Below, piece after piece: positions 1-42,323 of a stretch of 42,323 nucleotides of DNA; positions within the stretch are counted from its first letter, which is position 1, and each line of letters begins with the position of its first letter. The translations under genes and the position numbers were made by a program. Location of the stretch: the IMG/VR virus record IMGVR_UViG_3300021140_000012, positions 1 through 42,323 of that record. One strand, given 5' to 3'. A model generated the notes under the pieces. That model saw only the letters and a program-made list of their open reading frames with translations. It ran no database searches and was not told where the DNA came from. The stretch comes from a virus.

Positions 1-13
1 TGACTACAAGGAT

Positions 14-41
14 AGGATACCTCAATCTGGTAGGAAGTAAA
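14..41 (-). promoter_or_regulatory. leftward sigma70-type promoter with stem-loop
   Basis: On the minus strand TTTACT (36-41) and TATCCT (14-19) are 16 bp apart. The -35 box lies in a perfect 9-bp inverted repeat (30-38 with 48-56). It would serve a gene beyond the left edge. Confidence 0.6.
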
Positions 42-52
42 GCCTGAACTTC

Positions 53-205
53 CTACCTCTGCTTCCTTGCAGATTCCTCTGCAGCAAGTATCATGGTGGA
101 GTAGAATCCATTGATACCATATACCATTTTCTCCAGCACATTAATAGTGATATGAGGATTCCAACAAGAACCTAGTACCAATACAGCAGCGAATAACCTT
201 GTCAT
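53..205 (-). CDS. small putative lipoprotein
   Basis: This is a 50-residue protein starting MTRLFAAVLVLGSCWN. The short hydrophobic leader ends in a lipobox-like LGSC, so Cys14 would be lipidated after signal peptidase II cleavage and the protein would sit in a membrane facing the periplasm. The mature part is about 37 residues with no recognised domain. Its stop codon lies in the inverted repeat that carries the next leftward promoter. No strong ribosome-binding site is seen ahead of the ATG, so the start is only fairly sure. Small phage lipoproteins of this kind may act in lysis or superinfection control, but nothing here shows which. Confidence 0.55.
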   Translation of the reverse strand: MTRLFAAVLVLGSCWNPHITINVLEKMVYGINGFYSTMILAAEESARKQR

Positions 206-307
206 AAAATTTCTATATTATGAATTGTGACGAAACCTAAGTCATTGAATAATATACTTAATGCAGAGCTTTCTGTTGAAGCATATACATTAGAAGTGAA
301 TGTACCT

Positions 308-502
308 TCAAACAGATCGGTATACGTTATTCTGTAATTGTTCATTCTGTAATTGTTCACTGATTTGGTTTATAATGGAACGCTTTTGGTCTGGAGAGAT
401 TGATTGGATTGACATTCTATTGAAGACTTCATAGAAGATTTCAATTGGAGATTTGTTATCGGGGATTACGAAATAATTGATATTGTTAATAGATACAAAC
501 AT
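308..502 (-). CDS. hypothetical protein, 64 aa
   Basis: The start at 500-502 is chosen because GGAGGTG lies just ahead of this ATG and directly after the terminator hairpin at 512-538. The protein starts MFVSINNINYFVIPDNKSP and has no recognised domain. Its C-terminal end contains a duplicated QLQNEQLQNN stretch that comes from a 15-bp tandem repeat in the DNA. It follows the AAA+ ATPase gene but is separated from it by the hairpin, so it may be expressed by read-through. Confidence 0.6.
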   Translation of the reverse strand: MFVSINNINYFVIPDNKSPIEIFYEVFNRMSIQSISPDQKRSIINQISEQLQNEQLQNNVYRSV

Positions 503-511
503 GACACCTCC

Positions 512-538
512 AGAAAAAGGGGAATCAAAAGATTCCCC
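512..538 (-). terminator. rho-independent terminator, leftward
   Basis: On the minus strand an 8-bp GGGGAATC/GATTCCCC stem with a TTTT loop is followed by TTTTTC. It lies between the AAA+ gene stop and the ribosome-binding site of the next gene. Confidence 0.75.
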
Positions 539-555
539 ATAGAAACAATTTGTAT

Positions 556-1539
556 TTATTTCATACAAACTGCCCGAACAAGTTTTTCCCAATTAGAAGG
601 ATTTGCCTTGAACAACGCAGATACCTTTTCTACCATTCTTAATGAAAGTTCAGTAAAAGATTCCTTGTGCTGTTCAATATAATCCATGATTTGGGTTTCT
701 TCAGCCTTGGAGAAACCTTTATCGCGCAACATACCAGCGTTAACAGTTTGTTTGATTTTGATCAAATATTCTCTGCGAGTTTTGATCTTCATATCCAATA
801 CTAACGAACGGGATTCCAATGCTGACAAATGAGGAGCATTCTTATTGCCAGAAGCGATTAATTCGCGGATAGGTAGATTAGTCAGGAATATAATTGACCC
901 TTCATAATCAAAATATCGCGGAATAGTTTCACCGTCTTCATCAAGAAATTCCTTTTCTGATCCCCAACCAATCCTACGGACAGGTTTTAATTCCAATGCA
1001 GCTTTCAAAATATTTAAGGCAGTTTCGTCAGAAAATATAGCATCACAATCATCAATAACGATTGTCATACCAGAATGACGATTTTCCCAAAGCATACGGA
1101 ATAAGTGAGTTGCACGCAAGTATCCTTTATGGATGGTGAAGTTATATTCCGATCCATAATTGATGTCAGTCAATACCTTATTGACAGTATGTGACTTTCC
1201 AATACCAGCAGCACCAGCGATAATCAACGAGTTTACAGTATTGGATGCCACAGAAGATACCAACGCTTCCATAGATTCATAGGTATCAGCAATACGAATT
1301 GAGATTTCCTCATCAGTTTCAGTAATGGTTTGAACTTCTACTTTGGTAGGGAAATGATATACTCCACGGGATTCCCTGTTAGATTCTACAATAAACCATT
1401 GCGGGTATGAGATACCTTTTGCCGCTACAACCTGGTCGATTTGCTTTGAAGTGATAGTGGTAGACAAATCCGGGAAAACTTCCAGCGCAGTGTCAACGAA
1501 TGCACGACGATTTGGAGACAGAATATTATAATCAAACAT
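556..1539 (-). CDS. AAA+ ATPase, paralogue of the MoxR/CobS-like ATPase
   Basis: This 327-residue protein has Walker A GAAGIGKS (about 109-116), Walker B TIVIDDCD (about 159-166) and a polar TNLP segment near 220 that fits sensor 1. The first 65 residues (with SKQIDQVV and ISYPQWF) resemble the N-terminus of the 385-residue ATPase at 4194-5351 (RKEIDELY, VSYPYWL), so both share a small N-terminal domain ahead of the ATPase core. The ATG at 1537-1539 follows GAGGTGATAT. It has its own promoter (1575-1603). Proteins of this type occur in T4-like phages with no firm role. A nucleic-acid or protein remodelling job is inferred only from the fold. Confidence 0.85.
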   Translation of the reverse strand: MFDYNILSPNRRAFVDTALEVFPDLSTTITSKQIDQVVAAKGISYPQWFIVESNRESRGVYHFPTKVEVQTITETDEEISIRIADTYESMEALVSSVASNTVNSLIIAGAAGIGKSHTVNKVLTDINYGSEYNFTIHKGYLRATHLFRMLWENRHSGMTIVIDDCDAIFSDETALNILKAALELKPVRRIGWGSEKEFLDEDGETIPRYFDYEGSIIFLTNLPIRELIASGNKNAPHLSALESRSLVLDMKIKTRREYLIKIKQTVNAGMLRDKGFSKAEETQIMDYIEQHKESFTELSLRMVEKVSALFKANPSNWEKLVRAVCMK

Positions 1540-1574
1540 ATATCACCTCAGTTACTTTTTTGTTCAATAGGGAT

Positions 1575-1603
1575 AGTCTACTTGGAGAGAATCAGGAAGT
1601 AAA
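1575..1603 (-). promoter_or_regulatory. leftward sigma70-type promoter for the AAA+ gene
   Basis: Minus-strand TTTACT (1598-1603) and TAGACT (1575-1580) are 17 bp apart. The -35 box overlaps a small stem-loop (AAGTA 1597-1601 with TACTT 1607-1611) and abuts the stop codon of the gene upstream. Confidence 0.75.
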
Positions 1604-1605
1604 GG

Positions 1606-1794
1606 CTACTTGGTATTGATTGAGCAGAAGGTATCAATGGACTTCTTCAGTTGATCGCAGGTATCCAGGTCAATGCCAGTATCACAATGAATGCCATAAC
1701 CATCAGACCAGTGACCGTCAATCACATATTGCACATCAGCGATCATTTTGATCAGATCATCACGAGAGATAGAGTCAAGATTGATTTTTGCCAT
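1606..1794 (-). CDS. hypothetical protein, 62 aa
   Basis: The protein starts MAKINLDSISRDDLIKMIADVQYVIDGHWSDGYGIHCDTG. The ATG at 1792-1794 is chosen because GGAG lies 7 bases ahead; an upstream in-frame extension has no such site. No domain is recognised. It is acidic, with three cysteines. It is transcribed leftward from the promoter at 1831-1858, and its stop codon lies in the next promoter cassette. Confidence 0.65.
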   Translation of the reverse strand: MAKINLDSISRDDLIKMIADVQYVIDGHWSDGYGIHCDTGIDLDTCDQLKKSIDTFCSINTK

Positions 1795-1830
1795 TTTCAT
1801 TCTCCAGGTGTTTTTGCTTTCAGTAGGGAT

Positions 1831-1858
1831 AGTATACCTCAAGAGAGCAGGAAGTAAA
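1831..1858 (-). promoter_or_regulatory. leftward sigma70-type promoter with stem-loop
   Basis: Minus-strand TTTACT (1853-1858) and TATACT (1831-1836) are 16 bp apart. The -35 overlaps one arm of a 7-bp inverted repeat AGGAAGT (1849-1855) / ACTTCCT (1871-1877). Confidence 0.7.
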
Positions 1859-1951
1859 GCTGGAGGGTGAACTTCCTTTTTATAAACTTCCTGATAGATG
1901 TTATGGGTTGGTGCGAAACAGGCGCTATGGAATGGTCGTATGACCATACAA

Positions 1952-1971
1952 GGGGATGTAAAAACATCCCC
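1952..1971 (-). terminator. G/C-clamped hairpin, probable leftward terminator
   Basis: An 8-bp stem GGGGATGT/ACATCCCC with a 4-base loop; on the minus strand it is followed by CTTGTA, a weak U-tract. It is the same design as the hairpins at 512-538, 2046-2064 and 2125-2143. Confidence 0.45.
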
Positions 1972-2007
1972 GAATAGAATAGCCATATGGGGTCATATGA
2001 CTCCCAA

Positions 2008-2156
2008 TACTTATGCGTTTTCAAATTACTTATGCGATTTCAGAAGGGGAACATAAAGTTCCCCGATTACTTATGCGTTTTCAAATTACTTATGCGTTTT
2101 CAAATTACTTATGCGTTTTCAGAAGGGGAACATAAAGTTCCCCGATTACTTATGCG
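2008..2156. repeat. iteron-like direct repeats with interspersed hairpins
   Basis: TACTTATGCG followed by TTTTC-like sequence occurs six times, starting at 2008, 2027, 2068, 2087, 2106 and 2147. The steps are 19, 41, 19, 19 and 41 bp. Each 41-bp step holds a 7-bp GGGGAAC/GTTCCCC hairpin (2046-2064 and 2125-2143). The second copy has GCGA in place of GCGT. The regular 19-bp phase fits a multi-site binding array for a protein such as an origin-binding factor, though simple tandem duplication is also possible. Confidence 0.8.
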
Positions 2157-2298
2157 TTTTATCTCCGAATTTACCAGGTCTTGTACCCTAGCGAATTTAG
2201 ATAATTGAGCAATGTCGATAATATGGTAAGTTATAATCGGTACCACAGGCACAAGATTCAATCCGTGCGTCAATGGAAGGTCAAATGGATCACCAAAA
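2109..2298 (-). pseudogene. fragment of a gene homologous to the gene at the right edge
   Basis: On the minus strand, FGDPFDLPLTHGLNLV is followed by about 46 more in-frame residues to a stop at 2109. There is no proper start; the 5' part is replaced by the end of the zinc-ribbon gene. DNA at 2250-2298 matches the reverse complement of 42275-42323 at 48 of 49 positions, and the latter encodes FGNPFDLPLTHGLNLV inside an intact reading frame. This is therefore a 3' remnant of a duplicated gene; its last codons run into the iteron repeats. Confidence 0.75.
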
Positions 2299-2559
2299 GT
2301 CTTCAAGGGTAAGTGAAGAAGATTCAACATTAGAAGGTTTAGGTTTATCAAAACAACGAATACAAATACTCCTCAATTGTTCTGGAAACTTTTTCTTCGA
2401 CCTACTTTCAAAATAGAAATCCACTTTAGGGTGATATTGTTTACAAGAAGGGCAATACTTAACGTCCAAAGATAAACCCGAATATAAATTCGGAATAAGT
2501 TTATCAGTTACAGTTTTACGCCAAATTACTGGAACTACTGAAGTACGAAAAAATTTCAT
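2290..2559 (-). CDS. small zinc-ribbon protein
   Basis: This 89-residue protein begins MKFFRTSVVPVIWRKTVTDK. It has a CPSC pair and a later CIRC pair about 27 residues on, which fits a four-cysteine zinc ribbon with an aromatic DFYFESRSKKK linker. Such ribbons occur in phage homing-endonuclease partners and small DNA-binding proteins. It follows the HNH gene leftward with a short gap, so the two are probably one transcript. The ATG at 2557-2559 is preferred to a TTG nine codons upstream. Its stop falls where the duplicated gene fragment begins, so the C-terminus may have been altered by that rearrangement. Confidence 0.6.
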   Translation of the reverse strand: MKFFRTSVVPVIWRKTVTDKLIPNLYSGLSLDVKYCPSCKQYHPKVDFYFESRSKKKFPEQLRSICIRCFDKPKPSNVESSSLTLEDFW

Positions 2560-2589
2560 AATATAAATCTCACTGAGATATTTCAATAA

Positions 2590-3021
2590 TTATAAACGCG
2601 AAGCTTTATGAATTTGATACTTATTCTGATTTTCTTTTGTTGATACCCATTCCAAATTGTTAATATTAAAATTCATAATGTCGTGGTCTATGTGGTTTAC
2701 TTGGTATCTCTCTGCGTGAGAGACAAACCTTAACAAAATATTTCTATCTGTTTCTGAAATACTATCCCAATCTACAGACTGTAATTCTTCCGGTATAGGA
2801 GGGGTTTTCCAAGTTTCACAAACTAATCTATGCACCGACTTAGTTTTACTTTTTCCATTAATTGACAAACCAATCTTAGGGTATGGGTTATATTTATCTT
2901 CAGTAAAATTTACTTTAAGTGGTTTTAAAGTTCCTCTTTTCTTAGAAAGAAAATCTCCAGATTCACTAACATAATAATCATTTAGTTCTTCACCATCACA
3001 AATTACTTTCTTATATTTCAT
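2590..3021 (-). CDS. HNH homing endonuclease with NUMOD4-like N-terminus
   Basis: This 143-residue protein begins with a NUMOD4-type segment (YYVSESGDFLSKKRG ... LKVN, then IGLSINGKSKTKSVHRLV) and ends with an HNH core: VNHIDHDIMNFNINNLEWVSTKENQ. The H-H pair is HIDHD and the NNLEW motif completes the fold. Such enzymes cut DNA at a target site and spread their own gene. It is free-standing; no intron boundaries are seen around it. It has its own promoter (3055-3083) and starts at 3019-3021 behind a short GAG box. Confidence 0.88.
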   Translation of the reverse strand: MKYKKVICDGEELNDYYVSESGDFLSKKRGTLKPLKVNFTEDKYNPYPKIGLSINGKSKTKSVHRLVCETWKTPPIPEELQSVDWDSISETDRNILLRFVSHAERYQVNHIDHDIMNFNINNLEWVSTKENQNKYQIHKASRL

Positions 3022-3054
3022 ATATAACTCTCGATAATTTAGGGCAGAAAATAT

Positions 3055-3083
3055 ATCTTACCGCAAGACTCAAAAAAAGTAAA
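3055..3083 (-). promoter_or_regulatory. leftward sigma70-type promoter for the HNH gene
   Basis: Minus-strand TTTACT (3078-3083) and TAAGAT (3055-3060) are 17 bp apart. It sits just downstream of the terminator at 3105-3132, a stem-loop-plus-promoter arrangement. Confidence 0.75.
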
Positions 3084-3104
3084 GGGTTTTTTACGCCAGA
3101 CAAT

Positions 3105-3132
3105 AAAAAAGGGATGAAGCCATCCCTTTTTC
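3105..3132 (-). terminator. rho-independent terminator
   Basis: The stem AAAGGGATG/CATCCCTTT with a 4-base loop has T-runs on both sides, so it can act in both directions. It follows the stop of the 331-residue gene on the minus strand. Confidence 0.85.
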
Positions 3133-3140
3133 AGTATTTG

Positions 3141-4136
3141 TTACATTTTTGGTAACTTCTTTTTCGGTTTGATAATTTCTCCAGAACCTTTTATTGGAGA
3201 ACCTACTCTAGAAGCATACTTAAACCGCATTTTAGCAAAATCGCCATGATCTGCATGATTAAAAATAATAGAATTACCAGAAACTCTGTGCGATATTTTA
3301 GAATGATCGCCTAATAAATGATCAAAATGCGAAGAATCTTTATGTTCCGTACCAACATTCTCTCCTTCTCCACCACTAGTAACCATTGATACTGGATGAG
3401 AAGCATTCAACCTTAATACTTCTTTTCTGAGAAAATGTGTTTTGTTTTCTGGATTTTCGTCAAAATGTTTTTGCAATCCTTCGGCGTGAGCAGAAACAGA
3501 ACTTTTTAAAAATTCCCCACCACGCTTTTGTATGTCTTTATACTGTGGGTGAGATTTCATTAGCTTTTCTTTTTCCGCTTGACTTTTTCCAGAAATACCA
3601 TAAGCATTATGTAAATTATTATGAAACTCTGAGTAATCCGAACCAGAATCTACACCACTATACCTCTTCAAAGTACCCAAACCAGGGTTTGATACTGGAA
3701 CCTGTTTCCCTTTTTTAGCTGACGCCTTCAAACTTAATCCATGACGAGATTTTTCGCCTTTCTCGTCGTCAAAATTTAATAACAAATCAGACGGGTTGTC
3801 TGATTGATGTTCGCCTATTTCTCCGGCTTTTGAAGTTCTAGTAATACTTGAAAGTTTTCTACCAGAATCTAAATGTGGTTGAATAATATGTTTCTTAATA
3901 TGTTCTGCTGCATGAGCAGCTCTTTTTTTAGCGTGCTCATATTCTTCATCAGAAATATGTTGCCTTAATATATCATGTTCTGCTTCATATCCAGGGGATG
4001 AATGACTTCCACCGTTCAATATATGATGAACTAGGTTTTCGTGCATTTTACCCCTAATATCACTTATATTTACAGTATCTTTTTTGTCTTCATAAGAAGA
4101 TTTTTTCTCTTCTAGGTATTGAATAAATCTTAACAT
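3141..4136 (-). CDS. 331-aa protein, possible PD-(D/E)XK nuclease-like or virion protein
   Basis: The protein starts MLRFIQYLEEKK and is rich in His, Lys and Ser. The stretch NPSDLLLNFDDEK then HGLSLKASAKKGK (about 115-145) has a D...(S/G)LSLKA pattern that recalls the D-x(n)-E-x-K active site of restriction-endonuclease-like folds, though the usual Glu is Ser here. A second block, GSDYSEFHNNLHNAYGISG, follows. The C-terminus is basic (IIKPKKKLPKM). A T4-type late promoter box (4165-4172) lies 29 bases ahead of the ATG and AGGAG precedes it, so late expression and virion packaging are possible. The function is not known. Confidence 0.6.
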   Translation of the reverse strand: MLRFIQYLEEKKSSYEDKKDTVNISDIRGKMHENLVHHILNGGSHSSPGYEAEHDILRQHISDEEYEHAKKRAAHAAEHIKKHIIQPHLDSGRKLSSITRTSKAGEIGEHQSDNPSDLLLNFDDEKGEKSRHGLSLKASAKKGKQVPVSNPGLGTLKRYSGVDSGSDYSEFHNNLHNAYGISGKSQAEKEKLMKSHPQYKDIQKRGGEFLKSSVSAHAEGLQKHFDENPENKTHFLRKEVLRLNASHPVSMVTSGGEGENVGTEHKDSSHFDHLLGDHSKISHRVSGNSIIFNHADHGDFAKMRFKYASRVGSPIKGSGEIIKPKKKLPKM

Positions 4137-4164
4137 AAACTCCTCGGAAAATATAATTTTTAAG

Positions 4165-4172
4165 TATTTATA
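4165..4172 (-). promoter_or_regulatory. T4-type late promoter box
   Basis: Minus-strand TATAAATA, the consensus of T4 late promoters, lies in the loop of an imperfect CCTCGGAA/TTCCGAGG inverted repeat (4141-4182) and about 30 bases ahead of the 331-residue gene. Confidence 0.55.
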
Positions 4173-4193
4173 ATTCCGAGGGGTTTAATCAAA

Positions 4194-5351
4194 TTAAAAA
4201 GCTATATCATCTGGCATTGGGTGAATTTTTTCTTCACCAACAACATTACCGTCAGCGTCAAAACTCACTCCAGAATCTATTTTTGTATACAGATCCAAAA
4301 AACTTTCTTTGACATGGGTTTCATACCTTGAACAGCACAGTTCAATCGCCTTCAATTTATTCTTAAATATGTTATACGTTTCTGCAATATGTACCAAACG
4401 TCTGGTTGAAATAATTTCATCAACACCACCGTTCTGATAAGTCTTACGAATAACATTCGCCCAACGTACCAACTTATCAATAAAGTCAGAATCTTCTAAA
4501 TGATGTGAGAGAATTTTTGTTTCTACTTTTTCAGTAGGAAAAGGTTGTTCCAGAGTAATAACGAACCGTTCAAGAAAAGCAGAATCAAGAATCTGAGATA
4601 AGAATTTACCAGTTTCGTCTCCATAGCCTTTTGAGTTGGCTGTAACAATTACATTGAAACCTTCTTTCGCTTGAATGAACTTTTTGGTTTTTGGATTATA
4701 AAATCCTCTACCTTCAAGAATACCATTCAAAATAAGAATATTATTTGGATTTGAACGATCGATTTCGTCAAGCAGTAATACATATCCGTTTTCTAAACAT
4801 TCAATAACGGGACCATCATTATAAACAATATTACCATCAACCAAACTTGGTCCGCCAATTAAGTCTACGGAATCAGTTTCAACAGAGAAATTTACACGAA
4901 CACATTCACGCTTTAGTTCTGCACAAATTTGTTCAACCAAGAAAGTTTTCCCAATACCAGAAAGTCCAGAAATAAAGATAGGAAAGAACTTTTTTGATTT
5001 AATAATATTCTTCAGGTCTGTATAGAAACCGAACTTTTCAAAATTGGGATCTTTTTGAGGTATTAAAGAAGTAGAATCTTTCATTTCATGAACTTGTTTT
5101 TTCATTGGTACTACATTTTCAATTACTGGATTTAGGTTTGGCATAATAACTTCGGCGATATCATCAGTAGAAGGAACTTTAAACTTACCCCAAGCAACCT
5201 TATACGGTTCTTTGGTTAACCAATAAGGATAAGAAACATTGGGTTTGTTTTCTGAATAAAGTTCGTCAATTTCTTTACGAGAAATTACATAATCTTTACC
5301 GAACTTGGATTCAATAATAGAAACGAACGACTTTTCTGCTTCTGTAAACAT
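4194..5351 (-). CDS. MoxR/CobS-like AAA+ ATPase
   Basis: This 385-residue protein has Walker A GLSGIGKT (129-136), Walker B VLLLDEID (191-198), sensor-1 VIVTANS (234-240) and an arginine finger region SAFLERF (258-263). This is the MoxR/CobS class of AAA+ proteins, which work with a VWA-domain partner to remodel proteins or insert metals. The VWA partner is encoded across the divergent promoter at 6832-8976. The N-terminal 60 residues (RKEIDELYSENKPNVSYPYWL) resemble those of the ATPase at 556-1539. T4-like phages often carry this pair under the name CobS/CobT; the phage substrate is not known, and cobalamin synthesis is unlikely. Confidence 0.88.
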   Translation of the reverse strand: MFTEAEKSFVSIIESKFGKDYVISRKEIDELYSENKPNVSYPYWLTKEPYKVAWGKFKVPSTDDIAEVIMPNLNPVIENVVPMKKQVHEMKDSTSLIPQKDPNFEKFGFYTDLKNIIKSKKFFPIFISGLSGIGKTFLVEQICAELKRECVRVNFSVETDSVDLIGGPSLVDGNIVYNDGPVIECLENGYVLLLDEIDRSNPNNILILNGILEGRGFYNPKTKKFIQAKEGFNVIVTANSKGYGDETGKFLSQILDSAFLERFVITLEQPFPTEKVETKILSHHLEDSDFIDKLVRWANVIRKTYQNGGVDEIISTRRLVHIAETYNIFKNKLKAIELCCSRYETHVKESFLDLYTKIDSGVSFDADGNVVGEEKIHPMPDDIAF

Positions 5352-5383
5352 GATAAAAATCTCAAAAATTTAATAGAGACTAT

Positions 5384-5412
5384 AGTCTAGCGCAAGACTT
5401 CAAAAAAGTAAA
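5384..5412 (-). promoter_or_regulatory. leftward sigma70-type promoter for the MoxR/CobS-like gene
   Basis: Minus-strand TTTACT (5407-5412) and TAGACT (5384-5389) are 17 bp apart. The -35 lies directly in the T-rich tail of the hairpin at 5410-5437. Confidence 0.78.
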
Positions 5413-5437
5413 GCGGGGATTTACTCCGCTTTTTTTG
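5410..5437 (-). terminator. terminator overlapping the next promoter
   Basis: The stem AAAGCGG/CCGCTTT is followed on the minus strand by ACTTTTTT; this tail is also the -35 region of the next promoter. It ends the transcript of the gene at 5458-6081 and starts the next one, the classic layout of a promoter/stem-loop cassette. Confidence 0.78.
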
Positions 5438-5457
5438 TTAAAAAAATATCAACTACA

Positions 5458-6081
5458 CTACCATTTTGGCATACGTTTTTTTACAAGCGTTTTATCAGAC
5501 GATTCGCTTACATCTTCAGACTTAATCTTAGCTTTTCTTGGAACCTTACTTGTAGGAATACAATTTGGAACCGTTTTACCACCTTTTTCTTTCATACCTA
5601 ATTGCACATAACCTTTCCAGCAAGCCTCATCCATATCTTCTCTCATTTCTGCACAAAGATAATCAGAAATGGTCTGCATATAATCTTTTGCTAGAGTTAG
5701 TTTTGATTGAACCCATTCTGGCATATTAGTGTTATCATCCAACAGTTCAGCAATTCTTTCTGCGTGCATCGTAATGATATGCAGATCATTCTTCGCCATT
5801 TCACCCTCATAATCGTATTCTTTTGGGTCTTTGGATTCTTGTACTGGCTTACTCAATTTTGAAATTACCTTTTTAATATTCTTATCTCTTTTATCAAGTT
5901 TTTGATTTGCATCAGCATATTCTTTATTAGACATATCCTTACCTTTCTTGATAAGATTTCCTGAATCTTCTATGTTTTTATTGATCGCTTTTTTGACATA
6001 AGAAGATTTAACAGAATTAGAAATTTCGTCGAGGTTTTCTTTACTGCCTAATGCACTTTTTAATCTGTTTAATTCTGTCAT
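5458..6081 (-). CDS. T4-like phage virion/prohead-associated protein (conserved)
   Basis: This is a 207-residue protein. The first 90 residues are lysine-rich and helical. The middle part EYDYEGEMAKNDLHIITMHAERIAELLDDNTNMPEWVQSKLTLAKDYMQTISDYL matches a block that recurs in T4-like and cyanophage virion proteins, and is followed by WKGYVQLGMKEKGGKTVPNCIP. The tail is basic. The ATG at 6079-6081 is chosen over a TTG five codons upstream because GGAG lies 10 bases ahead. A late promoter box at 6104-6111 supports late, structural-type expression. I recognise the block from memory and cannot assign a precise role. Confidence 0.65.
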   Translation of the reverse strand: MTELNRLKSALGSKENLDEISNSVKSSYVKKAINKNIEDSGNLIKKGKDMSNKEYADANQKLDKRDKNIKKVISKLSKPVQESKDPKEYDYEGEMAKNDLHIITMHAERIAELLDDNTNMPEWVQSKLTLAKDYMQTISDYLCAEMREDMDEACWKGYVQLGMKEKGGKTVPNCIPTSKVPRKAKIKSEDVSESSDKTLVKKRMPKW

Positions 6082-6103
6082 GACATTATTCTCCAAATAG
6101 AAT

Positions 6104-6111
6104 TATTTATA
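6104..6111 (-). promoter_or_regulatory. T4-type late promoter box
   Basis: Minus-strand TATAAATA lies about 23-30 bases ahead of the gene at 5458-6081 and overlaps the stop codon of the membrane protein gene. Confidence 0.55.
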
Positions 6112-6319
6112 ATAAACTAACTAACAAAGCAAATCCGCCAAATATAATTGTCAAGAATATAAATACAACCAAAAACATTTCAATTACGGATACTGCAAAT
6201 TCGCCTTTAAATAATTCTTCTAGTATATTATTGACAAACGGGATAAAAAATGTTAACATTAATATTCCCATTAATATGAGAAATACTACCGATGTAGCGA
6301 TAATTAAAACGGGTAACAT
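6107..6319 (-). CDS. small integral membrane protein, 70 aa
   Basis: Two hydrophobic helices fill most of the protein (about 2-30 and 43-70), with a short ILEELFKGEF loop between them. The ATG is preceded by GGAGAATAAC. No family is recognised. It lies between the cupin and the virion-type gene in a leftward cluster, with about 10 bases to each neighbour. It may be a small holin-like or membrane accessory protein, but there is no direct sign of that. Confidence 0.7.
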   Translation of the reverse strand: MLPVLIIATSVVFLILMGILMLTFFIPFVNNILEELFKGEFAVSVIEMFLVVFIFLTIIFGGFALLVSLL

Positions 6320-6328
6320 GTTATTCTC

Positions 6329-6667
6329 CTAAACGTAATAAGATTCCCAAACATTTCCTTCAGAAAAAAATCTGATCACCTTCAATGGAGATTCCCCGTC
6401 ATATTCAAACTTATGGATCACTTTTGGTCCTATTTGAATATAATCTCCCGGAGAACAATTAAAAACATTACCATCAATTATAAATGTTGCATTTCCTTCT
6501 AGAATAAACCTGCTCTCATGATCTAAATGATAATGATTAGGAATTGATAAAGGCGTAGATGCTTCGAAAATATCAGAACGAAAAAACTCCTTATGTAAAG
6601 AAGCAATAAATTCATCAACAAATGCTTGATCGCTCAAATCAATATGACGAATGGAATAAGTTAACAT
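6329..6667 (-). CDS. cupin-fold protein (possible metal-dependent dioxygenase-like)
   Basis: This 112-residue protein has a single cupin barrel: HYHLDHESRFILEG (about 46-59) gives the H-x-H...E cupin motif 1 and GPKVIHKFEYDG (about 80-91) the motif 2 histidine. This spacing resembles acireductone-dioxygenase-like and sugar-binding cupins. A metal site is likely, but the substrate is not known. Phages rarely need acireductone chemistry, so a small-molecule or sugar-related role is equally likely. It is the first leftward gene after the divergent promoter (6731-6759), with a weak late-type box at 6691-6698. Confidence 0.78.
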   Translation of the reverse strand: MLTYSIRHIDLSDQAFVDEFIASLHKEFFRSDIFEASTPLSIPNHYHLDHESRFILEGNATFIIDGNVFNCSPGDYIQIGPKVIHKFEYDGESPLKVIRFFSEGNVWESYYV

Positions 6668-6690
6668 TTATAAGAACTTCTAAAATAGAA

Positions 6691-6698
6691 TATTTATC
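6691..6698 (-). promoter_or_regulatory. weak late-type promoter box
   Basis: Minus-strand GATAAATA differs from TATAAATA at one base and is about 25 bases ahead of the cupin gene. Confidence 0.3.
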
Positions 6699-6730
6699 TA
6701 AATTCTATAGTTCAACCGGGGTACATACTC

Positions 6731-6759
6731 ATTCTATTTTTAAAAAAATAAAAAGTAAA
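6731..6759 (-). promoter_or_regulatory. leftward promoter of the divergent pair
   Basis: Minus-strand TTTACT (6754-6759) and TAGAAT (6731-6736) are 17 bp apart. Its -35 lies in one arm of the inverted repeat AAAAAGTAAAG/CTTTACTTTTT (6751-6783 region). Confidence 0.75.
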
Positions 6760-6773
6760 GCTTTATTTTTCAC

Positions 6774-6802
6774 TTTACTTTTTTCTTGTTGTGAGCTATG
6801 AT
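6774..6802 (+). promoter_or_regulatory. rightward promoter of the divergent pair
   Basis: TTTACT (6774-6779) and TATGAT (6797-6802) are 17 bp apart and serve the CobT-like gene. The -35 is in the other arm of the inverted repeat shared with the leftward promoter. Confidence 0.8.
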
Positions 6803-6831
6803 TATTTCGTAACGTAAATTTGAGGAAGATT

Positions 6832-8976
6832 ATGAACCTTACAGAATCCAAATCCAACCTTGCTCGCTTGATGTCTGAAGAGAACCTACTTGTTGAGCAG
6901 AGGTCTGGCGTTAGAAGCGCGTTTTTTGATACCAAAAATAGACTTCTTGTTGTGCCTAAGTTTAAGGATGACCTGTCTACAGACTGCCTTGACCTGATGT
7001 TGTCGCATGAGGTTGGTCATAGTATCAATTCGCCTGTTGATTGGGTTGAAATTTGTAGAAAAAAATCTTTAAATCATACAATCGTTAATGTTGTAGAAGA
7101 TAGTCGTATTGAAAGGTTGGTTAAACGGAAATATCCTGGTTTGCGTTCAATTTATTATCGTGCATATAAAGAATTATCCAATTCTGATTTCTTTGGTTTG
7201 TCTAAAGTAGACGACTTGTCTTCGCTCAATTTGATTGATAAAATCAACCTTTACTGTAAAATTGGATTCCTTTCTTTTATCGAATTCAACGATGAAGAAA
7301 AAGTCCTTCTGAATAAAGTAGAAACTACAGAAACCTTTGAAGAAACTATTAATGTTTCTTTGGAAATTCAAAATTATATTAAAGAACAATTAGAAAAAAG
7401 ATATGAAGAAGAATCAGACGGTTTGGGTGAAAACAAACCTTCTTATGGTGATTATGAACCTTTTGATTCCATAACTAACAATATCGCCCCGCTATCTGGA
7501 GAAACAGAAGAGGGTGAACAAGACTCAGAATCTAGTGATTCTGGAAACTATAATAGCACATTACCTAATTCTATTGGTGGTGATGAATTAGGCTCTTTGG
7601 AAGAATTTATTCAGAGTAACCTAAAATCATTTACTCAAGAAGAAGCAGAAATTAGAAAAGAGGAATTATATTCTGAATCTAGTAAAGATTCTGTATATGT
7701 AGATATTCCTGATATTAAAATATCAGAATATGTAGAAGATTATAAAGTCTTGTATAAAAAACTTTCTAATTATTTCTCTACAGCTTATTATAGCGACTGG
7801 TATAATAGAAAACAAATGCCGTTTGTATTAGATCAAACGGCGTATAATAAGTTTAAAGTTGAAAATTCTACTGTAGTGTCTTATTTGATTAAAGAATTTA
7901 ATCTTAAAAAGAACGCCAAAGGCAGAAAGAAAGCAAAAGTATCCAAAACAGGAGATATTCATCTTAATAAATTGTATTCATATAAGATTTCAGAAGATAT
8001 CTTTAAACGGTCTACTTCAATTCCAAAGTCTCAAAGTCACGGACTTGTATTCTTTTTGGATTGGTCTGGTTCAATGGTTGATTGGATGAAAGATACCATT
8101 AAGCAATTGCTGACTATGCTTATATTTTGTAGAAAACAAAATATTCCATTTGAAGTGTATGCGTTTTCTACTAATTATCCAAATAGGAATAAAAAATTCA
8201 AAGAAAAAGAACTGATTTTGCAACCAGTAATGTTGTATAATGTATTTTCTTCCAGAATGTCTAATTCAGAATTTGTATATGCTAGTAATTGTCTTTTGAA
8301 TTTTGATGGATACAGTTTTGGTCATTATGAAGGTGCGCATGGTCCAAAGGTATATCCTCCAGAATGGTTTAGTCTTGGTAATACTCCATTGAATCATTCT
8401 ATTTTTCTATCAAAGAAAGTTGTTGAAGAGTTCCAAACTAGGACTAAAGTACAGATTGTAAATAGTATTTACCTTACAGATGGCGAATCTCATGGTATTT
8501 GTTTTTATGTTAATCAGAATGGATATGCTCGCAATTATACAATAGAAACAGAATTTTTAAATATCTATTTTAGAGACAAACAAACTAAAGAAACCTTGTT
8601 GATTAAACCGAGAAACAGAATTCAAGAAACTAATGCTTGTGTTAAGTTTACAAAACAAATTTCTAACTTTAGAATGTTTGCCTTTAGGTTAGCAAGCGCC
8701 AAAGAACTAAAACGTAATGTTTATTCTTATTTTGGTTTTGGTGCAGATGGAGCATCAAAAGTTAGGGAATTTAATAGAGATAATTGTATTGAAGTTCCGT
8801 CTGAGTTTGATAAATTCTATTTTGTTAAGGGTAATCTATTGAATAAAGAAGAATCATTATCAGATGGTTTTGATAGTAAAACTGTTACAACTATGTCAAA
8901 AGAGTTTCATAAAGTTATGAGTAATAGAGTGAATACCAGAATATTCCTGAAAAAATTCATTGACTTCATTTCTTGA
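6832..8976 (+). CDS. CobT-like protein with HEVGH motif and VWA domain
   Basis: This 714-residue protein is the likely partner of the MoxR/CobS-like ATPase encoded divergently. Near residue 60 is LMLSHEVGHS, a HExxH zinc-protease-like helix, followed by NVVEDSRIERLVKRKYPGL, where the ED could supply a third ligand. An acidic, serine-rich middle (about 195-260) links to a VWA domain that begins VFFLDWSGSM (about 406-415), a full MIDAS DxSxS motif, with IYLTDGESHG later. The ATG at 6832 is chosen because GAGGAAG lies just ahead. AAA+/VWA pairs remodel target proteins or insert metals. No cobalamin function is implied. Confidence 0.85.
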   Translation: MNLTESKSNLARLMSEENLLVEQRSGVRSAFFDTKNRLLVVPKFKDDLSTDCLDLMLSHEVGHSINSPVDWVEICRKKSLNHTIVNVVEDSRIERLVKRKYPGLRSIYYRAYKELSNSDFFGLSKVDDLSSLNLIDKINLYCKIGFLSFIEFNDEEKVLLNKVETTETFEETINVSLEIQNYIKEQLEKRYEEESDGLGENKPSYGDYEPFDSITNNIAPLSGETEEGEQDSESSDSGNYNSTLPNSIGGDELGSLEEFIQSNLKSFTQEEAEIRKEELYSESSKDSVYVDIPDIKISEYVEDYKVLYKKLSNYFSTAYYSDWYNRKQMPFVLDQTAYNKFKVENSTVVSYLIKEFNLKKNAKGRKKAKVSKTGDIHLNKLYSYKISEDIFKRSTSIPKSQSHGLVFFLDWSGSMVDWMKDTIKQLLTMLIFCRKQNIPFEVYAFSTNYPNRNKKFKEKELILQPVMLYNVFSSRMSNSEFVYASNCLLNFDGYSFGHYEGAHGPKVYPPEWFSLGNTPLNHSIFLSKKVVEEFQTRTKVQIVNSIYLTDGESHGICFYVNQNGYARNYTIETEFLNIYFRDKQTKETLLIKPRNRIQETNACVKFTKQISNFRMFAFRLASAKELKRNVYSYFGFGADGASKVREFNRDNCIEVPSEFDKFYFVKGNLLNKEESLSDGFDSKTVTTMSKEFHKVMSNRVNTRIFLKKFIDFIS

Positions 8977-8984
8977 GGATAATT

Positions 8985-9068
8985 ATGAATCAAATTGTTA
9001 TTGAAAAGTCCTTTTTTGTTTTATATATAATTATTTTGGGGGTGTATTATTTTTGCGTTCGACATTGA
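8985..9068 (+). CDS. 27-codon membrane peptide, leader of the exonuclease gene
   Basis: ATG at 8985 follows TTGAGGAT, a good ribosome-binding site. It encodes MNQIVIEKSFFVLYIIILGVYY and a few more residues, mostly hydrophobic. It ends inside the first codons of the DexA-like frame, which is one base ahead (+1). Either it is a real tiny membrane peptide, a leader that couples translation, or the true N-terminus of the exonuclease reached by a +1 shift near TATTTTTGCG (9047-9056). Confidence 0.45.
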   Translation: MNQIVIEKSFFVLYIIILGVYYFCVRH

Positions 9069-9621
9069 AACTTTGGATACCAGAGAAACTGCCGTAGTAT
9101 TATCTGCGGCAATACTTTGGTTTGATGAAACCGAGAAATATTCTTATGAAGACCTGGTAGAAAATACTTTGCTTGTAAAGTTTGACGTCAAAGAACAAAT
9201 TCAGAAATATAAAAGAACAGTATCCAAAGATACCATGGATTGGTGGAATACCAAAGTTCCAAAATTGACTAGAGATATTTCATTCAAACCTTCTGATTCT
9301 GATTTGTCTGCTAAAGAAGGGATAGATGTTCTTAAATCCTACATAAAAGATAAAACAAACAATTCTGAAAGTGTTGTTTTTATCAGAGGTTCTTTTGACC
9401 AATACATTAGCGATCACCTTTGTAAATATTCTTTAAAAGAGGAACCTTTGTTTAGGTATTCTTCTTGGCGGGACTTTAGGACTGCAATAGATATTCTTAA
9501 AGAAACTTCTCGAGGAGGATATTGTAAAATTCCAGGGTTTGATTTTGAAAATCTCGTTTGGAAACATAACCCTAAACATGACGTTGCTTCGGACGTTTAT
9601 ATGCTTCTTTATGGAGAGTAG
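9049..9621 (+). CDS. dexA: DexA-like 3'-5' DNA exonuclease (DEDD family), start unclear
   Basis: The frame is open from 9031 and reads FAFDIETLDTRETAVVLS, where DIE is exonuclease motif I. It continues with TMDWWNTKVP, RGSFDQYISDHL (motif II), WRDFRTAIDIL and KHDVASDVYMLLYG (motif III), in the same order as T4 exonuclease A. It degrades DNA from the 3' end. No ATG, GTG or TTG lies ahead of motif I; ATT at 9046 or 9049 follows GGGGGTGT, so an AUU start is possible, as is frameshifting from the upstream peptide or a sequencing error. About 190 residues from the ATT, a little shorter than T4 DexA. Confidence 0.82.
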   Translation: MFAFDIETLDTRETAVVLSAAILWFDETEKYSYEDLVENTLLVKFDVKEQIQKYKRTVSKDTMDWWNTKVPKLTRDISFKPSDSDLSAKEGIDVLKSYIKDKTNNSESVVFIRGSFDQYISDHLCKYSLKEEPLFRYSSWRDFRTAIDILKETSRGGYCKIPGFDFENLVWKHNPKHDVASDVYMLLYGE

Positions 9622-9623
9622 GT

Positions 9624-9809
9624 ATGAAAGATAAATTCCTCGTAAGGTTTTACATTCTCTTGATTATTACATTTTTTATTTTTTATTATTTCGGAGAAGA
9701 AAGGACGAGAAAGTTTGAGCGCGAGGGATTTGTTGTTTGTAATACAAAAGGGAGAGATATTTGGGTGAAGAATTGCGATCATAAATCTGGTTGGACTTTA
9801 CTTTTTTAA
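9624..9809 (+). CDS. small membrane-anchored protein, 61 aa
   Basis: A basic start (MKDKFLVRF) leads into one hydrophobic helix (about 9-24), then a soluble tail EERTRKFEREGFVVCNTKGRDIWVKNCDH with two cysteines that may pair. It probably sits in the inner membrane with the tail outside. The ATG is preceded by GGAGAGTAGGT. Its end overlaps the -35 box of the next promoter, as with many genes in this window. No family is recognised. Confidence 0.65.
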   Translation: MKDKFLVRFYILLIITFFIFYYFGEERTRKFEREGFVVCNTKGRDIWVKNCDHKSGWTLLF

Positions 9810-9825
9810 TTTTCAACGGTAGAAT
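9797..9825 (+). promoter_or_regulatory. sigma70-type promoter
   Basis: TTTACT (9797-9802) and TAGAAT (9820-9825) are 17 bp apart. The stop codon of the gene upstream lies just inside the promoter. Confidence 0.75.
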
Positions 9826-9854
9826 ATAATTCTAATCAACGATAAGAGGATGTT

Positions 9855-10163
9855 ATGTGTAAGTTTATTGTTCTTCATGGTCAAAATTCCACTCCCGGTA
9901 CTAGTGGTACACGATATGAAATTTTCGATATAGTAACCTTTAATCCAAAGAAGGATATTCAAACCCAAATGCGAAAATATGCTTATCGTAAGTTCTATGA
10001 GGGTGGTAAGAAAGCGAGTAGGTTGAGAACAGAAATTTTCTGCCGCCGTAGAAATATCATTTTAAACAACGGATCTCTTTTTGCAGAAAAGGTAAAGATT
10101 TTCGACGACGAAATTACCAACAAATATTACGCCTTTATTCCTAAGGAATGTTTTGATTTTTGA
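9855..10163 (+). CDS. hypothetical protein, 102 aa, basic
   Basis: It begins MCKFIVLHGQNSTPGTSGTRYEIFDIVTF and has a basic middle (MRKYAYRKFYEGGKKASRLRTEIFCRRR). The first half looks like beta strands and the middle like a helix. Its charge fits nucleic-acid binding, but no motif proves it. It is the first gene behind the promoter at 9797-9825, with AGAGGATGTT ahead of the ATG. Confidence 0.65.
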   Translation: MCKFIVLHGQNSTPGTSGTRYEIFDIVTFNPKKDIQTQMRKYAYRKFYEGGKKASRLRTEIFCRRRNIILNNGSLFAEKVKIFDDEITNKYYAFIPKECFDF

Positions 10164-10171
10164 GAATTGTT

Positions 10172-10315
10172 ATGTGGTTTCTAATTTTTTTCGTTTGTAT
10201 TTTTGTAGCAATTAACTCTGGCGAAATTAGAGAGGAAATTGGTACTTTTGTTTGGGGTCAGTGGCTTGTTATTGGCGGTTTATTGTTTTATATGGTGTTA
10301 TCTTGGTTACTTTAA
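10172..10315 (+). CDS. small membrane protein, 47 aa, two helices
   Basis: It reads MWFLIFFVCIFVAINSGEI, a short charged loop, then WLVIGGLLFYMVLSWLL. Both ends are hydrophobic, so it should cross the membrane twice as a hairpin. It starts 8 bases after the gene upstream. No family is recognised. Confidence 0.5.
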   Translation: MWFLIFFVCIFVAINSGEIREEIGTFVWGQWLVIGGLLFYMVLSWLL

Positions 10316-10401
10316 TCCAATTTGGCATAGCGATATATGTAATTGCTTTGATACTTGCTTGCGTTTTTATTCATTCTGCAATGAAAGATAGGGATTTATA
10401 G
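10303..10401 (+). CDS. possible very small membrane peptide, 32 aa
   Basis: A TTG start at 10303 overlaps the end of the gene upstream. The frame reads VTLIQFGIAIYVIALILACVFIHSAMKDRDL with one hydrophobic helix and a charged tail. Composition and overlap are like its neighbours, but the rare start makes it uncertain. Confidence 0.3.
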   Translation: MVTLIQFGIAIYVIALILACVFIHSAMKDRDL

Positions 10402-10410
10402 GAGAGTATT

Positions 10411-10779
10411 ATGACAGTTTATCTTGAAGATTTTAAAGAAATTGTAACTAATATTGAAAATTATCACAAGGAATCAGAAAAATATCTGTCTTCTTTAAGA
10501 GAAGTCGATACTTCTTTGTGCGAGTTTATAAACGAAAATAAGTATACCGATTCTCTTTATTTCCAAAACCAATTCCTCCTGACCAAACTTCTTGGAGAAG
10601 ATTTATACGGATGGCTCACTTGGTATTTGTACGAGCTTCCTTGTTTTTTTAATGATGGTAGTGTTCCGAATTGTTCAGTAGATGGTGTTGAATATAATGT
10701 AACAGATTTACAATCTTTTATGGATTTTGCTCAACATGGATTAAAACTTCCAATGAAACCTAAACATGAGAATGAGTGA
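10411..10779 (+). CDS. hypothetical protein, 122 aa, acidic
   Basis: The protein is acidic and mostly helical at the N-terminus (MTVYLEDFKEIVTNIENYHKESEKYLSSL), with an aromatic stretch LYGWLTWYLYELPCFFND in the middle. I recognise no family. AGGAGAG lies ahead of the ATG. It overlaps the next small gene by 8 bases, so they are translated as a coupled pair. Confidence 0.65.
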   Translation: MTVYLEDFKEIVTNIENYHKESEKYLSSLREVDTSLCEFINENKYTDSLYFQNQFLLTKLLGEDLYGWLTWYLYELPCFFNDGSVPNCSVDGVEYNVTDLQSFMDFAQHGLKLPMKPKHENE

Positions 10780-10876
10780 TTACGAATTCTATGGGCATTT
10801 ATTTGATGCTATTATAGAATTGATATATAGAATCGTAATCATTGCAGCTTGTGTTAAATTTATATTCTTCACATGA
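10772..10876 (+). CDS. small membrane peptide, 34 aa
   Basis: It begins MSDYEFYGHLFDAIIELIYRIVIIAACVKFIFF. The N-terminal half is acidic and the rest hydrophobic. Start and stop both overlap neighbouring genes (8 bases upstream, ATGA downstream), which argues for a real, translationally coupled gene. Confidence 0.45.
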   Translation: MSDYEFYGHLFDAIIELIYRIVIIAACVKFIFFT

Positions 10877-11082
10877 AAAAGTATTATGTTTTGACTCCTA
10901 TGAACGACGTTGAATATATTGGAGAATTTCAAGAATTCAAAGATGCATGGGATTTTCTGGAGTATTCTTCTAATATAAGGTATGTCTGGTTAGTTTCAGA
11001 GAATTCTATAAATAAATTACATACATTGTTTGGTAATATATTGGAAAATAATAATGATAGGATACAAGAATCTTTCGGATAA
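10873..11082 (+). CDS. hypothetical protein, 69 aa
   Basis: It starts MKKYYVLTPMNDVEYIGEFQEFKDAWDFLE. The strand-strand-helix layout resembles other small early phage proteins of this window in which a short aromatic strand leads into an acidic helix. It is coupled to both neighbours by overlap. No function is known. Confidence 0.55.
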   Translation: MKKYYVLTPMNDVEYIGEFQEFKDAWDFLEYSSNIRYVWLVSENSINKLHTLFGNILENNNDRIQESFG

Positions 11083-11200
11083 AGAACTTAGGCAATTATT
11101 AGAAAGTACTGCGCTTGAGGAATACGAGAAGTTGGATATATTAAACGAACTGATTCAAAGAGGAACAGTAGAATTTGTAAGAGAAGAATGGATTCATTAA
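11054..11200 (+). CDS. hypothetical protein, 48 aa, helical
   Basis: It begins MIGYKNLSDKELRQLLESTALEEYEKLDILNELIQRGTVEF. Two acidic helices look like a small interaction domain. It overlaps the end of the gene upstream in another frame by 29 bases. Its stop is at the start of the structured RNA at 11205, so the RNA could be the 3' part of the same transcript. Confidence 0.5.
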   Translation: MIGYKNLSDKELRQLLESTALEEYEKLDILNELIQRGTVEFVREEWIH

Positions 11201-11203
11201 GAT
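11175..11203 (+). promoter_or_regulatory. possible promoter for the structured RNA
   Basis: TTGTAA (11175-11180) and TAAGAT (11198-11203) are 17 bp apart and place transcription start at about 11210. It is inside the end of a gene and is only a weak match. Confidence 0.35.
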
Positions 11204-11204
11204 T

Positions 11205-11393
11205 ATTGGAGTGTGAGGGAAAGAAACCGCAAACCCTAATCGTCAAGGGGAAATGCCATCCTATCAAAAGATTCGCTTAGAATTCTTGTCGTTGCGGAGC
11301 AAGATTAAATCGGAGGATAGGAGATCAATATTGATCTTAAACACGAGACGATACTCCAACCCAAATTCACCAATAATGGTGATGTTTTGTTAA
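11205..11393 (+). ncRNA. structured RNA of unknown family
   Basis: No coding frame fits 11201-11413. The ends pair in a 9-bp helix (11206-11214 with 11351-11359). A second helix ATCGTC/GACGAT (11239-11244 with 11347-11352) competes with its inner two pairs and can stack on the rest. Between the 5' strands lies a hairpin AGGG/CCCT whose loop CCGCAA (11227-11232) can pair with TTGCGG (11293-11298), a pseudoknot. TCCTATC (11259-11265) pairs with GATAGGA (11316-11322), and a palindrome AGATCAATATTGATCT follows. A short hairpin TCACCA/TGGTGA and TGTTTTGTT at about 11367-11393 may end it. The family is not recognised; it may be a stable phage RNA acting beside tmRNA. Confidence 0.55.
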
Positions 11394-11413
11394 GCTGTAA
11401 ATGAGGTAATATT

Positions 11414-11623
11414 ATGAAGTTTGTAATTCTAATGCTAAGTATGGGTATGTTTGTAGGTTGTGCAGCAAAGGCAACTACTCCTTCGGTTCAAGAGCAACTC
11501 ACAGATCATATGCGTGCGGTTGAAGCGGATCATACTGCAATGGCTGAAAAGAATGCGACTCAAGATGCTCGCCTGAGCGAACTTGAAGCAAAAGTTGATA
11601 GAGCCTTCCGAAAAGGTAATTGA
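11414..11623 (+). CDS. Lpp/OprI-like small outer-membrane lipoprotein
   Basis: This 69-residue protein has a leader MKFVILMLSMGMFVGC with a lipobox FVGC (Cys16), then a mature part that is a single charged helix: DHMRAVEADHTAMAEKNATQDARLSELEAKVDRAFRKGN. This is the layout of Lpp/OprI-type lipoproteins, which form coiled-coil trimers in the outer membrane. GAGGTAAT lies ahead of the ATG. In a phage it could alter the host envelope, block superinfection or act as a spanin-like part. The last is inference. It lies between the unknown RNA and the tmRNA. Confidence 0.7.
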   Translation: MKFVILMLSMGMFVGCAAKATTPSVQEQLTDHMRAVEADHTAMAEKNATQDARLSELEAKVDRAFRKGN

Positions 11624-11631
11624 TATAAATA
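11624..11631 (+). promoter_or_regulatory. T4-type late promoter box ahead of the tmRNA
   Basis: TATAAATA overlaps the end of the lipoprotein gene region and lies 39 bases ahead of the 36-residue membrane gene and about 150 ahead of the tmRNA acceptor piece. If active, tmRNA would be a late product. Confidence 0.45.
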
Positions 11632-11662
11632 GTTTAATATAAACTATTGCGGGGACTCAATT

Positions 11663-11773
11663 ATGCTAGAAGATTTAACAAAAAATGTATTATTAACTAT
11701 TCTTTTGATATTTTTTCTTGGTATGATTGGGTCCGTCGCATATTTGTTTGGTTTAATTGTTGAAAGTTTATAA
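11663..11773 (+). CDS. small membrane protein, 36 aa
   Basis: It reads MLEDLTKNVLLTILLIFFLGMIGSVAYLFGLIVESL: a short acidic start and one or two hydrophobic segments. It ends at 11773, just before the tmRNA acceptor piece, so the tmRNA is probably cut from the same transcript. No family is recognised. Confidence 0.5.
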   Translation: MLEDLTKNVLLTILLIFFLGMIGSVAYLFGLIVESL

Positions 11774-11835
11774 CAGCGTAAACATATAAACGAAAGTTAT
11801 TGCGGACGCGGGTGCGATTCCCGCCTTCTCCACCA

Positions 11836-11934
11836 AAAGCATACTAGGAAGGTTACTATAACCGAGAAAGCGAACGATATAATAACTGATCAAGTTTATA
11901 TCTAGTAAGAGCTAATGAATAGTATGCTTTTGAT
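11836..11934 (+). other. tmRNA intervening segment removed in processing
   Basis: It joins the CCA end of the acceptor piece to the 5' GGGG of the coding piece. Its ends form a perfect 11-bp inverted repeat (11835-11845 with 11921-11931), which extends the acceptor stem and would hold both cut sites together. RNase P would cut at 11935; the cut after CCA is likely by a host endonuclease. Confidence 0.85.
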
Positions 11935-12039
11935 GGGGAAGATCAGTTTCGACGTGGTAGTAAATAGTTTATATGCGCTCGGCAATACTGAAGTCGTTAG
12001 GATTGGGATATCCCGGTCAAAGAAGTAAATACAATAATT

Positions 12040-12072
12040 GCAAATGATTCAAAATTTGCCCTAGCCGCTTGA
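12040..12072 (+). other. tmRNA tag reading frame ANDSKFALAA
   Basis: The resume codon GCA at 12040 starts A-N-D-S-K-F-A-L-A-A and ends with TGA (12070-12072). It matches the common bacterial pattern ANDxxxALAA, whose LAA end is seen by ClpXP. Confidence 0.95.
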
Positions 12073-12087
12073 GTTAGGTGAGGTTCA

Positions 12088-12124
12088 GGAGGGATTCCTT
12101 ATTACCAAATATCCCTCCTTTTTT
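12088..12124 (+). terminator. rho-independent terminator of the tmRNA
   Basis: An 8-bp stem GGAGGGAT/ATCCCTCC (12088-12095, 12111-12118) is followed by six T's. Confidence 0.92.
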
Positions 12125-12136
12125 ACGTGTGAATAT

Positions 12137-12310
12137 ATGAAATCCTTTGAAAAAGAAGAAATGATAATTCTTACGGAATGTCTGCTCAAGCAAATAACTC
12201 AAGTTCTTGATTCCCGTGGAACTGTTATTAATGGCGAACTTAGATCGAAATTAAGTTACGCAGAATTAAATCTATTTAAAATATCAAAATTACTCAAAAA
12301 TGATAAGTGA
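12137..12310 (+). CDS. hypothetical protein, 57 aa, helical
   Basis: It starts MKSFEKEEMIILTECLLKQITQVLDSRGTV and is all charged helix. It follows the tmRNA terminator and overlaps the HAD gene by 11 bases, so they are translated as a pair. No family is recognised. Confidence 0.5.
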   Translation: MKSFEKEEMIILTECLLKQITQVLDSRGTVINGELRSKLSYAELNLFKISKLLKNDK

Positions 12311-12809
12311 AATTTTTGTTGACCAAGATGGCGTACTTTCTGATTTCAAGAAAAGATACGCTCAACTCTATAAAGCGGACCCGGAAGAAGATTATAATCC
12401 TTCTAATACAAAACGTAAAAAACTTCATAAAAAGCGATTTCATGATTTTATTGAAAACAAACAATTTGCTGTTCTAGAACCTATGCCGGATTTTAAAGAA
12501 GGCTTGGAGTATCTAAAGGGTGTCCATAAACAACACAAGATTCCTATTTGTATTCTTACTTCGACCGCAAAAGAAGAATACATAAAAGAATTGTCAGCAC
12601 AAAAGGGGTTTTGGTTGAAGAAATATAATGTACCATTTCATCCGGTATTCGTTCCAGGAAAAAAGTATAAGCATTATTATTCAAAACCGGGAAGAATTTT
12701 GATAGATGATACCAAATCTACTATTGATAATTGGAACAGTATGGGTGGAATTGGTATTCATCACCTATCCTGGAAAGATACTATTAAAAGAATAAATAGT
12801 TTATTATAA
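12300..12809 (+). CDS. HAD-family phosphatase / 5'(3')-nucleotidase-like
   Basis: This 169-residue protein has HAD motif I FVDQDGVL (Asp8 and Asp10, nucleophile and acid/base), motif II ILTSTAK (about 82-88), a lysine in PGKKYKH, and motif IV ILIDDTKSTIDNW (about 136-148). Length and motifs fit the small phage 5'(3')-deoxyribonucleotidase branch, which dephosphorylates nucleotides, possibly in host DNA breakdown or pool control. It may also act on RNA ends. The start overlaps the gene upstream. Confidence 0.82.
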   Translation: MISEIFVDQDGVLSDFKKRYAQLYKADPEEDYNPSNTKRKKLHKKRFHDFIENKQFAVLEPMPDFKEGLEYLKGVHKQHKIPICILTSTAKEEYIKELSAQKGFWLKKYNVPFHPVFVPGKKYKHYYSKPGRILIDDTKSTIDNWNSMGGIGIHHLSWKDTIKRINSLL

Positions 12810-12814
12810 CCACA

Positions 12815-12877
12815 CCTCTCGCGCCTTGGGATGTGTGAACTAGGTTGCGGATTACCCTAGACTTCCAACGAAAATCC
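12815..12877 (+). other. intergenic hairpins with alternative pairings, stem-loop ahead of the next promoter
   Basis: CACAC/GTGTG, CTAGG/CCTAG and CGGATT/AATCCG can form; the last two exclude each other. The CGGATT/AATCCG stem is followed by ACTTTACTTTTT, so it can work as a terminator whose tail is the -35 box at 12881. Confidence 0.5.
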
Positions 12878-12880
12878 GAC

Positions 12881-12909
12881 TTTACTTTTTCACATTCCAA
12901 GTTTATAAT
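12881..12909 (+). promoter_or_regulatory. sigma70-type promoter with stem-loop
   Basis: TTTACT (12881-12886) and TATAAT (12904-12909) are 17 bp apart, directly after the hairpin. Confidence 0.85.
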
Positions 12910-12938
12910 AATATTTCTTACAATAATCGGAGACGTTT

Positions 12939-13175
12939 ATGGATTCTTGGACCAACGGATATTATCACGACCCTGCCGGTAGAATTCTAGGTTCTATTGT
13001 TTTATATGGCGATAAGTATAAAGCAATGGTAGATAACCTTTTCATTGGATGGTTTATCTCTGAAGATCATGCTAAAGTTGCTGTAGAATCGGCTCATAGA
13101 GATGGAATTCCTTCTAATCCGATAGAAAGATCTATCAAAGCCCAATATACAGGAGCAAAATATGCAACAAACTGA
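12939..13175 (+). CDS. hypothetical protein, 78 aa
   Basis: It starts MDSWTNGYYHDPAGRILGSIVLYGDKYKAMVDNLFIGWFISEDHAKVAVE. The strand-rich start and following helix look like small phage proteins that repeat a host-protein modulating fold, but I recognise no family. First gene behind the promoter at 12881-12909; its end overlaps the next gene. Confidence 0.65.
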   Translation: MDSWTNGYYHDPAGRILGSIVLYGDKYKAMVDNLFIGWFISEDHAKVAVESAHRDGIPSNPIERSIKAQYTGAKYATN

Positions 13176-13356
13176 TTCTTTATTGAAAGGTTTTTTACTG
13201 TTAGTTTTTATATTTGCTAATTCTTGGGTTGCTTACCAAATTGGTAAACAATCTACAGTAACGAAGGTAGAAATGATTCTTGATGCGGAACATTCCGTAT
13301 CTACTGATAATATTTCAATCGAAGACGTTAAACTAGAAATTTCAAAATTGAGGTAA
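13162..13356 (+). CDS. membrane-anchored small protein, 64 aa
   Basis: MQQTDSLLKGFLLLVFIFANSWVAYQIGKQ gives one N-terminal membrane helix; the rest is an acidic soluble tail with a helix (IEDVKLEISKLR). It likely anchors in the inner membrane with the tail outside. It overlaps the gene upstream by 14 bases. Confidence 0.6.
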   Translation: MQQTDSLLKGFLLLVFIFANSWVAYQIGKQSTVTKVEMILDAEHSVSTDNISIEDVKLEISKLR

Positions 13357-13357
13357 T

Positions 13358-13546
13358 ATGGGAATTCTAAAGCCAATTTCTGACGATGTTGATCAACTGG
13401 TCCAAGCAGGGTTTGACGATTATTATATTTGTAAATCTGTCGGGGTAGATTTTCCGGTATTAGAATATATCATTAAACATTTTCGTAAACAGTACAATAA
13501 GCAACCTACAATAAATATTAAGGAAGTTTATAAACCAGGAGACTAA
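13358..13546 (+). CDS. hypothetical protein, 62 aa, possible HTH
   Basis: It reads MGILKPISDDVDQLVQAGFDDYYICKSVGVDFPVLEYIIKHFRKQYNK. The part GFDDYYICKSVGVDFPVLEYIIKHFR has the helix-turn-helix rhythm of small recombinase-like or sigma-like DNA-binding domains: a helix, a G-V turn and a second helix with basic residues. That is a suggestion only. It follows the gene upstream by 1 base. Confidence 0.55.
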   Translation: MGILKPISDDVDQLVQAGFDDYYICKSVGVDFPVLEYIIKHFRKQYNKQPTINIKEVYKPGD

Positions 13547-13547
13547 T

Positions 13548-13781
13548 ATGGTTACAATAGAAATTAGTTGGGAAGAAATTAAGTTTTTTATTGCTCTTTG
13601 TGTTGCTGGTGGGGTTTATGGATATTATGTCTATAATAGGGGTTTGAAAAAAGGTTGGGATAATGCCATATATTCTCTTGAGGACGCAGGCGTTTTATAT
13701 GTTGATGAAGATGGTGATGTTTGTAGAGTTTCAGATCAAGAGTTCGAAAGTTATCAAGAAAGTATGGGATATTCTGAATAG
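13548..13781 (+). CDS. membrane-anchored acidic protein, 77 aa
   Basis: After MVTIEISWEEI there is a hydrophobic helix (IKFFIALCVAGGVYGYYVY), then KKGWDNAIYSLEDAGVLYVDEDGDVCRVSDQEFESYQ, an acidic tail of strand-turn-helix type. No family is recognised. Confidence 0.6.
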   Translation: MVTIEISWEEIKFFIALCVAGGVYGYYVYNRGLKKGWDNAIYSLEDAGVLYVDEDGDVCRVSDQEFESYQESMGYSE

Positions 13782-13787
13782 TCGTTT

Positions 13788-13949
13788 ATGATTATTTGCG
13801 TTTGTTCTAATCTAAATGAATCCAAAATGAGAAGTCTTATTAAGTGTAATAAGATTAAGTCTGTCAGAGAATTCCATAAATTACAACTTTGCTGTAATTG
13901 TGGGAAATGCTACAAAGACGTTCAGAAAATATTGAAAGAAAATGAATAA
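13788..13949 (+). CDS. Bfd-like [2Fe-2S] ferredoxin, 53 aa
   Basis: The sequence MIICVCSNLNESKMRSLIK begins like bacterioferritin-associated ferredoxin (M-x-C-x-C), and the C-terminal CCNCGKCYKDVQKILKE matches its C-x-x-C-[GK]-x-x end. Five or six cysteines (4, 6, 20, 35, 36, 38, 41) could hold a 2Fe-2S cluster. Host Bfd releases iron from ferritin; the phage copy may help mobilise iron or act as a redox partner. Size fits the 60-residue family. It is too short for most gene callers. Confidence 0.72.
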   Translation: MIICVCSNLNESKMRSLIKCNKIKSVREFHKLQLCCNCGKCYKDVQKILKENE

Positions 13950-14106
13950 AATTTATACAAGAAAAGTCGAATATGATTTTGAGGGCTATGCTATAATAGA
14001 GATTCCTGAAGAGATTTGTGAAGAGTTAGATTTACATCTAGGAGATGTTTTAGTTTATGAAATTAAGGCGGATTCTGTTATTTTGAGAAAGCGATTGGAA
14101 TATTAG
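13942..14106 (+). CDS. AbrB/MazE-like swapped-hairpin protein, 54 aa
   Basis: It reads MNKIYTRKVEYDFEGYAIIEIPEEICEELDLHLGDVLVYEIKADSVILRK. The pattern of strand, IPEEICEELDLHLGD and a final strand with VILRK is the SpoVT/AbrB hairpin used by antitoxins and transition-state regulators. It overlaps the Bfd-like gene by 8 bases. It could regulate transcription; no toxin gene is next to it. It may pair with a host toxin, which is inference. Confidence 0.65.
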   Translation: MNKIYTRKVEYDFEGYAIIEIPEEICEELDLHLGDVLVYEIKADSVILRKRLEY

Positions 14107-14116
14107 GAGTTGTATT

Positions 14117-14401
14117 ATGCCAAAATATATTGTGACTGCTATTTCGCAGTTTCGAATGAACTACGTTGTGGAATGTAAGAATGAAGAACACGCTTTAGAT
14201 ACTGTTTCTATGGAAGAGGTTCAGCAGGAGTTTTCTCAATTACATCTTGGGGAAACTATTGTCTCTTCCAGAAGAATTTCTGATGAAGAATATCTAGAGT
14301 TGTTTGATAAGGAAAACTCCTATTTAACTTCTTGGTCTGATGAACAAAAGTTTCAATTTGTTCATCAGGTTGATTATCCAGAAGATTGGGAATTCTCCTG
14401 A
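14117..14401 (+). CDS. hypothetical protein, 94 aa, strand-helix
   Basis: It starts MPKYIVTAISQFRMNYVVECKNEEHALDTVSMEEVQ, the pattern of small phage proteins with a ferredoxin-like fold in which a YIV strand is followed by an E-E-A helix. It has an acidic C-terminus. The stop overlaps the start of the next gene. Confidence 0.65.
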   Translation: MPKYIVTAISQFRMNYVVECKNEEHALDTVSMEEVQQEFSQLHLGETIVSSRRISDEEYLELFDKENSYLTSWSDEQKFQFVHQVDYPEDWEFS

Positions 14402-14655
14402 TGAGAGATATAGATTGTGTTGATATCATAGCAGAATTGGCCAAAGAATCTTCTAACGAATATCCTATAGATTTTGCTGATTTGTCTATATCTGAATCTG
14501 ATGCTTTTAAATTAATGGCTAGCGAAATTTATGAGAAATTTAACGCCACAAAAGGTACGGATAATGAGAGATTGATTCTATTATCAGCTATAACAACGCT
14601 AACAGTAGAAAATTTCGTTTTGAATTTACGATTGTTGAAACAACATAGAGGTTGA
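14401..14655 (+). CDS. hypothetical protein, 84 aa
   Basis: It begins MRDIDCVDIIAELAKESSNEYPIDFADLSISESDAFKLMASEIYEKF and is acidic and mostly helical. The ATG overlaps the preceding stop (TGATG), so it is preferred to an upstream TTG. No family is recognised; it looks like a typical early phage accessory protein. Confidence 0.6.
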   Translation: MRDIDCVDIIAELAKESSNEYPIDFADLSISESDAFKLMASEIYEKFNATKGTDNERLILLSAITTLTVENFVLNLRLLKQHRG

Positions 14656-14656
14656 T

Positions 14657-14806
14657 ATGTTTGTATTGATGCTAGTATTATCTCTGGGGTATGGTCAAAA
14701 GCAAATTCTATTCCAAGAATTTAGTTCTCTTAATAAATGTCAATTTGCTATATCGGAAATCTCTAAGATTGATATGGTAGAAAAATCTGTCTGTATACAG
14801 AAGTAG
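14657..14806 (+). CDS. small secreted-type protein with two cysteines, 49 aa
   Basis: MFVLMLVLSLGYGQKQIL is a short leader-like hydrophobic segment; the rest has CQFAI and SVCIQK, a pair of cysteines that may form a disulphide in the periplasm. The gene at 38755-38937 has the same layout (hydrophobic start, ESCQKA, FVCLQKK), so the two are probably paralogues. Tight spacing to both neighbours supports the call. Confidence 0.5.
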   Translation: MFVLMLVLSLGYGQKQILFQEFSSLNKCQFAISEISKIDMVEKSVCIQK

Positions 14807-14813
14807 GTTCATT

Positions 14814-14993
14814 ATGGAAAAGTATTTGATAGATAAAGTTTCGCAATTTACTCTAGAACAAATATATGATGAATTATATCAAATTAAAAGGGATTTGGAT
14901 TGGCTTGATGATTCAATTTCATTAACAAAAGATCAGCGCCAAATCTATAATGATATCAATACAAGAGTCAAGAAACTTTTAGGTTGCCGATGA
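14814..14993 (+). CDS. hypothetical protein, 59 aa, coiled helix
   Basis: It reads MEKYLIDKVSQFTLEQIYDELYQIKRDLDWLDDSISLTKDQRQIYNDI. A single charged helix with a coiled-coil like repeat suggests a dimer. Its stop lies beside the next promoter's -35 box. Confidence 0.5.
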   Translation: MEKYLIDKVSQFTLEQIYDELYQIKRDLDWLDDSISLTKDQRQIYNDINTRVKKLLGCR

Positions 14994-14994
14994 C

Positions 14995-15023
14995 TTTACT
15001 TTGTACCGCTCTTACGGTATAAT
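14995..15023 (+). promoter_or_regulatory. sigma70-type promoter
   Basis: TTTACT (14995-15000) and TATAAT (15018-15023) are 17 bp apart. The spacer holds an inverted repeat TACCG/CGGTA, possibly an operator. Confidence 0.8.
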
Positions 15024-15056
15024 ACTTTTGTAGTTGAATTTTGTGAGATTTTTAAT

Positions 15057-15410
15057 ATGAAATTGACAAAAAAAGATCTAGAAAGTCTGGTGGTATTCAA
15101 TAAAAACCAAAAGCGAATTGGTGAACCTAAACTAACTCCTGAAGAATACCTTTTTTACCTGTACGGCAAGGGTTTTAAACATTTACAGGTAAAAAAAGAA
15201 AAGAAAAAGCTGAAATCTCTTGATATTCCAAACTGGGCGACCGACCACCGAAATATTGTTTCGGTTACTTCGGATCATATCGCTACAAAACCAAACGAAG
15301 AATATAAGAAAGAAGTTTCTAAGAAATATCCTGTTGCACTAGCCTACAATAAAGGAAATTATCAAGTATTATTGCCTTCTGAAATCCAACACGCAGGAAG
15401 AAAAGTATGA
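15057..15410 (+). CDS. conserved phage protein, 117 aa
   Basis: It is basic at the N-terminus (LTKKDLESLVVFNKNQKRIGEPKLTPEEYLFYLYGKGFK) with a basic stretch VKKEKKKLKSLDIPNWATDHRNIVSVTSDHIATKP in the middle. Such proteins are seen in many phages without a known function; the charge suggests nucleic-acid contact. Its stop overlaps the next start. Confidence 0.6.
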   Translation: MKLTKKDLESLVVFNKNQKRIGEPKLTPEEYLFYLYGKGFKHLQVKKEKKKLKSLDIPNWATDHRNIVSVTSDHIATKPNEEYKKEVSKKYPVALAYNKGNYQVLLPSEIQHAGRKV

Positions 15411-15640
15411 ATGTAAAAGAGTTGATTGTAGTATTATCAGGATTTGATCCTGAAGCGATAGTTGTTGTTAATGGATATGAAGGTGGATATACTGAAGATA
15501 TTGGTGTATCTGAAAAAGAAATTTATTTAAATGTTTACGATGAATGGTATTATGGAAAACATGGAGATGCCTTTGATATTTCCTATGGAAAAGAAGGTCT
15601 TTCTTTTGAAAAAGCAAATGCTGTGATTATATCGAGGTAA
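15407..15640 (+). CDS. hypothetical protein, 77 aa
   Basis: It reads MNVKELIVVLSGFDPEAIVVVNGYEGGYTEDIGVSEKEIYLNVY. The pattern of a short helix, a V-V-V strand and a GYEGG turn resembles a small phage protein family with the fold seen in many early genes. Acidic; function unknown. Confidence 0.6.
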   Translation: MNVKELIVVLSGFDPEAIVVVNGYEGGYTEDIGVSEKEIYLNVYDEWYYGKHGDAFDISYGKEGLSFEKANAVIISR

Positions 15641-15642
15641 GT

Positions 15643-15840
15643 ATGGATATGGCTAAGGCTATTGTTATTACGATTGCTTGTTTTTTCATTTCTCTTTTTG
15701 TTGCTTTTTTGTTGATTAACGATAACAGTTATATTATTATAAAATCTGAATGGAATTGTACTAAATCTTTGATACTTGACAATAATAATGTTGATCAAGT
15801 TACTTGTATTGAATATAGAAAGGTAACTGATAATGAATAA
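15643..15840 (+). CDS. membrane-anchored small protein, 65 aa
   Basis: MDMAKAIVITIACFFISLFVAFLLIND is a single N-terminal helix; the tail EWNCTKSLILDNNNVDQVTCIEYRK carries two cysteines likely to pair in the periplasm. The layout repeats in several genes of this window (30490, 32548, 40253). Confidence 0.6.
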   Translation: MDMAKAIVITIACFFISLFVAFLLINDNSYIIIKSEWNCTKSLILDNNNVDQVTCIEYRKVTDNE

Positions 15841-16087
15841 AGAATTAAATACTTTACTGAACACAACTGTTGATGGAACTGGTAATAACTATAATCTTTA
15901 TTTTGAAATAAAAGATTCGTCAATTCCTGATTATGTAGATATTAACTTTTATTCTACGTTGAGTTCTGCTAAGAATCCTTCAGCAACTCAAGATAAGTGG
16001 AAAACTACTTTGCCTCTCGAAAGTATCGATGAGTTATCAGATACTTTGATAGAATATCTAAGAACTAAGGTAATGGAAAAGATATGA
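15833..16087 (+). CDS. hypothetical protein, 84 aa
   Basis: It starts MNKELNTLLNTTVDGTGNNYNLYFEIKDSS and has predicted strands then a C-terminal acidic helix (SIDELSDTLIEYLRTKVME). It overlaps the gene upstream by 8 bases and the next by 4. Confidence 0.55.
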   Translation: MNKELNTLLNTTVDGTGNNYNLYFEIKDSSIPDYVDINFYSTLSSAKNPSATQDKWKTTLPLESIDELSDTLIEYLRTKVMEKI

Positions 16088-16305
16088 TTCTAAATTCCCA
16101 AGATTTGAAAAATATTTTCAATGATTCCAATAACAATAAAGAATACGAAGTATTGGTTTATACATCTTTTAATCATTATCCTATCAATAATATAATCAAA
16201 GATGGTAATAAGATTTATATTATTACAGAAGAAATTGGTGGAACTTTGGTTAATGAAGGTAAAGAAGAAATTGAAGAAACTAATGATGGACCTATGATTG
16301 CGTGA
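16084..16305 (+). CDS. hypothetical protein, 73 aa, acidic
   Basis: It reads MILNSQDLKNIFNDSNNNKEYEVLVYTSFNHYPINNIIKDGNKIYIITEE and ends with an acidic, disordered tail (NEGKEEIEETNDGP). The fold looks like strands joined by turns. It overlaps its neighbour by ATGA. Confidence 0.55.
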   Translation: MILNSQDLKNIFNDSNNNKEYEVLVYTSFNHYPINNIIKDGNKIYIITEEIGGTLVNEGKEEIEETNDGPMIA

Positions 16306-16311
16306 GGTAAT

Positions 16312-16476
16312 ATGTCTAAAATTGTTGAATATAAAATTATTATGGTTGAAAATTATGCAGAACTGCAAGATGACGTAAATAAGTATATCAAAGAAGGTTG
16401 GCAACCTTATGGTAATTTTTTCTTAACTGAAAATTATCTAATAATTCAACCTATGGCGAAATATGAGGAAGAATAA
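16312..16476 (+). CDS. DUF1737-like small protein, 54 aa
   Basis: The pattern YKIIMVENYAELQDDVNKYIKEGWQPYGNFFLTENYLIIQPMAKY matches the DUF1737 style: a strand, a helix L-x-x-x-V-N-x-x-I-x-E-G-W-x-P and a final Q-x-M strand. These small proteins are common in phages and bacteria without a firm role. The stop overlaps the next start by one base. Confidence 0.65.
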   Translation: MSKIVEYKIIMVENYAELQDDVNKYIKEGWQPYGNFFLTENYLIIQPMAKYEEE

Positions 16477-16775
16477 TGATAACAGCTGAAAAGGCGAAAG
16501 AACTAACAAAACGAGCAATTTTTAATAATATTGACGAGCAACTCCGATACGTTTTTGAAGATATCAGAGATGCAGCATTAGATGGTAAGAAAGAATTTAT
16601 TATTGATAATTATAGATGTACCAAAGAAAGTTATAGTCCTTATATTTGGTTGCTTGGACCTAGAAGTAATTCTTCGGATTGGCAAAAGGTAGAGAAAGTG
16701 ATCAAGGATCAAGGATTTAATGTCAAATATTATCTAATCCGTCAAGGTGAAGATTATGTTTCTATTACTTGGTAA
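16476..16775 (+). CDS. hypothetical protein, 99 aa
   Basis: It begins MITAEKAKELTKRAIFNNIDEQLRYVFEDIRDAALDGKKEFIIDNY. An A-K-E-L-T helix, a long helix and then a WQKVEKVIKDQGFNVKYYLIRQGEDYVSITW segment look like the small phage/prophage protein family with V-I-x-x-L-x-x-x-G-F-x-V near the C-terminus. No function is known. Confidence 0.65.
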   Translation: MITAEKAKELTKRAIFNNIDEQLRYVFEDIRDAALDGKKEFIIDNYRCTKESYSPYIWLLGPRSNSSDWQKVEKVIKDQGFNVKYYLIRQGEDYVSITW

Positions 16776-16778
16776 TAT

Positions 16779-16898
16779 ATGAGAGCGTTATTTTTTGTAT
16801 TGATATTTTCTCTTGTTGCTGGTTGTATATACAGAGAAAATTGCCCTCATCATAAAAACTTACCCAAAGGTCGTCAGTGTGATACTTTTCTTTTATAA
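16779..16898 (+). CDS. small lipoprotein, 39 aa
   Basis: MRALFFVLIFSLVAGCIYRENCPHH gives a signal peptide with a good lipobox LVAGC (Cys16). The mature peptide is only 24 residues with two more cysteines. It would be lipidated in the periplasm. The sequence is too short for standard gene calling but the lipobox and spacing are convincing. Confidence 0.6.
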   Translation: MRALFFVLIFSLVAGCIYRENCPHHKNLPKGRQCDTFLL

Positions 16899-16907
16899 TG
16901 GTGTGAT

Positions 16908-17093
16908 ATGAAACTTGGTCTTGGCGTTTTTGGTATTTTACTTGCTGTATATATTATAATTATACCTTGTGGATTTATTTGGTCTATTAATACATTATTT
17001 CAATTAAATATTGAATATGATTTTGAGAATATTGCCGCAGCGTTCTTTCTGCTTTCTGTTCTAAGTCCATATTCAAATTATTCTAAGAAATAA
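16908..17093 (+). CDS. small membrane protein, 61 aa
   Basis: MKLGLGVFGILLAVYIIIIPCGFIWSIN is one long helix; a second hydrophobic part (IAAAFFLLSVLSPY) follows an acidic loop. It probably crosses the membrane twice. Overlaps the next gene by one base. Confidence 0.55.
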   Translation: MKLGLGVFGILLAVYIIIIPCGFIWSINTLFQLNIEYDFENIAAAFFLLSVLSPYSNYSKK

Positions 17094-17236
17094 TGGAATT
17101 TAAAGTAGGAATGAGAGTTATTTGTTATAACTCTTTTAAAGGTAAAATACTCTCGATAGAGAAATCTAATTGCGTTGTCAAGATTGATAGGTCTTGTATG
17201 ATGTTATGTAATTTTGTTTATATGAAACCGGAATAA
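17093..17236 (+). CDS. hypothetical protein, 47 aa, SH3-like
   Basis: It reads MEFKVGMRVICYNSFKGKILSIEKSNCVVKIDRSCMMLCNFVYMKPE. The V-G-M-R-V...G-K-I-x-S-I...V-V-K-I pattern is that of a small KOW/SH3-like barrel. Four cysteines are present. Nucleic-acid or protein binding is possible. Confidence 0.5.
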   Translation: MEFKVGMRVICYNSFKGKILSIEKSNCVVKIDRSCMMLCNFVYMKPE

Positions 17237-17237
17237 T

Positions 17238-18068
17238 ATGAGAAACAGATATTGGTCAAACGGGAAATTCGCTAATTGGGTAAGAGGTACTCCTCAACCA
17301 GAATGCGGAACTTCTAAAGAATGGCGAGATTGGAAGCAAACTGCTAAAACGAAACATCCATTTCGATATTGGCTTGCTGAAACTGCTCTTGATAAGATTC
17401 AAGACTTTATTATGTATCCTATTGATAAACTCTATTCTGTGAAATATTGGTTAGTTAATAGATTTGTAACCAAAACTCATCAACTCACGTCCAATTTGAA
17501 AAAAGGTGAATGGCACGAACTAGATGAAAGAATTCTTCATTGTTTATTTGATGAGCTTGTGAATTTTGTCGAGGTGGAAGTTGCATGGAAAAATATCATT
17601 TGCGATGAAGCTTCTGCAGTAAAATATAATGCGCCTTGGCATTCAAAAGGTTGGTTTAAGAGCAGAACTTGGAGAAATGCTCAATCTGGTCTAGATTATC
17701 TTGATTGGGAAACTACTCTTATCAAAGACGAATCTTGGGGATTAAGTAAAGATGATCCAGAATATGGTCAACCTACTGAACAATCTCTGAAAGCTCAAGA
17801 AATCTCTGAACTCTACCATTGGTGGAAATTCACCAGACCTAATAGACCCGACCCTTATGAAGTTTCTGGGTGGAACGCCCGTTACGAAACAAAAACCAAT
17901 AGCGGCGATAGCCTTTGGGATTATATGTGTACACCAGAAACCGAAGAAGAAAAATTAGAAACCAGAAGGGTTCATGATCTTATGAATAAAATCGAGGAGG
18001 ATTATTTTCAAGAAGATGAAGAAATGTTGATAAAACTTATTCGTCTGCGTAGATCCCTCTGGACTTGA
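17238..18068 (+). CDS. conserved phage protein, 276 aa
   Basis: Tryptophan-rich and conserved in many large phages: FANWVRGTPQPECGTSKEWRDW, PFRYWLAETALDKIQDFIMYPIDKLYSVKYWLVNRFVTKTHQL, LFDELVNFVEVEVAWK. I recognise this pattern from T4-like and other large phages, always as a protein of unknown function. No catalytic motif is seen. The stop codon is in the -35 region of the promoter at 18065-18093. Confidence 0.75.
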   Translation: MRNRYWSNGKFANWVRGTPQPECGTSKEWRDWKQTAKTKHPFRYWLAETALDKIQDFIMYPIDKLYSVKYWLVNRFVTKTHQLTSNLKKGEWHELDERILHCLFDELVNFVEVEVAWKNIICDEASAVKYNAPWHSKGWFKSRTWRNAQSGLDYLDWETTLIKDESWGLSKDDPEYGQPTEQSLKAQEISELYHWWKFTRPNRPDPYEVSGWNARYETKTNSGDSLWDYMCTPETEEEKLETRRVHDLMNKIEEDYFQEDEEMLIKLIRLRRSLWT

Positions 18069-18093
18069 CTTTTTCTCAAGACTGTAGTATGAT
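18065..18093 (+). promoter_or_regulatory. sigma70-type promoter of the RNA repair operon
   Basis: TTGACT (18065-18070) and TATGAT (18088-18093) are 17 bp apart. The stop codon TGA of the gene upstream is inside the -35 box. Confidence 0.85.
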
Positions 18094-18119
18094 TTACTTT
18101 CTGTTTAAGGAGCGTAAAT

Positions 18120-19052
18120 ATGTTACAGTCACAACTCAAAGAATATGTAGAAAACAATTCTAATCTTGTTCAGATGAAAAAATCTGAATCCCATACTGAT
18201 TTATTTGTATTAAAATATAAAAGAAAAGTCTTTTTTGATGGGCTTTGGAATCGTTATCTTGAAAAGTGTCGTGGTCTGGTAGTAGATAAAGATTTCAACA
18301 TTATTGTTCATCCTTTCGATAAAATCTATAATTACGGAATAGAAAAGAACTCTTCAGTATTATCTGATGATGAAAAGGTCTTAGCAATCAAGAAGTATAA
18401 TGGATTTATGGCAACGGCATCAAAGTATAAAGATGGTGTTGTAGTTGCAACTACTGGATCTTTGGATTCTGATTATGCTAAGTTAGCAAGGGAAATGATA
18501 TTAAAAGTAATTCCTGAGAAGAATTTCATTCATAATACTACTTTTATGTTTGAAATTTGTCATTCTTCTGATCCTCATATTATTCCTGAAAAGGAAGGAG
18601 TGTATTTCTTGGGTCAAAGAGATAATGGTTATAATGATAAAATATCTCATTCTACGTCAATTTCCCAGATGGTTGACTATGGATTGGATTGGTATTGTAG
18701 TTCTGAATTTGATCGTGAATATAATATGTTGGGATTGACTATTCCTGTTCCAACTTATACTACTCTAGGTGAATTAAAGGAAAGAGTGAAGAAGGTAAAA
18801 CATGAAGGTTATGTTGCATACACAAAAGATGGGGAATCGTTTAAATTAAAATCTCCATATTACTTGATTAACAAATTGTTTGCTCGTAAGCAAAATATTG
18901 ATTCTTTGTTAAATGGTGACTTGAGTAAGATTGATGAAGAATACTATCCTTTAGTTGAACATATTAAGGAAAACAGAGAAGTATTTTCTGGAATGGATGA
19001 ACAATCTCGATTAAACTTTACTCGTACTTTTTTGGAGAACTATCTTGACTAA
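18120..19052 (+). CDS. RNA ligase, T4 Rnl1-like nucleotidyltransferase
   Basis: This 310-residue protein joins RNA 5'-phosphate and 3'-OH ends using ATP. The covalent site is KYNG (Lys92, the KxxG motif I) in LAIKKYNGFMATAS. FRGLVVD-type sequence (ECRGLVVDKDFNIIVHPFDKIYNYGE-like, about 48-75) precedes it as in phage Rnl1 proteins. Motif III is TFMFEICHSSDPHI (141-154), motif IV EGYVAYT (229-235), motif V FKLKSPYY (241-248). It is followed, with overlap, by a kinase and a phosphatase, so the three form an RNA repair unit, probably against host anticodon nucleases. Confidence 0.88.
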   Translation: MLQSQLKEYVENNSNLVQMKKSESHTDLFVLKYKRKVFFDGLWNRYLEKCRGLVVDKDFNIIVHPFDKIYNYGIEKNSSVLSDDEKVLAIKKYNGFMATASKYKDGVVVATTGSLDSDYAKLAREMILKVIPEKNFIHNTTFMFEICHSSDPHIIPEKEGVYFLGQRDNGYNDKISHSTSISQMVDYGLDWYCSSEFDREYNMLGLTIPVPTYTTLGELKERVKKVKHEGYVAYTKDGESFKLKSPYYLINKLFARKQNIDSLLNGDLSKIDEEYYPLVEHIKENREVFSGMDEQSRLNFTRTFLENYLD

Positions 19053-19461
19053 AAGAATGATTTTAATTCGAGGATTGCCAGGTTCGTCCAAAAGTACACT
19101 TGCTGGCGATATGAGTTTTGCATATCCTTTTTCTGAGCATTTTGAAGCAGATATGTATTTTATAGATTCGGATGGTAATTATAATTTTGATGCTTCAAAA
19201 CTTAGACAAGCTCATAAGTGGTGTCAAGAACAAACTGATAGAGTGTTAGCTGAAGGTGAAATGGTAGTTGTATCCAATACCTTCACAACCAAGAAAGAAC
19301 TAAAACCTTATTTTGAACTTGCTAAGAAGTATAATATCATTCCAACTGTAATTCTTTGTCAGAACAATTTTGGATCAATCCATAATGTTCCAGAAGAAAC
19401 TATAGAAAAAATGAAGCAAAGATTTCAATACGATATTTCAGAATTATTCGAGGTACTATGA
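19045..19461 (+). CDS. P-loop kinase, polynucleotide 5'-kinase-like
   Basis: The P-loop GLPGSSKST (10-18) follows a MILIRG strand, as in the kinase half of T4 polynucleotide kinase. Length is 138 residues, so only the kinase domain is present and the phosphatase half is missing. FEADMYF gives the Asp of the usual D-x(3) position, and MKQRF gives a lid arginine. It would phosphorylate 5'-OH RNA ends. The TTG at 19045 is chosen because GGAG lies 8 bases ahead; ATG at 19057 is too far from it. Overlaps both neighbours. Confidence 0.82.
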   Translation: MTKRMILIRGLPGSSKSTLAGDMSFAYPFSEHFEADMYFIDSDGNYNFDASKLRQAHKWCQEQTDRVLAEGEMVVVSNTFTTKKELKPYFELAKKYNIIPTVILCQNNFGSIHNVPEETIEKMKQRFQYDISELFEVL

Positions 19462-20003
19462 GCATATTCTTTACAAGCGACATTCATGCGTTTCATAAAA
19501 AAATATTAGAATATGAACCTGATGCTCGTCAATTTTCTTCAGTAGAATTGATGAATGATACCATTGTTGAGCGTTGGAATTCTAAAGTTTCTAAGAACGA
19601 TGAAATTTTTATTCTTGGAGATGTTTCTTTTGGAAAACTTAAAGAAACTGTAGATTTCCTAGGACGCCTTAATGGTAAACTTTGTCTCGTATCTGGAAAT
19701 CACGATGTACATTTAACAAAGCATCAAGATTTTATTGATTGTTTTGATGGTAGGGTATTTGATTTGTTAGATCATAAGATTAATGGTAAACACTATGTTA
19801 TGTGTCATTATCCATTAAGAGCATGGAACAAATCACATTACGGATCGATAAACCTATTTGGACACCTCCACAGTAAATGGAAAGGAAATCGTCAACAATT
19901 AAATGTTGGAATGGATTTGTGGAATCTTACTCCATTAGCAATAGAAGAAATTCCATCAATCCTTGAATCCCTACCGGAAGATGAAAATAAAATCTACGCT
20001 TGA
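19458..20003 (+). CDS. metallophosphoesterase
   Basis: This 181-residue calcineurin-type enzyme shows DIH (about 8-10), GDVSFG (about 52-57), GNHD (about 79-82), CHYPLRAW (about 115-122) and GHLH (about 134-137), which together form a two-metal site. In this operon it is well placed to remove 3' or 2',3'-cyclic phosphates, the job done by the missing phosphatase half of T4 Pnkp. That link is inference. It overlaps the kinase by 4 bases; its stop TGA lies inside the next promoter. Confidence 0.88.
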   Translation: MSIFFTSDIHAFHKKILEYEPDARQFSSVELMNDTIVERWNSKVSKNDEIFILGDVSFGKLKETVDFLGRLNGKLCLVSGNHDVHLTKHQDFIDCFDGRVFDLLDHKINGKHYVMCHYPLRAWNKSHYGSINLFGHLHSKWKGNRQQLNVGMDLWNLTPLAIEEIPSILESLPEDENKIYA

Positions 20004-20027
20004 CTTTTTCGCCTGATCAGGTATGAT
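20000..20027 (+). promoter_or_regulatory. sigma70-type promoter cassette
   Basis: TTGACT (20000-20005) and TATGAT (20022-20027) are 16 bp apart. The spacer carries the palindrome CCTGATCAGG. TGA of the gene upstream lies in the -35. Confidence 0.88.
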
Positions 20028-20059
20028 AGTCTTGTTGTTGAAATTTACAGGAGAAAAAA

Positions 20060-20461
20060 ATGGGTCTTGATATGTATGCTTACAAGGTTGGGAAAGGTCT
20101 GATTCCAGAAGGAGTTGAGGTTGATTTTTATCTTCCGGAAAACGAAGAATACGTCGAAAAGGATTGGTATTGGCGTAAGAACAATTATCTTCACGGTTGG
20201 ATGGATGAACTCTATCGCGCAAAAGGTGGTAAAGACCCTGATTTCAATGGTAACACTGTTAAACTAACTGAAGAAGATTTGAAGAATCTCAGAACAGCTA
20301 TCAAGAATAAAACTCTAACTAGGACTTTTGGGTTTTTCTTCGGTGGGGATTACAATTACTACGGCGAAGAATACGGCAGTGACAGAGATTTGAAATTCGT
20401 CGAGGAAGCATTGGAAGCGATTAAAGATGGTATGGATGTTTATTATAATAGCTCTTGGTGA
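20060..20461 (+). CDS. conserved phage protein, 133 aa
   Basis: It starts MGLDMYAYKV, a hallmark of a phage protein family often seen in T4-like phages. Tryptophan and tyrosine are frequent (DWYWRKNNYLHGWMDELYR), then an acidic middle and DYNYYGEEYGSDRDLKFVEEALEAI. The gene at 37814 has a similar start (MGTNFYAEF) and may be related. No enzyme motif is visible. Confidence 0.72.
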   Translation: MGLDMYAYKVGKGLIPEGVEVDFYLPENEEYVEKDWYWRKNNYLHGWMDELYRAKGGKDPDFNGNTVKLTEEDLKNLRTAIKNKTLTRTFGFFFGGDYNYYGEEYGSDRDLKFVEEALEAIKDGMDVYYNSSW

Positions 20462-20466
20462 TAAAA

Positions 20467-20622
20467 ATGCTCACTTATAAAGAATCAGAAGAATATGATA
20501 ATCCTATTAAGGATAACATTGAATCATCATTAATTGATTTCTTTCGTAACCATTATGATATCTGGGGAGATAGAGTTGAGGATCAAGTAAAGCGTTATGT
20601 TAATAATTTGTATGGTGATTAA
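20467..20622 (+). CDS. hypothetical protein, 51 aa, acidic
   Basis: It reads MLTYKESEEYDNPIKDNIESSLIDFFRNHYDIWGDRVEDQVKRYVNNLYGD. Mostly helical and acidic with aromatic residues at the end. It starts 5 bases after the gene upstream and ends 2 bases before the next. Confidence 0.5.
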   Translation: MLTYKESEEYDNPIKDNIESSLIDFFRNHYDIWGDRVEDQVKRYVNNLYGD

Positions 20623-20624
20623 AA

Positions 20625-20900
20625 ATGAGCAATGAATTTATTACATTGACGCTCACAGGACTTGAGTATCAGGAACATTGCACCAACATAGCCCACAGAA
20701 CGGCGTTAATGTTGCACGAAAAGGGATATATTTCAGAAGAGGATATGGAAGAAATAACATCATCTTTGATCGTAACCTACGTGAGAAATAACACTTTTCT
20801 CGGAAAGATAAGAAAATTGGTATTCGGTGAATCTAAGCGTAAAGACATAGCCAATGTTGTCTTCTCTTGGGCAGAATTGAAGGAGTTTAAAAATGATTGA
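20625..20900 (+). CDS. hypothetical protein, 91 aa
   Basis: It starts MSNEFITLTLTGLEYQEHCTNIAHRTALMLHEKGYISEEDMEEITSSL. The first part looks like a strand; the rest is helical with a KGYISEEDMEEI motif typical of small phage proteins. It overlaps the next gene by 8 bases. No function known. Confidence 0.6.
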   Translation: MSNEFITLTLTGLEYQEHCTNIAHRTALMLHEKGYISEEDMEEITSSLIVTYVRNNTFLGKIRKLVFGESKRKDIANVVFSWAELKEFKND

Positions 20901-21291
20901 GAAAATTCTATCGCCAGTGTGTTATGAAATCTGGAAGATGTTAGATCATCCAGAAGATTGGCGTCATGGTAATTTCTACGGTGAACAAGGAAAACCTTAT
21001 AATATAGTTCATAAAGAAACACACGTTTGTTTATGGGTTGCCAATGGGGGATGTTTTTTAGACGGATATAATACCACTATCTTCCCTCGACGCGAGGATG
21101 GCAGTCTTGATATGCATGGGGAGACGTTTGAAACCAAGGTTCCTCATATTGGATCGCTTGATCGTCATATTCTTTGGTATAAGGTTTCAAAGGTTCTTTC
21201 TTATCTAGAACCTTTTGAAAAACCTTTTTCTGATCAGTTGTTGTATGATTTGCGTCAATACAACGAAAATAGATACTTAAATAATGAATAA
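20893..21291 (+). CDS. hypothetical protein, 132 aa
   Basis: It begins MIEKILSPVCYEIWKMLDHPEDWRHGNFYGEQGKPYNIVHKETHVCLWVANGGCFLDGY. The middle looks like strands with a V-C-L-W-V-A-N-G-G core and then a helical C-terminus (GSLDRHILWYKVSKVLSYLEPF). Such 130-residue proteins occur in T4-like phages. Overlaps both neighbours. Confidence 0.65.
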   Translation: MIEKILSPVCYEIWKMLDHPEDWRHGNFYGEQGKPYNIVHKETHVCLWVANGGCFLDGYNTTIFPRREDGSLDMHGETFETKVPHIGSLDRHILWYKVSKVLSYLEPFEKPFSDQLLYDLRQYNENRYLNNE

Positions 21292-21499
21292 TCTAAAATT
21301 TGCAGATACCGTTATTGAACACACTATTGAACCCTGTTTACCTTTCTATGCTCGATCACCAAATAAAGTCGTTGAATACTATTACGAAGATTTTGATGAT
21401 GGTTGTGGGCATACCGCTGTTCTAAGAAAAGTTGTCTACTTTGATACCAAGAAAAAGAAAACTCACGAAGCAACTGCTCAAGTAATATGGAACGCTTGA
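21284..21499 (+). CDS. hypothetical protein, 71 aa
   Basis: It reads MNNLKFADTVIEHTIEPCLPFYARSPNKVVEYYYEDFDDGCGHTAVLRKVVYFDTKKKK. The pattern is beta-strand rich with one acidic loop. The stop TGA is inside the -35 of the next promoter (WNA then TGA). Confidence 0.55.
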   Translation: MNNLKFADTVIEHTIEPCLPFYARSPNKVVEYYYEDFDDGCGHTAVLRKVVYFDTKKKKTHEATAQVIWNA

Positions 21500-21523
21500 C
21501 TTTTTCTGAAGATCAGTTACAAT
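21496..21523 (+). promoter_or_regulatory. sigma70-type promoter cassette
   Basis: TTGACT (21496-21501) and TACAAT (21518-21523) are 16 bp apart; the spacer has CTGAAGATCAG, partly symmetric. It is followed by the common AGTCTTGTGGTT and GGAGACAAAG before ATG. Confidence 0.9.
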
Positions 21524-21555
21524 AGTCTTGTGGTTCAAAAAACGTGGAGACAAAG

Positions 21556-21711
21556 ATGGAATATTGTGTATACAAACTTTGGCGTGGTCAAAAAATTGAA
21601 CAGGTGTTAGAGTATTTTTTGACGCTTGAGGAAGCGCAAAAATATTTTAACAAAATACCGAAATCGAGGGAATACGAAGTCCATATTGGTCAGTTTGTTA
21701 GTTCTCTTTGA
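21556..21711 (+). CDS. hypothetical protein, 51 aa
   Basis: It reads MEYCVYKLWRGQKIEQVLEYFLTLEEAQKYFNKIPKSREYEVHIGQFVSSL. The Y-C-V-Y strand and LEEAQKYFNKI helix with a Y-E-V-H strand form the small fold shared by genes at 23971, 29229 and 33951 (strand, S-x-E-K-A-x-x helix, strand), so these are probably related. The ATG follows GGAGACAAAG. Confidence 0.55.
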   Translation: MEYCVYKLWRGQKIEQVLEYFLTLEEAQKYFNKIPKSREYEVHIGQFVSSL

Positions 21712-21712
21712 C

Positions 21713-21740
21713 TTGACTTTTTCTGAAATTGTAGTAAAAT
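21713..21740 (+). promoter_or_regulatory. sigma70-type promoter cassette
   Basis: TTGACT (21713-21718) and TAAAAT (21735-21740) are 16 bp apart, and the tail AGTCTTGTGGTTC and GGAGACAAAG matches the neighbouring cassette. Confidence 0.9.
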
Positions 21741-21772
21741 AGTCTTGTGGTTCGAAAAACGTGGAGACAAAG

Positions 21773-22075
21773 ATGAAACCGGAATACGTTGATTGGAATT
21801 CTATCAATTCTCTAGCAGTTGCTCAAAAGGGCAAACCTGCTGTTTACATTAATAATGGATTAACTTTTGATGGCAATGATTCATATATCGGGGAGTCTGT
21901 TTTGGAATCATTGAAACCAAAAATTGATAAAGATGAATATCTTAATGGAGGTTTATTCTTTTTTGATACAATGGAAGAAGCACAAGAATTCTTCAATGTA
22001 TTCAATCAGAATGATGTATATGCTTCTCCCATTTACGCTCAATTATATGATGCTACTGGAATGGGATTGACTTAG
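21773..22075 (+). CDS. hypothetical protein, 100 aa
   Basis: It starts MKPEYVDWNSINSLAVAQKGKPAVYINNGLTFDGNDSYIGESVLESLKPKI. A D-E-Y-L-N-G-G-L-F-F-F-D-T-M-E-E-A-Q-E-F-F-N-V-F segment follows, a strand-helix element like that of small phage modulators. The ATG at 21773 follows GGAGACAAAG, preferred to the GTG upstream. Confidence 0.6.
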   Translation: MKPEYVDWNSINSLAVAQKGKPAVYINNGLTFDGNDSYIGESVLESLKPKIDKDEYLNGGLFFFDTMEEAQEFFNVFNQNDVYASPIYAQLYDATGMGLT

Positions 22076-22083
22076 AATACCTA

Positions 22084-22182
22084 ATGAGATACTATTCCTT
22101 CAACGAATTTGATGGTGAATCTGGATGGATTTCCACCGTATCCGAAGAAGACATTCGCATTACTGTTTTGAGGACTGTTTAA
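22084..22182 (+). pseudogene. truncated paralogue of the gene at 27800, 32 aa
   Basis: It reads MRYYSFNEFDGESGWISTVSEEDIRITVLRTV. The start matches the gene at 27800 (MRYFQIQYPDENDNNIVEVLSEEDIRRDYFPFW) up to SEEDIR, then breaks off. The full-length family is about 70 residues, so this is probably a shortened copy left by a rearrangement. It may still be made. Confidence 0.65.
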
Positions 22183-22239
22183 ATGATTTCATTGTTGTAC
22201 ATTGGGATTGGAGTATGGATTAGTGTCCGTTCCCCTTGA
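22183..22239 (+). pseudogene. 18-codon remnant ending in a promoter
   Basis: It reads MISLLYIGIGVWISVRSP with its TGA inside TTGACT (22236). It shares LLYIGxG with the 12-codon remnant at 22490, so both may be the 5' ends of a lost membrane-protein gene that was cut at a promoter cassette. Confidence 0.4.
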
Positions 22240-22264
22240 CTTTTTTCTTTTTTTGTAGTAGAAT
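22236..22264 (+). promoter_or_regulatory. sigma70-type promoter
   Basis: TTGACT (22236-22241) and TAGAAT (22259-22264) are 17 bp apart. Confidence 0.85.
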
Positions 22265-22299
22265 ATATTTCTACTTAACTGTTGGAATCGAGGTACAAA

Positions 22300-22467
22300 A
22301 TGTCAGAGTTCAAACCACCGAAAGATCCTGCCCTTCACGCATTGTGGGTTATTCGTAACTGGACCAGTCTCCCAAAAGGGAATATGCAATCCTACGAGGA
22401 CATTGTCAGGAGAGTAAATCTTCTTGCATCCGAGGTGTTCGACGAACTAACAGAAAAAACGAAATAG
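22300..22467 (+). CDS. hypothetical protein, 55 aa
   Basis: It reads MSEFKPPKDPALHALWVIRNWTSLPKGNMQSYEDIVRRVNLLASEVFDELTEKTK. A proline-rich start and two helices. The ATG follows GAGGTACAAA. No family is recognised. Confidence 0.55.
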   Translation: MSEFKPPKDPALHALWVIRNWTSLPKGNMQSYEDIVRRVNLLASEVFDELTEKTK

Positions 22468-22489
22468 AGGATATTCCGAGGGTTCAAAA

Positions 22490-22528
22490 ATGAACGAAAA
22501 ATTGCTGTACATTGGTGTTGGGAAGTAA
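22490..22528 (+). pseudogene. 12-codon gene remnant
   Basis: MNEKLLYIGVGK then stop. The start resembles the first residues of the membrane protein at 41004 (MNEKLFYFVLSL) and the remnant at 22183. It may be translated as a leader ahead of the next gene at 22532. Confidence 0.35.
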
Positions 22529-22531
22529 AAG

Positions 22532-22756
22532 ATGAATCAAGAAAAGATTAAAGAACTTGCTAAACAAGCAGGTTATCTTCCTGATATGTTCGGTGTTGGT
22601 CACTGGGACATGCCGGAATTTAAAAGATTTGCTGAATTGATTATTGAGGAATGTGCTGGTGTGTGTAGTAATGCCACAGCAGGAAAAGGGATGATTGACC
22701 TCGTTGGTCGTGGATTTGCCGAAGAAATAAAACTACATTTTGGAATTGAATTATGA
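22532..22756 (+). CDS. LA-x-QAG / FAELI-EC family protein (copy 1)
   Basis: It reads MNQEKIKELAKQAGYLPDMFGVGHWDMPEFKRFAELIIEECAGVCSNATAGKGMIDLVGRGFAEEIKLHFGIEL. The family has an N-terminal IKELAKQAG helix, a variable loop and the core FAELIIEEC, and often ends in FGIE. At least six relatives are in this window (22753, 23004, 26609, 28009, 28693, 31605). The family is known from many phages without a function. Overlaps the next copy by 4 bases. Confidence 0.75.
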   Translation: MNQEKIKELAKQAGYLPDMFGVGHWDMPEFKRFAELIIEECAGVCSNATAGKGMIDLVGRGFAEEIKLHFGIEL

Positions 22757-23007
22757 ACAGCGAACTCGTTAATATTGTAAAAAAGATTTGTGACGATACT
22801 GGCATTCTTCCAGAAGAAGAATATTTTGAGATTGCTGAATTGATTGTGGCAGAAGCGTTTAGAGCAGGTATGCTCTATTCCGCCAAAAAGTATTCAGAAG
22901 TTGGCCAAGAACGCTTTATTGGTAACGACGTTTCTCTATTTTTAGAAATGGAAGCAGTCGAACTAACAGATGATGAGATTATACAGCATTTTTGTATTGA
23001 AAAATGA
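22753..23007 (+). CDS. FAELI family protein (copy 2)
   Basis: This 84-residue copy has a shorter helix (VNIVKKICDDTGILPEEEYFEIAELIVAEAFRAGMLYSAKKYSEV) and a C-terminal HFCIEK that fits the FGIE end. The Cys of the E-C pair is replaced by Ala here. It overlaps copies 1 and 3, so the three arose as tandem duplicates and then diverged. Confidence 0.65.
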   Translation: MNSELVNIVKKICDDTGILPEEEYFEIAELIVAEAFRAGMLYSAKKYSEVGQERFIGNDVSLFLEMEAVELTDDEIIQHFCIEK

Positions 23008-23273
23008 ACGATAGAATCAAAGAATTAGCCGAACAAGCGGGATTTGTGGACTATATGGTTTTAGGAAGGATAGAATCTAAAGAAAGAGTGCTTGAAACAT
23101 TTGCTGAATTGATTATTGAGGAATGTTATCAAGCAGTGAGAGGTAGATGTGATGGTGTTTTGGAAGACGAGGAAATGATGGAAGATCATTACTGGAAAGG
23201 ATATGTTTCTGGTGTTTGTGATGCTGCTAGTGAAATCAGACAGTGTTTTGATAGCGTAGATTTTGATCATTGA
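23004..23273 (+). CDS. FAELI family protein (copy 3)
   Basis: MNDRIKELAEQAGFVDYM starts like copy 1; TFAELIIEECYQAVRGRCDGV is the core. The C-terminus GYVSGVCDAASEIRQCFDSVDFDH differs from the usual FGIE end. Last of the tandem set; the stop is next to a promoter. Confidence 0.75.
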   Translation: MNDRIKELAEQAGFVDYMVLGRIESKERVLETFAELIIEECYQAVRGRCDGVLEDEEMMEDHYWKGYVSGVCDAASEIRQCFDSVDFDH

Positions 23274-23276
23274 CGT

Positions 23277-23304
23277 TTGACTTTTTTGTAGATTGTAGTA
23301 AAAT
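23277..23304 (+). promoter_or_regulatory. sigma70-type promoter cassette
   Basis: TTGACT (23277-23282) and TAAAAT (23299-23304) are 16 bp apart. The downstream part (ATAGTCCCATAGTTAG) is diverged from the usual tail. Confidence 0.88.
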
Positions 23305-23338
23305 AGTCCCATAGTTAGAAATCAACTGGAGAACTGAA

Positions 23339-23491
23339 ATGACAAATTGGGTAGTTGAGTGTGGCACCAATGACTACGAAGAAATGGTCGTCGTTCGTAA
23401 AGAGTTTGAAACCGAATCAGAAGCAGAGGAATTTGCTGAAGGTGAGGAAAGATGCTCTCCTTGGGACTTTGTTCGGGTTGTTGAAGCGTAG
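23339..23491 (+). CDS. hypothetical protein, 50 aa, acidic
   Basis: It reads MTNWVVECGTNDYEEMVVVRKEFETESEAEEFAEGEERCSPWDFVRVVEA. A strand (WVVECG), an F-E-T-E-S-E-A-E-E-F helix and a final strand (DFVRVVE) form the same small fold as the genes at 21556, 29229 and 33951. The ATG follows GGAGAACTGAA. Confidence 0.55.
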   Translation: MTNWVVECGTNDYEEMVVVRKEFETESEAEEFAEGEERCSPWDFVRVVEA

Positions 23492-23494
23492 AAT

Positions 23495-23523
23495 TTAGAC
23501 TTTCGCCCTAGTCCATGTATAAT
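23495..23523 (+). promoter_or_regulatory. sigma70-type promoter
   Basis: TTAGAC (23495-23500) and TATAAT (23518-23523) are 17 bp apart. The -10 and following sequence are duplicated at 23926-23967. Confidence 0.75.
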
Positions 23524-23553
23524 AAACCTATCAAAGCAATTCCACTGGAGAAC
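23512..23553 (+). repeat. 42-bp promoter/leader duplicate (copy 1)
   Basis: The 42 bases from TCCATGTATAAT through GGAGAAC occur again, without change, at 23926-23967. They hold the -10 box, leader and ribosome-binding site. Confidence 0.9.
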
Positions 23554-23557
23554 TGAA

Positions 23558-23740
23558 ATGACTGGAACAAAACAAGTTGGATGGTTCGTTGTTGGCGAAG
23601 GTGAATGCGGTCAGTATGTCTTCGGAACAACCTTTGAAACAATGGATTGTTCCGAAGACACCCTCAAATACTGGAAGAGTCGCGGTTATGATCTCGTAGA
23701 AGCACTAGTTCCTGATGATTGGAGCGGAGAGGAGAAATAA
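23558..23740 (+). CDS. WFVVG family protein, 60 aa
   Basis: It reads MTGTKQVGWFVVGEGECGQYVFGTTFETMDCSEDTLKYWKSRGYDLVEALVPDDWSGEEK. The gene at 38273 is a clear relative (MEQIGWFVVGDGNFGPYLFGNQ ... YWKNRGYDIIPVYV). The family starts with a GWFVVG strand and ends with YWKxRGYDLxxV. Function not known. Confidence 0.65.
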   Translation: MTGTKQVGWFVVGEGECGQYVFGTTFETMDCSEDTLKYWKSRGYDLVEALVPDDWSGEEK

Positions 23741-23741
23741 A

Positions 23742-23918
23742 ATGTCTAATCGTTACTCAAAACCCGAGTTTGACCAAAAGTTTGAGCGCCTTCTGTCCAA
23801 AGCATCTTCGATGACAGATGTACAAAATGCAGCATACGATCTGATCAAGAAGGATAAAATCTCACCCGCTCAGATGACCGAGATTGTTATTGCAGGTTAT
23901 AAGAAGTTCTTGTATTAA
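23742..23918 (+). CDS. hypothetical protein, 58 aa, basic helical
   Basis: It reads MSNRYSKPEFDQKFERLLSKASSMTDVQNAAYDLIKKDKISPAQMTEIVIAGYKKFLY. Small helical bundle; a KDKISPAQMTEIVIAGY end. The ATG at 23742 follows GGAGAGGAGAAATA. Confidence 0.55.
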   Translation: MSNRYSKPEFDQKFERLLSKASSMTDVQNAAYDLIKKDKISPAQMTEIVIAGYKKFLY

Positions 23919-23937
23919 ATTTGACTCCATGTATAAT
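23910..23937 (+). promoter_or_regulatory. copied -10 box with weak new -35
   Basis: TTGTAT (23910-23915) and TATAAT (23932-23937) are 16 bp apart. A better -35, TTGACT at 23921, is only 5 bases from the -10 and cannot serve it. Confidence 0.5.
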
Positions 23938-23967
23938 AAACCTATCAAAGCAATTCCACTGGAGAAC
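23926..23967 (+). repeat. 42-bp promoter/leader duplicate (copy 2)
   Basis: Identical to 23512-23553. It places a -10 box and ribosome-binding site ahead of the gene at 23971. Confidence 0.9.
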
Positions 23968-23970
23968 AAC

Positions 23971-24144
23971 ATGAAAGTTTATGTTGTAGTATATGTTGTA
24001 GTATATGTAGATTTTTCTGTTGAAGATTTTTATGATAGAGTCTTTGATTCGAGAGAAAAAGCCCAAAAGTATATCGATGAATTACCAGAAGAAAAGAAAA
24101 ATGATTCTGGTCAATTTATTATTAAAGAATGGGAAGTGGAATAA
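23971..24144 (+). CDS. hypothetical protein, 57 aa
   Basis: It starts MKVYVVVYVVVYVDFSVEDFYDRVFDSREKAQKYIDELPEEKKN and ends FIIKEWEVE. A V-Y-V-V repeat in the first strand comes from a 12-base tandem repeat in the DNA. The strand, FDSREKAQKYI helix and final strand pattern is shared with the genes at 29229 and 33951. The ATG at 23971 follows GGAGAAC. Confidence 0.6.
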   Translation: MKVYVVVYVVVYVDFSVEDFYDRVFDSREKAQKYIDELPEEKKNDSGQFIIKEWEVE

Positions 24145-24365
24145 TGAAAATTCATACTGAATATTATTTTGAGGTTGATCCATATAATGTGTTGTTGCGA
24201 AATAACGAACGCTATAGGTTTATCCTAGACGATTTTGAATCAGAAGAACTTGCTTTAGATGCTATGAGAAAACTTGGGGAAATGTTTGAAAAGGATTTCT
24301 CGCCAAAATCTGGGTATAATTTTTCATTAGAGTTAAGAAAGAAAATTAGAATTGAGAGAGAATAA
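24144..24365 (+). CDS. hypothetical protein, 73 aa
   Basis: It reads MKIHTEYYFEVDPYNVLLRNNERYRFILDDFESEELALDAMRKLGEMFEKDF. Strand-strand-helix layout, like the proteins around it. Overlaps the gene upstream by one base. No family is recognised. Confidence 0.6.
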   Translation: MKIHTEYYFEVDPYNVLLRNNERYRFILDDFESEELALDAMRKLGEMFEKDFSPKSGYNFSLELRKKIRIERE

Positions 24366-24451
24366 TGACAATACCCAAACATGCAGACCCTATCCACGCT
24401 TGGGCAGAAGGCGCTGAGATTCAGCAATATGACCGCTTGACTTTTTTCTAA
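24365..24451 (+). pseudogene. truncated paralogue of the gene at 41204, 28 aa
   Basis: It begins MTIPKHADPIHAWAEGAEIQQYDR then runs into the promoter as LTFF. The gene at 41204 starts MAHKHKDCIKQWADGKAIQ and is 205 residues. The family start H-x-A-W-A-x-G-A-E-I-Q is shared, so this is a copy cut by insertion of the promoter cassette at 24437, within its coding frame. Confidence 0.65.
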
Positions 24452-24465
24452 ACTTCAGTTACAAT
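24437..24465 (+). promoter_or_regulatory. sigma70-type promoter cassette
   Basis: TTGACT (24437-24442) and TACAAT (24460-24465) are 17 bp apart; the tail AGTCTTGTAGTT and GGAGAC before ATG match other cassettes. Confidence 0.9.
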
Positions 24466-24495
24466 AGTCTTGTAGTTAAAAAAGTGGAGACTAAA

Positions 24496-25515
24496 ATGAG
24501 AAAACTTGCTTCGATTCAAAAAGTTCTTGACGTTGTTCCTATTGAGGGTGCTGATAGGATTTGTTCTTATAAAATCCAAGGTTGGAATGTTGTAGATTCT
24601 GTGGGTAAATATGCAGTCGGTGATCTTGTTATCTATTGCGAGATAGATAGTTTTATTCCTACTGAGATTGCTCCCTTCTTATCAAAAGGTAATGAACCAA
24701 GAGAATACGAGGGAATCAAGGGAGAAAGATTGCGTACCGTTCGCTTGAGAGGTACTCTATCCCAAGGACTTATTCTTCCACTTTCGACCATTCCTGAAAC
24801 TTGGGACGATGTTTGCTCTGTAGACGATCTTTACTCTGGTGAAGATGTATCAGAACTGTTAGGAATCATTAAATACGAACCGCCCATTCCTGCTTGTCTT
24901 GCTGGTGAAATAAAAGGATTGTTTCCGTCTTTCATTCGTAAGACCGATCAACCTCGGATTCAAAATCTAGTTGACGAATTTGAATCTTTCAAAGAATATG
25001 ATTTTGAAGTTTCAGAAAAGCTGGACGGATCGTCTTGTACCATCTATTATAATGATGGAGATTTCGGTGTCTGCTCAAGAAATTTGGATCTGAAACCAAA
25101 TGATGATAACACTTTCTGGAAAATGTGTCAGAAGTATGATTTGGAATCTAAATTGAAGTTACTTGGAAAGAATATTGCTATTCAAGGAGAAGTTATTGGA
25201 ACTTCAATTCAAGGCAATCCATACAAGATTTCTGGGCAGGATTTCTATGTTTTTGATGTCTATGATATTGATAAGCAAGAATACTATAATTCTATTGAGA
25301 GATTGCATTTGTGTGAGTCGTTAGAATTAAAACACGTTCCAGTTCTTGAACAAGTTGGCATATCTGATTCTATTGAGTCCTTGTTGAAATATGCCGAAGG
25401 TAAATCTGAATTGAATAGTATTACTGAACGAGAAGGATTGGTATTTAAATGTATTCAAAACCCTAGCATTTCCTTTAAGGCGATCTCAAACAAATTTTTG
25501 ATAAAGGAGAAATAA
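24496..25515 (+). CDS. RNA ligase, Rnl5 (DRB0094)-like
   Basis: This 339-residue protein has an N-terminal OB-type domain (about 1-115, with WNVVDSVGKYAVGDLVIYCEIDSFIP and RGTLSQGLILPL), then a nucleotidyltransferase domain: motif I EKLDGSS (Lys175), motif III IAIQGEVIG (227-235), FYVFDVYDI, motif IV EREGLVFK (near 315) and motif V SFKAISNKFL. Order and length match the Rnl5 family typified by the Deinococcus enzyme, which seals nicks with a 5' DNA-type side and 3' RNA strand. It is a second ligase in this phage. The ATG at 24496 follows GGAGACTAAA. Confidence 0.9.
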   Translation: MRKLASIQKVLDVVPIEGADRICSYKIQGWNVVDSVGKYAVGDLVIYCEIDSFIPTEIAPFLSKGNEPREYEGIKGERLRTVRLRGTLSQGLILPLSTIPETWDDVCSVDDLYSGEDVSELLGIIKYEPPIPACLAGEIKGLFPSFIRKTDQPRIQNLVDEFESFKEYDFEVSEKLDGSSCTIYYNDGDFGVCSRNLDLKPNDDNTFWKMCQKYDLESKLKLLGKNIAIQGEVIGTSIQGNPYKISGQDFYVFDVYDIDKQEYYNSIERLHLCESLELKHVPVLEQVGISDSIESLLKYAEGKSELNSITEREGLVFKCIQNPSISFKAISNKFLIKEK

Positions 25516-25516
25516 G

Positions 25517-25726
25517 ATGAATTTTGAAAAGTTTGTGCGTTGGTTTGGCATTAGTATTTTGATTTTGTTGGTGGATTTTTTCTCTTTTAGAATCACTCTA
25601 CCAGATTTGATTTCTTCTGCTAATACTATTAATGTTGTTTTAGGTATGACTTGGGCGTTTCTCCTTGTTGTAGGACACGTTGTTTTTGTTGCTTGGGTTT
25701 ATTTTAAAGAAAAAGGTGAAAAATGA
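25517..25726 (+). CDS. small membrane protein, 69 aa
   Basis: MNFEKFVRWFGISILILLVDFFSFRI, then ANTINVVLGMTWAFLLVVGHVVFVAWVYF. Two membrane helices with a basic end. It is followed with 4 bases overlap by the SPFH gene, so the two may be partners in the membrane. Confidence 0.65.
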   Translation: MNFEKFVRWFGISILILLVDFFSFRITLPDLISSANTINVVLGMTWAFLLVVGHVVFVAWVYFKEKGEK

Positions 25727-26589
25727 TTAAGTTTGTTATTGGCGTTTTTGTTGTTATTGGTATTCTTCTTCTGTCGAACTGCTCCTCAGTTCCTGCTGGA
25801 TCGGTTGGTGTAAAGATTGATCTTTATGGAACGGATAAAGGTGTAAGCGAACAAGTATTACCAGTTGGTAGATATTACATTGGATTTGGCGAAGAACTTT
25901 ATAAGTTCCCTACATATCTACAAAATTATACTTGGAACGAAAAGGAATCGTTTTCTTTCCAAACAAAGGAAGGATTAACGGTCAATGCTGATATTGGTAT
26001 TTCTTATGCTGTTCTTCCTGATAAGGTTGCTAATATCTTTCAAACCTATCGAAGAGGCATTGACGAAATTACAGATACTTTCATTAGAAATCAAGTAAGA
26101 GATGCTCTGGTTTCTGTTGCTTCGACAAAATCGATTGAATATGTATATGGCGAAGGCAAGGCAGAATTGATGAAGGAAGTTGAAAATATTGTACGAGAAC
26201 AAAATAAGGAATTGTTCACTATCTCTCAAATTTACTGGATTGGTGAATTGAGATTGCCTGATTCTGTTAGGGCTGCTATTAACGCTAAGGTAGAAGCAAC
26301 TCAAAAGGCACTATTGAGAGAAAACGAAATTCAAACTGCGAAAGCGGAAGCACAAAAGAAAATTGAAGAAGCAAAGGGTGAAGCAGAATCTAAACTAGCA
26401 GTAGCAAGGGCAGAGGCAGAATCTGTACGAATTAAGGGCGAGGCTGAAGCAACTGCTATCGAAGCTAAATCTAAAGCGTTGAATACTAGTCCTCAATTAG
26501 TTCAATATGAAATTGCAAGGGGATGGGATGGCAAACTACCTCAAACAACTATGGGATCAAGTTCTATCCCAATGTTGAATCTAAAGTAA
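25723..26589 (+). CDS. SPFH/Band-7 (prohibitin-like) membrane lipoprotein
   Basis: This 288-residue protein starts MIKFVIGVFVVIGILLLSNCSS, an N-terminal anchor with a lipobox-like LSNC. The SPFH core follows: VPAGSVGVKIDLYGTDKGV, YKFPTYLQNYTW, FQTKEGLTVNADIGISYAV, IRNQVRDALVSVASTKSIEYVYGEGKAELMKEVENIVREQ. A long Ala/Glu-rich coiled coil (about 188-250) ends the domain. Such proteins form rings on membranes; in phages they may stabilise the infected membrane or regulate host FtsH-like proteases (inference). It is an oddity in an early region. Confidence 0.85.
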   Translation: MIKFVIGVFVVIGILLLSNCSSVPAGSVGVKIDLYGTDKGVSEQVLPVGRYYIGFGEELYKFPTYLQNYTWNEKESFSFQTKEGLTVNADIGISYAVLPDKVANIFQTYRRGIDEITDTFIRNQVRDALVSVASTKSIEYVYGEGKAELMKEVENIVREQNKELFTISQIYWIGELRLPDSVRAAINAKVEATQKALLRENEIQTAKAEAQKKIEEAKGEAESKLAVARAEAESVRIKGEAEATAIEAKSKALNTSPQLVQYEIARGWDGKLPQTTMGSSSIPMLNLK

Positions 26590-26608
26590 TTCATTAAAAG
26601 GTGGTAAA

Positions 26609-26887
26609 ATGAATCCTAAAGCTAGAGAATTAGCAGAAAAGGCAGGTTTCATTTTCTGGCGGGACGAGGAATGGAAACCGCAAGATGCCGTTATTGATTG
26701 GAGCACACAGTATGATTCAGAATTAGAAAAATTCACCAACCTTGTCATTCAGGAATGTATAGATAAGATTGAAACCTATAGAATACCTTGCGGCAATAGT
26801 GCAGCAGGAGAAATGGCGTGTGAATGGACCTATGATGCTCTGAAATCTATTCGTGATGACATCAAAGAAACTTTTGGTATTGAATGA
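26609..26887 (+). CDS. FAELI family protein (copy 4)
   Basis: It starts MNPKARELAEKAGFIFWRDEEWKPQDAVIDWSTQYDSELEKFTNLVIQECIDKIETY and ends ETFGIE. The core FTNLVIQEC replaces the usual FAELIIEEC. 92 residues, the longest copy. GGTGG lies ahead of the ATG. Confidence 0.7.
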   Translation: MNPKARELAEKAGFIFWRDEEWKPQDAVIDWSTQYDSELEKFTNLVIQECIDKIETYRIPCGNSAAGEMACEWTYDALKSIRDDIKETFGIE

Positions 26888-27246
26888 TAACTTATAGTAC
26901 AAATATGATGGGTCCAGTTTCTATGGATTGGTTCAGAAATAATGGATTCACAGAAACTGTTACTGAAATTCTTGAACACGATTCTATTGTATTCCCACAC
27001 TTAAAAAAAGGTGATGAATATACTTACGAAAAGATAAAAGTGTATTGGTTTGGTGGTAGAATTGATATTAGAGGCACTGATTATCCCTATGGTGAAGAAT
27101 TAAGATTACCAGTTATGCGAGGAGAAGATTGGTATACTTTTTCAGAATGGTTAGATACGTTTGAGACGACTGAAGTATGGACTCTTGACCAAATCGTAGA
27201 AGAATACGAAAAAACCAATTCAAAAATACGGTGGTTTGAGAAATGA
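26884..27246 (+). CDS. hypothetical protein, 120 aa
   Basis: It begins MITYSTNMMGPVSMDWFRNNGFTETVTEILEHDSIVFPHLKKGDEYTYEKIKVYWFGGRIDIRG. Strands with YWFGGRIDIRGTDYPYGEELRLPVMRGEDWYTFSEWLDTF resemble a phage protein family seen in T4-like genomes. Overlaps the gene upstream; no enzyme motif. Confidence 0.65.
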   Translation: MITYSTNMMGPVSMDWFRNNGFTETVTEILEHDSIVFPHLKKGDEYTYEKIKVYWFGGRIDIRGTDYPYGEELRLPVMRGEDWYTFSEWLDTFETTEVWTLDQIVEEYEKTNSKIRWFEK

Positions 27247-27390
27247 GTTGGTGTCGTTGGTTTACAATTTGTACTATTAATAGTACGCGAGACCTCAATT
27301 TGTACTATTAATAGTACGCGAGACCTCTACATATATGTAGATAAAAAGTACATTTTTGAATATGATGATAATTATGAGGAAGATGAATGA
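27243..27390 (+). pseudogene. small MSWCRW-type gene broken by a 31-bp tandem duplication
   Basis: The start reads MSWCRWFTICTINSTRDL, then the frame shifts and stops after 22 residues. If one copy of the 31-bp repeat (27265-27295 or 27296-27326) is removed, the frame reads on through YIYVDKKYIFEYDDNYEEDE to TGA at 27388, 38 residues. MSWCRW-type small proteins are known in many phages. The break is recent because the copies are identical. Confidence 0.75.
27265..27326 (+). repeat. 31-bp tandem repeat with palindromes
   Basis: Two identical 31-bp copies (27265-27295, 27296-27326). Each has a perfect 16-bp palindrome GTACTATTAATAGTAC. Directly after the second copy is a 14-bp palindrome CTACATATATGTAG (27327-27340). 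Confidence 0.9.
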
Positions 27391-27800
27391 CAATGAGCAA
27401 TGAAATTCAAACTAATGAAACTTTTGAAGAAAAATTAAAGACTCGGATTCGTGAGTCTATAGGTGATCTTCTTTCAGACGATGACCTAAAGAAGATAATT
27501 GATCGTGGACTAGAAGAAGTTTTCTTCACTGAGAAAGTTACCATCACCGGACATTATAGTAACAATAAACAAATCACACCGCCGTTGATCCATCAAATGA
27601 TCAAGGAATTGCTTCAACCAAATGTTGATGAAATCATCAAGCAATATATCCATGAACACGAAACGGAAGTGAATGAAATCATTCATAATACTGTCCAAGA
27701 AGGTATTGGAACGTGTCTTGTTAAGGCAATGAACTCTATGTTCCAGCATCAGATGTTCACTCTTGAGAACAATATTCGCAATCAAATTGCCAATAGATAA
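27387..27800 (+). CDS. hypothetical protein, 137 aa, helical
   Basis: It starts MTMSNEIQTNETFEEKLKTRIRESIGDLLSDDDLKKIIDRGLEEVFF and has a long amphipathic helix near the C-terminus (PNVDEIIKQYIHEHETEVNEIIHNTVQEGIGTCLVKAMNSMF). The style fits phage head or tail proteins or a coiled-coil regulator. Overlaps its neighbours by 1-4 bases. Confidence 0.65.
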   Translation: MTMSNEIQTNETFEEKLKTRIRESIGDLLSDDDLKKIIDRGLEEVFFTEKVTITGHYSNNKQITPPLIHQMIKELLQPNVDEIIKQYIHEHETEVNEIIHNTVQEGIGTCLVKAMNSMFQHQMFTLENNIRNQIANR

Positions 27801-28012
27801 TGAGATATTTTCAAATTCAATATCCCGACGAAAACGATAATAATATCGTAGAGGTCTTATCTGAAGAAGATATTCGTAGAGATTATTTTCCGTTTTGGTA
27901 TGAAAAGATGTGTGCTAAATTTGGAAAAGCCCACGTAGACGAGAATTATACTTTTGAAGATTGTTTAGGCGATTGGAAAGTAGTACATTGGGCAATTGAG
28001 GTTAAAGAATGA
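27800..28012 (+). CDS. MRYFQIQY/SEEDIR family protein, 70 aa
   Basis: It reads MRYFQIQYPDENDNNIVEVLSEEDIRRDYFPFWYEKMCAKFGKAHVDENYTFEDCLGDWKVVHWAIEVKE. The same family as the truncated copy at 22084. The W-K-V-V-H-W-A at the end is a common feature in this family. Function not known. Confidence 0.7.
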   Translation: MRYFQIQYPDENDNNIVEVLSEEDIRRDYFPFWYEKMCAKFGKAHVDENYTFEDCLGDWKVVHWAIEVKE

Positions 28013-28266
28013 ACGAAAGAATTAAAAAACTTGCTTTGAAAGCAAATTTAGATTATGATACTCATATTCCAAATGCTTGGGCTGGAACTTCTGAAGATTT
28101 AGAAAAGTTTGCAGAATTGATTGTCAATGAATGTGTTGATCTGATCTTAAAAAGCGAAGAAGACGTATTTGATGAGGAAGATCCAAACAATCCATACTAT
28201 CAAGGTATGATTAGAGGAAAGTTGGATGATTGCCACCTATTGAAAGATACTTTTGGAATTGAGTAA
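28009..28266 (+). CDS. FAELI family protein (copy 5)
   Basis: It starts MNERIKKLALKANLDYDTHIPNAWAGTSEDLEKFAELIVNECVDLI and ends KDTFGIE. The DEEDPNNPYYQGMIRGKLDD stretch is the typical acidic loop. Overlaps the gene upstream by 4 bases. Confidence 0.78.
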   Translation: MNERIKKLALKANLDYDTHIPNAWAGTSEDLEKFAELIVNECVDLILKSEEDVFDEEDPNNPYYQGMIRGKLDDCHLLKDTFGIE

Positions 28267-28278
28267 TGGACAAGACTG

Positions 28279-28461
28279 ATGCTTAATCCTGATAATATTT
28301 CATTGAAAGATATGTTTTATCTTATGAAAGATGGTAGTCATTATTTCGGATGGAATACTTGGAAAGGCAAACCATTTTTTGCTTGTGAATTTTTCTGGTA
28401 CGATTCTCCACGATTTTGTTTTATTTTGGGTAAATTTCATTGGAACGTTGATTATAATTAA
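28279..28461 (+). CDS. hypothetical protein, 60 aa, aromatic
   Basis: It reads MLNPDNISLKDMFYLMKDGSHYFGWNTWKGKPFFACEFFWYDSPRFCFILGKFHWNVDYN. Rich in F, W and Y, probably beta-sheet. It starts 12 bases after the stop of copy 5. No family recognised. Confidence 0.5.
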   Translation: MLNPDNISLKDMFYLMKDGSHYFGWNTWKGKPFFACEFFWYDSPRFCFILGKFHWNVDYN

Positions 28462-28474
28462 ATTAGGTAAATAT

Positions 28475-28684
28475 ATGATACTTAGTATTGGAAATATAAT
28501 TGGAATTTTTGTTGTTGCTATATTTTTTAGTTTTCTGCTTTCTTATCCTATAATGATACTTTGGAATTCTTGTTTGGTTCCTGCGGTAACTATTTTGAAA
28601 GAAGTTGGTTGGTTGCAAATGTGGGGAATTAGTTTTTTGTTTTCTATTTTGTTTAAAATGAATTACACTTCGAATACTAAGTAA
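28475..28684 (+). CDS. small membrane protein, 69 aa
   Basis: MILSIGNIIGIFVVAIFFSFLLSYPIMILWNSCLVPAVTILKEVGWLQMWGISFLFSILF is almost all hydrophobic, two to three helices. The ATG at 28475 is chosen over upstream in-frame starts that overlap the previous gene in another frame. Such SFLLSYPIMILWN proteins occur in several phages without a role. Confidence 0.6.
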   Translation: MILSIGNIIGIFVVAIFFSFLLSYPIMILWNSCLVPAVTILKEVGWLQMWGISFLFSILFKMNYTSNTK

Positions 28685-28692
28685 TATAGATT

Positions 28693-28914
28693 ATGATTGA
28701 TATATTCGAAGAATTGAAACAAAAAGCAACTGTTATTGTTGATGATGGTTGGGGAGGTATTCATCCAGAATTCAATGAAGAAAAGTTTGCTGAACTAATC
28801 ATAACAGATGTTCACGAATTACTTCAAGAACATTACCAAGAAACTCCGTTAGAACTTTGTGGTCCTTTATTGGACTTTTATCATAAACTTATTGACAGGT
28901 ATCACATACAATGA
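28693..28914 (+). CDS. FAELI family protein (diverged copy 6)
   Basis: MIDIFEELKQKATVIVDDGWGGIHPEFNEEKFAELIITDVHELLQEHYQETPLELCGPLLDFYHKLIDRYHIQ. The core KFAELIITD keeps the family pattern but loses the E-C pair, and the end is different. Overlaps the next gene by ATGA. Confidence 0.6.
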   Translation: MIDIFEELKQKATVIVDDGWGGIHPEFNEEKFAELIITDVHELLQEHYQETPLELCGPLLDFYHKLIDRYHIQ

Positions 28915-29174
28915 TTGAAACAGTAAAAGAAAAATATGATGGTGCTAGACTATCTGCCGCTGATTTTCCTATCAGTGATTTGAATATCTATACAAAAAAT
29001 TTTCGGATTGTATACGAACCAAAACAAGATATAACGCCTTACGAATTATCTCGCTTAATGCAACTGTTTTTTGTTTTAACTACCATTACGTTATATGGAT
29101 CTTTTAAGGTAGAAGAATTCTTGCAAGAACACAACTTAGGAAGACATTTTTCCTATCATCCTCTCAACGCTTGA
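28911..29174 (+). CDS. YEPKQDITPYELSRL family protein, 87 aa
   Basis: The core IVYEPKQDITPYELSRLMQLFFVLTTI is shared with the gene at 40431 (YEYNPKEDITAYEVSRLLLLFYFAAT), and both end in EFLQEHNLGRHF / YIQEHKLERHF. The family has an N-terminal strand, a helix after ITxYE, a hydrophobic helix and a basic end. Its role is unknown. The stop TGA lies inside the next -35. Confidence 0.68.
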   Translation: MIETVKEKYDGARLSAADFPISDLNIYTKNFRIVYEPKQDITPYELSRLMQLFFVLTTITLYGSFKVEEFLQEHNLGRHFSYHPLNA

Positions 29175-29198
29175 CTTTTCTGTGGATTGTAGTAAAAT
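29171..29198 (+). promoter_or_regulatory. sigma70-type promoter cassette
   Basis: TTGACT (29171-29176) and TAAAAT (29193-29198) are 16 bp apart, followed by AGTCTTGTGGTT and GGAGACTGAA before ATG. Confidence 0.9.
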
Positions 29199-29228
29199 AG
29201 TCTTGTGGTTGGAAAAATGGAGACTGAA

Positions 29229-29399
29229 ATGAAAATTGTAAAAGAACCTGATGTTTTGTATGTTGTTCTGGAAGAAGATCGTGGAATGGGTGCTTCCGTT
29301 CAAGGTGTCTTTTCTGATAAAGAAAAGGCAGAAAAATTGTGTCTTGAATCTTCAAGATATTTTATTGACGTTTCGTATGTAAACGAAATTGAGGTATAA
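29229..29399 (+). CDS. hypothetical protein, 56 aa
   Basis: It reads MKIVKEPDVLYVVLEEDRGMGASVQGVFSDKEKAEKLCLESSRYFIDVSYVNEIEV. A strand, FSDKEKAEKLC helix and strand fold, as in the genes at 23971 and 33951, so they are a small family linked to these promoters. The ATG follows GGAGACTGAA. Confidence 0.62.
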   Translation: MKIVKEPDVLYVVLEEDRGMGASVQGVFSDKEKAEKLCLESSRYFIDVSYVNEIEV

Positions 29400-29400
29400 A

Positions 29401-29640
29401 ATGAACAACAAAGAAACTTTTCAGCAAGAATTCAAAGCGTTATTAGAAAAGTATAATGTATCCATTGGTTTCCAAGTTTCGGAGTGTTCTGATACTTATG
29501 GTTTATCTGGAGAGAAGATGATTGTCTATCACACTATCCCAAACACCTACAAAACCGAAGATTGGATTAAGGTGGATGGTTGGGATATTGGTGCTTCTGA
29601 TATAGAAATTACCGAAGATGAAAATTATAACGAAGTTTAA
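29401..29640 (+). CDS. hypothetical protein, 79 aa
   Basis: It reads MNNKETFQQEFKALLEKYNVSIGFQVSECSDTYGLSGEKMIVYHTIPNTYKTEDWIKVDGW. A 26-residue copy at 34132 shares the first 12 residues, so that one is a cut version. No function known. Confidence 0.65.
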   Translation: MNNKETFQQEFKALLEKYNVSIGFQVSECSDTYGLSGEKMIVYHTIPNTYKTEDWIKVDGWDIGASDIEITEDENYNEV

Positions 29641-29752
29641 AGATTATTACGATTTCTATTCTACAAATTTTGGTGGTCCTGATCCAAAAGTAGTCTATGA
29701 GCGCCATCTATTAAACGATCTTTATGTAGTAGAAGAATGGGGAGTAGAATGA
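29618..29752 (+). CDS. hypothetical protein, 44 aa
   Basis: It reads MKIITKFKDYYDFYSTNFGGPDPKVVYERHLLNDLYVVEEWGVE. The KDYYDFYSTNFGGPDPKVVYER pattern recurs in phage small proteins. It overlaps the ends of both neighbours (23 and 4 bases). Confidence 0.5.
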   Translation: MKIITKFKDYYDFYSTNFGGPDPKVVYERHLLNDLYVVEEWGVE

Positions 29753-30174
29753 TAGAATATCAAAAACCAGCAGAAGGTATAATGCTAACTCAAGATTTTA
29801 AGGATGCCAAGTTCTATTCAATAAATTGTTCTTGCACCAATCCAGACGACAAGATTAATCTTGAAATAGAAGCCGACGAGTATGGAGAAATCGTAGTATA
29901 TTTTCATACCACTGCAAAAACTCACTTTTGGAAAACCTTGGCTAAATGGGAAACTCATAAGATTGACAACCCGTTTTTATATCACATTGTAAATTCCGTT
30001 CAATCGCTAATCAATGGATTACATCAACGAATTAAACTAACCAAAGAAATTTGGTGGAATGGATACATTTCTCTACAAACTACTACCATTCTTACAAAGC
30101 AGACTGCAATGAATTTTTCAGAAACACTCAAGGATGCCATAAAAGAAATAGAAACCCGAAATGATAAACATTAA
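29749..30174 (+). CDS. hypothetical protein, 141 aa
   Basis: It starts MIEYQKPAEGIMLTQDFKDAKFYSINCSCTNPDDKINLEIEADEYGEIVVYFHTTAKTHFW. Strand-rich with a helical end. No enzyme motif; the C-S-C pair may bind a metal. Similar proteins are common in T4-like phages. The ATG at 29749 is chosen because it overlaps the preceding stop. Confidence 0.65.
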   Translation: MIEYQKPAEGIMLTQDFKDAKFYSINCSCTNPDDKINLEIEADEYGEIVVYFHTTAKTHFWKTLAKWETHKIDNPFLYHIVNSVQSLINGLHQRIKLTKEIWWNGYISLQTTTILTKQTAMNFSETLKDAIKEIETRNDKH

Positions 30175-30418
30175 TTTTTCAATCACCAATCCATTTGCTG
30201 ATGACCTATCTGATGTTGTTTTTAGTAGATACGGCAAAGTCAACAAAAACAAATATTGGTCTATCACTCTACACAAACATCCAAGAACTATCATTGATTT
30301 CCATCTTGATGTTTCCACAAGAAGAAGTCACGCTGGAATCCTACTTTGGATAGGTTTGCTGGGTTATTTCTTGGAGTTTCGATTCTATGATTGCGGGCAT
30401 AGGTACTCTGACAAGTGA
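30161..30418 (+). CDS. hypothetical protein, 85 aa
   Basis: It reads MININFSITNPFADDLSDVVFSRYGKVNKNKYWSITLHKHPRTIIDFHLDVSTRRSHAGILLWIGLLGYFLEFRFYDCGHRYSDK. Same structural style as the gene before it (strand-rich with a hydrophobic helix near the end). It overlaps that gene by 14 bases. Confidence 0.6.
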   Translation: MININFSITNPFADDLSDVVFSRYGKVNKNKYWSITLHKHPRTIIDFHLDVSTRRSHAGILLWIGLLGYFLEFRFYDCGHRYSDK

Positions 30419-30426
30419 GAAGACGC

Positions 30427-30454
30427 TTGACTTTTTCTGTAGATCAGGTATAAT
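30427..30454 (+). promoter_or_regulatory. sigma70-type promoter cassette
   Basis: TTGACT (30427-30432) and TATAAT (30449-30454) are 16 bp apart; a strong match. Confidence 0.92.
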
Positions 30455-30489
30455 AGTATTGTGGTTTTGTTCTGTAGAGAGGGAGAATA

Positions 30490-30687
30490 ATGGAATCTAG
30501 TGCTAAAGTATTAGCGGTTTTCTTTGTGTGTATGTTTGGCGGTATTGCCTTGGGTGGTATATCTTCTTCTGTGAAAGAAAGTATCATTGCTGCTGATATG
30601 GCAAAATCTGGACTACAACAATGTGTAGTAAAAGTTAATGATAAGGAACAAATTGTTTGGAAGAAGGAGTGTAAAGATGAAAATTAA
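30490..30687 (+). CDS. membrane-anchored small protein, 65 aa
   Basis: MESSAKVLAVFFVCMFGGIALGGISSS is one helix; the tail QQCVVKVNDKEQIVWKKECKDEN has two cysteines. Similar to the genes at 32548 and 40253 (helix, then C-x(n)-C tail), so a family of periplasmic-facing proteins. Confidence 0.65.
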   Translation: MESSAKVLAVFFVCMFGGIALGGISSSVKESIIAADMAKSGLQQCVVKVNDKEQIVWKKECKDEN

Positions 30688-30889
30688 AAATGTAGAAATG
30701 CGAACTTTCTTTGAGATCGAAACCGAAGAAGGCGAAAGATACAGAAAAGATTCCTTTAAGTATTGGGAAAAGTACGATGGTTCTGAAAGTTGGAGTCAGT
30801 TATATCCATCAGACGAATTGGTTGAAATGGAACGGTTGTTTCAAGAATATTTGCGATCAGATGAGATTTGTGGGGTGTCAGATGAGTGA
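30677..30889 (+). CDS. hypothetical protein, 70 aa
   Basis: It reads MKIKNVEMRTFFEIETEEGERYRKDSFKYWEKYDGSESWSQLYPSDELVEMERLFQEYLRSDEICG. The same pattern (D-G-x-x-Y-R...W-E...L-F-Q-E-Y-L) starts the 172-residue protein at 31094. Overlaps the gene upstream by 11 bases. Confidence 0.62.
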   Translation: MKIKNVEMRTFFEIETEEGERYRKDSFKYWEKYDGSESWSQLYPSDELVEMERLFQEYLRSDEICGVSDE

Positions 30890-31052
30890 AGAAGACTCCA
30901 GCGATACAAAATTTGATAATCATTTCCAAGAAATGGAGATTCAGCATAAAGCATTGGTATCTTTTATTGATGTAAAATGCGATCAAATTAACATTAAAAT
31001 GGGAGCGGTTGAAAAGAGACTGACACGTATCCTGAAAGGAATATTGTTTTAA
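30882..31052 (+). CDS. hypothetical protein, 56 aa, helical
   Basis: It reads MSEEDSSDTKFDNHFQEMEIQHKALVSFIDVKCDQINIKMGAVEKRLTRILKGILF. A single helix with heptad-like spacing, probably a coiled coil. Overlaps the gene upstream by 8 bases. Confidence 0.5.
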   Translation: MSEEDSSDTKFDNHFQEMEIQHKALVSFIDVKCDQINIKMGAVEKRLTRILKGILF

Positions 31053-31093
31053 TATTGATGGTTGCAGTTATTGCTAAAGGATGAAAAAGAATT

Positions 31094-31612
31094 ATGGAAT
31101 TTAAAAAAATACAACCAATACAATCTCATATCATCGAAGATGATGATGGTAGTCTATATAGAAGAAATTTTGAAGATGATTGGGAACAAATGGAGAATGG
31201 GGGAGAGTGGTATCCAGTCTATTATTCGGAAGGAATGGAAAAAGAATTTCAAGAATATTTAAAATCTAAAGACAATGAACAAATGACATATATTAAACCT
31301 TTACCAGATTCAATGACTGCTCCTTGGAATGGAACTCCCATTACAGATCATACTTTTGCAGGTATTCCAAACCAACTGACAGAGTTAAAATCTGCATATA
31401 TTCCAACAACTTTTATTGTTCCTCCAGAATTGAAGGTTGGTGACAAATGGTTTGTTAAACTACAAGGAGCAAGTTGTTTAACAGAACAAAAAATTATTGA
31501 AGTAACAGAAAAAACTGTATTACTACAACGAATGGATGATAGTTTGGCAAGACACGCCCATCTTAGATACAAGAAAACTGATATTGAATTTGTGGAGAAA
31601 GTAAATGATTGA
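31094..31612 (+). CDS. two-part protein, 172 aa
   Basis: Residues 1-60 (MEFKKIQPIQSHIIEDDDGSLYRRNFEDDWEQMENGGEWYPVYYSEGMEKEFQEYLK) are a relative of the 70-residue protein at 30677. The rest (PLPDSMTAPWNGTPITDHTFAGIPNQLTELKSAYIPTTFIVPPELKVGDKWFVKLQGASC) is a separate beta-rich domain. This looks like a fusion of two small phage proteins. Function unknown. Confidence 0.65.
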   Translation: MEFKKIQPIQSHIIEDDDGSLYRRNFEDDWEQMENGGEWYPVYYSEGMEKEFQEYLKSKDNEQMTYIKPLPDSMTAPWNGTPITDHTFAGIPNQLTELKSAYIPTTFIVPPELKVGDKWFVKLQGASCLTEQKIIEVTEKTVLLQRMDDSLARHAHLRYKKTDIEFVEKVND

Positions 31613-31793
31613 CAGATCAACTATTAAACAAATTGCGTTGGAACAAGGATTCAAACTCAAAGAACAACCTGATGGTTCGATGGATTTGAATCCTTATGTA
31701 TATACGTTTGCTAGGGTGCTTGAAACTCAAGTTAGAAAAGAAATAATTGCTAGTTTGATTTTGGATACTCCAAACAATCCAGAGATTTTGTAA
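31605..31793 (+). CDS. FAELI-like family protein (diverged copy 7)
   Basis: MIDRSTIKQIALEQGFKLKEQPDGSMDLNPYVYTFARVLETQVRKEIIASLILDTPNNPEIL. The IKQIALEQGF start and FARVLETQVRKEI core follow the family pattern but are further changed. Overlaps the gene upstream by 8 bases. Confidence 0.55.
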   Translation: MIDRSTIKQIALEQGFKLKEQPDGSMDLNPYVYTFARVLETQVRKEIIASLILDTPNNPEIL

Positions 31794-31794
31794 A

Positions 31795-32295
31795 ATGAAA
31801 TACAATCCAGATTTAAAATATGAAATTGACCCAAAACGCATTTTCTGGGAACTGGATTGGGGAAAATATAAAAATGAAGACGGTTCTCAAACATATCCAA
31901 ACAAACCAGAAAAAGAATTAAACTTCGAAGAAGAATTTGGTCTTGCTCATTTATTGATCAATGGGGTAATATTTGTAAACAATCATTGGTGGGAAGATGA
32001 TTGGTGCGAAGAAGCAAAGAAAACAACTGGATTGTTCGTAAACTGTAATGATTTATTCGCTTGGGGATGTTCTGATGATGAAGAAATCGAAGTAAAAGAA
32101 CTACGACAGTTATATGATCTTTGGATTGATGATCCAATTTATGGTTCTGATATTTGGTGTATTCTAAAAAGAAAACAAGAACCACAAGAACCAATATTCG
32201 ATAGAATCCAAGAAAATACAAAATACGACTTAACTAAATTAAGTCTTGATGAAGATTTAACTTTTGAAGAAAGATTAAAGAGAATCACAAAATGA
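31795..32295 (+). CDS. conserved phage protein, 166 aa
   Basis: It contains LNFEEEFGLAHLLINGVIFVNNHWWEDDWCEEAKKTTGLFVNCNDLFAWGCSDDEEIEVKELRQLYDLWIDDPIYGSDIWC. I recognise this tryptophan- and acid-rich family from many phages and plasmids; it is always unannotated. Spacing of WW and GC near an acid cluster suggests a compact alpha fold. No catalytic motif. Overlaps the next gene by 4 bases. Confidence 0.72.
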   Translation: MKYNPDLKYEIDPKRIFWELDWGKYKNEDGSQTYPNKPEKELNFEEEFGLAHLLINGVIFVNNHWWEDDWCEEAKKTTGLFVNCNDLFAWGCSDDEEIEVKELRQLYDLWIDDPIYGSDIWCILKRKQEPQEPIFDRIQENTKYDLTKLSLDEDLTFEERLKRITK

Positions 32296-32558
32296 AATAT
32301 CGCAAGAAACCAGTTGAAATTGATGCCTTTATTTGGTATTACGAAATGGCAGCAATTTCTTTTCCAGAATGGTTTGTTGATGCCGTTGTTGAAGAGAAAG
32401 TTGTTCCAAATGTGGGTGGAACTTTGTTCATTGAAACTCTTGAAGGACGAATGATAGCTCAATCGGGAGATTATATTATCAAAGGGGTGAAAGAAGAAAT
32501 CTATCCTTGTCGTAGAGATATTTTTGAAATGACATATGAAAAGGTCAATGATGAATAA
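32292..32558 (+). CDS. MKYRKKPVEIDA family protein, 88 aa
   Basis: The start MKYRKKPVEIDAFIWYYEM and end GDYIIKGVKEEIYPCRRDIFEMTYE are the hallmark of a very common phage protein family. It has a small beta fold; its job is not known. It overlaps the next gene, whose start is 10 bases before this stop. Confidence 0.85.
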   Translation: MKYRKKPVEIDAFIWYYEMAAISFPEWFVDAVVEEKVVPNVGGTLFIETLEGRMIAQSGDYIIKGVKEEIYPCRRDIFEMTYEKVNDE

Positions 32559-32733
32559 AGATACTCCAACATTTTTATTTGGTATGACTTGGGGAATAAT
32601 ATTGTTTGTTCTCTTTCTTAATCTGCCCTTCACAAACAATTCAAAAGCACAAAAAGCAATTCAAGAATGTGAAAAGACTCTTCCAAGAAATCAACATTGC
32701 GAAATTACGGCAACCCCGAAAGAAAATCCTTGA
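32548..32733 (+). CDS. membrane protein with C-x(n)-C tail, 61 aa
   Basis: MMNKDTPTFLFGMTWGIILFVLFLNLPF, then KAQKAIQECEKTLPRNQHCEITATPKENP. The tail CEKTLPRNQHC is shared with the gene at 40253 (CEKALPRDKHC), a family found in many phages. The helix should anchor it with the tail in the periplasm. The stop TGA is inside the next -35. Confidence 0.7.
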   Translation: MMNKDTPTFLFGMTWGIILFVLFLNLPFTNNSKAQKAIQECEKTLPRNQHCEITATPKENP

Positions 32734-32758
32734 CTTTTCCCACCAGTTCAGTTACAAT
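32730..32758 (+). promoter_or_regulatory. sigma70-type promoter cassette
   Basis: TTGACT (32730-32735) and TACAAT (32753-32758) are 17 bp apart; tail AGTCTTGTGGTTG and GGAGACTAAA before ATG. Confidence 0.9.
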
Positions 32759-32787
32759 AGTCTTGTGGTTGAAAAACGGAGACTAAA

Positions 32788-33042
32788 ATGGATAAGATGC
32801 TTGAAGAATACTTTGAAGAAATGAATTGGCTTGATGATAGAAATGTCGAATCGTTGATTGATTCTCATAGGTCAATGAGGCGAATTATTAGGTCTCTCTT
32901 AGAAGAAAAAAATAAAACCAAAGACCTATTGATGAAAGAATACGCTCCTTATTTTGAAATGCGATTGAAAGAACGTTACGTCAAAGAAGAAGACCTTTTA
33001 AAGATGACTATGGCAGAATTTGCTGAAAGATTTGGGAGATAA
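32788..33042 (+). CDS. hypothetical protein, 84 aa, helical
   Basis: It reads MDKMLEEYFEEMNWLDDRNVESLIDSHRSMRRIIRSLLEEKNKTKDLLMKEYAPYFEMRLKERYVKEEDLLKMTMAEFAERFGR. All helix, alternating acidic and basic; the Arg/Lys face may bind nucleic acid. First gene behind the cassette at 32730. Confidence 0.6.
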   Translation: MDKMLEEYFEEMNWLDDRNVESLIDSHRSMRRIIRSLLEEKNKTKDLLMKEYAPYFEMRLKERYVKEEDLLKMTMAEFAERFGR

Positions 33043-33044
33043 TT

Positions 33045-33182
33045 ATGTATGGTGACTCATTAAACTTCATAGGTGATAGAAGTTTTTTAATTTATGTTGT
33101 TATTATCAACATTCTAGGATTCTGGAAACTTATTGATATTATCATTTGGTTGTTTAAACATATTACTATTGCGGTGAACTAA
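33045..33182 (+). CDS. small membrane peptide, 45 aa
   Basis: It reads MYGDSLNFIGDRSFLIYVVIINILGFWKLIDIIIWLFKHITIAVN with one long or two short hydrophobic helices. Spacing of 2 bases to the gene before and zero to the next supports it. Confidence 0.5.
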   Translation: MYGDSLNFIGDRSFLIYVVIINILGFWKLIDIIIWLFKHITIAVN

Positions 33183-33509
33183 ATGTCTATTACACTTACA
33201 TTCCACAACTTCTCAGAAAGATCGCCTGATCACGGGCAAGAAATTATTTATCTTAGGTCTATTTCAAGTTTTGGTTCTTATGGTTTTGACCCAAGAGAAT
33301 CAACAGTTGAATATCTCTGGGAATTGATAGATTCTGGTGGCAATTCTGTTGGATCTTTTGTTGGTTACGAAAACGGTGACACTCCTCCCGAATCTGATGA
33401 AGAAGGATGTATATACGAATTACGAGTTAGTGTTGACGGCAGTATTATGGAAGACGGTTGCTATTGGTGTTCTGTTGATGAATGGTTTGATAGTCTACCG
33501 AAGGAGTAA
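33183..33509 (+). CDS. hypothetical protein, 108 aa
   Basis: It starts MSITLTFHNFSERSPDHGQEIIYLRSISSFGSYGFDPRESTVEYLWELID. The MSITLTFHNF...P-x-x-G-Q-x-I-I-Y-L pattern and end GCYWCSVDEWFDSLP match a small beta-fold phage family (many phages carry F-x-x-x-P-x-x-G-x-x-V-x-x-x). No enzyme motif. Confidence 0.65.
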   Translation: MSITLTFHNFSERSPDHGQEIIYLRSISSFGSYGFDPRESTVEYLWELIDSGGNSVGSFVGYENGDTPPESDEEGCIYELRVSVDGSIMEDGCYWCSVDEWFDSLPKE

Positions 33510-33512
33510 ACA

Positions 33513-33569
33513 ATGATTTCTTTTGATAAAGAAACTGATACTCTTATCATAAAGAAGACCACATTTTAA
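33513..33569 (+). pseudogene. 18-codon remnant
   Basis: MISFDKETDTLIIKKTTF then stop, behind GGAGTAAACA. The start looks like a longer phage protein that was cut; the next promoter begins 16 bases on. Confidence 0.35.
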
Positions 33570-33585
33570 TTCCTGAATTTCCTGC

Positions 33586-33614
33586 TTGACTTTTTTAATG
33601 AGTTCAGTTACAAT
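33586..33614 (+). promoter_or_regulatory. sigma70-type promoter cassette
   Basis: TTGACT (33586-33591) and TACAAT (33609-33614) are 17 bp apart; tail GATCTTGTGGTTG. Confidence 0.9.
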
Positions 33615-33644
33615 GATCTTGTGGTTGAAAAACGGAGAAACAAA

Positions 33645-33893
33645 ATGACTTGCACTACAACACCTGCTGGTTGGAGATTTTACTCTGCTGACTTTAGTTG
33701 CAACGGAAAAAGGGGACAAGTCTTGCTTGAGAGAACCCCAGAACAGAAGGCACTCTGGCACAATATGGACGATGAAGTGAAAGAATCTGAATATTGCCCT
33801 CCACTTTATATCCGTGGAGATGGATACACATTTGAAGAAGCAATGAAGGATGCTTTTGATAAGGCAAGTGTAGTTCCAAAGATTTCCTCTTGA
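33645..33893 (+). CDS. hypothetical protein, 82 aa
   Basis: It reads MTCTTTPAGWRFYSADFSCNGKRGQVLLERTPEQKALWHNMDDEVKESEYCPPLYIRGDGYTFEEAMKDAFDKA. The start and the GDGYTFEEAMKDAF end (strand plus helix) are known in small phage proteins. The ATG at 33645 follows GGAGAAACAAA. Confidence 0.65.
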   Translation: MTCTTTPAGWRFYSADFSCNGKRGQVLLERTPEQKALWHNMDDEVKESEYCPPLYIRGDGYTFEEAMKDAFDKASVVPKISS

Positions 33894-33918
33894 CTTTTTT
33901 CACCAGTTCAGTTACAAT
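33890..33918 (+). promoter_or_regulatory. sigma70-type promoter cassette
   Basis: TTGACT (33890-33895) and TACAAT (33913-33918) are 17 bp apart. Spacer and tail are almost identical to the cassette at 32730. The upstream TGA is in the -35. Confidence 0.9.
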
Positions 33919-33950
33919 AGTCTTGTGGTTAGAAAAACGTGGAGACAAAG

Positions 33951-34130
33951 ATGAAAGTTTATATCGTGCTCGGATCAACTTATGATTATAACCCTGATAC
34001 TACTTTTGATGAAGTTTTGAGAGTCTATTCTTCTAAAAAAGCTGCAGAACAATTTGTTGAGAAATACAAAGAATCGTGGGATGAACTTCAAATACTTCAA
34101 TATGAAGTCGAAAAAACTTTTGGAGGATAA
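33951..34130 (+). CDS. hypothetical protein, 59 aa
   Basis: It reads MKVYIVLGSTYDYNPDTTFDEVLRVYSSKKAAEQFVEKYKESWDELQILQYEVEKTFGG. The same strand-(S-x-K-x-A)-helix-strand fold as the genes at 23971 and 29229. Begins right after GGAGACAAAG. Confidence 0.62.
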   Translation: MKVYIVLGSTYDYNPDTTFDEVLRVYSSKKAAEQFVEKYKESWDELQILQYEVEKTFGG

Positions 34131-34131
34131 A

Positions 34132-34212
34132 ATGAACTACAAAGAAACCTTTCAACAAGAATTCAAGAAGATGAAATTGGAGAATAGCGTCAACAAATCA
34201 GTTGACAAGTGA
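34132..34212 (+). pseudogene. truncated copy of the gene at 29401, 26 aa
   Basis: It reads MNYKETFQQEFKKMKLENSVNKSVDK. The start matches MNNKETFQQEFK at 29401, then diverges and stops. Its last codons form the -35 TTGACA of the next promoter, so the copy was probably cut by the promoter. Confidence 0.65.
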
Positions 34213-34230
34213 TTAGTTTTCTATTATACT
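34202..34230 (+). promoter_or_regulatory. sigma70-type promoter
   Basis: TTGACA (34202-34207) and TATACT (34225-34230) are 17 bp apart, a near-consensus match of a different type from the cassettes. Confidence 0.85.
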
Positions 34231-34255
34231 ATCCACTTACATAGGAGCGAACAAA

Positions 34256-34546
34256 ATGGGTACAATAGATTTTGAAACTATCTCAAAAGCAAAGGGTGCT
34301 AAATCGGCTTTCAATAAAGCAGTAAAAGAAGCTCGTAAGATTCACGGGACTGGCGGATATTCGGGCACAATTGCCGAAAAGAGTTCGTTTGTAATGATAG
34401 CTGTCCCTGATGGTGAAGATCCCTACAAATATGCTAACAAGCTGCTAGATAAGGAAGATTCTCGGATTGAGAATAAATGGGGACCGGCTGGCTGTGTAAA
34501 GGTATCTGACGGCGAATTCTTATTTTTCGGATTTGCTTCTTGTTAA
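34256..34546 (+). CDS. conserved phage protein, 96 aa
   Basis: It starts MGTIDFETISKAKGAKSAFNKAVKEARKIHGTGGYSGTIAEKSSFVMI and ends KWGPAGCVKVSDGEFLFFGFASC. The helix, G-T-G-G-Y-S-G-T-I-A-E-K loop and strand-rich end form a family common in phages with no known role. Has its own promoter. Confidence 0.75.
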   Translation: MGTIDFETISKAKGAKSAFNKAVKEARKIHGTGGYSGTIAEKSSFVMIAVPDGEDPYKYANKLLDKEDSRIENKWGPAGCVKVSDGEFLFFGFASC

Positions 34547-34562
34547 AACCCTAGATTCTTGA

Positions 34563-34591
34563 TTGACATTGCTAGTCATTGAGTGTACCAT
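34563..34591 (+). promoter_or_regulatory. sigma70-type promoter
   Basis: TTGACA (34563-34568) and TACCAT (34586-34591) are 17 bp apart. Confidence 0.7.
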
Positions 34592-34625
34592 ACGACTTTA
34601 CTTAACCGCAACAGGAGAAAATAAG

Positions 34626-34991
34626 ATGATTATTGTAAAACAAGTTAGTTACGCATTTCTCCAGATTGGTGTATTCAATGATAGAGCACAAACTATTCCT
34701 ACTTGCTCTCAGTTCAGAATGGATTCTTCTAGGTATAACTCTTTCGCAGAATTCATCAAAAAGAATGTACAATATGCGAATCATATCCGTGATACATATC
34801 ACGATAATGCTGGTTCAAAGTCCAAATACAGTATGGGAAATGTTGATTCATTTATAACTTCCGCTCGTATTCCTATTGTTTTGATTACTCTTCCAGCATT
34901 TATGGAATTCAACTTGGTTATTGGGACTGATGTATTGACAGTTGATGTAACTGATCTTGAAGAAATTGCCAAGAAACTATTGGAGTTGTAA
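34626..34991 (+). CDS. hypothetical protein, 121 aa
   Basis: It starts MIIVKQVSYAFLQIGVFNDRAQTIPTCSQFRMDSSRYNSFAEFIKKNVQYANHIRDTYHDNAGSKSKYSMG and ends in strands. The basic, helical middle fits nucleic-acid contact. The ATG at 34626 follows GGAGAAAATAAG. Confidence 0.6.
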   Translation: MIIVKQVSYAFLQIGVFNDRAQTIPTCSQFRMDSSRYNSFAEFIKKNVQYANHIRDTYHDNAGSKSKYSMGNVDSFITSARIPIVLITLPAFMEFNLVIGTDVLTVDVTDLEEIAKKLLEL

Positions 34992-35009
34992 AACGAGTGC
35001 ATCTAACGC

Positions 35010-35037
35010 TTGACTTTTTCTAAAATTGTAGTAAAAT
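35010..35037 (+). promoter_or_regulatory. sigma70-type promoter cassette
   Basis: TTGACT (35010-35015) and TAAAAT (35032-35037) are 16 bp apart, tail AGTCTTGTGGTTG. Confidence 0.9.
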
Positions 35038-35069
35038 AGTCTTGTGGTTGGAACTTTAGGAGAACTGAA

Positions 35070-35288
35070 ATGAAATTAGAAAGCAAGATGAAACTCGAAG
35101 ACGTAATTCATTTTTTTGTTGGATCTAGCACCGAAGACATTAACGCTGGATTTTTCGTGTCGAGAAGTATGCGTCAACAAATCATGATAGAAAAACAAAA
35201 TACCATCATTAGGAAAGCGACTGTGCGTCAATTTCAATGGGAAAATATGGGTGGTGGAGTTTACAGAATATTCTTAACTTGTGAATGA
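35070..35288 (+). CDS. hypothetical protein, 72 aa
   Basis: It reads MKLESKMKLEDVIHFFVGSSTEDINAGFFVSRSMRQQIMIEKQNTIIRKATVRQFQWENMGGGVYRIFLTCE. A helix then three strands. AGGAGAACTGAA lies ahead. Confidence 0.58.
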   Translation: MKLESKMKLEDVIHFFVGSSTEDINAGFFVSRSMRQQIMIEKQNTIIRKATVRQFQWENMGGGVYRIFLTCE

Positions 35289-35306
35289 CGCGAACATCTC
35301 CAGTAG

Positions 35307-35334
35307 TTGACTTTTCTGTAAATTGTAGTAAAAT
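35307..35334 (+). promoter_or_regulatory. sigma70-type promoter cassette
   Basis: TTGACT (35307-35312) and TAAAAT (35329-35334) are 16 bp apart; tail as in others. Confidence 0.9.
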
Positions 35335-35366
35335 AGTCTTGTGGTTGGAAAATAGTGGAGACTGGA

Positions 35367-35534
35367 ATGAGGGTCAAAGAAATGACAGTTCCAACAGAAG
35401 ATGGTATAGGTTGGCAAGATATTAGACTTCTTGCTGGCGAAGGTAAACTCGCTCAGAAAACCATTGCTCAAGCAATCGCAATCATTCGAAAAAACAAAGA
35501 GGATCGTCAAAATGCGCCCAGAAAATTGCCGTAG
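35367..35534 (+). CDS. hypothetical protein, 55 aa
   Basis: It reads MRVKEMTVPTEDGIGWQDIRLLAGEGKLAQKTIAQAIAIIRKNKEDRQNAPRKLP. A short start, then a basic helix. It overlaps the next gene by 23 bases in another frame. The ATG follows GGAGACTGGA. Confidence 0.5.
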   Translation: MRVKEMTVPTEDGIGWQDIRLLAGEGKLAQKTIAQAIAIIRKNKEDRQNAPRKLP

Positions 35535-35811
35535 AATCATCAAGAGGGAAATGCGTCCTTTTTATAAGGCATCAATTACTGATAATGAGGACTTGTCTAT
35601 TCTTTCTTGTTTTAAGAAACCTCTTGTGTATAAGGCGCTCAAGCAACTTGAAAAGAAATACGAAAAGATAGAGTATCCTGATATTCGTCCAATGTATGAA
35701 GATGTAGTATCAGTAAAAGATATTCTATGTAAAATGTTCTATATCAGTGACAGATGGTGTTGCGTTGGTAGAATTAAATTCATTCTAAGGGTGCTTGAGG
35801 AAGTAAAATGA
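35512..35811 (+). CDS. hypothetical protein, 99 aa, basic helical
   Basis: It reads MRPENCRRIIKREMRPFYKASITDNEDLSILSCFKKPLVYKALKQLEKKYEKIEYPDIRPMYEDVVSVKDILCKMFYISDRWCCVGRI. The N-terminal half is basic. Four to five cysteines may coordinate a metal. Overlaps both neighbours. Confidence 0.6.
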   Translation: MRPENCRRIIKREMRPFYKASITDNEDLSILSCFKKPLVYKALKQLEKKYEKIEYPDIRPMYEDVVSVKDILCKMFYISDRWCCVGRIKFILRVLEEVK

Positions 35812-36029
35812 TTAAATCAAAAGTAGTAGAAAAAGATAAATTAGAGTTTCCTAAATTGATGGTCACTAAAGTGGAAGGGACTATTGTTTTAATGTTTTCC
35901 GAACATGCTGGAACTGTAGTTGGCAACACAGGAGATTGTCAATCTGAAATTGGATTTTATTCTGGATGTTGGAATTCAAAAGGGTTAGATGACTTCGATG
36001 GAACTGTAGAATTATCTAATGAAAAATAG
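35808..36029 (+). CDS. hypothetical protein, 73 aa
   Basis: It reads MIKSKVVEKDKLEFPKLMVTKVEGTIVLMFSEHAGTVVGNTGDCQSEIGFYSGCWNSKGLDDFDGTVELSNEK. The KVEGTIVLMFSEHAGTVV part with a beta-rich end is typical of a small phage protein fold. Overlaps the gene upstream by 4 bases. Confidence 0.62.
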   Translation: MIKSKVVEKDKLEFPKLMVTKVEGTIVLMFSEHAGTVVGNTGDCQSEIGFYSGCWNSKGLDDFDGTVELSNEK

Positions 36030-36034
36030 AATTT

Positions 36035-36817
36035 ATGAAAACCTTAATTCTACAAAACGTATCGACTAAAGAAATCAGAACTGTTGTTCAAGCAGTTGCT
36101 CTTGCTGATAAAAATGAATATTGCATTATTCGTTCAGATATTGATGACTTAGAGAAGTATTCCGAAGAGTTAAGGTCTGCTATTCCTGTGGGTTCTGTCG
36201 AGTTTGTTAGGAAAGCGATGGAAATTGCTGGTTTTAAGGAACCAATGATTGATCCATATCCGATTACAGACGAGAAATATCTTCATAGAAAAGTTCAAAA
36301 AATTGATCTAATTGGACATTGTTTTTTCCCATTTTTTGATGGATTCGTTAAGCCAACAAAATTAAAGCAATTTACAGGCTTTGTATATGATCCTAAAGAC
36401 TATTCAGATGAATATCTGAACGAACAAAAAGAATCGTTATATGAGGCATATAGGGATTCTTGCAAGATTCATAAATCTTATGAAGTATGGACTTCTGATG
36501 TTGTTAAGTTTATGGGAGAATGGAGATATTATATTCAGAATGAAAAGATCATTGGATACGCTAGATACGATGACGATGACGAAAATCCAGAAGAATTACA
36601 AGAACCAGATAAATCACTGATTAAAGAATATATTTCTAAACTTGAGATTAAACATCCCTATGTGTTAGATTTTGGTATTCTTTCAACAGGCGAAACTGCA
36701 CTGGTTGAATATAATCCTCCTTTCGCAATAGGATTGTATGGGGATGCTTTATCCCCAAAACAATATTTAAGTTTCTTGGAAGAAGGGTGGGAATGGATAC
36801 TACTTCAATCGTCTTAA
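36035..36817 (+). CDS. ATP-grasp domain protein (R2K clade-like)
   Basis: This 260-residue protein has an N-terminal part MKTLILQNVSTKEIRTVVQAVALADKNEYCIIRSDI, then GEWRYYIQNEKIIGYARYDDDDEN (about 167-190) and KHPYVLDFGILSTGETALVEYNPPFAIGLYGDALSPKQYLSFLEEGWEW (about 211-257). The VLDFGILSTGETALVEYNPPFAIG motif is that of ATP-grasp enzymes of the R2K clade, found in phages. It likely forms an amide bond or modifies a protein or peptide with ATP. The substrate is unknown. Its end overlaps, on the other strand, the end of the HNH gene. Confidence 0.82.
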   Translation: MKTLILQNVSTKEIRTVVQAVALADKNEYCIIRSDIDDLEKYSEELRSAIPVGSVEFVRKAMEIAGFKEPMIDPYPITDEKYLHRKVQKIDLIGHCFFPFFDGFVKPTKLKQFTGFVYDPKDYSDEYLNEQKESLYEAYRDSCKIHKSYEVWTSDVVKFMGEWRYYIQNEKIIGYARYDDDDENPEELQEPDKSLIKEYISKLEIKHPYVLDFGILSTGETALVEYNPPFAIGLYGDALSPKQYLSFLEEGWEWILLQSS

Positions 36818-37684
36818 TTTTCCTTCCTTACAACTAATGACAACCCATTCCCAATCTTCTTTTGGTCCAGTTTGAGAATAATATTGTTCTTTTGGTATAT
36901 GTTTACATACCCCTGTTTTATTATAACAAGTTACCATTCCTTTTGTAGCACATTCTGCCTTAATATTAGGATTTATTTTCAATTTTCTCTTTCTACCTTC
37001 ATTAGAGATTTGATGAACCCATTCCCAATCTTCTTTTGGTCCAGTTTGAGAATAATATTCTTCTTTTGGTATATGTTTACAGTTGCCTTGTTTATCGACG
37101 CAAACTACTTTACCAGTAGTTGTATAAATTATTTCTGTAATTTTATTTAACTTTTTTGCCATTCGTCGTTTTGCAATTTTTGTTAAATTTTGGACAAAAT
37201 CCCAATCTTCTTTTGGTCCTGTTTGAGAATAATAACTCTCGGAACTTATTCTTATAAAATTTCCTTGTTTATCTATGCATGGAACAGTTTCTCTATTATT
37301 ATAATAGTGATGAGATCCGTCTTTCGATCTTTTAATTTGAGTATCTCCTCCAACAGAACTTCCATCTTCTCTTTTTAGAAAATTATGAGTTCCGTTTTCG
37401 ATTTGTTTTTTAACATTAATTGATGCCAATCTTGATAATTCTTCTGGAGGGATTTTCAATCTTTCCCCAATTAAAAATGCTGCATAATAATCGCCTTGGG
37501 AATAGTGGATTTCGTAATGTTCTTGTATAGAAACTGCTTTTAAGTTTGTTGAGTCGTTGTTGTTATGATTTCCGTCTATATGATGGATTTCATATGTTCT
37601 TCCTTCGACATCAACTGGAATAGAACCGAAATTGTCTATATAAATTTTTCGATAATTGGATTTGTTTCTTTTATAAATACTCAT
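36800..37684 (-). CDS. HNH homing endonuclease with three C-terminal repeats
   Basis: The N-terminus has an HNH core: YEIHHIDGNHNNNDSTNLKAVSIQEHYEIHYSQGDYYAAF (31-70). Three copies of a 31-residue repeat follow (134-164, 193-223, 251-281), each reading V-x-C-x-x-K-x-G-x-x-x-x-I-x-x-E-x-Y-Y-S-Q-T-G-P-K-E-D-W-x-(W/F)-V. The copies are 58-59 residues apart. They are probably DNA-contact modules that set the length of the target site. The gene is inserted on the minus strand between rightward genes and overlaps the ATP-grasp gene end by 18 bases. GGAG lies ahead of its ATG. Confidence 0.88.
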   Translation of the reverse strand: MSIYKRNKSNYRKIYIDNFGSIPVDVEGRTYEIHHIDGNHNNNDSTNLKAVSIQEHYEIHYSQGDYYAAFLIGERLKIPPEELSRLASINVKKQIENGTHNFLKREDGSSVGGDTQIKRSKDGSHHYYNNRETVPCIDKQGNFIRISSESYYSQTGPKEDWDFVQNLTKIAKRRMAKKLNKITEIIYTTTGKVVCVDKQGNCKHIPKEEYYSQTGPKEDWEWVHQISNEGRKRKLKINPNIKAECATKGMVTCYNKTGVCKHIPKEQYYSQTGPKEDWEWVVISCKEGKLRRLK

Positions 37685-37710
37685 TGCTGATGCTCCGTTA
37701 TAGCGTTAGA

Positions 37711-37748
37711 GTCCTTGGGATTGTGGTGATCCGCGAAGGACATTTTTT
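37711..37748 (+). terminator. rho-independent terminator
   Basis: GTCCTT/AAGGAC outer stem with inner GGAT/ATCC, followed by ATTTTTT. It precedes the promoter at 37754. Confidence 0.75.
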
Positions 37749-37753
37749 ATGAC

Positions 37754-37782
37754 TTGACTTTTTTACCCGATGGGTATATACT
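37754..37782 (+). promoter_or_regulatory. sigma70-type promoter
   Basis: TTGACT (37754-37759) and TATACT (37777-37782) are 17 bp apart. The spacer holds an inverted repeat TACCC/GGGTA. With the hairpin upstream it is a stem-loop-plus-promoter unit. Confidence 0.85.
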
Positions 37783-37813
37783 ATTTATATAAAGTGAAAT
37801 TTAGAGGTGAAAT

Positions 37814-38263
37814 ATGGGCACTAACTTTTACGCAGAATTCAACAAATGCGAATGTTGTAATCGTTCCAATAAAATTCACATCGGCAAAAGTTCTTGGGGT
37901 TGGGCTTTCCACTTCAGAGGATATGATGGACAATATGGGTATATTGAAGACAGCGATGACAAGACTTTAGAAGTTCCAGAAGACTTTCAACTAAAGTCTT
38001 GGAAGCAATGGAAAGAATATCTCAAGGATAAACCTATCATTGATGAATACGGCGAGGCTGTTTCGTATGAAGAATTTGTAGAAATGGTAGAAACCTATAA
38101 ATCTCCTGGTTTTGTTCGTGACGATGGGCATAGGAATTTAGATCACATTGATGAAATTCTAAAAGAACAAAGGTATGCTGACATTTGGAGAGAATATCGG
38201 GACGAGGATGTTTATTGGCACGATGAAGATGGGTACTCCTTTTCTTCAAGATATTTTTCTTAG
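37814..38263 (+). CDS. conserved phage protein, 149 aa
   Basis: It begins MGTNFYAEFNKCECCNRSNKIHIGKSSWGWAFHFRGYDGQYG. The start with C-x-C-C and H-I-G-K-S-S-x-G-W-x-F is a recognised phage family; CECC with His suggests a metal site. The rest is acidic and aromatic, ending DEDVYWHDEDGYSFSSRYFS. No catalytic motif; its role is unknown. First gene behind the promoter at 37754. Confidence 0.78.
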   Translation: MGTNFYAEFNKCECCNRSNKIHIGKSSWGWAFHFRGYDGQYGYIEDSDDKTLEVPEDFQLKSWKQWKEYLKDKPIIDEYGEAVSYEEFVEMVETYKSPGFVRDDGHRNLDHIDEILKEQRYADIWREYRDEDVYWHDEDGYSFSSRYFS

Positions 38264-38272
38264 GTAAATAAT

Positions 38273-38491
38273 ATGGAACAAATAGGTTGGTTTGTTGTTG
38301 GTGATGGTAATTTTGGTCCTTATCTTTTTGGTAATCAAAAATCTGAACCTGTCGGACCAGTATTCATAGAAACTGAATTTGACCATCAATATTGGAAGAA
38401 TAGAGGATATGACATAATTCCTGTTTATGTTAATGGCAATGATAAAGAAGATTATTCTTTTATTGAGGAAAATAATGATTACCCATCTTGA
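38273..38491 (+). CDS. WFVVG family protein, 72 aa
   Basis: MEQIGWFVVGDGNFGPYLFGNQKSEPVGPVFIETEFDHQYWKNRGYDIIPVYVNGNDKEDYSF. A paralogue of the 60-residue protein at 23558. The longer middle here may be the older form. Overlaps the next gene by 17 bases. Confidence 0.68.
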   Translation: MEQIGWFVVGDGNFGPYLFGNQKSEPVGPVFIETEFDHQYWKNRGYDIIPVYVNGNDKEDYSFIEENNDYPS

Positions 38492-38717
38492 AAAACTTTG
38501 GTGTGCTATGTTTGTGAGCGAAGGTTGGTATGAATCTTGGAGACGTTTTAAGGATTATCCTCTAGTATTATCAGAAGGTTGTGAATTTAGACAACACGCT
38601 CTCAAATGTAAGACAGTTGGAATTATTGAGTTTGATAGAATTCTTAATAACTATGAAACTTCAATGAAAATGGGTGATGCTGTTCCTAAGATGTTTATTT
38701 ATGGAGATGATGAATGA
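38475..38717 (+). CDS. hypothetical protein, 80 aa
   Basis: It reads MITHLEKLWCAMFVSEGWYESWRRFKDYPLVLSEGCEFRQHALKCKTVGIIEFDRILNNYETSMKMGDAVPKMFIYGDDE. The ATG at 38475 overlaps the gene upstream. Its end falls within the 41-bp tandem duplication, which may have altered it. Confidence 0.6.
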   Translation: MITHLEKLWCAMFVSEGWYESWRRFKDYPLVLSEGCEFRQHALKCKTVGIIEFDRILNNYETSMKMGDAVPKMFIYGDDE

Positions 38718-38785
38718 GTTATATATTAGTGATGTTTATTTATGGAGATGATGAATGAGTTATGTATTAGTGATGTTTATTTATG
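38690..38785 (+). repeat. 41-bp tandem duplication
   Basis: A 41-bp unit (38690-38730) is repeated at 38731-38771 with one change (ATA to GTA), and the first 14 bases occur a third time (38772-38785). The repeat spans the end of one gene and the start of the next and produces a 14-codon duplicate (38714-38758). Confidence 0.9.
38714..38758 (+). pseudogene. 14-codon product of the tandem duplication
   Basis: MSYILVMFIYGDDE is the start of the gene at 38755 joined to the end of the gene at 38475. It is a by-product of the duplication. Confidence 0.5.
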
Positions 38786-38937
38786 CTGGAGCCTTCTCTA
38801 AAGGAGATAGTGTTGCTCTTAATTCTGTTGATGGGTTTTCTACTTTAGAATCTTGTCAAAAAGCAGGACAAGAGGGGAATCCATTGGTTGGAGGAACCGT
38901 GAAAGAATATAAGTTTGTTTGCCTACAAAAAAAGTAA
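38755..38937 (+). CDS. small secreted-type protein, 60 aa
   Basis: MSYVLVMFIYAGAFSKGDSVALNSVDGFSTLESCQKAGQEGNPLVGGTVKEYKFVCLQKK. A short hydrophobic start and a pair of cysteines in the tail, as in the gene at 14657; probably periplasmic. Confidence 0.58.
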   Translation: MSYVLVMFIYAGAFSKGDSVALNSVDGFSTLESCQKAGQEGNPLVGGTVKEYKFVCLQKK

Positions 38938-38948
38938 GATAGAAATTT

Positions 38949-39197
38949 ATGTGGTGGAGGATTAAACGCTGGTGGTTATTCCGACTTGCTCCTTGTCCTC
39001 AAATTGGAGATACATTGGTATTTTACCCCTTTGATTCCGAAGATACCTTGAGACAAGAATTAGTGGTGAAGGGAATAAGAGGAGACTACTTTCTATTTAC
39101 ATTTGCAGGAGGATACGTAACAGACATGTATTATACGGATTTCCTTGAACTTTTTATTAACAAAAAATTTATAGAATCTTGGGGCATTAAATTATGA
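38949..39197 (+). CDS. hypothetical protein, 82 aa
   Basis: It reads MWWRIKRWWLFRLAPCPQIGDTLVFYPFDSEDTLRQELVVKGIRGDYFLFTFAGGYVTDMYYTDFLELFINKKFIESWGIKL. A tryptophan- and arginine-rich start, then a small beta barrel-like domain (GDTLVFYP ... ELVVKGIRGDYFLFTF). Overlaps the next gene by 4 bases. Confidence 0.6.
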   Translation: MWWRIKRWWLFRLAPCPQIGDTLVFYPFDSEDTLRQELVVKGIRGDYFLFTFAGGYVTDMYYTDFLELFINKKFIESWGIKL

Positions 39198-39382
39198 AAC
39201 CTCAAACCTTAGAATATTATAATTGGGATGATGTGGAACAGTTTCTATCAGATGCGATGGGAATTGATAAGAAACATTTTCTTGGATGCCATCCAGATAA
39301 AATCCCCAACTACTGGCGTATCTGGGGAGAGGTTGTAGATTTGGATATTCGTAATGATTCTTGGAAAAAGGTTGGAAAATGA
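39194..39382 (+). CDS. hypothetical protein, 62 aa
   Basis: It reads MKPQTLEYYNWDDVEQFLSDAMGIDKKHFLGCHPDKIPNYWRIWGEVVDLDIRNDSWKKVGK. Many phages have NYWDDVQxFLCDxMGI...FRDYH..YKDLWHVWL proteins with the same start, so it is a member of that family. Overlaps its neighbours by 4 bases. Confidence 0.65.
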   Translation: MKPQTLEYYNWDDVEQFLSDAMGIDKKHFLGCHPDKIPNYWRIWGEVVDLDIRNDSWKKVGK

Positions 39383-39759
39383 GCGAATTTAGAAACCAGA
39401 TTCCTGATCTAATCAATAATCTAAAAGCGATTCACGGAAGCATTCAAACAGATACATATTATATTGGGTTATCTGTAACATATTTAACATATCTTTATGA
39501 TCTACTAGAGAAAGAAGAAGTAAAACCAATAAAAGAATCATTTCTAAAAAATATAGATAATGAAGAATTTTTTAGGATTTTTAACATATCAGAAGATGAT
39601 CTTAATACTTTTGATCCCTATGAAGTATATGATGATATTTGTGATGATATTACCAAGGTAGTAGAAAATCGAATGAAAAATCTTACTAGTGATGAGAAAT
39701 ATATCGTAATAGAAAAACTGTCTGAACAATTTAGATTTTGGAATGTTTTAGGAGATTAA
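39379..39759 (+). CDS. hypothetical protein, 126 aa
   Basis: It starts MSEFRNQIPDLINNLKAIHGSIQTDTYYIGLSVTYLTYLYDLLEKEEVKPIKE. Helical and acidic; ends VIEKLSEQFRFWNVLGD. No known family. Confidence 0.62.
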   Translation: MSEFRNQIPDLINNLKAIHGSIQTDTYYIGLSVTYLTYLYDLLEKEEVKPIKESFLKNIDNEEFFRIFNISEDDLNTFDPYEVYDDICDDITKVVENRMKNLTSDEKYIVIEKLSEQFRFWNVLGD

Positions 39760-39761
39760 CT

Positions 39762-40241
39762 ATGTCTGAAGAAAAAGGAATATACGAAGTCGAAAAGAAA
39801 AATTTCAAAGAAATGCTTGATTCTCCAGAAATGGAAAAGTTGCGCCAAGAAATAGAAGCATCTGACGAACAATATAAGAAGGATGCCGAATCGTTCTGGG
39901 ATAATCTATCCTATGATGATAAACTAAAAGCATTCTTTTATGTATGTTCTAAGATTCATAAAGGCGATGTAGAAGAACAGGGTAGTTATCGTCACGTTTT
40001 GTACGACGTATTTAATTTCTACATGGATTCATATGGTATTGGCATGAACTGCGGATATCTAAATCTCCACAACTATATTTACGGTGGAATAGAATTTTCT
40101 AAATTTAGATCGGCAGAAGAAGTAGAATTCCGCTCTGGCGATACCATTCATAGATTTCCTATTTCAAAGGATGACTGGGTTAATGTTTCTTTTGACGAAG
40201 AAACTAACCAACTTCTGATAACGACTGAAGAAAAGTTTTAG
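39762..40241 (+). CDS. hypothetical protein, 159 aa
   Basis: It begins MSEEKGIYEVEKKNFKEMLDSPEMEKLRQEIEASDEQYKKDAESFWDNLSYDDKLKAFFYVCSKIHKGDVEEQGSYRHVLYDVFNF. A phage family with S-F-W-D-x-L-S-x-D-D-K-L-x-A-F-x-x-V-C and a later G-S-Y-R-x-V-L-Y-D-V-F is recognised from T4-like and other phages. The ATG at 39762 lies 2 bases after the stop of the gene before. Confidence 0.7.
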   Translation: MSEEKGIYEVEKKNFKEMLDSPEMEKLRQEIEASDEQYKKDAESFWDNLSYDDKLKAFFYVCSKIHKGDVEEQGSYRHVLYDVFNFYMDSYGIGMNCGYLNLHNYIYGGIEFSKFRSAEEVEFRSGDTIHRFPISKDDWVNVSFDEETNQLLITTEEKF

Positions 40242-40252
40242 GTTTAACAAAG

Positions 40253-40441
40253 ATGAATGATTTTAGTTTTGTTATTTCCGCCGTAAATATAGTTTTAGCG
40301 TTTTTATTGGGTATAGTGGTTTCTGTTGGAATGGTTTCATCTCCTCTCACGGAGTACCATGATTCAATAAAAGAATGTGAAAAAGCATTACCTAGAGACA
40401 AACATTGTAAGATAATTGGAGTTGTTGATGATGGAAAATAA
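40253..40441 (+). CDS. membrane protein with C-x(n)-C tail, 62 aa
   Basis: MNDFSFVISAVNIVLAFLLGIVVSVGMVSSPL, then YHDSIKECEKALPRDKHCKIIGVVDDGK. A paralogue of the gene at 32548. Overlaps the next gene by 11 bases. Confidence 0.7.
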   Translation: MNDFSFVISAVNIVLAFLLGIVVSVGMVSSPLTEYHDSIKECEKALPRDKHCKIIGVVDDGK

Positions 40442-40682
40442 AATTGATAGTGCCTACGCAGATATTGGCGTCTTTTTCGGTAAAATTTCTGTTGGGCATA
40501 TTGTATTTCCTAATGGAGATAAACGATATGAGTATAATCCCAAAGAAGATATTACTGCCTATGAAGTAAGTCGTTTATTGTTATTGTTTTATTTTGCTGC
40601 TACAGTTAGAGAATCTCATACTTTTGATTATTGTTCTTATATTCAAGAACATAAACTAGAAAGACATTTTGACGAGGTTTAA
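40431..40682 (+). CDS. YEYNPKEDITAYEVSRL family protein, 83 aa
   Basis: MENKIDSAYADIGVFFGKISVGHIVFPNGDKRYEYNPKEDITAYEVSRLLLLFYFAATVRESHTFDYCSYIQEHKLERHFDEV. A paralogue of the gene at 28911 (see ITPYELSRL). The ATG could also be the one at 40428. Confidence 0.68.
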   Translation: MENKIDSAYADIGVFFGKISVGHIVFPNGDKRYEYNPKEDITAYEVSRLLLLFYFAATVRESHTFDYCSYIQEHKLERHFDEV

Positions 40683-40684
40683 CA

Positions 40685-40942
40685 ATGAATAATCCAAACC
40701 CAAATTGCCCAAGAGAAGATTGCAGATTTCAATACGGTATTGGAATGACTACTTCCATGTATTATCCTCCAATTTACGATAAGCATGGGAATAATACCAA
40801 TCCTGACGGTAATACTACCTCTGGAGAAACGACTTGTACTACTTGTAATAAGAAATGGTATTATTCAAGACGTTATGGAGAAACAACATTTCAAGAATGT
40901 ACTCCAGCAATTTCTCCAGAAGATAATTCAGAAGGTTGCTAA
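40685..40942 (+). CDS. small zinc-ribbon-like protein, 85 aa
   Basis: It has NCPREDCRF near the start and CTTCNKKWYY (about 56-65), two C-x(2-4)-C pairs about 45 residues apart that can hold a zinc ion. Such a ribbon with GETTCTTCNKKW is seen in phage small DNA- or protein-binding proteins. GAGGTTTAACA lies ahead of the ATG. Confidence 0.65.
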   Translation: MNNPNPNCPREDCRFQYGIGMTTSMYYPPIYDKHGNNTNPDGNTTSGETTCTTCNKKWYYSRRYGETTFQECTPAISPEDNSEGC

Positions 40943-40945
40943 CGC

Positions 40946-40974
40946 TTGACTTTTTCTTCGTTCTACGGTAGACT
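40946..40974 (+). promoter_or_regulatory. sigma70-type promoter
   Basis: TTGACT (40946-40951) and TAGACT (40969-40974) are 17 bp apart. The last cassette-type promoter in the window. Confidence 0.82.
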
Positions 40975-41003
40975 ATACTTGTTGTTGAATTTTTGAGGTG
41001 TGT

Positions 41004-41204
41004 ATGAACGAAAAGCTTTTCTATTTTGTACTAAGTCTTGCTATGATTACCAATGCTGTTTGGATTGGGCAAAAGATTTATTTTGCTAAACAGAAAGAAA
41101 CTGAACAACTTCTGTTGATTCAAAAGAACAATCAAGAGGTTGATAAAATCCTAGAGATAATGGATAGTATTAAACATAAAATTGAAACACTGGAGAATAA
41201 GTAA
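41004..41204 (+). CDS. membrane-anchored coiled-coil protein, 66 aa
   Basis: MNEKLFYFVLSLAMITNAVWIGQKIYFA is a membrane helix; the rest is a coiled coil (KETEQLLLIQKNNQEVDKILEIMDSIKHKIETLENK). The ATG at 41004 follows GAGGTGTGT. Overlaps the next gene by one base. Confidence 0.62.
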   Translation: MNEKLFYFVLSLAMITNAVWIGQKIYFAKQKETEQLLLIQKNNQEVDKILEIMDSIKHKIETLENK

Positions 41205-41821
41205 TGGCGCATAAACATAAAGATTGCATTAAGCAATGGGCAGACGGAAAAGCTATTCAAGTAAAAGAACTTTTTGGTTGGGTAGATACTCCAACCCCGC
41301 ATTGGTTTGAAAATATCGAATATCGGGTTAAACCGGACGAGTTTACTCAATCATTGATTGATGCGTATAAACGAGGTGATAAGGTTAGATATCGACTAAA
41401 TGTGGATTATGTTACTCCTTGGTATGATTTATTATTGACAAATCCAGAAGATATCGAAACATCAAAATTTGATCAATTAAATTATAGATGGAGTATTGAA
41501 CCGAAGAAGACGGTCTATAATGATTCAACCAATGATATTAATGAAATTCTTGATAACTTCGACTTCGAAAAAGTTAAGAAGGTAATGGATTTTCTTAATT
41601 GGGAATGGACTGGTTCTAATGGAGTTCCTGAAATTTATGAACTTCGCCAACACGCTAGAAAACTAATGAATACTGCTGTAACCGAATGTCTTAAATCTAA
41701 AGAAACGGATTATACTACAGAATGTGGTGGTTTTAGGGTAGAATGTAATAAGTATGAAGGTGATCCTAAGATTTATCTTCGCCTTAGTTTCAATTTAGAA
41801 TCTTGGGAAAATTGGACTTAG
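41204..41821 (+). CDS. conserved phage protein, 205 aa
   Basis: The start MAHKHKDCIKQWADGKAIQVKELFGWVDTPTPHWFENIEYRVKP is the hallmark of a family common in phages (H-x-x-x-I-x-x-W-A-D-G-A-x-I-Q ... W-x-x-x-x-x-P-x-W-x-x-x-x-x-Y-R-I-K-P), of unknown function; a second half has a repeat-like GDKVRYRLNVDYVTPWYDLLLTN and helices. A truncated relative is at 24365. Confidence 0.8.
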   Translation: MAHKHKDCIKQWADGKAIQVKELFGWVDTPTPHWFENIEYRVKPDEFTQSLIDAYKRGDKVRYRLNVDYVTPWYDLLLTNPEDIETSKFDQLNYRWSIEPKKTVYNDSTNDINEILDNFDFEKVKKVMDFLNWEWTGSNGVPEIYELRQHARKLMNTAVTECLKSKETDYTTECGGFRVECNKYEGDPKIYLRLSFNLESWENWT

Positions 41822-41822
41822 A

Positions 41823-41975
41823 ATGGAAAGTAAATTATTCTTTTATACTTGTATAATCATTTCTCAAGTTTGGATTGCTTCTGCTAATAATGAAACTAAT
41901 TATAAATTTATTATTGGTTGGGTTTGGTTATTCATTGCTATAGGAACTAAAATTTTTGAGATCGTATCTAAATGA
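41823..41975 (+). CDS. small membrane protein, 50 aa
   Basis: It reads MESKLFFYTCIIISQVWIASANNETNYKFIIGWVWLFIAIGTKIFEIVSK. Two membrane helices with a polar loop. It overlaps the next gene by 4 bases. Confidence 0.55.
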   Translation: MESKLFFYTCIIISQVWIASANNETNYKFIIGWVWLFIAIGTKIFEIVSK

Positions 41976-42133
41976 ATAATACCCTTTTGAATAAGGTATT
42001 AGAAGATCCTTGTGATAAAAATATAGTTGAATTGAAAGAAAACCTTATTCGCTCTAAAGATACTACTTTTATTGATAGGTTAAATGAATCTCTTAAATTT
42101 GCTATGGAGAAATTGAATGCTCACAATTCTTGA
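41972..42133 (+). CDS. hypothetical protein, 53 aa, helical
   Basis: It reads MNNTLLNKVLEDPCDKNIVELKENLIRSKDTTFIDRLNESLKFAMEKLNAHNS. Charged helices; overlaps both neighbours, so translation is coupled. Confidence 0.5.
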   Translation: MNNTLLNKVLEDPCDKNIVELKENLIRSKDTTFIDRLNESLKFAMEKLNAHNS

Positions 42134-42323
42134 TTTTGTCAATGCTGGGGGAAAATGTATAACTGCCGCTGGTTGGGAATTTCAAATTTGTTATATCAAT
42201 AAAGATATAGAATATCCAATTTGCGGGTATGTAATTTCTCCTTCTGGTGTGAAATCTCTACATAACTGGGACGTTTTTGGTAATCCATTTGACCTTCCAT
42301 TGACGCACGGATTGAATCTTGTG
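42117..42323 (+). CDS. partial gene, phage protein with FGNPFDLP motif
   Basis: The first 69 codons are present: MLTILDFVNAGGKCITAAGWEFQICYINKDIEYPICGYVISPSGVKSLHNWDVFGNPFDLPLTHGLNLV. The pattern G-Y-V-x-x-P-S-G...W-D-x-x-G-N-P-x-D is a common small phage protein family. Its last 49 bases match, inverted, 2250-2298, where a second copy continues to PVVPIITYHIIDIAQ. The gene runs off the right edge. Confidence 0.7.
   Translation, partial: MLTILDFVNAGGKCITAAGWEFQICYINKDIEYPICGYVISPSGVKSLHNWDVFGNPFDLPLTHGLNLV

Follow-up and report, generated by a model that had tools for sequence, protein, structure and literature searches.

Anatomy of the tmRNA locus

The window, by which we mean the whole 42,323-nucleotide viral stretch analysed here, contains a tmRNA gene in the circularly permuted order, with the acceptor piece ahead of the coding piece; tmRNA is an RNA that releases ribosomes that have become stuck. 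The features of the locus, all on the plus strand, are as follows.

11663..11773, +, hydrophobic open frame of 36 codons that stops just 5' of the tmRNA core (translation)
11774..12072, +, permuted tmRNA gene, core matched by RF04321 (full-length model match, 1-213)
11783..11791, +, P2 helix, 5' strand in gene order (9 bp with 11967-11975; in the minimum-energy fold)
11808..11824, +, T-arm with loop TGCGATT (sequence; covariance-model alignment)
11825..11835, +, acceptor stem 3' strand CTTCTCC (11825-11831), then ACCA; predicted 3' end of the acceptor piece (sequence and model alignment)
11836..11934, +, intervening segment (spacer) of 99 nt, predicted to be excised; a 13-bp closing helix extends the acceptor stem (fold)
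11935..11941, +, acceptor stem 5' strand GGGGAAG, pairing 7/7 with 11825-11831; predicted 5' end of the coding piece
11967..11975, +, P2 helix, 3' strand in gene order (sequence; minimum-energy fold)
12040..12072, +, tag reading frame ANDSKFALAA with stop UGA (ARAGORN; sequence)
12087..12124, +, terminal hairpin and T-run, an intrinsic terminator and likely 3' end (sequence; 9-bp stem in the minimum-energy fold)

An earlier sequence-only reading had placed the T-arm, acceptor strands, spacer, P2, tag and terminator, and re-reading of the sequence found each of them at its position. The acceptor strands pair at all seven positions as claimed, and the third pair is G11937.U11829, that is, the G3.U70 alanine identity pair. 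The 9-bp P2 that it had described is also present. The tag frame has its resume codon, Ala-rich end and stop in place and reads GCA AAT GAT TCA AAA TTT GCC CTA GCC GCT TGA (12040-12072). The hairpin and T-run at 12087-12124 agree with the terminator it had proposed, which was missing from a simple terminator scan because its 15-nt loop exceeds the loop limit of that scan. The T-loop TGCGATT differs from the commonest form, TTCGATT, and occurs in 13 viral examples including the gene of the window. The open frame at 11663..11773 may be a leader gene or may have arisen by chance.

Covariance models and predicted folding

The Rfam model RF04321 (tmRNA_permuted) matched 11774-12072 with 104.8 bits against a cut-off of 47 (E 1.5e-19), which bears out the claim of a circularly permuted phage tmRNA on the test by which the sequence-only reading had said it could fail. 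The alpha_tmRNA model (RF01849) gave 68 bits (cut-off 50), and beta_tmRNA (RF01850) gave 81.6 bits, slightly below its cut-off of 84; as the alpha score passes its cut-off but the beta score is the higher, the gene is assigned to neither subtype. ARAGORN, which is independent of Rfam, called a permuted tmRNA* at 11743-12163 and returned the same tag, ANDSKFALAA, as the sequence-only reading.

The minimum free energy of 11774-12124 was -106.4 kcal/mol against a shuffle mean of -79.6 (z -5.1), and 0 of 100 shuffled sequences were as stable. The unconstrained fold of this region recovered the acceptor stem, T-stem, P2 and terminal hairpin. The spacer and its flanks, folded as 11829-11941, gave -31.3 kcal/mol (z -5.3) with a 13-bp helix that prolongs the acceptor stem. 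None of the Rfam riboswitch models reached threshold in the window. These results together establish that the permuted tmRNA at this locus is real, far beyond chance.

The phage and its population

The window, a 42-kb viral record, encodes an AAA+ CobS-like protein, a DexA-like exonuclease and a 718-aa protein. The last belongs to a "peptidase" family that is common among cyanophages, and it matched Synechococcus phages at about 32% identity, along with a few Pelagibacter phages. Megablast of window positions 1-25000 against phage records returned no close DNA relatives, no integrase was found among the window proteins scanned, and ARAGORN found no tRNA gene in the window. The T4-type major capsid gene gp23 (PF07068) was found neither in the window nor in five partial conspecific contigs, the longest of 74.6 kb, while the same search detects gp23 in three T4-type isolates. 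The sequence-only reading had called the phage T4-like. This label is supported by accessory genes of T4-like type (the DexA-like exonuclease, an Rnl1-like RNA ligase and a polynucleotide-kinase-like gene) and by the cyanophage "peptidase" family, but not by the capsid gene, which was not found in the six partial records, so we regard the phage only as likely to be T4-like.

The tmRNA gene is identical in the five other contigs of this population, and over the 648-base stretch compared the sole difference lies at 12190, outside the gene. The 74.6-kb contig is mostly 94-99% identical to the window where the two align. No SmpB gene was found in these six partial records, which is consistent with the use of host SmpB. 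A strong promoter for the tmRNA gene was not identified, and the T4-late-like promoter motif TATAAATA, present at 11624, occurs in the window no more often than chance would predict.

Several other features of the phage were recorded. Two different RNA ligases, one of them Rnl1-like, and a polynucleotide-kinase-like gene lie at 18120-19052, 19045-19461 and 24484-25515, and could form an RNA repair set. A near-exact tandem duplication of 79 bases at 2008-2160 contains an inverted repeat, GGGGAACATAAAGTTCCCC, as well as units of 19 bases that include TACTTATGCGTTTTC; the end of the 74.6-kb contig aligns next to it, at 2212-2298. Small, seemingly paralogous proteins sharing an FAELI-EEC-like motif are encoded at 22532-23273, 26609-26887, 28009-28266 and 28693-28914, and an HNH-type protein at 36800-37684 on the minus strand has three YYSQTGPKEDW-like repeats. 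Outside the window, the 74.6-kb conspecific contig (L219) has a cluster of about 20 tRNA genes at 13421-19881.

Frequency and conservation in viral contigs

Viral contigs were scanned for the pattern CTCCACCA, a spacer, and then GGGG...TTCGACG. The stretches obtained numbered 70 for spacers of 3-22 nt, 103 for 23-53 nt, 106 for 54-84 nt, 96 for 85-115 nt and 34 for 116-146 nt. After filtering for acceptor and T-stem pairing and de-duplication, this strict motif left at least 220 distinct viral examples, some of which may be host DNA from prophage-bearing contigs; the G3.U70 pair is imposed by the search pattern and therefore does not count as evidence in this set. The viral spacers split into a short and a long class, and that of the window (99 nt) belongs to the long one, whereas spacers were 5-38 nt in the bacterial genes that could be parsed, a small sample of 11. 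A similar pattern scan of genome contigs was set aside, as it gave mostly chance matches and just 7 of the 22 genomes picked passed RF04321; a plasmid search yielded one short T-arm match.

Among 121 permuted tmRNA loci with spacers of at least 50 nt, the spacer ends paired over a median of 10 bp, compared with 6 in swapped controls. For P2 across loci, a longest-helix test showed no signal (6.6 vs 6.4), and a duplex-energy test showed a modest excess (-18.1 vs -14.4 kcal/mol). The LAA ending was kept in 89 of 119 tags of the set. The tags of viral permuted tmRNAs are diverse, with 129 different ones among the 158 read.

Relation to known phage and bacterial tmRNAs

The sequence-only reading suggested that no such gene had been described in a T4-like phage. 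This did not stand, as a two-piece tmRNA was described in 2022 for the T4-like methylophage Melnitz (PMC9004378). The 133 unique phage tmRNA structures of that study include 53 putative two-piece forms, 50 of them from marine or aquatic phages, and for Melnitz it raised the possibility of selective tagging, considered below. Melnitz and the pelagimyophages (PMC9004378) resemble the window in having a permuted ssrA with a tag frame in a T4-like phage; the Melnitz gene differs in its predicted glutamine riboswitch, for which the window has no counterpart at threshold.

Both gp23 and a permuted tmRNA above cut-off were found in the isolates HTVC008M, Marzo and DLP6, which are further examples of the kind. 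The Pelagibacter phage HTVC008M has a T4-type capsid gene and a permuted tmRNA (RF04321, 90.6 bits), and differs from the window in its tag, ANFNEYALAA, its shorter spacer and its location, four genes upstream of the record end near a late-promoter transcription factor gene. The HTVC008M gene, at 145161-145370 (L425, NC_020484.1), is unannotated in the record. Synteny between the window and HTVC008M by way of a nearby exonuclease was considered and rejected, the two exonucleases being without similarity. The Stenotrophomonas phages Marzo and DLP6 share the permuted form and also have a T4-type capsid gene. Their beta_tmRNA scores (94.6 and 103.7 bits, respectively) are above cut-off, unlike that of the window, their spacers are 57 and 31 nt against 99 nt, and their tags are VAANDDSYTVRIAA and ANDDSFAPMAIAA. 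Permuted tmRNAs were also found in Xanthomonas phage Rb1, Caulobacter phage CcrPW, Brevundimonas phage Bajun and Tunturiibacter phage Tunturi_4.

In three other sequences (L070, L041 and L092), a DexA 40-42% identical to that of the window is followed, after 212-263 nt, by a permuted tmRNA whose T-loop is unusual and longer; in the window the distance is 2.2 kb. A fourth sequence, L019, has at 7970-8268 the same spacer and coding piece as L070 with the T-arm replaced (RF04321, 51 bits vs 85), and this copy appears to be recombinant or decaying.

The alpha- and betaproteobacterial two-piece tmRNAs (RF01849 and RF01850) share with the window gene the gene order, acceptor stem, P2 and tag. In the tree, the window tmRNA is distant from all sampled sequences and groups with viral rather than bacterial copies, those nearest being the viral contigs L152, L178, L068, L137 and L091. 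Node support near the window gene is weak (0.006-0.41), and thus no donor is claimed; good support was reached only by broader viral clusters, one of 7 sequences (0.94) and one of 16 (0.92). A Luteibacter genome (G021) served as stand-in for the Stenotrophomonas and Xanthomonas hosts, and in its order the permuted cut-off was passed by 1 of 41 genomes, so that the tmRNA form of some phages probably differs from that of their host. This contrast needs caution at the level of strains, because the Marzo paper describes its tmRNA as closely resembling an SsrA of betaproteobacterial class that had been reported in S. maltophilia (PMC8928761). A speculative and rather unlikely extension of these comparisons is that permuted phage tmRNAs whose spacers are long and closed by a helix make up separate, phage-borne lineages. 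These would have passed between hosts, including those with one-piece tmRNA, and would have diverged tags and processing that serve infection and not the host.

Proposed function

We consider it probable that this phage gene yields a functional two-piece tmRNA, processed by host enzymes and used with host SmpB, which keeps ribosomes free during infection. The sequence-only reading had suggested that the RNA may replace the host tmRNA or compete with it, or may tag proteins with a sequence of the phage. By analogy with the known bacterial two-piece tmRNA, from which transcription, processing, charging, SmpB use and benefit are all projected, a single transcript would run from upstream of 11774 to the terminator near 12124, and the acceptor stem with its 13-bp spacer helix would present a tRNA-like precursor. 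Host tRNA-processing nucleases would then remove the spacer and leave an acceptor piece ending in ...CTTCTCCACCA (11835) and a coding piece starting with GGGGAAG (11935), the two joined through the acceptor stem and P2. The host alanyl-tRNA synthetase would charge the molecule via the G3.U70 pair, and host SmpB would bring it to stalled ribosomes, where the tag ANDSKFALAA would be added. The likely benefit to the phage would be that ribosomes are kept free during the rapid mRNA turnover of infection. Host SsrA levels stay high in T4-infected cells. The authors of that study take this to suggest that rescuing ribosomes is useful at that time (PMC9697503), and it fits a need for such rescue.

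The function as a two-piece tmRNA is favoured by the concordant Rfam and ARAGORN calls, the completeness of acceptor, T-arm, P2, tag and terminator, the counterparts of the spacer helix across the 121 long-spacer loci, the identical gene in five more contigs, the common LAA tag end and the finding of no SmpB gene in the six partial records, which is consistent with host SmpB being used. The deviant T-loop and the failure to identify a strong promoter, the motif at 11624 being no commoner than chance, speak against it. The anatomy, fold, model match and conservation within the phage population are direct observations.

A phage RNA of this kind could instead act as a decoy: by binding SmpB, AlaRS or EF-Tu it would block host trans-translation or out-compete it. 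A tag-less tmRNA-like RNA is known from mycobacteriophage DS6A and such a molecule inhibits tmRNA (PMC11915505, PMC4131195). In the window gene, however, nothing of the tag frame, the resume site or the terminal parts has been lost, although a decoy would not need them, and most copies of the set end their tag in LAA, making a decoy improbable. It is also quite improbable that the locus is a host gene, recently captured or decaying and without function in the phage. The tmRNA genes are integration sites and could be acquired by imprecise excision (discussed in PMC9004378), but here all elements are intact and identical in six contigs, no integrase was seen among the proteins scanned, and the gene groups with viral rather than bacterial copies, weakly near the window and with 0.94 for the viral cluster of seven. 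Least credible, and in our view highly improbable despite the diversity of viral tags, is that the phage's own tag marks host proteins for breakdown so that their amino acids feed phage synthesis, because tmRNA works on stalled ribosomes and not on chosen proteins and the tag of the window is of an ordinary type.

Significance

The gene is complete, but permuted tmRNA in T4-like phages was already known. The window gene confirms that such phages carry complete two-piece ribosome-rescue RNAs. The viral examples found with the strict motif and the unannotated one in the long-sequenced HTVC008M indicate that these genes are common. The additions made here are modest, namely a spacer that exceeds those of the small bacterial sample in length and the occurrence of the permuted form in some phages whose hosts' order mostly lacks it. 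With the cultured Stenotrophomonas phages that carry the gene, laboratory tests could address the benefit that a phage draws from having a tmRNA of its own.
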